Positions 1 to 33,707 of a stretch of 33,707 bases of DNA are shown here, one piece after another. Made by a program: the position numbers and the translations under genes. A model generated the notes under the pieces. The model made no database searches and was not told where the DNA came from. It saw only the letters and a list, made by a program, of their open reading frames with translations. Origin of the DNA: Acidobacteriota bacterium (GTDB lineage: Bacteria > Acidobacteriota > Terriglobia > Acidiferrales > UBA7541); contig QHYQ01000006.1 of the NCBI GenBank assembly GCA_003224175.1, forward strand, positions 1 to 33,707, in the 5' to 3' direction. Position 1 is the stretch's first letter. Each line of letters begins with the position of its first letter.

Positions 1-1505
1 AGTTTGCTGGTCGAAACCCCCACGCTGGCCGTCTGCGGTGCAATGGGCTTTCCCACCTCGGCCCCCACGGAGTTGAACGAGGGCAGCAGCAGGACCGGCA
101 GGTTCAAAAGCCTGCCGGTTAGCGCTTGCACCGGTCCAAACATGGCGTTGGTAGCGGTGTTGCTGCCGGACAGCGCGACGCCGATCCATCCAAGAATGGG
201 CGCCAAGACCACGAAAAACACGCCGATCTTAGAGAGGCCATAGGCCAGCGAGTTGGCCATTCCGGTGAACACAAAAATATAAGCAAGGGCGAAAATGAAA
301 AAAGCGACCAGCAGCGCGCCCCACATCTGCTTGAACGTCTTGGAAAAGACCTGCCGGATGATCGGCCACTGCGGGCGCAAGATGAGCAGGAGCACCACCC
401 AGGACACCAAAGTAGAGGTGCCGCCGGCGAAAGGGGTGAAGTTGAAAACCGACAGAATTGGCTTCTGCGTGACCGAAGAGTTGGCCGCCACTGACAGGCG
501 GAACCAGCTGACGCCCGGCAGATGAGACCATGGACCAGTCCAGGAGACCACAACGGCGATCAGCACGATATAGGGGAGCCAGACCCAGAGCGCTTCTGCC
601 GCTGAACCCAATTCCAAACGGGTCTCGGATGGATTCGACAGAAGCGACGTTTTCGGGGACGCTAGCGCAGCCCCGCCGAACGCCCGAATCTTTTTCGGGC
701 GCCAAATCTTCACGAACAAGAAAAGAATCCAGAAAGAAACCATGGCCCCGCTTAAATCCGGAAGGTAAGGACCCAGGTAACGGGCCACCGGCCATTGGCC
801 GGCGATATAAGAAAGAGACCCCACGATCGCCAGCGGCCAAGCCTCGATCATTCCTTCCCAGCCGCTCACCAGATAGATCAGCACCCAGGGAGGCAGTAGC
901 GCCAGAATCGCAACAATGCTTCCAACGGAAGCGGAAAGCGCCATCATGGGAAGCCCCGTCACGGCCGCTAATCCCAGAATCGGCGCTCCCAGCGCGCCGT
1001 AGGAGACCGGCGCATTGTTGGCCAAGGCGGCCACACGGATGGCGTCCAGGTCCGCAATTCCCAAACCGACGAGAATCGGCACCACCACCGCCCACGGATA
1101 ACCGAACCCCACCAATCCTTCCAGCAGGGCCCCGAAAGCCCAGGCCAGCATGATCGTTTGGATCCGGATGTCGGCGGTGGCGTGATGAATCATCCATTTC
1201 TTGAACCTTTCAAATATGCCCGTGAGTACCAGGGTGTTGAAGATGATCAGGCCCCAGAACGTAATCCAGTCAATCGCCCAGAAGCCGGTGAAGCCGCCGT
1301 ACAAGTAAGATTTCAGCGTATCTCCGGCAGGCGCGCGCCATACCAAAACGCCGAGAAGGATGGTGACGAGCCCTCCGATGATCGTGGCGAGCCACGCGGT
1401 CAGGCGCAGGACAGCCAGCATGTAAAGTAAGGCGGCAAAAGGGACCATAGAGATAAGTACGGTCAGCCACAAATTCCCGGCGGGATTCAGCGTCTGCTGA
1501 AACAT
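1..1505 (-). CDS. L-lactate/glycolate permease (LctP family), 3' end outside window
   Basis: An inner-membrane 2-hydroxyacid:proton symporter of the LldP/GlcA family. Translating the minus strand from the ATG at 1505 gives at least 501 residues of alternating hydrophobic segments with no stop before the window edge. It begins MFQQTLNPAGNLWLTVLIS and contains family signatures such as GALLEGLVGFGYPWAVVVPI, LANNAPVSYGALGAPI and LSGSNTATNAMFGPVQ. Family members are about 530-590 residues, so roughly 40-70 C-terminal residues are probably missing. AGGAG lies 12 bases before the ATG. The gene is divergent from a glyoxylate-reductase-like gene, GlcG and glycerate kinase. That context favours glycolate or a similar 2-hydroxy acid as well as lactate as substrate; LldP and GlcA are homologous and sequence alone does not separate them. 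Confidence 0.93.
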   Translation of the reverse strand, partial: MFQQTLNPAGNLWLTVLISMVPFAALLYMLAVLRLTAWLATIIGGLVTILLGVLVWRAPAGDTLKSYLYGGFTGFWAIDWITFWGLIIFNTLVLTGIFERFKKWMIHHATADIRIQTIMLAWAFGALLEGLVGFGYPWAVVVPILVGLGIADLDAIRVAALANNAPVSYGALGAPILGLAAVTGLPMMALSASVGSIVAILALLPPWVLIYLVSGWEGMIEAWPLAIVGSLSYIAGQWPVARYLGPYLPDLSGAMVSFWILFLFVKIWRPKKIRAFGGAALASPKTSLLSNPSETRLELGSAAEALWVWLPYIVLIAVVVSWTGPWSHLPGVSWFRLSVAANSSVTQKPILSVFNFTPFAGGTSTLVSWVVLLLILRPQWPIIRQVFSKTFKQMWGALLVAFFIFALAYIFVFTGMANSLAYGLSKIGVFFVVLAPILGWIGVALSGSNTATNAMFGPVQALTGRLLNLPVLLLPSFNSVGAEVGKPIAPQTASVGVSTSK

Positions 1506-1797
1506 GTTGTCTGCAGTCTCCTTTCAATTCCCGTGTAACCCGAGACAAGAAATCTGCGCGAAAGGGAACGACTGGTCAATCCTAGCGGCCACCGTTATAT
1601 CTTCCCGAGGCACATAAGAACAAGCACGCATGTTGGAAGGAATTGCAGATATGCGGTAACCAAGAACTGGGCGGGAATCGCGGCATCGGCGGTGCTGTCT
1701 TAATCTTCACATTAGACCGCCGCTTGGCCATCATGGAGTTCCTCGGCAGGCATGCAGATATGCTAATCTCGCGTCTCGCTTTTCTACTGAGTCCTGA

Positions 1798-2775
1798 ATG
1801 GATCGGCCCAAGATACTTGCCACTCATCGCCTGTTCGAAGGGCCGCGGGCGAAGCTCGCGGAACACTTTGACGTGGAATATTGGAGCGATTCGCACCGCC
1901 CGACGCGGACCGAAGTCCTGCGGCGCGTCGCGGATAAAGACGGCCTGATCTGCCTCCTCACGGAAAAGATCGACGATGAACTCCTTGCCGCTGCGCCGCG
2001 CTTGCGCACTGTCGCCAATGTTGCCGTGGGATTTGACAATATCGATCTGGACGCCTGCACGCGTCGCAACGTTGCGGCCAGCAACACGCCGGGCGTGCTC
2101 GATGAGACGACTGCGGATTTTGCCTGGACCCTCCTGATGGCCGTAGCGCGGCGCCTGATTGAGGGCGATGCGCTCGCCCGATCCGGCGAGTGGAAAGGCT
2201 GGAATCTCGATCAGCTCTGCGGCGCGGATATCTGGGGCAAGACGCTTGGCATTCTGGGTTTCGGCCGCATCGGCCGCGCCGTAGCGCGGCGCGCGAGCGG
2301 TTTCGGTATGCGGATCATATATAACGACGCAATTCGTGCGCCGGTTGAAGTCGAGAGCGAATTAACAGTTGAGTATCAGGAACGCGACGCCGTTCTCAGG
2401 GAGGCCGATTTCCTGAGCTTGCATGTACCGCTCCTCCCGGCCACGCGGGGCCTGATCGGCCCGCGTGAACTGGCCTTGATGAAACCGACTGCTTTCCTGA
2501 TCAACACTTCGCGCGGGCCCGTGGTACAAGAAGCCGCGCTCGTCGCGGCCCTCGAGCGGCGCCAGATCGCCGGCGCGGCCCTGGATGTCTACGAGCGCGA
2601 ACCGCAGATCGGCCACGGCTTGCTTCGCCCGAATGTGGTCCTGGCGCCGCACCTGGCGTCGGCCTCGCTCGAAACGCGCACGCGAATGGCCATGATGGCG
2701 GTCGAAAACACGATCGCCTTTTTCGAGGGCCGCCAGCCCCCCAATATCCTGAATCCCAACGTATGGAAGAAATAA
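1798..2775 (+). CDS. D-2-hydroxyacid dehydrogenase, glyoxylate/hydroxypyruvate reductase type
   Basis: A cytoplasmic NAD(P)H-dependent D-isomer-specific 2-hydroxyacid dehydrogenase of 325 residues, normal for the family. The Rossmann nucleotide motif GFGRIG is at residues 154-159. The catalytic triad is Arg239 (in NTSRG), Glu268 (in DVYEREP) and His285 (in APHLASAS). The N-terminal catalytic half carries the usual VGFDNID and NTPGVLDETTADFAW segments. The ATG at 1798 directly follows an in-frame TGA, so no longer form is possible; no clear ribosome binding site is seen. It is followed after 19 bases by GlcG and then glycerate kinase, which suggests it reduces glyoxylate or hydroxypyruvate to glycolate or D-glycerate. 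Phosphoglycerate dehydrogenase is less likely because no ACT/regulatory tail is present. Confidence 0.9.
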   Translation: MDRPKILATHRLFEGPRAKLAEHFDVEYWSDSHRPTRTEVLRRVADKDGLICLLTEKIDDELLAAAPRLRTVANVAVGFDNIDLDACTRRNVAASNTPGVLDETTADFAWTLLMAVARRLIEGDALARSGEWKGWNLDQLCGADIWGKTLGILGFGRIGRAVARRASGFGMRIIYNDAIRAPVEVESELTVEYQERDAVLREADFLSLHVPLLPATRGLIGPRELALMKPTAFLINTSRGPVVQEAALVAALERRQIAGAALDVYEREPQIGHGLLRPNVVLAPHLASASLETRTRMAMMAVENTIAFFEGRQPPNILNPNVWKK

Positions 2776-2794
2776 TCGCAAGGAGAAATGACCC

Positions 2795-3229
2795 ATGCCG
2801 GCCGTGACTCGTAATAATCCCAAATTAACCCTCGAAGGCGCACAGCTCGTCCTCGCCGCCGCGCAAGCACGCGCTGTGGAGATCAAGGTTCCCATGGATA
2901 TCGCCATAGTCGATGACGGCGGCCACCTGCTCGCCTTTGCGCGCATGGACGGCGCGAAGCTCTCTTCCGTGGAGATCGCCGTTCGCAAAGCGCACTGTGC
3001 CGCCATCCGCCGGCTACCCTCCGCGCCCGCCCGCACCGGAGAGGAAGTCAACGTGGTGCTTTCCCTCGGGCTCTCCCTGGCCACTCAGGGGCGCCAAATA
3101 CCAGTGCGCGGTGGCATTCCTTTGCTAGTGGATGGCGTCTGCGTTGGCGCAATCGGCGTCAGCAACGGCACCGAGGATCAGGATGTGGACGTCGCCCAAG
3201 CCGGCGCCCGCGCCCTCGAACGTGTCTGA
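2795..3229 (+). CDS. GlcG/HbpS family protein (DUF336)
   Basis: A 144-residue single-domain protein of the GlcG/HbpS family, found in glycolate, propanediol and haem-related loci and shown in some members to bind haem. Family features visible are an N-terminal LTLEGAQLVLAAAQARA helix, the strand DIAIVDDGGHLLAFARMDGA, SVEIAVRKAHCAA, and the C-terminal GGIPLLVDGVCVGAIGVSNG. AAGGAG lies about 10 bases before the ATG. The gene sits between the hydroxyacid dehydrogenase and glycerate kinase, in keeping with glcG in glycolate operons. Its exact role is not known even in well-studied relatives; a haem-binding or accessory role is inferred from family only. Confidence 0.88.
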   Translation: MPAVTRNNPKLTLEGAQLVLAAAQARAVEIKVPMDIAIVDDGGHLLAFARMDGAKLSSVEIAVRKAHCAAIRRLPSAPARTGEEVNVVLSLGLSLATQGRQIPVRGGIPLLVDGVCVGAIGVSNGTEDQDVDVAQAGARALERV

Positions 3230-4535
3230 CCTGAAGCAACTGGCGCGTCAAATCTTTTACGAAACGCTCGCGGCCATCGATATCCCCTTGGCCATGCGCC
3301 AAAAACTGGCGCGCACCGGCTCGCTGATTCGCTTTGATGACACTGTCGTCGATCTCGCAGCTTACGATCGCATCGTCGCTATCGCCGTCGGCAAAGCATC
3401 TGTGGCCATGGCGCAGGGCTTTGCCGATCTTCTTGCCACGGACTTTGCTTTTGAAGGCATTTTGGTCGCGCCGCACGAAAGCCTCTCTGATGTCCAAGGA
3501 TTCCGAGCCCTCGCCGCGGCTCACCCAATCCCCGACACCAGCAGCACCGCCGCTGCCCACGCCATAATCGATCTGCTCTCGCAATGCGATTCGCGCACGC
3601 TGGTATTTTTCTTGCTTTCCGGTGGCGGCTCGTCGCTTATCGAATTGCCCCTCGATCCCGGCGTCAGCCTCGAAAATCTCCAGCAACTGAATCGTGTGCT
3701 GGTGACTTCTGGCGCTTCGATTAACGAGATTAACGCGGTGCGCAAACATCTCTCCGCGGTCAAGGGCGGGCGATTGGCCGCCCTGGCCGCCGCGTCCATG
3801 AAGCTGTCTCTTGCCATCACCGATGTGCCCGCTGGATGCGAATCAGCGCTGGCATCCGGGCCCACACTCCCTGATCCGACTACGATCGCTGACGCTTGCC
3901 GCGTGATCGAAAAATATGATCTCGCTTCGAAGTTGCCTGCATCGATTCGCGCGAAATTCGCCCACCCTACATCGACTCCAGAGACGCCAAAGCCCGGCCA
4001 CCCCGCGTTTGCGCGGGCCCGGTTCTCGCTTCTGCTCACCATGCACGATCTCTTTCACCATGCCCACCAGGCCGCCGAATCCCGCGGTTTTCTAACCCAG
4101 TGTGATAATTCCAGCGACGACTGGCCCAGCGCTCGAGCTGCCGAATATTTGCTTGGCCAACTGGACCGCCTTGCGCACGCAGTTCCCGGCCGCCGTGTAG
4201 CCCTCATTGCAGATGGCGAAGTGAGTTCGCCCGTGCGCGGCAATGGCTTGGGCGGCCGTAATTCGGCATTTGTGCTGGACTGCGTGGAAAGGATCGCAGG
4301 GAAGGGAATTGCCGTGCTGAGTGCGGGGACCGATGGAAAGGACGGCTCAAGCCCGGCAGCCGGGGCTTTGGCCGATGGCACAACACTCGAAAGAGCGCGG
4401 GCAGAAACGCTAGATCCGCGAGAGTTCGCCGTGCGCAGCGATTCCTACAGCTTCTTCCACAAACTTGGAGACGCCATCGAGACCGGGCCCACCGGAAATA
4501 ATCTGCGCGACCTGCGCATCCTGCTCGCGGAATGA
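3222..4535 (+). CDS. Glycerate 2-kinase (DUF4147/MOFRL family)
   Basis: Predicted to phosphorylate D-glycerate to 2-phosphoglycerate with ATP, linking the upstream reductase to lower glycolysis. The DUF4147 domain fills roughly the first 230 residues, with the AVGKASVAMAQGF segment and the glycine-rich LSGGGSSLIELP loop. The C-terminal MOFRL domain carries GEVSSPVRGNGLGGRNSAF and SAGTDGKDGSSPAAGALADG. I place the start at GTG 3222, overlapping the glcG-like stop by 8 bases and giving 437 residues that begin at the usual family position. An open frame extends up to ATG 3132 but would overlap glcG by almost 100 bases. The gene ends exactly against the stop of the convergent aminopeptidase, leaving no intergenic terminator. 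Confidence 0.9.
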   Translation: MSDLKQLARQIFYETLAAIDIPLAMRQKLARTGSLIRFDDTVVDLAAYDRIVAIAVGKASVAMAQGFADLLATDFAFEGILVAPHESLSDVQGFRALAAAHPIPDTSSTAAAHAIIDLLSQCDSRTLVFFLLSGGGSSLIELPLDPGVSLENLQQLNRVLVTSGASINEINAVRKHLSAVKGGRLAALAAASMKLSLAITDVPAGCESALASGPTLPDPTTIADACRVIEKYDLASKLPASIRAKFAHPTSTPETPKPGHPAFARARFSLLLTMHDLFHHAHQAAESRGFLTQCDNSSDDWPSARAAEYLLGQLDRLAHAVPGRRVALIADGEVSSPVRGNGLGGRNSAFVLDCVERIAGKGIAVLSAGTDGKDGSSPAAGALADGTTLERARAETLDPREFAVRSDSYSFFHKLGDAIETGPTGNNLRDLRILLAE

Positions 4536-7190
4536 TTACGGCGTCACTCTGCTTGGTTGCTGCTGCTCGATTTTCTTCAGCCTCTCGTTCATTTCTGCTA
4601 GATTCTGCTCGATCTTGTCGAGACGCTCGACGATCTGCTGGTCGGCCCGCTCGTTTCCGGAAGCCTGCCCCCGGTTCGGTGCCCTTTCTGCAGTAGATGC
4701 TTCGCCTTGTCCAGTACCGGGATTCTTGATTCGGGCAATCTGTCGTTCAATGACGGGGCCGCCGCCCGAGGGTATATCTCCGCTCTTGCGCAAATTCTCG
4801 AGCGGCTCGATAGCCGCTGGATCGCCGCGTTCGCCCAGTGCATAGACCGCCGCAAGCCGAATGTCGAAATCCGGATCGTTCAATAATGCGATCAAGCGAG
4901 ATTCCACCGATTCGTCCTTCTTCGCGATCTTGCCCAGGCTGTCGATCGCGGCAGTTCTCAGCCGCATCGGTTTGCCCGTATCCAGCCACTCCAGCAGCCG
5001 CGGCGCGGCCTGGTCGTTACCGAGCACACCCATGGCGCGCAGCGCCGCGCGGCGGATCACGTCGTCCGGAGAATCAGTCTTCGCCGCGTTCTCGAGCGTG
5101 CCCATTGCGATGTCCGCCTTGCGTTGCCCCAGAGCCAGTAGAGCCGCGGCGCGCACACGATAAGCGCTATCTTTGCCGGCAATCTCCGCCAGCCTCGCAG
5201 CCAGTCCCGGATCATCGGAAAATTTGCCGAGTTGCTCCACGGCCATTTCCCGCACCCACGGCTCAGCATCTCCGAGCCCAGGAAGAACGGCCTTTTCCGC
5301 CTGCGCTCCGCCAATTCGGCCCAGCGCTGTAAGCGCCTGCACCCGCACGCCCCAAAAACGGTCGCGCGCCACTGCTTCGCCAAGGGCCGCGATCGCCCCG
5401 TCGTTTCCTCTCATATCGCCCAGCGCCTGCGCTGCGTCCGCGCGGTCGGGCACGTCCTCGGCATGCTGCAGTTGAAAGATCAACTCCGCGCCCGACTTGT
5501 GAAATTCCACGGACTTGAGAATCTTGTCGCCCTTATCAAATAAGACCAGCAGCGGCTCTGAATCCACGGGAAACGAAAACGTTTCGTCGCCTTTCCCTAC
5601 CGTGATGGGAAAGCCCCTGGTGCCTGCGGACGTTGTAACGGAGACATCCACCGGTATCTCAAAGAGTCCTACATGGCCGCGGACGTCCTGCGTCTGCTTC
5701 ACTTCCATGCGTACTTCCTTGACGGCCGCGTCGTAGGTCGCGCTCACGGCAAAACGCGGCGCGCCGCCGCCATAGATCCATTCGTCGAAGAATCGGTCCA
5801 CATCGATGTGCGTGGAGTCTTCTATCGCTCTGATCAGGTCTGAGGTGACCACGTTTTGCAGCCGATTCACCTCCAGATAGTGCTGCAACGCATGAAAGAA
5901 GGCGTCGTCGCCCAGTTGTTCCCGCAGCATCTGCAACACGAGGCCCGCTTTGCCGTAGATATTTCCCGCGTACTGAAGCGAGTCGCGAAAATCGTGTGTC
6001 ACAATGGGCACGTCGAACAGCCGCCGCTGCCGCAACCACGCCGCTTGCGCGCGCCAGCGCGCATACGCCGCATTGTCCGCGCCGTACTGATGCTCCTCCC
6101 AAAGTGTAGCCATGAATGTGGCGAATCCCTCGTTGAGCCATAAGTCCCCCCAGTCCTTACAGGTCACCAGATCGCCGAACCACTGATGGCTCATTTCGTG
6201 GGAAATCAAACCGTCCGCGCCTTCCAGGCTCTCACGCGCCAGCGCCGGGTGCAGCAGGCTGCGCGCCGTCAGCGTCGTCGCGCTCGCGTTCTCCATTCCG
6301 CCCAGGGTGAACTGATCCACGGCTGTCTGGTCGTACTTGTCCCAGGGATAAGGCACGCCCAGTCGCTCAGAAAAAAAGCTCAGCATCTCGGGAGTGCGCG
6401 CAAACGTCGGCTCGATGCGATCCGCCTCTCCGCGCGGCACACGATAGTCCACGGGAAGATTGCGCCAGGTCTTCTTGCTCTCGTCGAATTCGCCCGCCAC
6501 CAGCGAGATCAGATACGTGGAGATCGGCTGCGATTGCCGCCAGGTCCACGTCTTCATGCCCGGTCCTGCATTCACAACGCTCTCGAGCTTGCCATTCGAC
6601 ACGGTTACCCAGTCGCGCGGAACCGTGACGATCATTTCCGTCGTGGTGCGGTCGTTCGGGTAGTCGTAGATGGGAATGTAATAGCGAGTCTCCTCGGCCT
6701 CCCCCTGCGTCCAAATTTCCTTGGGCCGCGCCGAATCAGTCTTGTTCGGCAGAATGAAGTAGAGACCCTTCTTCGGGCTGCCCTGGTAACGAATGGTCAC
6801 CTCGTGCTTTTCGCCGGCTCTGCTGGCGCGGCCGAGGTCCACGTGCAGTTTCGCGTCGTCGGTCGAAAAGTGCGCTTCCTTGGCGTCGAGACTGGTGTTC
6901 AGAATCGTCAATCCGACGGAATCGAAATCCAACTCGCGCAAGCCCTCCTTCAGCGTCGTGAGCGTGTGCGTGACTTGGCCGATCACCTGCCGCTGATCCA
7001 AATCAAACCGCAATTCGATTCTGGCGTTCTGCAAGTCGTAGTCGCGGCTGCGGGCAAAGGGCTCATCAGCGCGAGCCGCCGGCCCAATCGCCGCGACCAG
7101 AGCCAGCAAGAGAGATGAGATGGCGGCAATGCGGGCGCACCGCTTTGTCCAGCCATTCACAAATGATCGATCGTTAGTTTCTCCAGCCAT
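4536..7190 (-). CDS. Exported M1-family aminopeptidase with HEAT repeats and C-terminal coiled coil
   Basis: A zinc metallopeptidase expected to remove N-terminal residues from peptides outside the cytoplasm. A hydrophobic segment at about residues 20-40 ending in ARA is a signal peptide. The M1 exopeptidase motif is GGMEN (about 297-301), a variant of GAMEN. The zinc site is HEMSH (331-335) with distal Glu354 in LWLNEGF, and Tyr412 matches the transition-state tyrosine. After the peptidase part, from about residue 570 to 810, come HEAT-like alpha repeats (RVQALTALGRIGG, IRRAALRAMGVLGN and similar). A Pro/Gly/Glu-rich linker and a coiled coil of about 30 residues end the protein. Start: ATG at 7190 has AGGAG at 7-base spacing; the GTG six bases upstream is too close to it. 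The cupin gene lies 29 bases upstream, so the two are probably co-transcribed. Confidence 0.92.
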   Translation of the reverse strand: MAGETNDRSFVNGWTKRCARIAAISSLLLALVAAIGPAARADEPFARSRDYDLQNARIELRFDLDQRQVIGQVTHTLTTLKEGLRELDFDSVGLTILNTSLDAKEAHFSTDDAKLHVDLGRASRAGEKHEVTIRYQGSPKKGLYFILPNKTDSARPKEIWTQGEAEETRYYIPIYDYPNDRTTTEMIVTVPRDWVTVSNGKLESVVNAGPGMKTWTWRQSQPISTYLISLVAGEFDESKKTWRNLPVDYRVPRGEADRIEPTFARTPEMLSFFSERLGVPYPWDKYDQTAVDQFTLGGMENASATTLTARSLLHPALARESLEGADGLISHEMSHQWFGDLVTCKDWGDLWLNEGFATFMATLWEEHQYGADNAAYARWRAQAAWLRQRRLFDVPIVTHDFRDSLQYAGNIYGKAGLVLQMLREQLGDDAFFHALQHYLEVNRLQNVVTSDLIRAIEDSTHIDVDRFFDEWIYGGGAPRFAVSATYDAAVKEVRMEVKQTQDVRGHVGLFEIPVDVSVTTSAGTRGFPITVGKGDETFSFPVDSEPLLVLFDKGDKILKSVEFHKSGAELIFQLQHAEDVPDRADAAQALGDMRGNDGAIAALGEAVARDRFWGVRVQALTALGRIGGAQAEKAVLPGLGDAEPWVREMAVEQLGKFSDDPGLAARLAEIAGKDSAYRVRAAALLALGQRKADIAMGTLENAAKTDSPDDVIRRAALRAMGVLGNDQAAPRLLEWLDTGKPMRLRTAAIDSLGKIAKKDESVESRLIALLNDPDFDIRLAAVYALGERGDPAAIEPLENLRKSGDIPSGGGPVIERQIARIKNPGTGQGEASTAERAPNRGQASGNERADQQIVERLDKIEQNLAEMNERLKKIEQQQPSRVTP

Positions 7191-7219
7191 TTCCACTCTC
7201 CTGAATCGGCTCCGCTCGT

Positions 7220-7576
7220 TCAGACGCGCTGTTCGCGCAAGTAGGCGTCTTCTCTGCGAATCCAGTCCTCGCGCCGAGGGGCGAAGAAATCGATGTCCAC
7301 CGTATCCTCCAGCGCCACTGCTGAATGCGGCTCATTCGCTGGAATGTAAAGCACTTCGCCGCCGCGAACGACCACCTCGCGATCATCAAACACGAATTTC
7401 AGCGCTCCCGACAAGATCAGCGAGAATTGCTCGCTCACGTGCCAGTGCCGCGGCACCACCGCACCGCGCGTCATCAGTAGCCGCGCGATGGTGGCGTTGT
7501 CTCCATTCAACATTTGACGCGAAACCAGCTTATTGAGCTGCTCCCCTTCGAGCTTTTCCCATGAAGTCTTTTCCAT
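7220..7576 (-). CDS. Small cupin-domain protein
   Basis: A single-domain cupin of about 118 residues. Cupin motif 1 is seen as GAVVPRHWHVSEQFSLILSG, supplying two His and a Glu as likely metal ligands. Motif 2 is GEVLYIPANEPHS with a further His. The ATG at 7576 is preceded by a GGGGGGAGAG ribosome binding site and gives MEKTSWEKLEGEQLNKLVSR; a longer frame exists but lacks a better site. It is directly upstream of the M1 aminopeptidase and divergent from the methyltransferase gene, with about 77 bases between the two starts. Substrate is unknown; such small cupins may be sugar-binding, dioxygenase-like or simple ligand sensors. Confidence 0.85.
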   Translation of the reverse strand: MEKTSWEKLEGEQLNKLVSRQMLNGDNATIARLLMTRGAVVPRHWHVSEQFSLILSGALKFVFDDREVVVRGGEVLYIPANEPHSAVALEDTVDIDFFAPRREDWIRREDAYLREQRV

Positions 7577-7653
7577 CTCTCCCCCCGGGTACTGTGATAG
7601 TCTCCGCATCGTCGCCCGAAAGAGCAACCGCCGTCAATGCCCGCTCCTTGTCG

Positions 7654-8280
7654 ATGACAAGTTTCTTCGAGAAAGCCGTCCGCTTAATCGGCATTGCCGT
7701 GCTTGCCTTCGAAATGCCCGTTCCCATCTACTGGCTTACGTTACATGGCTGGGTTTCGTTCTGGCGCAGCCACATCCGGGCAGCATTTGCCGTGGCGGTG
7801 CTGGCCGCCTGGGGACTTGTCGATCTCCTTCTGTACCATTTCCGCCTGCAGCTATTCCGCCGCGAGGTGTCGTTTGGGCTGGCGCTTGCGGGGCTGGCCC
7901 TGATTGGCTTCGATGTCTTCACTTTTTCGACCTCTGAAGCCGTGCTTGGTGGACGCCGCCTGGCCGGACATGCCGAACTGGCCGGCAGCCGCGAATTGAT
8001 TGCGCGCGGGCTCTACGCACGCGTGCGCCATCCTCGCTATCTCGGTATGATGTCGGGCGTGCTCGGCGCTTCTCTCATCATCGCGTTAGCGCGCTTGTGG
8101 GCGGTGAGTATCCCCTGGCTGGTTCTAGCACTCCTCACCATTCGCGCCGAAGAACGCGAACTGCACACCCGCCTGGGCCCGGTCTATGCGGCTTACGCTG
8201 AGCGCGTTCCGGCGCTCTTGCCATTTTGGCGGCCGTCGCGCAATAGGCATGCTTCCACGCGCGGAGAGCATCGCCCTTGA
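7654..8280 (+). CDS. Isoprenylcysteine carboxyl methyltransferase/PEMT-like membrane methyltransferase
   Basis: A predicted polytopic membrane protein of about 208 residues with four or five hydrophobic segments. The C-terminal signature is LYARVRHPRYLGMMSG followed by a hydrophobic stretch and RAEERELHTRLGPVYAAYAERVP. The RHPxY and E-x-x-L...Y-x-x-Y elements are typical of the ICMT/PEMT family that methylates lipid or cysteine-type substrates using S-adenosylmethionine. Its real substrate in bacteria is unknown. I prefer ATG 7654 (MTSFFEKAVRLIG). An in-frame ATG at 7561 would overlap the divergent cupin start and adds a non-conserved tail. No strong ribosome binding site is seen. Its stop overlaps the TTG start of pheA by four bases, suggesting one transcript. 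Confidence 0.8.
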   Translation: MTSFFEKAVRLIGIAVLAFEMPVPIYWLTLHGWVSFWRSHIRAAFAVAVLAAWGLVDLLLYHFRLQLFRREVSFGLALAGLALIGFDVFTFSTSEAVLGGRRLAGHAELAGSRELIARGLYARVRHPRYLGMMSGVLGASLIIALARLWAVSIPWLVLALLTIRAEERELHTRLGPVYAAYAERVPALLPFWRPSRNRHASTRGEHRP

Positions 8281-9128
8281 ACCCATCTCCAGTCAGACTC
8301 CGCGTCGCTTTCCAAGGCGAGCCGGGCGCTTTCAGCGAAGAGGCGGCCGTCAAACTCCTGGGCGCACAAATCGAAACCGTTCCGCGCCTCACGTTCGAAG
8401 CCATGTTTGCCGCGATCGCTGATGGCGCCGCCGACCTCATTCTTGCGCCCGTCGAGAACAGCTTGGCCGGCTCTGTCTATCGCTGTTATGACCTGCTACT
8501 CGAAAGCAAGCTCAGCATCATCGCGGAAGTGATTCTTCCCATTGCGCACAACTTGATCGGCCCCCCCGGCGCAACCATCGACCAGGTGAGGTTCGTGCAA
8601 TCGCACCCCGTGGCCCTGGCACAGTGCACGCGCTTCTTCGAAGCGCATCCTCAGATCACCCGCGTAGCCGCCGAAGACACCGGCGGAAGCGTCCGCGAAG
8701 TGGTCCGCGCAGGCGATCACCAGCGCGCGGCCATCGCCAGCCGCCGCGCCGCGGAAATCTATGCCGGCTGCATCCTGCAATCTCATCTCGAAGATCATCG
8801 CCAGAACTACACCCGTTTTGTCCTTCTCTCTCCTGAACCCGGCGTGCCCGCGGGCGCCAATAAGATTTCGCTGGTTGTTTTCCTTTGGCACCAGCCCGGC
8901 GCCCTGCATCAGGCTCTGGAACCCATCGCACGAGAAAAGATTAATTTGGTGAAAATCGAAAGCCGCCCCATTGTGGGCCATCCTTTCGAATACTGTTTTT
9001 ATCTCGATCTCATGGCCCCGCCGCAGGCGCCAGGAGCGCAGGCCGCGCTCGAGGAATTGCGCCGGCGTGCTAGGGAAGTGCGTATCCTCGGCTGCTACGT
9101 CGCCGCTCCACCCCCGACCTCTTCATAG
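8277..9128 (+). CDS. pheA: Prephenate dehydratase
   Basis: Converts prephenate to phenylpyruvate in phenylalanine synthesis, in the cytoplasm. The 283-residue protein has the catalytic dehydratase domain (about 8-185) beginning VAFQGEPGAFSEEAA, with APVENSLAGSV and the catalytic TRF motif at 179-181 (NYTRFVLL). The C-terminal ACT domain (about 197-275) carries GALH at 208-211 and ESRP at 228-231, the phenylalanine-binding signatures, so feedback inhibition by Phe is likely. No chorismate mutase domain is fused. The start is TTG at 8277, preceded by GGAGAG at about 8 bases, overlapping the methyltransferase stop as TTGA. The downstream threonine synthase frame begins inside this gene. Confidence 0.93.
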   Translation: MNPSPVRLRVAFQGEPGAFSEEAAVKLLGAQIETVPRLTFEAMFAAIADGAADLILAPVENSLAGSVYRCYDLLLESKLSIIAEVILPIAHNLIGPPGATIDQVRFVQSHPVALAQCTRFFEAHPQITRVAAEDTGGSVREVVRAGDHQRAAIASRRAAEIYAGCILQSHLEDHRQNYTRFVLLSPEPGVPAGANKISLVVFLWHQPGALHQALEPIAREKINLVKIESRPIVGHPFEYCFYLDLMAPPQAPGAQAALEELRRRAREVRILGCYVAAPPPTSS

Positions 9129-10368
9129 CGTCGGCGAAAAGAGTCGCTTTACGCACCCCGAATGCGGCGGCTTGCTCGACGTCCAATACGATTTCCCGCG
9201 AATCGACCCCGCCTCCTTGCGCCTCTTATGGCAGCAGCGCAAAACAAGCAGCGCCATCACCGACCAGAGCGGCGTATGGCGTTTCCGCGAGCTTTTACCT
9301 TTTGCCCCCGAGGGGACCAATGTGGTCAGCCTCTCCGAGGGCCGCACACCGCTTATCGAAGTGAACCGCACCGGGGAGTGGGCGGGAGGCGTGCGTCTTG
9401 CCATCAAGCATCAAGGCAATAATCCTACGGGCTCGTTCAAGGATTTGGGCATGACCGCCTGCATCACTCAGGCCGCTATTCTCGGGAGCCGCGTCACCGC
9501 TTGTGCCTCCACTGGCAATACCTCCGCTTCGATGGCGGCCTACGCTGCACGCGCCGGGATGAAAGCCGTGGTCTTTGTTCCCTTTGGGAAAATCTCCACC
9601 GCCAAGCTGGCTCAAGCCCTAGAATTTGGCGCTGTGGTCATCGAGATGGGCGACAACTTCGATCAGGCTTTCCGGATGCTGCGCGAACTCACAGATGAGC
9701 TCGGCCTCTACCTCGTCAATTCGCTGAACCCATTCCGGCTTGAAGGTCAGAAAACCATCGTGTTCGAAATCCTCGAGCAACGCGATTGGCGCGTTCCCGA
9801 TTACCTGGTTCTGCCCGGCGGAAATTTGGGTAACGTCTCTTCTGTTGGAAAAGGCTTGCAGGAACTAAGGCAACTCGGACTGATTGACAAACTGCCGCGC
9901 CTAGTCGTCGTTCAAGCGGAAGGGGCCAGTCCCTTTTACACTATGATCGCCACCGGTGCGGGTGAGATCACTCCTGTTCAGCCGCGTACCGAGGCATCCG
10001 CCATTCGCATTGGCAACCCTGTTAATTGGAAGAAAGCTCTTCGCGCCGTTCGTTTGACTGATGGCCTGTGCGAGTCCGTCACCGACGAACAGATTTTCGA
10101 AGCCAAGGCCACATTGGCCAAAGATGGTGTGGGGTGTGAGCCTGCTTCCGCAGCCGCGGTCGCCGGCACTCAGAAATTGGTCCGTTCGGGCAAAATCGAG
10201 GATGGTGCAGACGTCGTCGCGGTCCTCACTGGTCACCAGCTCAAGGATCCAGAAATCAGCATCAAGCGGCGCAGCGAGCGAGAACTGGCTCAGCAGAGGC
10301 TGCATGTCGAGGCCGACATTCATAAGTTGCGAGCTGTCTTGGAAAGCGTAATGCTCCAATCGGCCTGA
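9067..10368 (+). CDS. thrC: Threonine synthase (5' end unclear)
   Basis: A PLP-dependent enzyme converting O-phosphohomoserine to threonine. Visible signatures are SEGRTPLIE, KHQGNNPTGSFKDLGM with the PLP lysine (about residue 125), ACASTGNTSASMAAYAARAG, the phosphate-binding LPGGNLGN, and VGCEPASAAAVAG. The family-like sequence starts at EKSRFTHPECGGLLDVQYDF, the second half of a small zinc-ribbon-like N-terminus. The usual first CxxC and an initiating ATG at the expected place are absent. The best available start is GTG 9067, inside pheA, with GAGGA 11 bases upstream; ATG 8971 gives a longer overlap. Either the N-terminus is read from within pheA or a piece of DNA at the junction was lost. 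It ends in a hairpin at 10358-10377. Confidence 0.88.
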   Translation: MLGKCVSSAATSPLHPRPLHSVGEKSRFTHPECGGLLDVQYDFPRIDPASLRLLWQQRKTSSAITDQSGVWRFRELLPFAPEGTNVVSLSEGRTPLIEVNRTGEWAGGVRLAIKHQGNNPTGSFKDLGMTACITQAAILGSRVTACASTGNTSASMAAYAARAGMKAVVFVPFGKISTAKLAQALEFGAVVIEMGDNFDQAFRMLRELTDELGLYLVNSLNPFRLEGQKTIVFEILEQRDWRVPDYLVLPGGNLGNVSSVGKGLQELRQLGLIDKLPRLVVVQAEGASPFYTMIATGAGEITPVQPRTEASAIRIGNPVNWKKALRAVRLTDGLCESVTDEQIFEAKATLAKDGVGCEPASAAAVAGTQKLVRSGKIEDGADVVAVLTGHQLKDPEISIKRRSERELAQQRLHVEADIHKLRAVLESVMLQSA

Positions 10369-10377
10369 AGGCCGATT
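10358..10377 (+). other. Hairpin enclosing the thrC stop codon
   Basis: Arms AATCGGCC (10358-10365) and GGCCGATT (10370-10377) are perfectly complementary with a four-base loop TGAA that contains the thrC TGA stop. No run of T follows, so it is not a canonical intrinsic terminator. It may protect the 3' end of the message, attenuate read-through into the following regulator gene, or be chance. Confidence 0.4.
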
Positions 10378-10405
10378 CCGCTAGCATGTTGATCCTAAGG
10401 TAAGA

Positions 10406-10819
10406 GTGCAACCAGCTAAATTATTCTCGCCCCGCGAAGCTGCCCAGGTTCTGGGCATCAGCTATCCCACGCTCAAGCAATGGATCTACAAGGGCAAAAT
10501 TCGCACTGTGAAGACTGCCGGTGGTCATCACCGCGTTCCGGAGCAGCAGATTGACAAATTCCTCTATCGCGCAGGTGAAACCGGCGATGTCCGCCAGCGC
10601 CGCAGCAATTTCCGCAGAATCAGTGGAAGAAACCAACTGATTGGCCGCGTCACCGATATCAAGACCATGGGGCTGATGGCCCAGGTGACGCTCTCCATCG
10701 GCGGTCAGCACATCACTTCCATTATAACCGCCGATGCCGTCCGCGAGATGCGACTGCAGAAGGGCCAAACGGTTGCCGCGCTGATCAAATCCACCGAAGT
10801 TATGATCCTGCGAGTGTAG
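10406..10819 (+). CDS. MerR-type HTH plus TOBE (molybdopterin-binding) regulator
   Basis: A 137-residue protein with an N-terminal winged-helix DNA-binding domain of the MerR/excisionase type (residues about 5-55): LFSPREAAQVLGISYPTLKQ, then IRTVKTAGGHHRVPEQQID. A short Arg/Ser-rich linker leads to a C-terminal TOBE/Mop domain (about 70-137): SGRNQLIGRVTDIKTMGLMA, SIITADAVREMRLQKGQTVAALIKSTEVMI. TOBE/Mop domains bind molybdate or related oxyanions, so a molybdate-responsive regulator is inferred. No molybdate transporter or molybdoenzyme gene lies in the window. The GTG start at 10406 has CTAAGG 6-8 bases upstream. It follows thrC by 37 bases on the same strand and may share its transcript. 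Confidence 0.85.
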   Translation: MQPAKLFSPREAAQVLGISYPTLKQWIYKGKIRTVKTAGGHHRVPEQQIDKFLYRAGETGDVRQRRSNFRRISGRNQLIGRVTDIKTMGLMAQVTLSIGGQHITSIITADAVREMRLQKGQTVAALIKSTEVMILRV

Positions 10820-10978
10820 GCAGCTTGTTGTCGCTCGGGCCTGAACCTATCAAGCAGATGCGGTAAGGAGCCATAGCTATCCCGCGTCTCCCCGGACAGG
10901 TCTTGCCTCGGCCCGTGATTCTGTGCTAATAGCCTGTGTTAAATGCGCCCTATTATAAGTACGGTTCGGAGGAATCAG

Positions 10979-11404
10979 ATGAAGGTTAACCCCCTAGTAT
11001 CCTTAGTCTTAATCGCCGGCTTTCTGCTGGGAGGGTTGCCGCTCTTCGCACACCACGGAACGGGCGTGGCTTATGACATCGAAAAGACGGTCATGTTGAA
11101 GGGAACTGTAACCGAATGGATTTGGGCCAACCCCCATTGCGGCATCCTGTTCGACGTGACGGATGACAAGGGTAACGTCGAACATTGGGGCGCGGAGCTT
11201 GGAAATCCTCACGCGCTCTCCATGGCCGGCTTGAGTAAAGATATCCTGAAGCCGGGCGACAAGATCACGATTTCGGGACACCCCGCGAAGTCGGGCGCGC
11301 CACGCATCGAGCTTCAGGAGTTCACGACAGCCGACGGGCGAACTCTGCCGGAAAAAGGCCATAAGGGGAACGGCGCGAAACTGACGGACGAGCCCGGCCA
11401 GTAA
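10979..11404 (+). CDS. DUF6152 family exported protein
   Basis: A 141-residue protein with a signal peptide (MKVNPLVSLVLIAGFLLGGL, then PLFAHHG) and a mature part of about 115 residues with an OB-fold-like pattern: DIEKTVMLKGTVTEWIWANPH, FDVTDDKGNVEHWGAELG, ILKPGDKITISGHPAKSGAP. This matches DUF6152, common in Acidobacteria and Proteobacteria and of unknown function. The HHG at the predicted cleavage site and the WANPHCG segment are typical. ATG 10979 has GGAGGA 6 bases upstream; an in-frame ATG at 10943 is less likely. A TATTAT box at 10951-10956 could be a -10 element. It is followed after about 117 bases by an exported protein of an unnamed family. Confidence 0.85.
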   Translation: MKVNPLVSLVLIAGFLLGGLPLFAHHGTGVAYDIEKTVMLKGTVTEWIWANPHCGILFDVTDDKGNVEHWGAELGNPHALSMAGLSKDILKPGDKITISGHPAKSGAPRIELQEFTTADGRTLPEKGHKGNGAKLTDEPGQ

Positions 11405-11521
11405 GCCGACTGCGGCCAACAAGCCGCAAAGGCCGTCAGGATTTTTGCGGTCTTCGCAAGGCGCTCTTACTCGAGAAGCCGGCTAACGACCTGTCATTGA
11501 GTCACGGAGGGAAGTGGAAAA

Positions 11522-12406
11522 ATGCGAAATCGCTTCATGGACTTATTCGCGATCCTCGCGACGGTGCTAGCGATCTCGACCGTCACGTTCGCCCAGACCT
11601 ATGGCACCAAGGGATATGCGCCAGGGACGTGGAAACCGGACGAACTGCCGAAGGACTTGTCAAAGCCCAAGCCTTTTAACGCACATGACTTGTCCGGAGT
11701 CTGGTCGTCGCCCACCAAGGCCGGCTATTTCGAAAGGCATGCACTGAATGACAAGTGGTTAGATATAAAAGACAAGAGTATTCCGGACCAGATGAGGTCG
11801 CAGACTTATCCCCCTCCCATGACTGAGTGGGGCAAGGCCAAGTTCGAAGCCACGAAACCCAGCTATGGCCCCCGGTCCGTTGCCCCCGGCTTGGGCAATG
11901 ACGCAGTTTCCACCTGCGATCCGATGGGCTATCCCCGCGACCTATATGAGGCAAATCTACGGCCCTTCGAAATGATTCAAGCCCCTGACAGGGTCTTGAT
12001 ACATATGCAGTATCACGATATCTGGCGCCAAATTTGGACCGATGGCCGAGGACTTCCGAAAGATCCAGATCCCGCCTGGATGGGATACTCAATTGGAAAA
12101 TGGGATGGAGATACGTTCGTTGTAACGTCGACCGGCTACGACGATCGCACCTGGCTCGATCACTTCGGCAATCCTCATAGCGATCAGATGGTCCTCGTGG
12201 AACGCTGGCGCCGCCCTGATCCTGACACCTTGACCCTGGACATGATCATCACAGATCCCAAGACGTATACCGCTGCTTGGGTTGGCGAGACAATTACGTT
12301 TGTACGTGCGAAAGCGGCGATTTTTGAGGAGCTTTGCGTCCCCTCAGAAGAGGAGCACTTCAACGATAAAATCAGGGACGCTGCTGTCGGAACCGCAAAG
12401 CCCTAA
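11522..12406 (+). CDS. Exported protein of unnamed family (paralogue of the gene at 28772-29605)
   Basis: A 294-residue protein with a signal peptide (about 1-25, ending TFAQ). I do not recognise an established domain. It shares an ordered set of motifs with the protein at 28772-29605: an N-terminal LSGVW (LNGAW in the other), TCDPMGYPRD, a QYHDIWRQIWTDGRGLPKDP block, WMGYSIGKWDGDTFVVTS, GYDDRTWLDHFGNPHSDQM, VERWRRPDPDTLTLDMIITD and DPKTY. The many conserved Trp, Asp and His residues suggest a beta-rich extracytoplasmic fold. ATG 11522 is preceded by GGAGGGAAG. The neighbour upstream is DUF6152. Such pairs recur in Acidobacteria as far as I recall, but no function is known. Confidence 0.8.
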   Translation: MRNRFMDLFAILATVLAISTVTFAQTYGTKGYAPGTWKPDELPKDLSKPKPFNAHDLSGVWSSPTKAGYFERHALNDKWLDIKDKSIPDQMRSQTYPPPMTEWGKAKFEATKPSYGPRSVAPGLGNDAVSTCDPMGYPRDLYEANLRPFEMIQAPDRVLIHMQYHDIWRQIWTDGRGLPKDPDPAWMGYSIGKWDGDTFVVTSTGYDDRTWLDHFGNPHSDQMVLVERWRRPDPDTLTLDMIITDPKTYTAAWVGETITFVRAKAAIFEELCVPSEEEHFNDKIRDAAVGTAKP

Positions 12407-12707
12407 TTCATCCTGGTCAAAGCGGATCGTAGCGTTACTCGAGCCCTGGTGAACCCTGAATGCGTCTGAGCTTGATTAGGTCTGCTGTTGCCGCGGAGCG
12501 AATACATCTTTCCTTGTAAGGATGCGTTTGTACCTACGGCGTCCACAGACGAGCCATGGATTAAATCCCGTATTGCCAACGCTTTTCATCGCCCCATATT
12601 GTCAACTCTAATTCAGAGCCAGTGCCGCCCACGGGGGGCGGGAAGATCTCTGCGCAGACCGGTGTGCGCGCAGAGGGGCGCAGTACACATGAACCGGAGG
12701 TGATTTC
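12407..12707. other. Intergenic region without visible gene
   Basis: About 300 bases between the unnamed exported protein and the response regulator. I find no convincing reading frame, tRNA-like fold or terminator with a T run. The last bases hold the GGAGGTGAT ribosome binding site of the response regulator gene, so the regulator's promoter probably lies here. Confidence 0.4.
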
Positions 12708-13370
12708 GTGGCGCCTTTCCGAATCCTGTTGGCTGACGATCACGAAGTTGTGCGGGCCGGCCTTCGTGCACTATTGGAGGAGCAGACCGGGTGGGAAGTC
12801 GTCGCCGAGGCTGCTGACGGCCGCGACGCAGTAGACAAAGCCAGCAAACTCAAGCCGGATGCTGTCGTCATCGACATCGCGATGCCTTCGCTGAACGGAC
12901 TGGAAGCAGTGCGGCAGATCATGAAAGCCGTGCCGGATACGAAAGTGCTGGTCCTCACCATGTACGATTCCGATCCCTTGATTCAGCAGGTCCTGCAGGC
13001 AGGCGCACGAGGCTATCTGCTGAAATCGGATGCGGGCCGCGATCTCGTCTCCGCGATCGACGCTTTGCGCCGTAACAAGACTTTCTTTACTCCCAAGGTC
13101 AGCCAGATGGTGCTCGAAGGTTATCTGGATAAGAGCCCCAGAGAAAAAGCGGCGGAGGGCGAACCTGAAAGTCTGCGACTCACCAGCCGGCAGCGCGAAA
13201 TCGTGCAGCTATTGGCGGAAGGAAAAAGCAGCAAGGAAGTCGCCGCTGTTTTGGGACTGAGCGTGAAAACTGCCGAGACGCATCGCGCCAACATCATGCG
13301 CAAGCTCGATTGCCACTCCGTGACGGAACTGGTTCGCTATGCCATCCGAAACCACATTATCGCTGCGTAG
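12708..13370 (+). CDS. NarL/FixJ-family response regulator
   Basis: A two-component transcription regulator of 220 residues. The receiver domain (about 4-120) has the acidic pair Asp10-Asp11, the phosphorylation site Asp56 (VVIDIAMPSLNGLE), the switch Thr in VLVLTMYD, and the Lys of YLLKSDA. The C-terminal LuxR-type HTH (about 153-215) reads LTSRQREIVQLLAEGKSSKE, VAAVLGLSVKTAETHRANIM, RKLDCHSVTELVRYAI. The GTG start is supported by a near-perfect GGAGGTGAT ribosome binding site. No histidine kinase is adjacent, so its partner is unknown; the flanking genes are not obvious targets. Confidence 0.92.
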   Translation: MAPFRILLADDHEVVRAGLRALLEEQTGWEVVAEAADGRDAVDKASKLKPDAVVIDIAMPSLNGLEAVRQIMKAVPDTKVLVLTMYDSDPLIQQVLQAGARGYLLKSDAGRDLVSAIDALRRNKTFFTPKVSQMVLEGYLDKSPREKAAEGEPESLRLTSRQREIVQLLAEGKSSKEVAAVLGLSVKTAETHRANIMRKLDCHSVTELVRYAIRNHIIAA

Positions 13371-13563
13371 TGAATCACACGTCAGGTAACGCCGGCCCCT
13401 AGCAACGCCGACTCTGCTACAATCCGACCGTCGGCGCAGCTCTAGAATTTCTACCAGACATTTCGTAGTACGATTGCCTGGGACTATGCGTGGAGCGCTG
13501 TCTTCCCTGTGCCGCCTCCTTGTAGCCCCTGGTGATGTGCTTTCTACGAAGCTCTAGCTATTA

Positions 13564-14742
13564 ATGCTACCGCTCGAAGGCATCAAAATTGTATCCGTGG
13601 AGCAGGCGGTAGCTGCTCCGTTCGCCTCGCGCCAACTGGCCGATTTTGGCGCCCGAGTTATTAAGATCGAGCGCCCCGAAGGCGGCGACTTTGCTCGTGA
13701 CTACGACCATAAAGTGCGCGGAATGTCGAGTTGGTTCGTCTGGCTTAATCGGTCAAAGCAAAGCCTCAGCCTGGACCTCAAGCGCCCTCAAGCCGCAGAG
13801 ATCGTAGATAGACTGACGGCGGACTGCGACGTCCTCATACACAACCTGGCGCCCGGTGCTGCCGACAGAGTTGGCTTGAAAAGCCAGGCGATGCTCTTCA
13901 GGAATCAAAGGCTCATCGTATGCGAGATAAGCGGTTACGGATCAGAGGGCCCTTATAAAAACAAGAAGGCTTACGACCTGTTGGTGCAGTTCGAGACGGG
14001 TCTGGTTTCCATCACCGGAACGCCGGATGCGCCGTGCAAGGCGGGAAGTTCAGTAGCGGACATAGCGGCGGGCATGTATGCGTTCAGCGGAATACTGATA
14101 GCGTTGTACCGGCGCGAAAAGACCGGCCGAGGAGGCCTCGTGCAGGTGTCTCTATTCGATGCCCTCAGCGAATGGGTGTTACCAGCGGCGTATTACGGGG
14201 TGTACAGCGGGTCGGCCCCCGCGCGAAGCGGGGCAGAGCACGCGTCGATCGCTCCTTACGGGCCATACTTCACCGGCGACGGCAAGCAGATCAATATCGG
14301 GATTCAAAACGAACGAGAGTGGCGGCAGTTTTGCATCGTGGTTCTGCTAAACCAAGAAATCGCGGCCGACCCCCGCTTCGACAGTAATTCACAGCGTTCC
14401 GAAAATCGCAAAGCATTGCGGGCCGTGATTTCAGAAATTTTCCGGACATTGACTCTAGACGAAATTGTAGCGCGGCTAGAGGACGCCGGTATCGCTCACT
14501 CGCGCTCGAATTCGGTGCAAGACCTGCTGGCTCACCCGCAACATACGGAGAGGGGGCGTCGGCGAGACATCGCCTCCCCGGTGGGGCCACTGCAAGCCCT
14601 TGTGCCATCCATTCTCCTGGACGGAGTCGAGCCTCGCATGGAGGCGGTTCCGGCCCTGGGCCAAGACACAGACCTCATCCTCCGCGAACTCGGATATACT
14701 CCGCAACAGATTCAGCGCTTTCGGCAGGACGGCGTGGTCTGA
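13564..14742 (+). CDS. CaiB/BaiF (class III) CoA-transferase
   Basis: A cytoplasmic enzyme of 392 residues that moves CoA between carboxylic acids. Family hallmarks are the N-terminal LEGIKIVSVEQAVAAPFASR, LADFGARVIKIERPEGGDFAR, the LDLKRP segment, and the catalytic Asp138 in KKAYDLLVQ. Later come GRGGLVQVSLFDAL, PYGPYFTGDG and LEDAGIAHSRSNSVQDLLAHPQ. The substrate pair cannot be read from sequence; overall it resembles mesaconyl/itaconate-type transferases as much as formyl-CoA transferase. No ribosome binding site is obvious before ATG 13564, but the start matches the family position. It stands alone between two response-regulator genes; the hairpin downstream (14794-14823) is oriented for the opposite strand. 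Confidence 0.9.
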   Translation: MLPLEGIKIVSVEQAVAAPFASRQLADFGARVIKIERPEGGDFARDYDHKVRGMSSWFVWLNRSKQSLSLDLKRPQAAEIVDRLTADCDVLIHNLAPGAADRVGLKSQAMLFRNQRLIVCEISGYGSEGPYKNKKAYDLLVQFETGLVSITGTPDAPCKAGSSVADIAAGMYAFSGILIALYRREKTGRGGLVQVSLFDALSEWVLPAAYYGVYSGSAPARSGAEHASIAPYGPYFTGDGKQINIGIQNEREWRQFCIVVLLNQEIAADPRFDSNSQRSENRKALRAVISEIFRTLTLDEIVARLEDAGIAHSRSNSVQDLLAHPQHTERGRRRDIASPVGPLQALVPSILLDGVEPRMEAVPALGQDTDLILRELGYTPQQIQRFRQDGVV

Positions 14743-14787
14743 ACGTTCAGATTTCACTACTCTCCGCGAGAAGCCTTGGACCAATAG

Positions 14788-14823
14788 AAAAAAGCCCCAC
14801 CGGGTAAGGGGGAACGGTGGGGC
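14788..14823 (-). terminator. Rho-independent terminator (minus strand)
   Basis: On the minus strand GCCCCACC, a 14-base loop and GGTGGGGC (14823 down to 14794) are followed at once by six T (14793-14788). The perfect GC-rich 8-bp stem plus U tract is a classical intrinsic terminator. The nearest gene that it could serve is the receiver-only regulator ending at 15026, about 200 bases upstream. The gap leaves room for a long 3' UTR or a separate small RNA. Confidence 0.75.
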
Positions 14824-14969
14824 AGGTACTGCAAGTCAGGGGTCGTCACTTAGTGAGATTGCGGGCGGGATTCTGCAGACAATTGCAAATTCTGTAGATG
14901 GGCAGACATAAAACACGTAGCGATTGACATAGGGTCGCTGTAGAGAAACGCGAAGCAAGGAACAAGGCG

Positions 14970-14985
14970 TTACAAAAATTTGTAA
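14970..14985. promoter_or_regulatory. Palindrome TTACAAA-AA-TTTGTAA
   Basis: A perfect 7-base inverted repeat with a two-base spacer, AT-rich in a GC-rich background, lies 41 bases downstream of the stop of the receiver-only response regulator. The size and symmetry fit a dimeric regulator operator, but no promoter could be assigned next to it. It may equally be chance. Confidence 0.25.
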
Positions 14986-15025
14986 AAGAAGGCAGCGCTA
15001 TGCTCCGAACGCCTGTCTCCGAGAC

Positions 15026-15403
15026 TTAGCCGGGCAAGGTCGCGCAAGCGAGGCGATGCATCGTGGAAATAAGACACGAGCCCATCTCTTCCTTAGGTAA
15101 AAAAGCATTGGCGCCACAACGGTCGGAAATTTGCTGATAGGAGTTGCTGGGTATGGCCGTGACAAGTATGACGACAACCTTCGGCCATCTCTCCCGAATG
15201 GCAGAAGTAGCTTCCAGGCCGTTCATCAGGGGCATGGCGATATCCATGAGAATCAGGTCAGGCTGCAGGTGAGCCGTCAAACTGATGGCCTGAAGACCGT
15301 CGCAAGCTTCGCCGACGACTCGAATTTGCAGGTCGCCTTCGAGGAGATCTCGAACAGCGGCGCGGAACTCGTGGTTATCGTCGACAACCAGTACTCTGAT
15401 CAT
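15026..15403 (-). CDS. Single-domain response regulator (receiver only)
   Basis: A 125-residue CheY-like receiver domain without output domain. It has Asp8-Asp9 (VVDDNHEF), phosphorylation Asp54 in LILMDIAMPLMNGLEA, the Thr of VILVTAIP and the Lys in AFLPKEEMG. The C-terminus ends within the fifth helix, so no effector domain was cut off by a frameshift that I can see. A weak GGATGAG lies upstream of the ATG. No kinase is adjacent. A strong terminator lies downstream at 14788-14823. It could act in a phosphorelay or by protein-protein contact. Confidence 0.88.
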   Translation of the reverse strand: MIRVLVVDDNHEFRAAVRDLLEGDLQIRVVGEACDGLQAISLTAHLQPDLILMDIAMPLMNGLEATSAIRERWPKVVVILVTAIPSNSYQQISDRCGANAFLPKEEMGSCLISTMHRLACATLPG

Positions 15404-15614
15404 GGCTCATCCGGACCTTAGATCAGTTGGTGGACCGGCACCAATGCGCTTTACCATTTGATGCCCGACCCCGCGTTAAAGGCTTCACCTGAGGGGATCG
15501 TGCAGGAAATCACAAATGCCCCCGCGGAAGTACTGCTAGTGCTGCACCTCTTCCAGATCGGCAATTAGCTTAAGCCGATGCGGAAGGAAGGCCGTAATGC
15601 CGAGTGGCGGCGGT

Positions 15615-17297
15615 TCAGCCCATCTGGCTGAGTCCTCTTCCGAAGTAAAGAGTGGTGGGAGTTTGCTCGTCCCAGCCCACGTTACAAAACGGGATCGACC
15701 ACCTCTGGACCTTGCTAGGCTCGAGCACGGGCTTGCCCAGGGCTGGGGTGGAGAGGCAATAGGTACCTTCGTGCGTGCCGATCCAGATGAGGTTTCGATC
15801 CCACTCGACAAAGACGTTCTCCGTGGTCCCACGCCACCACGTTATGTACTTGTCGATGTCGCCATCGCGCGGCGGCACGAACCAGGCGACTTCTTTGGGA
15901 GCAGCGGGATCGGAGATGTCGAAAATGCGGATGCCCGCGTTAAACCAGGTCATCGCGACGATATTTGGCTTGGCGGCGCCGGGCTGCAGCCAACAATGGG
16001 TGTTATGCGATCCGAAGCGCCCGCGCGCGAAGCAGAAATCCGTGTAGGGAGCGTCCGGGGGAGCCGCCGGGCGAGGAAAGAAACCAATGATTTTGGGATT
16101 TCGCGGATCCTTTACGTCGATGACGTAAGGGGTATGGTAATTCTCACGGCAGTCGGCTTCCACGGACTCATGGGCGGCCACGACGATATCTTGTAGCCGA
16201 GGATGGGCCGCATCGGCGGTGATGGGCAAGCAGGTGTGGAACGGGATAGTGCCGAAAGTGTCGAATTCGTACTGCACATGCCCGTAGGGCTTGGGATGCT
16301 TGATGTCCGATAGATCCATTACGTACATGCCAAAAGCGCCAAAACCGCCGTAGCCCACGGTGCCCCCGTCTTCCACGCGCTTGGGAACGGTGATTGCGCC
16401 GTGGTTGCCGGTCCAGGAAGTGTGGTCACCGGCGAACCGATACTTTTTGTACTCCTCTTCCTCGCCCAATCGTTGCCCCGGCACCCACCATTTCGACACC
16501 TCTTTTACGTTGGCGGGATCGGACATATCGACAATCATCAAGGCATTGCTATAGGGCCGCTCGAGATTCTCCAGGCGCAACTGGTCATCCCAGCCGCAAT
16601 CCAGATAGGCATACTGGCCGCCATCATAGAAATTGTGATGCGTACCGTTGCCTTTCACTCCGGTGTTATATTCCTGCAGGAGATTAGGCTTGTGCGGATC
16701 GGTGACGTCGTAGTTGCGAATGCCCCGAAGGCCTTTGTACGCGAGTATTTTGTCCCGCAATTCCTTGTCGTATTGGCCGTGCGGATATTCGGGAACTTCC
16801 ATGGTGAGCGGTTGCGCCGCAGTGACCATCATGATCCATTTCTTAATTTTCGTGTTGTAGGTGACGGTGGCAAAGGAGCCTTGTGTCATCCCTTTGTTCA
16901 AAACGACAGGATTCTTGGCATTGCTAATATCCACAAAACCGCCGCCGCCCGGCAACAATCTCTGCTTGCCTCGCGCCCACATGACGCACAGCGGCTCGCC
17001 ACCCGTAATCGTGGTGCCGGGAAGATGGGCCTGAATCTCCATATTGTGGATGTATTGCTTGCGATCTAGATAGGTGAGCGAGCCCATAGGAAGAGGAATT
17101 TCGGGCGGTTCATTAGAGGTATAAAGCCCGGACACCTGCGCCCGTACACCCCTAACGCCCGTAAGGCCCGCTGCTGCCGCGCCCAGAGCGGCTCCGGCGA
17201 CATTCTTCAGTAGCGATCTCCGGCTCAGTCCCACAGCCCTGTCCGGCTCCTTATCATTGGCTGCGAAAAGTTCGGCATCTTCGTGAGATTCGGACAT
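15615..17297 (-). CDS. Tat-exported LVIVD-repeat protein
   Basis: A 560-residue protein expected outside the cytoplasm. The N-terminus has a twin-arginine motif SRRSLLKN at about residues 25-32, followed by the hydrophobic VAGAALGAAAAGLTG and an AQ cleavage region. The mature part has LVIVD-type beta-propeller repeats: VDISNAKNPVV, YDVTDPHKPNLL, VDMSDPANVKEV, MDLSDIKHPKPY, IDVKDPRNPKII and FDISDPAAPKEV. Tat export implies that the protein folds, perhaps with a cofactor, before transport; none is evident. Such proteins often resemble selenium-binding or choice-of-anchor propellers of unknown function. AGAGGTGA precedes the ATG. It is divergent from the DUF3309 peptide gene. Confidence 0.85.
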   Translation of the reverse strand: MSESHEDAELFAANDKEPDRAVGLSRRSLLKNVAGAALGAAAAGLTGVRGVRAQVSGLYTSNEPPEIPLPMGSLTYLDRKQYIHNMEIQAHLPGTTITGGEPLCVMWARGKQRLLPGGGGFVDISNAKNPVVLNKGMTQGSFATVTYNTKIKKWIMMVTAAQPLTMEVPEYPHGQYDKELRDKILAYKGLRGIRNYDVTDPHKPNLLQEYNTGVKGNGTHHNFYDGGQYAYLDCGWDDQLRLENLERPYSNALMIVDMSDPANVKEVSKWWVPGQRLGEEEEYKKYRFAGDHTSWTGNHGAITVPKRVEDGGTVGYGGFGAFGMYVMDLSDIKHPKPYGHVQYEFDTFGTIPFHTCLPITADAAHPRLQDIVVAAHESVEADCRENYHTPYVIDVKDPRNPKIIGFFPRPAAPPDAPYTDFCFARGRFGSHNTHCWLQPGAAKPNIVAMTWFNAGIRIFDISDPAAPKEVAWFVPPRDGDIDKYITWWRGTTENVFVEWDRNLIWIGTHEGTYCLSTPALGKPVLEPSKVQRWSIPFCNVGWDEQTPTTLYFGRGLSQMG

Positions 17298-17515
17298 GAG
17301 TCACCTCTTTTTGGGATCCGAGATCGCCCGGTAGGAACGTCGTATTGCCTCAACTGGGCAGCGTCAGGCGTTGGTTGCCGCATTTGTGCTTACGCAGGGC
17401 ATTTATCACAACAGCGGAGACGCTGTCAAAGAAAATGGAGGCAATCGTGTATGCACCTTCCATTGATTTTTCCATCTCATGACTGGGGTCGAGGGGGTGG
17501 AAAAGGATTCTAATC

Positions 17516-17665
17516 ATGCTCACTATACTGATACTGCTCGTTATTCTAATCTTGGCGCTGTTAGGAGCGCTGCCGACCTGGCCCTACAGCCATGCGTGGG
17601 GTTATTACCCGAGTGGCGGGTTGGGAATTCTCCTGATCATCGTAATTATCTTAATGTTGCTTTGA
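17516..17665 (+). CDS. DUF3309 family small membrane peptide
   Basis: A 49-residue hydrophobic peptide from ATG 17516 to TGA 17665: two hydrophobic segments (LTILILLVILILALLGALP and GILLIIVIILMLL) flank the signature TWPYSHAWGYYPSGG. This is the DUF3309 pattern (GALPTWPYS-x-GWGYxPSGG). AAGGA lies about 8 bases upstream. The peptides are widespread in soil bacteria and are often stress-associated by context, with no known function. It lies between the divergent LVIVD gene and the convergent TolC gene. Confidence 0.85.
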   Translation: MLTILILLVILILALLGALPTWPYSHAWGYYPSGGLGILLIIVIILMLL

Positions 17666-17726
17666 CGCAGGAAGGGTCAAGCGATCCTTGAGGCCGTCGC
17701 GGCCTTGCGTCCCGCTACGCGCTCCG

Positions 17727-19025
17727 CTAGCGACGATTCCCTATTTGGTAGTTCAGTACCGACAATTGGGTTTGGTAGTCGTAAGTCGCGTTGACTTGCT
17801 CGATCTGCGCCTGGGTCAGATTTAATTGCGCTTGCGTGAGTTCGACGATCGAACTCAACCCCAGTTGGTAGCGCGACTGAGCCAGGTTCAAAGCTAAGGT
17901 CGCCTGGTTTACGAGTTGTTCGACCACGGAAAGGCGCTGGTAGCCGGAATTCGCGCCCAGCCAGGCCTTATTCACGTCGCGAACGATGCGATCCTGGAGA
18001 TCTCGAAGATTTTGCTGTTGTGCCAGCGCGCGCGCCGTCGCCTCATTACGTAGAGCGCCGAACGAATGCCCATTAAAAATCGGGATATTCACGTTAAAAC
18101 CAGCCGCGGCATATTGATCGTTGAGCCCGGCAGCGGCTGTATGGAAGGGGATGAGGCCGGCGGCGCCGACTGCGGAGATCGTCGGAAACCAAAGATCGCG
18201 CTCGGCGGTGGCAAAAGCCTGCGCAGAATTTACCTCGAATTGCTGGCTGATCAATTCCGGCCGATTCATCATGGCCTGCTGAATGAGACTCGTGAGATCC
18301 ATGGGTGGAGCAGGCGTCTGCGCCTGTTCGACCAGGTTGTAGCGTCGCTGATCGGCAAAACCGAGCGCCCTGGTCAAATCCGCATAGGAGGCCTGCAGAT
18401 TGTTTTGCGCCTGAATCAGAAGTAGCTGCGATTGTGCCAGGTCGACATTTGCAAAGGTCACATCTAACTGCGACTTGAGCAGATTTGCCGCCATCTGCGT
18501 CACTTGGTTGGAAACAAGTTGGCGCTCGCTGACCGTCTGCTGGGCGACTCGCAGGAGGGCCTGGGCACGCAGTACTCCGAAGTAGGACTGATCGACTTGC
18601 AGCAGCACGTCGGCGCGAGAAGTCACTACGTTCTCTTGCTGGGCCTGCGCATGTAGGTTGGAACTTTTCACAAATTGATGGGTACGTCCGAAGTCGCTAA
18701 TGAGCTGGCTTAGCGAGAAGCCATTGGCGTACTTATTAAAAACGCTCGGGGCATTTAGAAATCCGGCACCAATGCGGTTTGAATCCACCGCTTCCGCGCC
18801 CGTGAGGTTGCCGTTGGCGTTTGGATAATACGCGGCGCGGACTTCCCGGGTTTGGGCCTCGGCCGCTGAGGCAAGAGCGGTGGCAGCCTGAATTTGCGGA
18901 TGATTCTGGATCGCAAGCTGCTCCGCCTCCTGCAGGCTGAGTGTCTGGACGGTTTGGGCTGTGGCAAACGTTGAAACGAGCGTCATTACAGAAGCAAAAA
19001 TGAATAGCTGCCACGCGAGTTTCAT
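17727..19025 (-). CDS. TolC-family outer membrane efflux protein
   Basis: An outer-membrane factor of 432 residues that would form the exit duct of a tripartite RND pump. A signal peptide (1-23, ending ATAQ) is followed by two copies of the long coiled-coil OEP repeat. Examples are LSLQEAEQLAIQNHPQIQAA, LLQVDQSYFGVLRAQALLRV, and near the end LAQSRYQLGLSSIVELTQAQ and LNLTQAQIEQVNATYDYQTQ. Length and both halves look complete. Its ATG overlaps the permease stop as ATGA, so translation is probably coupled. It is the only undamaged gene of the three-gene pump operon. Downstream there are small hairpins at about 17686-17730 but no T run. Confidence 0.92.
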   Translation of the reverse strand: MKLAWQLFIFASVMTLVSTFATAQTVQTLSLQEAEQLAIQNHPQIQAATALASAAEAQTREVRAAYYPNANGNLTGAEAVDSNRIGAGFLNAPSVFNKYANGFSLSQLISDFGRTHQFVKSSNLHAQAQQENVVTSRADVLLQVDQSYFGVLRAQALLRVAQQTVSERQLVSNQVTQMAANLLKSQLDVTFANVDLAQSQLLLIQAQNNLQASYADLTRALGFADQRRYNLVEQAQTPAPPMDLTSLIQQAMMNRPELISQQFEVNSAQAFATAERDLWFPTISAVGAAGLIPFHTAAAGLNDQYAAAGFNVNIPIFNGHSFGALRNEATARALAQQQNLRDLQDRIVRDVNKAWLGANSGYQRLSVVEQLVNQATLALNLAQSRYQLGLSSIVELTQAQLNLTQAQIEQVNATYDYQTQLSVLNYQIGNRR

Positions 19026-21887
19026 TGCGCTTCTCCCAGCGCGCTTTGCACTTGCAACCCTTCACGGCGGCGGTAAATCAGCAGATAGGCCGCCGGCACC
19101 ACAAAGATGGTAAGCACGACGGAAGAAAGCAGCCCTCCGATAATCGCGCGAGCCAGGGGGGCATAAGCCTCGCTCCCAGTTTCGAGTTTGAAGGCCATGG
19201 GCAGCAATCCGACCACCGTCGCGAGCGAAGTCATCAGAATGGGGCGCAGGCGGATGCGGCAGGCGAGAGCCACAGCTTCAGCTGCGTTGTGACCTTCTCC
19301 GTGCAGCACGTTCGCGAAATCGACAATCAAGATGCTATTGGAGACCACCATGCCTTGCAGCATGACAATACCCATGAGCGACTGAATATTCAGTGTCGTG
19401 CCGGTCAGAACCAGAGTGAGGGCGACGCCGACCAATCCGGTCGGAACGGCAAGGATGATGAGGAAGGGATCGATGAAAGAAGAAAACTGCGCAACCAGTA
19501 TCAAGTAGACCAGCAAGACAGCCAGCACCAGACCTATGCCAAAACTGGCGAACGAAGATTGCATCGTGCGGATCAGTCCGCGCACGTTGATACGAATATT
19601 CGGCGGGAGTTTTGTCTCAGCAATAATCTTGGAGATTGTTTTTTCGGGATTTCCAAGATCTTCGCCGGAAGGCGCAACATAGATGTCGAAGGCTCTCTGC
19701 AACTGGTAATGGTCGACCTCCGTGGGGGTGAGGATGGTGCTGACGTCCGCGACTTGGTTCAGATACGTCGGCATCTTCAGGTTTGGCGCGCGCAGAGGCA
19801 TAGCTTTCAAATCGTCCACCGTTCTTACTTGGTTTTCAGGGTATTGCACGGTGACAAAGTAATTGTTGCCGCTCCGTGGATCCACCCAATAGGCGGGCGC
19901 GATCATGGCGTTGGAGGTGAGGGCGGTGACCAGGTTATCGATTACCTCTTTGGGGTCCAATCCAAGCTGGCTGGCGCGTTCGCGATTCACATCCACTTGC
20001 AACGCCGGATAGTCCATATCCTGCGGCGTGTAGATATCGGAAACGCCAGGAACCGACCGGAACTCTTGCGTCAATTGCTGGGCGATACCGTTGACCGTGG
20101 GGAGGTCCGCCCCGCTCACCTGCACATCAATGGGCGCTGGAGCGCCTTGATTCAGAACGGCGTCCACCAAGCCGCCGGACTGGAAATAGGTGCGCAATTC
20201 GGGGAGATCGCGCGCAATTCGATCTCGAGCGGATAGAGGGCGAAGCTGAGGGCGGTTACGGCAGCAAAACCCCAGATCACTTGTTTCGGCCGCTCCAGCG
20301 CCTTTCTTACCCATTTATCGTAAAGCCTCAACAAACGCTCAAAGCCAGCATTGAACCGCGTATGGATGTGCGCTCCCCAGGAAGGGGCCCGCGGCTCGGA
20401 TTCGTGGCCGTGCCCCGAAATTCGACGCAGGACCTTGGAACAGTAAAGGGGAACTACCGAGACCGCGACGACGTAAGAAGCCAGGAGCGAGATCACCACG
20501 CCTAAGGCCAACGCGGTGAACAGGTACTTGCTGACACCAAACAGAAGGGTAACAGGGAAAAAGACGACGACGGTGACAAAGGTGATCGCCAGAACGGCCA
20601 GGGCAACTTCGTTGGAGCCGTGTTCGGCGGCCACTACGGATTCTTCGCCCAATTCGAGATGGCGGAAGATATTTTCCAGTACGACTACGGAATTGTCGAT
20701 CAACCGCGAAAAGGCCAAGGCCAGCCCACTGAGCACCATGCTGTCAATGGAACTGCCGCCCAGATGAAGTATGAAAAAAGTGGCCATCACAGAGAGCGGG
20801 ATGGAGAGGAATACCGCGGCGGTAGCGCGGGGACTGCCGAGAAAAATCAAAATCATGAAGCCGGTAAGGAGGAGGCCAATGCCGCCTTCATGCAAAACAG
20901 TAAGATGGCCTGCTTTACAAACAGAGATTGATCGAAAACGACGGCGGTCTTCAACTGAGCGGGAATATCGCGTAAAGACTGAATCGCTTTTTCGATACCG
21001 TTGACAAGTTCAATGGTATTGGTATTTCCGCCTTGCTTCTGAACTGCGACATATACGGACTTCTGGCCATTGACTCTGACGATGTTGTACTGCAACGCGG
21101 AGCCGTCCACCGCCTTGCCTACGTCCGAAGCAAAGACGGACTGCTGCCCCTCGGTCTTAAGCGAGATCTCGTTAAGGGCCTGGGCATTGGGCACCTGGGC
21201 GTTCGTGTAGATGTTGTAGTCCATGGGGCCGATGCGCACATCCCCGGCGGGCAAGATGAGATTGGAGGCATCCGTGGCGCGGACCACGTCCATCGGGCTC
21301 AATTCGTGTGCCTGCAGTTTGACCGGATCAACATAGACCATGATTTGCCGGTACTTGCCGCCAAAGGGCGGAGGCACCGTCGCGCCCGGAACGCCGGCGA
21401 TCTGATTGCGTATCTGATACTGCAAATAGTCGTGGAGCTGCGTTTCGTCCAGGCCCTCGCCTTGCACCGTAAGCAAGCAGACCGGCAGGCTCGAGGCATC
21501 GACCTTCAGAACCACCGGTGGGAGCGTTCCTTGAGGTAGCCTCCGCAAATCCGCCATAGCCAGATTCGAAATCTGGGTGACATCGGCATTGGCGTCGGTA
21601 CCGGGCTGGAAATAGATCTTGATGAGGCTGACGCCAGTCATGGAGCGGGATTCCATGTGATCCACGCCGCCCGCCAGTGTGAAGAAGCGTTCAAATGTGT
21701 CCGTGATATCTGCTTCGATCTGCTGTGGCGGCATACCACTGTAAAAGGTGGCCACCAGCACGACCGGAATGTTGATGGGCGGAAACATATCCACCGGCAT
21801 TTGCACAACGCTGGTGACTCCAAGCACGCAGAGAAAAAGGCAAGACACGATGATCAAATAGGGATGTCGAATGGAAAAGGAGGGCAT
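19022..21887 (-). pseudogene. RND efflux permease, broken by a frameshift and an internal deletion
   Basis: A proton-driven inner-membrane efflux pump of the AcrB/HAE type, read in three frames. Frame one (from ATG 21887) gives the first transmembrane helix, MPVDMFPPINIPVVLVATFY and the porter domain, to FDQSLFVKQAI near 20904. One missing base there moves the reading to LHEGGIGLLLTGFMILIFLG, LALAFSRLIDNSVVVLENIF and further helices. Near 20221-20235 the sequence jumps from ALYPL to RIARDLPELRTYFQSGGLVD, omitting most of the second periplasmic start that the family has, about 75-85 residues by my recollection, and shifting frame again. The last part runs to the end with normal helices. Total about 955 codons against the usual 1,030-1,060. 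The active-site pair reads Asp-Asn (LIDNS) rather than Asp-Asp, which I believe is normal for this subfamily. As written it cannot make a functional pump. Confidence 0.85.
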
Positions 21888-21891
21888 CGGA

Positions 21892-22948
21892 TTACTGCTC
21901 CATTTCTTGAGACTCCATGGCCTTCGGTGCGACCCTTTGACCGGGCTGATACTGTCCCTGCGATCCGAAAATCACACGATCGTTTTCTTTTAAGCCGGAG
22001 ACAATTTCGATTTCTGTAGCCGTTTGCAGACCGAGCGTGACCGTACGCCTCTCGATCTGATTGGAATCATTTACGAGCAAAACTGTTCCCTTATCCTGGC
22101 CGGAAGGCTGGACCACCTGGGTGGGAACGGCTAACACCCTCGCCGCTTTGTGCAGGGGAATGTCCACGGAAGCGTACATTCCGGGGACGAGGTTGTAATT
22201 CGCATTGGGGACTTCCACTTCGGTGTGCATGGTGCGCGTCTGTGTATCAATCTGATCTGAGAAGCGAATCCTTATCCAGTGTGGCTTTCGCCGCCACCAA
22301 TGCTTGTTCTGCAGACGCGAGTGAAGCTTTGGCGGCGGAAACACCGGCACTCGCTTCCAGGTCCTTTCCTTCGGAAACGTCGATATCCTCTTGCGCCACT
22401 AGCCCCGGTTGCGATTTTTGCACGTCCGCCAGACGCGAATAAGTCAGGTGCGCAACTTTGTATGCCGAATTCGCGCGGTTGAGTTCCTCGCGGGCGCGCT
22501 CGAGATCGCTCTCGCTGCGGTGAACGGTAGCCTCATCTTCCTGCAGTTGCTGTTGTAATTCGGGAATCTCCAAATCCGCCAGAACCTGCCCGGCTCTAAC
22601 ATGCGTGCCCCAATTTACGTGGAGCTTCTGGATATATCCGGAGACCTTGGCATACACCTCGATTTCCTGGTAAGGCTGGAATTCAGACGCAATTTCCAGA
22701 GTATTCGCAAGATCGCGGCGTACGACATTAACGACGGCGACCACCGGCGCAGCGGCGGAGGCATCGACTTTCGCGGGCCGGGCACACCCGGAAAAGATGC
22801 TTGTCCATGCAATCAATGCGAGCAGATAGCATCCGAATGCCTGCCCGGAGCGGTGAGAGGCCTTACTGGATAATCCCGGCGCTTTATTAACGAAGAGCAG
22901 GTGACTGCCGGAAGATGGGTGCGCTTCGAGATCAATTGTAGTAGTCAT
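21892..22948 (-). pseudogene. RND adaptor (membrane fusion protein), broken by an internal deletion
   Basis: Periplasmic adaptor joining permease and TolC. The N-terminal part (ATG 22948) has a lipoprotein-like hydrophobic segment with SGCARP, the lipoyl half GYIQKLHVNWGTHVRAGQVL and a long coiled coil up to VAAKATLDKDS. At about 22262-22275 the reading frame ends, and homology continues in another frame with RFSDQIDTQTRTMHTEVEV, VPGMYASVDIPLHKAARVL and GLKENDRVIFGSQGQYQPGQ. The second lipoyl strand and most of the beta-barrel (roughly 70 residues) are missing. The frame change corresponds to a loss of 3n+2 bases. AAGGA lies about 10 bases before the ATG. The stop is 4 bases from the permease start. 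Confidence 0.85.
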
Positions 22949-23005
22949 ACACTTGATTCCTTCTCTTCTTGCTTCATGATCTCTTGAAGGTTCTCCACAG
23001 AAAAA

Positions 23006-23673
23006 TCATCCGAGCGGCACAAATCCATCAGCCGTTTTCGTCGTTTGGACGATCTCACGAGCAGCTGCAGGCACTTTATCGGCGATCTCCAGAGGTATCG
23101 TTTGCACTCCATGAAGATCGCCTTGGATCAAGTCGCCTGATGCAATATCCAATCCACCCACGCGAACTTTGCCGCCGAAATCGAATACATGTGCGTAAGC
23201 ATGGGAGACCGCCACGTTGGAAGCAAAGAGCTGAAATCCGGTTGGCCGGATCTCCTGGATGTCACGCACGCTTCCGTTGGTCACCAACGCCACGCATCCC
23301 AGCGCATGCAAAATTTGCGCGTGTACGGCGCCTACGAACGCCCCCAATCCGGGGCGTTCGTCAAGATCCTCAATGACCACGATTCGAGGAGCGGGAATCG
23401 TGAGGATATGGTTCCACCAGTCTTCGCGGTCATAGTAAAAATAACCGTGTTTTTCCATGGGCGGGTCTGCGCTGCGGATGCGCGCCGTCGCCGCGTAACC
23501 CACGACCGGTGGAACCTCCTCGAAGACGCAACCAATTCTGGAATCGGCGAACCACTGTTATGCATACGAACGCCGAACGTCTCGATGGCGCTCGCGGTCA
23601 CGCAAGTACTGAACTGGCGCAACTCATCGAGTTGAGCTGGAGTCAGCCGATTCGCGTTAGTCGTTTGAGCCAT
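23006..23673 (-). pseudogene. RraA family protein (4-hydroxy-4-methyl-2-oxoglutarate aldolase-like), one-base frameshift
   Basis: The N-terminal part from ATG 23673 reads LTPAQLDELRQFSTCVTASA, IETFGVRMHNSG and then goes out of frame. Adding one base to the AA at 23550-23551 (plus strand) restores NSGFADSRIGCVFEEVPPVV and then GYAATARIRSADPPMEKHGY. The rest has the family core: RIVVIEDLDERPGLGAFVGA, GCVALVTNGSVRDIQEIRPT with the Arg-Asp substrate/metal-site region, and DLIQGDLHGVQTIP. About 222 residues once corrected. Family members are class II aldolases or oxaloacetate decarboxylases, and E. coli RraA binds RNase E. It lies 57 bases upstream of the efflux operon on the same strand. A homopolymer sequencing error would explain the lesion as well as true mutation. 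Confidence 0.82.
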
Positions 23674-23763
23674 TGCGGCCTCTCGAATATCCGATAACTA
23701 TCGAGCAGAGCCTGGGATATCAGACCGCAACTGCTGAAACAAAAATGGGGAAAACGCCGGAAC

Positions 23764-24051
23764 CTAGAGGGATAAAGATGGAGGTGATCGATGCTGCAGA
23801 GATACGGTCACACCGATCGAAGGCTTCGGAGGCTCCGAATCGGGCTCCCGGGTGCTCCGGGCCACGGGTTGCGGCGGAACCAACTTCGCGATCGGTTGCA
23901 GAGGCGCCTTTTCAAGAATTATCGGGCAATGACGTAACTGCATCTTGCTCGCGATATTCAGATAATGACCCGGATTTGACGACGGCAGATACCAACTATT
24001 TTTGGCCAAGGTTGCCAGCGTGGGCACAGCAAACAGGAGCAGTGCGAGCAA
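23764..24051 (-). CDS. Small exported hypothetical protein, start uncertain
   Basis: An open frame whose product looks like a small secreted protein: a basic-hydrophobic N-terminus (TRRALLALLLFAVPTLATLA) followed by KNSWYLPSSNPGHYLNIASK, then a proline-rich region with LVPPQPVARS and a C-terminus VTVSLQHRSPPSLSL. I have an impression of similar small proteins in Acidobacteria but cannot name the family. No ATG or GTG is present upstream before an in-frame TAA near 24100; TTG 24051 falls inside the predicted signal peptide. Either the start is unusual or the 5' end has a small lesion like those in the neighbouring genes. Confidence 0.45.
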   Translation of the reverse strand: MLALLLFAVPTLATLAKNSWYLPSSNPGHYLNIASKMQLRHCPIILEKAPLQPIAKLVPPQPVARSTREPDSEPPKPSIGVTVSLQHRSPPSLSL

Positions 24052-24259
24052 GGCGCGCCGCGTAAAAAAGGAACGACAAAACTTCGCGGGCTTGAGGAAC
24101 GATTAATACTTCTCTCCTTGTTCTCGGCGACGCCGCCTGGAAGCAGCGATTAGATTCTACGGTCCCAGCTACTTGAAATCAAGCAACAGCCCGAATCGCG
24201 GGCGCGGATGATTCACCGGAAGTGCCGGTCAAAGAGTAGCGGGGTTGGGCTCGTGGAGC

Positions 24260-25291
24260 TTAATTGCCCGAGGAAACGCGTTGCGCATAATAGCCGGTGC
24301 GCGTTCGCGCAGAAATGGTTCCACTTCCCGGAGGAGGAATAATCTGCACGCGCAGAGAACGAAAAGAGCCGTCCTTGCGCGAATTCGTCGGATAGTAGGC
24401 GAGGGTATACTGGTGGCGAATGTCCCGTGCGATCTGATTACAGGTTGACTCCACATCCTCCAGGTTTTCGGGGAATAAGGCCGACCCGCCCGTGGCGCGA
24501 GTCAATGCCAGAAGCGCTTGGCGGTCGCGTTCGGCCGATTCTGGCTTTTCCTCTCGGAGCAACCCGACAGCGTAAATCAAAGCGCTCGATCTTTGCGCTT
24601 CCTGCAGAGCGGACTCCAGGCTGCGATGGCTGGAGTTGTCTTCACCATCACTCACGATCAGAAGCACCTTCTTATCCAGATAGCCACTTTTCAGGCGATC
24701 CAGTGAGGCAGCCGTCGCGTCATAAAGGGCCGTGCTGCTGCTGGGATCGGCTTGTTCCAGGGCCTTTTTCAACTCGTTGACGTCGTTGGTGAAGTCGCGG
24801 TCAAAATAGTATTTGTCGTTGAAGTGGGCGACAAAAACCTCATCATCGGTGTTGCTGGTTTTGACGAAGGTCAGCGCTGCCGCGTTCACCCTTTCGCGTT
24901 TGTCCCCCATGCTACCGCTATTATCGATCAGCAGGCCCATGCTGACGGGCGCGTCCTCCTGGTGCAGGACTGAGATTTTCTGTTCGGAATTGTCCTCGAA
25001 GACGCGGAAGTTTTCTTCTTTCAGTCCCGGCACAAACTGTCCATGCTCGTCCGTGACCGACACGTGCAGCACCACCAGGTCCACACTCCTCTGGATCGTG
25101 TAGCCGCTTTGCAGGGGCGGCTCTGGAGCATTTTGCGGGGGCTGGATTTCAGGCGGAGGAGGTAAAGGGCGCGCCGGTTGTTGCGCGTGCCCAGGCGCGA
25201 AAGTAATGGACACGAGAAGCAGCGTCCGGAAGAACGCGGCAGGGCGCAAACAAAGATAAGAATGGTGCCGGCGGGAATACGGTGTCTGCAT
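24260..25291 (-). CDS. VWFA-related protein of the Acidobacteria type
   Basis: A 343-residue exported protein with a signal peptide (about 20-37, ending GHAQ), a proline-rich spacer (PLPPPPEIQPP...), a short beta domain (VDLVVLHVSVTDEHGQFVPG, LKEENFRVFEDNSEQKISVL) and a von Willebrand factor A domain (about 115-320). The MIDAS motif is DNSGSM with Asp123, and SDGED occurs further on. This matches the VWFA-related family expanded in Acidobacteria (TIGR03436). It is thought to mediate metal-dependent protein contacts outside the cell; no ligand is known. AGAGGAA sits immediately before the ATG. No operon partner is evident. Confidence 0.9.
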   Translation of the reverse strand: MQTPYSRRHHSYLCLRPAAFFRTLLLVSITFAPGHAQQPARPLPPPPEIQPPQNAPEPPLQSGYTIQRSVDLVVLHVSVTDEHGQFVPGLKEENFRVFEDNSEQKISVLHQEDAPVSMGLLIDNSGSMGDKRERVNAAALTFVKTSNTDDEVFVAHFNDKYYFDRDFTNDVNELKKALEQADPSSSTALYDATAASLDRLKSGYLDKKVLLIVSDGEDNSSHRSLESALQEAQRSSALIYAVGLLREEKPESAERDRQALLALTRATGGSALFPENLEDVESTCNQIARDIRHQYTLAYYPTNSRKDGSFRSLRVQIIPPPGSGTISARTRTGYYAQRVSSGN

Positions 25292-25414
25292 TTCCTCTAT
25301 TATTCTGATGGCTATTTGCCTCTGACGGGATGAGTTTGTGCGCCTAGCGTGTCATAGACAGAACCGGTCCATGTGAGCAGCCGGTCCTCCCAGTGGCGCC
25401 CTGATTGGTCCGGG

Positions 25415-26023
25415 CTATTTTCGCTTGGATGCAACCACATGAGGTGGTAGGGCAAAGAAGCAGGCGAGTGCGAAACTCAGAGTCAAGCTTGCGGGTGCGC
25501 TCAGCCATGACAAACCGAGACAGACGAGGTAGAACACAGGGCCGAGCATATATTGGCGCGAAATCCTCTGCACGGACGCGGAGTCCACATCGTTAGCCAG
25601 AAGGCGGCGCTTGGCTGAGGAGGCATACCTCCAGAGCAGATTGAAGACCACGGCGATAAAAACATACGTCGCGTTGTACAGAATAAGAGCGGCCCGCTGA
25701 TCGGTCTCTCCCAGATGCGTGGCGAGCACAGCCGTCGGGAACGGAACGACGATAACACCCAGCAGGAGGAGCAGATTCAAAATGAGAAGCACGTCATCCG
25801 CACGGGCAATATGCGTAAAAAGCCGGTGGTGATTGATCCACATAATTCCAATAAAAGCGAAACTTATGAGGAATGAGAGGTAAGAGGGCCATTGGCTCAG
25901 CAATTCCCGGGACAATGAGCCGCTTCCGGCAGGGGGAATCTTGATCTCTAGAATCAGTAACGTGATGGCAATGGCGAACACGCCGTCGGCAAAAGCTTCG
26001 ATGCGGCTCGTTTCAGCCGTCAC
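25415..26023 (-). CDS. TMEM175-family potassium channel-like protein (DUF1211)
   Basis: A 202-residue polytopic membrane protein with six hydrophobic segments. The defining TM1 motif is RIEAFADGVFAIAITLLILE (family R-x-x-x-F-S/A-D-G-V-F/I-A-I-x-x-T-L), which lines the pore in bacterial TMEM175 channels. The GTG at 26023 is the only plausible start just before the motif. It has no ribosome binding site of its own but overlaps the stop of an 11-codon leader (26020-26055) as GTGA. K+ conductance is inferred from the family. It is divergent from the short-chain dehydrogenase gene. Confidence 0.85.
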   Translation of the reverse strand: MTAETSRIEAFADGVFAIAITLLILEIKIPPAGSGSLSRELLSQWPSYLSFLISFAFIGIMWINHHRLFTHIARADDVLLILNLLLLLGVIVVPFPTAVLATHLGETDQRAALILYNATYVFIAVVFNLLWRYASSAKRRLLANDVDSASVQRISRQYMLGPVFYLVCLGLSWLSAPASLTLSFALACFFALPPHVVASKRK

Positions 26024-26055
26024 TGGTAATCGTCCTCGGGCGCGATACGCGTCAT
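26020..26055 (-). CDS. Possible 11-codon leader peptide translationally coupled to the TMEM175 gene
   Basis: ATG 26055 opens a short frame MTRIAPEDDYQ ending in TGA at 26020-26022. The strongest ribosome binding site in this region (GGAGGAAT) is about 9 bases before this ATG and not before the TMEM175 GTG start. The leader stop and the channel start overlap as GTGA, the usual geometry for termination-reinitiation. Alternatively the ATG was the original start of the channel gene and a base was lost or gained between it and codon 1. Confidence 0.4.
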   Translation of the reverse strand: MTRIAPEDDYQ

Positions 26056-26154
26056 CGGTCTTATTCCTCCGCAGGTGAGCGCCTGCTCATGCTCATCATC
26101 GACCCAGGCAAGATACGCGGTAAGAGCGGCAATGTGAATGCGCTATTTTTTCTG

Positions 26155-26164
26155 ATGTTAACAT
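26155..26164. promoter_or_regulatory. ATGTTAACAT palindrome in divergent promoter region
   Basis: A perfect 10-base palindrome lies between the divergent TMEM175 leader and the short-chain dehydrogenase gene. A weak -10-like TATTCT (26169-26174) follows 4 bases later, on the dehydrogenase side. The position suits an operator, but the motif is short and may be chance. Confidence 0.2.
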
Positions 26165-26200
26165 TCGATATTCTGCAAGAGACAGAGCTCTGGAGGAGAG

Positions 26201-26905
26201 ATGAACCTGCGAAATGCGACGGCTTTGATCACGGGCGGAAGTAGCGGCATCGGACGCGCCATAGCCCAAACGCTCGCTTCGAGCGGAGCGCGCGTAGCCA
26301 TCACCGGGCGTGACAGAGGCCGGCTGACGGAGACCGCTCTGGCTCTGAAGGCTCTGCCCATCGTTGCAGACGTGGCGAATGAAGCCGACGTGGAGCGGAC
26401 TTATCAAGAACTTTTCAAGGCGTTCGGGGAACTGGATATCTTGGTGAATAACGCGGGCGTGGGTGTGTTCAAGAATTTGGTTGAATTCGACCGCTCCAGC
26501 TTTGAGTCTGTTTTTGCCACCAATGTTACAGGGGCCATGCTCATGGCTCGGGAAGCGGCAAAACACTTCATCGCACGCCAGCGAGGTAATATCGTCAACA
26601 TCGCCTCGACCGCTGGCTTGCGCGGGGCTCCGAATGGCACCGCCTATTATGCCAGCAAGTTCGCCTTGCGCGGCATGACTGAGTGCTGGCGGGCCGAGCT
26701 TCGCCGCTATAACATTCGCGTCTTCCTGATCAATCCAAGCGAAGTTCTCACAAACTTCTTTGCTACTGCCGGCTTATCCCAGAAGGAAAATCCCACCAAG
26801 CTGCGAGGCGAGGAGATCGCCTATATGGTGAAGGCGGCGCTGGAGATGGATGATCGCGGCTTTACACCTGAATTATCGATCTTCGCTACAAATCCCAAGG
26901 ATTGA
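26201..26905 (+). CDS. Short-chain dehydrogenase/reductase (classical SDR)
   Basis: A cytoplasmic NAD(P)-dependent oxidoreductase of 234 residues. The cofactor motif TGGSSGIG is at 11-18, NNAG at 83-86, the catalytic Ser136 region is IASTAG, and the Y-x-x-x-K is Tyr149-Lys153 (YYASK). The Arg in ITGRDRGRL after the second strand favours NADP(H). The C-terminus is complete. Ribosome binding site GGAGGAGAG precedes ATG 26201. It resembles 3-oxoacyl-ACP reductase-type SDRs, but the substrate cannot be fixed from sequence. Confidence 0.9.
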   Translation: MNLRNATALITGGSSGIGRAIAQTLASSGARVAITGRDRGRLTETALALKALPIVADVANEADVERTYQELFKAFGELDILVNNAGVGVFKNLVEFDRSSFESVFATNVTGAMLMAREAAKHFIARQRGNIVNIASTAGLRGAPNGTAYYASKFALRGMTECWRAELRRYNIRVFLINPSEVLTNFFATAGLSQKENPTKLRGEEIAYMVKAALEMDDRGFTPELSIFATNPKD

Positions 26906-26919
26906 GGCGGAGCGGCTGG

Positions 26920-27135
26920 TCAACTCACGATAATCGAGTCTTGATATTCGGCAAAGTCGGAGAGCAACTTTTCCAAGGAAATCGAGGGATGCCAAAAAAT
27001 TGTCGGCGCCGGAATTACCTGAACGTCGAGAACAGATTGCTTATTGTGCCGTATCTTCTCGCGATTCTTTAGCTTGCCTTTAACCTTCATGACTGGAGTA
27101 TACCGCTTTGCCAGCGTAGCGAAGCCATACCACAA
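26920..27135 (-). CDS. Possible small hypothetical protein
   Basis: An open frame of 71 codons (or 56 from an internal ATG giving MKVKGKLKNREKIRHNKQ). The product is basic at the N-terminus and ends FWHPSISLEKLLSDFAEYQD plus SIIVS. I recognise no family. There is no clear ribosome binding site before either ATG. It is convergent with the SDR gene and upstream of the terminator region of the next small gene. It could be a remnant or non-coding. Confidence 0.25.
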   Translation of the reverse strand: MWYGFATLAKRYTPVMKVKGKLKNREKIRHNKQSVLDVQVIPAPTIFWHPSISLEKLLSDFAEYQDSIIVS

Positions 27136-27187
27136 CCTCCTAAACGGGCAAGGCAGGAATCATTAAAGGACGTCAAAAATAGAGCCT

Positions 27188-27215
27188 AAAACAAAAAGCG
27201 GCCCAGAAGGGCCGC
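27188..27215 (-). terminator. Rho-independent terminator (minus strand)
   Basis: On the minus strand GCGGCCC, loop TTCT and GGGCCGC (27215-27198) are followed by TTTTTGTTTT. A 7-bp all-GC stem, tetraloop and U tract make this a canonical intrinsic terminator. It begins 27 bases after the stop of the small Lys/Thr/Ala-rich peptide gene at 27242-27448, which it clearly serves. Confidence 0.88.
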
Positions 27216-27241
27216 CTTTCGGTGGAAACAAAGCCGCGAAG

Positions 27242-27448
27242 TTACTTCGAGGGGCTCGCGGTGTTGTCCGTCTTCTTTGCCTTCGTGTCCTTGGCTTTCG
27301 TGGTCTTAGCCTTCGCGTTCTTCGTGCTCTTCTTCGCCGTCTTGGCGGCTGGGGCCGGCGTCGTCGTCGAACCACTATTCTGAGTCTGAGCCATCGCCAA
27401 GCTGGCTCCAAACATAAGCGTTACGACCAACATCAGTAGCTTCTTCAT
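27242..27448 (-). CDS. Small exported Lys/Thr/Ala-rich protein
   Basis: A 68-residue protein with a clear signal peptide (MKKLLMLVVTLMFGASLAMA, cleaved before QTQN) and a mature tail of about 48 residues made almost only of Lys, Ala, Thr, Asn, Pro and Ser in a repetitive KNAKAKTTKAKDTKAKKTD pattern. AAGGAG lies about 6 bases before ATG. It has its own strong terminator downstream, so it is a single-gene transcript. The low-complexity cationic tail could bind DNA, polysaccharide or acidic surfaces. Similar short Lys/Ala-rich exported proteins are common in Acidobacteria; function unknown. Confidence 0.8.
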   Translation of the reverse strand: MKKLLMLVVTLMFGASLAMAQTQNSGSTTTPAPAAKTAKKSTKNAKAKTTKAKDTKAKKTDNTASPSK

Positions 27449-27579
27449 GCCTTCTCCTTCAGAGATTTAGAGTCTCGAACTAAAGCCATTGTCCAGGGCG
27501 AGCTGCTCCCGAGAGCGTATTAAGATTGTGCCCTTACTGCAAGGAAATTTTACCTCGTCCAGCCGTATTAGTTAAGCAG

Positions 27580-28752
27580 CTACCGGGCTACGGGCTTGCC
27601 CGCCGCCGGCGCCGCCGGTTTAGCGAACTTGGCTGCGTCGATTGGCAAATTCGCTTTAACTTCGCTCAACTCGGTGCTCGATCTCCCGTCCGTCCACGTC
27701 GTCGTCCAGCGGAATGGCATTTTCACGCCGGAGACATCGCGATAATCGGTGTAGTCAATCTGCGTCGGGTTGAGCCCAACCGGAGAATTCGTATAGCGTA
27801 CCTGCCTCACGAGCAGCCCCGATTCCTTATCGAAATATAGCTTTACCGGGAAAATCCCGCCGCTGTCTCCCTGAACGACTTCGACCTCACGATCATTGAT
27901 GGTGGTCAGATAGCCGACGCGCCCCTCGCTGAAGCTTTGCTTGATGCGCGCTGGAAAAGCAAGGTCGGCATCCACCTTGACCGCTTCCAGAAATTGGCCC
28001 GTCAATTCCAGCAATGGCACTGGTCTGCCCGGCTCTGCCACCCAACCCGCGCGACCGTCGTAAGTGGTCGTCCAATCACCATTGGATGTGTGAATGATCG
28101 TCACGCGTTGCCCAGGAGCCTTGGCCATGATTTCGATCGGGCTTTTCTCAATTTCTGCATAACCCTGATAAGTGCCTTTGGCGCTGACACTGGTGATGCT
28201 CGCCAAGCGCTGCGCGCCACCGAGCGCCTGAATGTACTTGTCGAGAATTCGTTCCGCTGGAGGTTCCCCCGCAGCCTGGTCCGTAATCACATCCGGTTCT
28301 TCGACGACCGGCGCGCTGTACTGCTCCGCCAGGTTCGGAGTGACCTTCGGAAGATCAGTGCCGCGGTGACAGGAGTAGCAAGTCAACTTGCGACTTCCGC
28401 CAAAGTAACTCTTATTGATGGCGTTCATCATCAGGACCATCTTCCGCGCGGTCTGTTTATGGGCGTTGTCTTTGGCATAGCCCGCCCAACTGCTCTCGTC
28501 ATCGTGGCAGAATTCGCAACTCTCGCCAATTGAGGCAGAAAAGAAGCCCATTGTGGCGAGGAATTGGTTTTCAGGAATACCTCGGAGTACTTGAATATTC
28601 TTGTAGACGTCTTCCGCCATTAATTCTTTCTGCGCGGGCGGCTGCTGGGCGATTTGTTGCCCAGCCGTTTGAGCGGCGATTTGGCCGTGGGCCCTTGCGC
28701 CTGTCAACGGGATGCCGAGGAGAAACGCGATGGGGATCGCGCGAATGGTCAT
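27580..28752 (-). CDS. Two-haem c-type cytochrome, reaction-centre cytochrome subunit-like, with extra C-terminal domain
   Basis: An exported protein of 390 residues from ATG 28752, which has GAGG four bases upstream; a longer frame would overlap the upstream gene. A signal peptide ends near ARAHGQ. The N-terminal part (about 45-140) resembles the photosynthetic reaction-centre cytochrome c family found in non-phototrophic Acidobacteria: YKNIQVLRGIPENQFLATMG, then the haem sites CEFCH and CYSCH. Two haems are expected. The second half (about 165-390) is a beta-rich domain (YIQALGGAQRLASITSVSAK, IMAKAPGQRVTIIHTSNGDW, YFDKESGLLVRQVRYTNSPV) resembling lipoprotein-sorting/LolA-like folds. It follows the unnamed exported protein by 19 bases. 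Periplasmic electron transfer is likely; partner unknown. Confidence 0.88.
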   Translation of the reverse strand: MTIRAIPIAFLLGIPLTGARAHGQIAAQTAGQQIAQQPPAQKELMAEDVYKNIQVLRGIPENQFLATMGFFSASIGESCEFCHDDESSWAGYAKDNAHKQTARKMVLMMNAINKSYFGGSRKLTCYSCHRGTDLPKVTPNLAEQYSAPVVEEPDVITDQAAGEPPAERILDKYIQALGGAQRLASITSVSAKGTYQGYAEIEKSPIEIMAKAPGQRVTIIHTSNGDWTTTYDGRAGWVAEPGRPVPLLELTGQFLEAVKVDADLAFPARIKQSFSEGRVGYLTTINDREVEVVQGDSGGIFPVKLYFDKESGLLVRQVRYTNSPVGLNPTQIDYTDYRDVSGVKMPFRWTTTWTDGRSSTELSEVKANLPIDAAKFAKPAAPAAGKPVAR

Positions 28753-28771
28753 TTGCCTCGATCGTTTGGAT

Positions 28772-29605
28772 TTACTTTGCGGGATCGGCAGTGCCACCGG
28801 GATGTCCAATGATGTTCATGTAGGCGATGCCTTCGGATGGAATGCAGAGCTGCTCCTCGAGTTCCTGGTTAGGAATCCACTTGAAAGGTACGCCGGTGAG
28901 TTCTTCAAACGGTGAAATATAAGTCTTGGGATCGTCAATCGTGACGCTCATATGCAAAGTGTCGTGATCCACGCGCGTGTAGCGTTCCTGCACACGCATG
29001 TCCACGCTGTGAGGATGGCCCGACGTATCGAGCCAGCTCCTGTCATCCATGCCGATGCTATCAATGACGAATGTGTAGTCCCCGTCCCAATGCCCCACGG
29101 AATAGCCATACCAGCGCGAAGGCGCGCCATCTTTGGTGTCGATGCTCTTGGGAAGCTCTCGCCCGTCCGTCCAGATTTCGCGCCAGACTCTTTGGTACTG
29201 ATGGAGCACGATCATGCGGTCCGGTAGCTGAGCAAAGCGCATGCCTCTTGTCTCGTTGATAACATTGCGGGGAAACCCCAAGGGATCGCACGTCATCAGC
29301 GGATCATTCGTGTTCGCCAGGTGGTATACCGGTTCGGGCTTATTGAGCTTGAAGCGCTGCTCACCAAGGGGCGTGAAGGGAGGAAAATTGCGCCCGATGG
29401 AAGCGACAGGACCCGTCCAAGCGCCGTTCAGATCACGCTTGGGAGCAGGTGCCGACGGTTTCGCCTCGGCATTCAGCTTTTCGAAAAGAGTGCGGGTCTT
29501 TGGCACGTGAGTCGTTTCGTCATCACTTGTTTGGGCTGTAGCAAATGAAGCCAAAGCGAGCACACCCGCCAAGCCCACGATTGCCCGGCCAGCTATTCCT
29601 CGCAT
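28772..29605 (-). CDS. Exported protein of unnamed family (paralogue of the gene at 11522-12406)
   Basis: A 277-residue protein with a signal peptide (about 1-24, ending ATAQ). It matches the protein at 11522-12406 through ordered motifs: LNGAWTGP, TCDPLGFPRN, LHQYQRVWREIWTDGRELPK, WYGYSVGHWDGDYTFVIDS, GMDDRSWLDTSGHPHSVDM, VQERYTRVDHDTL and DDPKTYI, and a late Glu/Cys pair (EEQLCIPSE against EELCVPSEE). I know no named domain for it. AGGAG is 6-7 bases before the ATG. It lies between a double VOC protein (16 bases upstream) and the reaction-centre-like cytochrome (19 bases downstream), clearly one operon, so an extracytoplasmic role linked to electron transfer or aromatic/dicarbonyl chemistry is conceivable, not shown. 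Confidence 0.82.
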   Translation of the reverse strand: MRGIAGRAIVGLAGVLALASFATAQTSDDETTHVPKTRTLFEKLNAEAKPSAPAPKRDLNGAWTGPVASIGRNFPPFTPLGEQRFKLNKPEPVYHLANTNDPLMTCDPLGFPRNVINETRGMRFAQLPDRMIVLHQYQRVWREIWTDGRELPKSIDTKDGAPSRWYGYSVGHWDGDYTFVIDSIGMDDRSWLDTSGHPHSVDMRVQERYTRVDHDTLHMSVTIDDPKTYISPFEELTGVPFKWIPNQELEEQLCIPSEGIAYMNIIGHPGGTADPAK

Positions 29606-29621
29606 TCCACGCTCCTACTGC

Positions 29622-30452
29622 TTACAGCTTGCCCAAGCCCTCGTTCAGCTCGATGTAAGTGCCCCACGGATCCGTGACGAACGCGAGGGCAATGCCCAGA
29701 TCGGGCCGGGGAGTATAAGGCATGTCGAGCTTGATCCCCGCGGCTTCAGCCTTCTTGCAAAAGGCCTCGAGTCCTTTGATCTCGAAGCCGATGTGGTCGA
29801 GTTCTCGTCCCTTGGTTCCCACGGTCGGCGTGTCGGATTTCGCGAAGGTCAGGTTCACTCCCGGCAGGTCGGCAGCCTCGAATTGCCCGCGCTTGCCTGG
29901 CTTGGCGCCAAACGTCTTGGCGTACCACGCCTGTATGGCCAACACAGAGTTCGTGCCGCCCGCATCCGCCACGAAGAAGTGAACGTGGTGAAACTTAATC
30001 GGCACGGTCTGCATCGCGTCTTCGAGAATTTCGATCCGCGCGAGGTCGTCGGGCGAGTGCAGATAGATCTGTTTCGCGTTCGCTGGGTTTGGAGGCTCCA
30101 TGATCAGCCCTGCGGCCTTCCACTTGGACCTCGCCTCGACCACGTTTGGCACCAGGAAGCCGATATGATTCACGGTCGATCCCACGGTGCCGGCCGGCGG
30201 GTCCATGGCTTTGCGGATCAGGATCAGTACGCCGGGGAATTTCACCACTTCGTTCGCGCCGAGCTTGGCGATGGGCGTGCCGCCGACGGCGATCCAAAAC
30301 TTCTTGGCCCCATCCACGTCCTGCACCGCGAAGTGCACGTGGCCCATCGCGACGCCCACACTACCTGGGTCGGCGAGCTGAGCCCATGCAACAGGTGCGG
30401 GCAGTATTGCGACAAGCCCCAGAATCCCGAGAATACAAATCATCTTCTTCAT
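29622..30452 (-). CDS. Exported double VOC (glyoxalase/dioxygenase-like) protein
   Basis: A 276-residue protein with a signal peptide (MKKMICILGILGLVAILPAP, cleaved near AWAQ) and two vicinal-oxygen-chelate domains. Domain 1 (about 35-150) has GHVHFAVQDVD, NHIGFLVPN and ARIEILED; domain 2 (about 153-275) has HHVHFFVAD, DHIGFEIKG and TYIELNEG. Each half therefore keeps a His, a His and a Glu in the positions that bind metal in the family. Substrate unknown: glyoxalase, dioxygenase or resistance-type functions all occur. GGAGGAAA stands before the ATG. It is the first gene of the operon with the unnamed exported protein and cytochrome. Confidence 0.87.
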   Translation of the reverse strand: MKKMICILGILGLVAILPAPVAWAQLADPGSVGVAMGHVHFAVQDVDGAKKFWIAVGGTPIAKLGANEVVKFPGVLILIRKAMDPPAGTVGSTVNHIGFLVPNVVEARSKWKAAGLIMEPPNPANAKQIYLHSPDDLARIEILEDAMQTVPIKFHHVHFFVADAGGTNSVLAIQAWYAKTFGAKPGKRGQFEAADLPGVNLTFAKSDTPTVGTKGRELDHIGFEIKGLEAFCKKAEAAGIKLDMPYTPRPDLGIALAFVTDPWGTYIELNEGLGKL

Positions 30453-30551
30453 GTTTTCCTCCAGTAAGAAATCGCGAGAGCGAGCTTTCGACCAAGTAAC
30501 GTAGCCACCTCCGGTCCCACCGATAGGAGCCGGGACGACTCAGATCTATAG

Positions 30552-30570
30552 AAAAAGTCGGTTCGCGACT
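30552..30570 (-). terminator. Probable short intrinsic terminator after the DUF1330 gene
   Basis: On the minus strand AGTCG, loop CGAAC and CGACT (30570-30556) are followed by TTTTC. The stem overlaps the TAG stop of the DUF1330 gene. The stem is only five base pairs, so strength is doubtful. It separates this gene from the VOC operon that begins at 30452. Confidence 0.45.
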
Positions 30571-30958
30571 AAGGCGCGACGCCCTCGGCAATGAATACGC
30601 GGCTCGTAGCCGAGCTATGCCGGATGGGTTTGATCGCCTCGTACGCGGCGGAATTCTCCCAGGCTCGGGCTTTCTCCGCGCTGTCAAAAGCGATCACTAC
30701 GAAGCGATCCTTGGGCGCTGTGCCCTCGACGCCCTCAATCTTGCCGCCGCGAACAAGGTAATGACCGTTGAAGGGCGCCAGCGTCTCCGGAACCTTGGCC
30801 CCATATTTCGCGAAGGTAGCGGCGTCGTGGACATCAACTTCCGCGATCACGTAGCCAGCCGGCGTCTTGGCTTGCTGCGCATGAATGACCATGGCCCCAA
30901 CGACGCCCATCGCGACGCCAGCCAGCACCGCCAGTGCCAATTTGTGATTCGTTCTCAT
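30569..30958 (-). CDS. Exported DUF1330 protein
   Basis: A 129-residue protein with a signal peptide (HKLALAVLAGVAMGVVGAMV then IHAQQ) and one DUF1330 domain, a dimeric ferredoxin-like alpha/beta barrel fold: GYVIAEVDVHDAATFAKYGA, KVPETLAPFNGHYLVRGGKI, RFVVIAFDSAEKARAWENSA and AAYEAIKPIRHSSATSRVFI. DUF1330 has no assigned function; most members are cytoplasmic, and the exported form is seen in Acidobacteria and Proteobacteria. A GGGGGAAAAGAA stretch precedes the ATG. It lies between the NHL gene and the VOC operon on the same strand. Confidence 0.87.
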   Translation of the reverse strand: MRTNHKLALAVLAGVAMGVVGAMVIHAQQAKTPAGYVIAEVDVHDAATFAKYGAKVPETLAPFNGHYLVRGGKIEGVEGTAPKDRFVVIAFDSAEKARAWENSAAYEAIKPIRHSSATSRVFIAEGVAP

Positions 30959-31148
30959 GGGTTCTTTTCCCCCTTTGTATTTGCTCCGAGCAGTCCGCGC
31001 AGGATGCTACACCAGTTGCCCGTGTGTGCGGAAGGGGCGCGACTGGAACAACCAGACCCTATGCCCCGGGATATCGCTCCGAGCCAACCACAGGCCGTTG
31101 AGCGCCTGCAGGTTGTAACGAGCTGAAGATTGCTAATTCGAAGCTGCG

Positions 31149-32162
31149 CTACTTCTTCGCGAACCTTCGAAAATTCATCGTGTTGGTAAAGCCACCATAA
31201 ACGTTACCCTGGTCGTCTGCGGCGACGGCTTCCAGCGTGTTCGTTTCCGACCAGGGAATGAACTCCGTGACTTTGCCGTCCTTGACCTTCCCGATTCGAA
31301 TGCCTTGCTGGAAGCCGGGATTGGTCTTGTCAGTCGAGGTCGAGTCGGAGACGTAGATGATATTCTTCTTGTCGATAAATATTCCGCTGGGCCGCCCGAA
31401 TTGCCTCCATTCTTCGAGGAATTTGCCATTCTGGTCGAAGATCTGAATGCGGCTGTTCCCGCGGTCGGCAACGAAGAGTCGCCCGGCGGCATCCATGGCC
31501 AGCCCGTGCGGCGTGTCGAATTCGCCCAGGCCGGACCCTTTCTTGCCCCAAGCCTTGATGAATTTGCCCTCTTTCGTCAGCTTCACGATCCGCGCGTTCG
31601 TCTCGCCGCCATGTCCGTCGGCGACGAAGATGTCGCCATTCGGCACAACCAAAACGTCGGAAGGTCCGTTGAAGGTGTCCGGGCCATCGCCGGCGACGCC
31701 GGGCTTGCCCAACGTCATCAAGAGCTTTCCCTCCGGACTGAACTTCATGACCGTTTGCCCCTTGCCGTTCTTTGTCCTGCCGTCGCACACCCAAATGTTG
31801 TCTTCCCGATCCACGAACATACCGTGCGGATAATTGAACATTCCGGCGCCGAAGCTGGTCACGAGCTTGCCGAAGGCATCGAACTTCTGAATCGGCGCCA
31901 GATTCGACCCGGAGCAATCATCGGCCGTGCCGCAGCGGTCAAAAACCCAGACGCTCTTGCCGTCGCGGTCGATATCCACACCGATGGCCGCGCCCCACTT
32001 ACGCCCTTGGGGCAGTTTTGCCCAGCCTTCGTCCAAGTGATAGGGATTCGGCGCCGCATTCGGATCGGCGCCGGTTTGAGCGAAGCTTCCTTGCCCCTGC
32101 ATCCCCATCGTAGCGACGATGGCGAGGCCCAGTGCGTACCGAATGCGATATGCATGCCACAT
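31149..32162 (-). CDS. Exported NHL-repeat beta-propeller protein
   Basis: A 337-residue protein with a signal peptide (about 8-29, ending SFAQ) and six or so NHL repeats. Examples are IQKFDAFGKLVTSFGAGMFN with YPHGMFVDREDNIWVCDG, VMKFSPEGKLLMTLGKPG, IVKLTKEGKFIKAWGKKG with TPHGLAMDAAGRLFVADRGN, and IQIFDQNGKFLEEWRQFG. The pattern is like the peptidyl-alpha-hydroxyglycine alpha-amidating lyase propeller of peptide-amidating enzymes, but catalytic identity cannot be claimed. AAGGAGG is 8 bases before ATG 32162. The upstream cytochrome frame runs on across its first 304 bases because of the lesion near 32186. Confidence 0.88.
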   Translation of the reverse strand: MWHAYRIRYALGLAIVATMGMQGQGSFAQTGADPNAAPNPYHLDEGWAKLPQGRKWGAAIGVDIDRDGKSVWVFDRCGTADDCSGSNLAPIQKFDAFGKLVTSFGAGMFNYPHGMFVDREDNIWVCDGRTKNGKGQTVMKFSPEGKLLMTLGKPGVAGDGPDTFNGPSDVLVVPNGDIFVADGHGGETNARIVKLTKEGKFIKAWGKKGSGLGEFDTPHGLAMDAAGRLFVADRGNSRIQIFDQNGKFLEEWRQFGRPSGIFIDKKNIIYVSDSTSTDKTNPGFQQGIRIGKVKDGKVTEFIPWSETNTLEAVAADDQGNVYGGFTNTMNFRRFAKK

Positions 32163-33001
32163 GGCGTCTTTCCTCCTTGGGTGCGCCGGGGCACTTCACC
32201 GAGGCCCTTCAGGTCGTCCCCGTGGCAGATTGCGCATTGAATCGTTTTGCCAGCGCCACCGGTTTTCACCAGCGCTTCCCCCTTGGCGATGCTGCCCGGA
32301 GGGACGTAAGCGATAAAGGCCGAGTGAGGATCGCGAATCGATGTTTGCATTGGATCCACCGGCGTTTCGATGATGCGATGACCGATGGGCTCCTTGCCGC
32401 CGTCCGGAACTAAAACACGATGTCGCGCGTCGCTGCTGACGTAGGTTTTCGGCGGAGTGGCGGTTTCGATCACCTTCACCCACGGAATGGGCTTGATGGC
32501 CGCAAAATAATCCGCCGCCTGCCGTACATCTTCATCGGATACATTCTTAGCAATCGGAGTCATGCGCTCGTTTTCCCGCCGGGCTCCGCTCTTGAAATAT
32601 TTCATCTGGCGCACGATGTACTCGGCGGGAAGGCCGGCGATATCGGCGGACTCAGGATGGCCTTGGCCGGACATGAGGTGGCAGGTGCCACACGTTGCCC
32701 CTGGAGGTGCGTTCGGGCCCTTCACGATCCCGGGTGCCGCAGGGTGCTCCTCGGGAAACCAGTCCGGCGGATTGGTCGCGCTGCGGACCTGGGCCGCGTC
32801 GTACTCCTTGGTGCTGCCGGGGACGTGGATCGTGCCAGACAACGGTGTCGCCGGGGGCTGATCCTTGTCCGGGATGTTATAGGCCCACGAGGGCAGGCCA
32901 TTGGGAACCGATGTCGGCGTTGGCGCTTGCGCCGCAACCCGCAATCCGGCCACCAACGCGAACAGCAGGGCAGCGCTGGTCTGTTTGCTCATATTGCTCA
33001 T
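31859..33001 (-). pseudogene. c-type cytochrome truncated in its second haem domain, frame running into NHL gene
   Basis: An exported dihaem cytochrome c. From ATG 33001 (GGAG 9 bases upstream; ATG 33007 is the alternative) it has a signal peptide ending VAAQ. Its first haem domain has CGTCH, GLPAEYIVRQMKYFKSGARR, and MTPIAKNVSDEDVRQAADYF with a Met ligand. The second haem motif is CAICH in IQCAICHGDDLKGLGEVPR. At about 32186 recognisable sequence stops. The family normally continues with LAG-x-P-x-Y-I and a helical end of some 50 residues. Here the frame enters the ribosome binding site and out-of-phase coding sequence of the NHL gene, adding a tail of about 110 meaningless residues to 31859. 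The missing C-terminus and intergenic DNA suggest a deletion. Confidence 0.8.
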
Positions 33002-33325
33002 AAGCATTCGCTCCCGAAAGTTTCTCAGAAAGTGCGATAAAGCATACACCCGGATGGCAAGCTTCGTTTATCAGTACTAAAAAGCGGTAGAGGGTTGGTT
33101 TCCGAGAATGCCGTTTCTCTGGACTTGGCCGGGCTTTTCCCCTTAATGTTTGGCCCCTGTTCCGCCTCGATCAGATCGTCTTTAGCGGTACTTCCCATAC
33201 TCCGGAGAGAGGGTACTACTAAAACCACAGTACGCCTGAATTTGGGTCCAGCAGCCCATTGAGGACTCGTGGCTGTGGGTCCGAATATCCTTTGTGAGAT
33301 TCAACAGGATGAAAGCGAAACTCCC
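33002..33325. other. Divergent intergenic region
   Basis: About 320 bases between the divergent truncated cytochrome gene and the PilZ gene. Promoters for both should lie here. I see no convincing -10/-35 pair, hairpin or small gene. The interval includes an in-frame GTG (33269) that could lengthen the PilZ protein by 19 residues. Confidence 0.3.
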
Positions 33326-33697
33326 ATGATAGCTAACGCCCCCTTCACAGAAAAACGCGCTAATCAGCGTTTCTCGTTCTTTGCGGATGCCGAAATTACG
33401 CTGCATGACGGAACTTCAGTTCGCACACAAATTGCCGAATTGAGCTCGCGAGGTTGTTATATGGGTACGCTTGTGCCCATTCCCATTGGGACGGAATTTC
33501 GCTTGCGCATCTCGCACGACATGAGGACATGCGAACTGCAGGGCAAGGTGATCTACCTGCATTCCGGTAGCGGCCTGGGCATTTTCGGCATGGGCGTGCT
33601 CATTGAAAAGATAGCCGCTGACGAGCGCTCCGTAGTCGACGCGTGGCTGTACGATCTCGCCCGGAAGCGACTTGCTATACCCTTGCCACTGACCTGA
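33326..33697 (+). CDS. PilZ-domain protein (c-di-GMP receptor-like)
   Basis: A single PilZ domain of about 123 residues. The N-terminal arginine switch reads EKRANQRFSFFADAEI with R-x-x-x-R, followed by the second signature as ELSSRGCYMG, where the usual D/N-x-S-x-x-G has Glu at the first position. The remaining strands VPIPIGTEFRLRISHDMRTC and KVIYLHSGSGLGIFGMGVLI are typical. The protein probably senses cyclic di-GMP, though the Glu substitution could weaken binding. ATG 33326 gives the compact domain; an in-frame GTG at 33269 with GAGG upstream gives a longer form. The stop is 10 bases before the window end. Confidence 0.85.
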   Translation: MIANAPFTEKRANQRFSFFADAEITLHDGTSVRTQIAELSSRGCYMGTLVPIPIGTEFRLRISHDMRTCELQGKVIYLHSGSGLGIFGMGVLIEKIAADERSVVDAWLYDLARKRLAIPLPLT

Positions 33698-33707
33698 CCC
33701 ACGCGCA

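Follow-up and report, generated by a model that had tools for sequence, protein, structure and literature searches.

The c-type cytochrome gene that in this stretch of DNA reads out of frame into its neighbour, a gene for an NHL-repeat protein, very probably owes its truncated form to an assembly artefact. The window (the whole stretch analysed, 33,707 bases) is an entire contig, C389, of the draft genome bin G000 (624 contigs, 5,618,620 bases, 85% complete), and it was compared with three genomes of the same genus, G001, G002 and G003. The cytochrome gene lacks a stretch that its kin possess, and clean losses about 250 bp in size form a class in the bin that kin lack; one of these losses breaks rpoB. 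We favour an artefact because such losses recur in G000 and hardly in the relatives, because rpoB is frameshifted and another loss lies in the same window, and because the junctions resemble blunt cuts while the retained part of the cytochrome appears free of relaxed selection.

The cytochrome gene and its junction with the NHL gene

The cytochrome open reading frame runs on the minus strand from 33049 to 31859 and contains the haem motifs CGTCH and CAICH; its most likely start is the ATG at 33007. The retained part of this dihaem c-type cytochrome (32186..33007, minus strand) comprises the N-terminal part, the first haem domain, which matches PF13442, and the start of the second domain up to GLGEVPR, and shares 93% amino acid identity with the G002 orthologue. 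The frame reads ...CAICHGDDLKGLGEVPR and then RTQGGKTPCG..., the last residue that belongs to the family being the Arg of GLGEVPR, whose CGG codon ends at 32186. Only seven bases (32185-32179) separate this codon from AAGGAGG (32178-32172, minus strand), the probable ribosome-binding site of the NHL gene; in G001 and G002, too, the NHL ATG has GGAGGAA ahead of it. The NHL gene itself (31149..32162, minus strand, ATG at 32162-32160) is intact and open from end to end. It encodes 337 aa, matches PF01436 (E 1.5e-23) and aligns with its orthologues in G001 (residues 3-336, 92% identity) and G002 (residues 5-337, 89%). The remainder of the cytochrome frame (31859..32185, minus strand) lies mostly over the NHL gene in another frame and ends at the stop at 31859; no family resemblance was found in this tail, nor does it add a Pfam match. 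The sequence-only reading, which had the second haem domain stop after GLGEVPR at about 32186, within nine bases of the ribosome-binding site, and had the cytochrome frame run 304 bases into an untouched NHL gene, agrees with these results, the overlap (31859-32162) being exactly 304 bases.

The junction at which the flanks of the missing stretch abut lies at 32184..32191. A blastn comparison with the G001 contig C320 yields two window pieces, 31149-32191 and 32187-32446, with 182 G001 bases between them. The pieces share five bases of the window (32187-32191, CCCCG). The cytochromes of G001 (C320) and G002 (C95) continue with EVPRLAGLQPVY...LMKKVV...SLPP to a stop codon, and since both run through a full cytochrome end, the end in the window is a loss relative to kin and not a product of chance divergence. 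In G002 the protein has 54 more residues, LAGLQPVYVARQLICMQNGASAGTAVALMKKVVANLSEDDIISISAYLGSLPPR, followed by a spacer of 215 bases and the NHL gene; in G001 the spacer from stop codon to NHL ATG measures 42 bases. From the Arg codon to the NHL ATG there are 23 bases in the window, 207 in G001 and 380 in G002, the window being shorter by 184 or 357 bases, respectively. The window cytochrome does not contain two complete haem domains, as it has one Pfam cytochrome stretch against two in the G002 orthologue. Its first haem domain is intact with an unchanged family match, and the CAICH motif has been kept, whereas the missing stretch holds a conserved Met that we take to be an axial haem ligand.

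A complete C-terminal end was found in 35 of 37 distinct relative loci, and the other two are interrupted by contig ends. These 37 combine a set of 28 loci (26 complete, two cut by contig ends, with the weak partial match L025 excluded) and a set of 14 (13 complete, one cut) that have five in common. The 14 were drawn from a set of 30 loci, with 16 distant ones (L053-L068) left out. In another search, 30 of 51 matching places were turned into loci; of the other 21 places two were read separately, namely G001:C320 and a G000 paralogue on C73, whose loss is internal and leaves the C-terminus in place, and which stands outside the 37. Within the flanks covered, only the G001 and G002 loci of the 14-locus set have an NHL neighbour. 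The comparison of related cytochrome-NHL pairs, as proposed in the sequence-only reading, thus gave a complete cytochrome end and a spacer in both; a fused arrangement like that of the window, the observation that would have spoken against it, was found in none of the 37 loci. That reading had described the junction as typical of a deletion and not of natural overlapping genes. The loss holds, as does the rejection of an overlapping pair, in view of the full ends and spacers in G001 and G002; whether the organism itself had lost the stretch was left open there, and the evidence points to the assembly.

Two further observations concern these relatives. The G001 contigs C320 and C316 (loci L033 and L034) both end within the cytochrome; over the 185 bases that they have in common the identity is only 94.6%, suggesting mixed strains or a gene present twice. 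NHL-repeat proteins form a large family in this genus, with 37 matches in G000, 34 in G001, 48 in G002 and 29 in G003 (stretches, not genes).

Over 274 codons the window cytochrome is separated from that of G002 by 61.3 synonymous changes and 20.7 non-synonymous ones, corresponding to a dN/dS of 0.086; for the NHL pair the ratio is 0.130. When changes were assigned to branches, the window branch received 12 synonymous and 3 non-synonymous changes with G001:C316 as outgroup (G002 branch: 27 and 6), 3 and 1 with G001:C320 (G002 branch: 7 and 1), and 15 and 1 with G054 (G002 branch: 11 and 2). Neither the dN/dS value nor the branch counts with these three outgroups gave a sign of relaxed selection on the retained part, and nothing in the figures suggests a drifted pseudogene.

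Clean losses across the draft genome

The frequency of such losses was determined by aligning 28 pieces of G000 (424,421 of its 5,618,620 bases) with 28 pieces each of G002 and G001. The pieces are not a random sample, as they surround matches to cytochromes, NHL proteins, tRNA synthetases, rpoC and ribosomal protein L2. A loss was counted as clean when no more than 15 bases remained in one genome where the other had 60 or more, with collinear blastn pieces on either side. Relative to G002, G000 shows 22 such losses over 217,812 aligned bases, of which 16 measure 203-292 bp, a band chosen after the sizes had been seen; over the same bases G002 has 17 relative to G000, with a single one in the band (210 bp). 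The 16 losses have a mean size of 251 bp (sd 28). Below 180 bp the balance is reversed, with ten clean losses of 62-130 bp in G002 against three in G000. Against G001 (117,093 bases) G000 has 11 clean losses, eight of them in the band, and G001 has one, outside it, whereas the comparison between G001 and G002 (145,387 bases) gave two and six clean losses, respectively, and none of 203-292 bp. G001 aligns on both sides of eight of the 16 sites, and at all eight the stretch is present; it aligns on one side of one site and on neither side of the other seven.

The net length of these 16 losses is a multiple of three in five cases, which is the chance level, whereas losses that living cells tolerate should favour whole codons. 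The overlaps at their junctions are no different from those in the 368 measurable among 400 simulated blunt cuts (Mann-Whitney p 0.96), and so give no hint of microhomology at work or of a long word common to the joins. Overlaps of at least five bases, the size seen at the cytochrome junction, arise in 12% of the simulated cuts. The G000 pieces consist of A, C, G and T only over all 424,421 bases; runs of N occur twice in the G001 pieces and three times in those of G002. A dropout of coverage that depends on GC content was also considered, and no significant difference was found between the missing stretches (mean GC 0.575) and their flanks (0.595; Wilcoxon p 0.083). Thirteen of the 16 losses lie wholly inside an open reading frame, taken per site as the longest one over it, which in some cases may be a shadow frame.

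One of the 16 affects rpoB. On G000 contig C599 (around position 4382 of locus L173) the gene lacks the part that encodes residues 251-337 in G002, with a change of frame. The G002 protein matches six Pfam models of the RNA polymerase beta subunit, and its gene lies beside an rpoC match. A query of 98 aa that covers the missing part found nothing in G000 at E 1, but matched in G001, G002 and G003. A working RNA polymerase beta subunit is indispensable to a cell, which argues that the clean losses of G000 are not biological. Also among the 16 are an SMC gene on C237 that lacks residues 935-1016 and the paralogous dihaem cytochrome on C73 (L036/L097, around position 15594), with a clean internal loss of 292 bp at a stretch present in both G001 and G002.

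The window contains a second junction, at 20227..20230, where 96-97 residues, or about 290 bp, are missing from an RND pump gene and the frame changes. Three homologues have open frames of 1055-1062 aa, and in the comparison with all three, residue 404/405 is followed directly by 502 at this place; positions 546-666 of the Pfam ACR_tran profile are left unmatched between the two RND frames of the window. This loss looks like a member of the same artefact class. For the longer window genes in synteny with G002 the alignment keeps to a single frame, with the exception of the cytochrome and the RND region; further exceptions are a short open reading frame beside a run of N in G002 and frames that may be shadows.

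The RND region shows some additional peculiarities. The efflux operon as a whole (19022-22948, minus strand) is split into several open reading frames, with a small frame change near 20901-20904, and two frames of the HlyD region meet near 22250-22350. At the matching place in G002 (L032, 5399-5529) most of the operon is seemingly absent and a scrap of the TolC region has been kept, which is 97-98% identical to window positions 18252-18289 and 18360-18454 in surroundings of about 85-88% identity.

Artefact, deletion or natural form

In all likelihood the organism possesses an ordinary dihaem, cytochrome c4-like c-type cytochrome followed by a short spacer and the NHL gene, as in G001 and G002. 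Some 54 codons at the end of the cytochrome are missing from the draft, together with a portion of the spacer; the flanks were very probably joined end to end, so that the cytochrome frame now runs on into the NHL gene in another register. As a probable cause we propose that flanks were joined where a gap had been left unassembled, such as one in a scaffold from which the Ns had been removed. Joins of this kind would explain the losses, the damage to rpoB, the chance-like lengths and overlaps, and the absence of N. We infer that the cytochrome junction belongs to the class of clean losses of about 250 bp; it is not one of the 16, because in the comparison with G002 the varying length of its spacer breaks the 15-base rule, and its size, 184 bp by G001 or 357 bp by G002, falls outside the 203-292 bp band but brackets it. 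The stretch is present in close relatives and was not found in G000, the lesion recurs, and an indispensable gene is hit. The possibility that the cytochrome end is located on another contig was considered and found no support: the best match in a DNA search of G000 spans 31 bases (E 0.05), and a protein search gave, apart from the truncated gene, paralogues with identities of 49% and 54% and weaker partial matches. Two other candidates were rejected. A base-calling frameshift does not account for the loss of a whole stretch in a window whose longer syntenic genes, apart from the RND region, align in one frame; an insertion element of about 250 bp common to the relatives is at odds with the location of several missing pieces inside conserved, Pfam-named proteins (RNA polymerase beta, SMC, UbiA, adenosine deaminase, RNA methyltransferase and a SurA-like protein).

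A real and recent genomic deletion, perhaps through the CCCCG microhomology, would have removed the C-terminus and spacer, leaving the NHL gene untouched and the cytochrome as a pseudogene that has not yet decayed. The loss is indeed clean, with a five-base overlap at the join; its size lies outside the band in both comparisons, and if the event were very recent, the purifying selection seen on what remains would be no objection. However, in a bin full of such losses, a frameshifted rpoB included, one more clean loss weighs little, and the class shows no excess of junction overlap, so that we consider such a deletion quite unlikely. Should the junction nevertheless be real in the population, which we hold to be very unlikely, a very recent deletion would have converted a dihaem carrier into a one-haem protein whose frame overlaps that of the NHL gene and to which the latter may be translationally coupled.

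The same arrangement could also represent a naturally shortened cytochrome with one working haem, translationally coupled to the NHL gene and kept by selection. The two genes share a strand and the ribosome-binding site is a good one, and the intact first haem domain would serve such a protein. Against this, the second domain is full wherever contig ends do not interrupt the relative loci, CAICH is kept in the window whereas the stretch with the conserved Met is lost, and the tail is nothing but the NHL gene read in another frame; as a natural overlapping pair the two genes are contradicted by G001 and G002, where the overlap is not conserved and spacers of 42 and 215 bases, respectively, stand in its place. 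A natural short form is therefore extremely improbable, and an assembly artefact remains our preferred explanation.

Consequences and comparison with known systems

The truncated cytochrome is in itself ordinary and hardly of biological weight. The caution it calls for is more general: the G000 pieces carry roughly one clean loss of about 250 bp per 14 kb aligned (16 in 217.8 kb), unmarked by Ns. Without read support, genes in G000 that are broken or look like pseudogenes, and likewise its unusual overlaps and changes of frame, those of the window included, should not be read as evolution, and any phylogeny or annotation based on the rpoB of the bin would be affected by its damage.

Metagenome-assembled genomes are limited by gaps and by local errors of assembly, according to Chen et al. 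2020 (PMC7111523), and where these are left uncorrected, incomplete or incorrect protein-coding genes enter public databases. The window cytochrome looks like such a case. The errors named in the passages cited are unsupported consensus, misplaced Ns and miscounted repeats, whereas the G000 losses are N-free blunt joins of a near-constant size of about 250 bp. Diamond et al. 2019 (PMC6784897) describe a workflow in which paired reads of 250 bp were assembled with IDBA-UD and scaffolding errors were corrected.

Finally, the intact G002 orthologue resembles the cytochrome c4 family in that two of its stretches match cytochrome c4 chains (6q2u, E 3.9e-17; 8uf3, E 1e-16) and two Pfam cytochrome stretches are present. 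It differs from cytochrome c4 in its longer N-terminal part, and in G001 and G002 an NHL gene lies downstream; the window copy differs in addition by the absence of most of the second domain.
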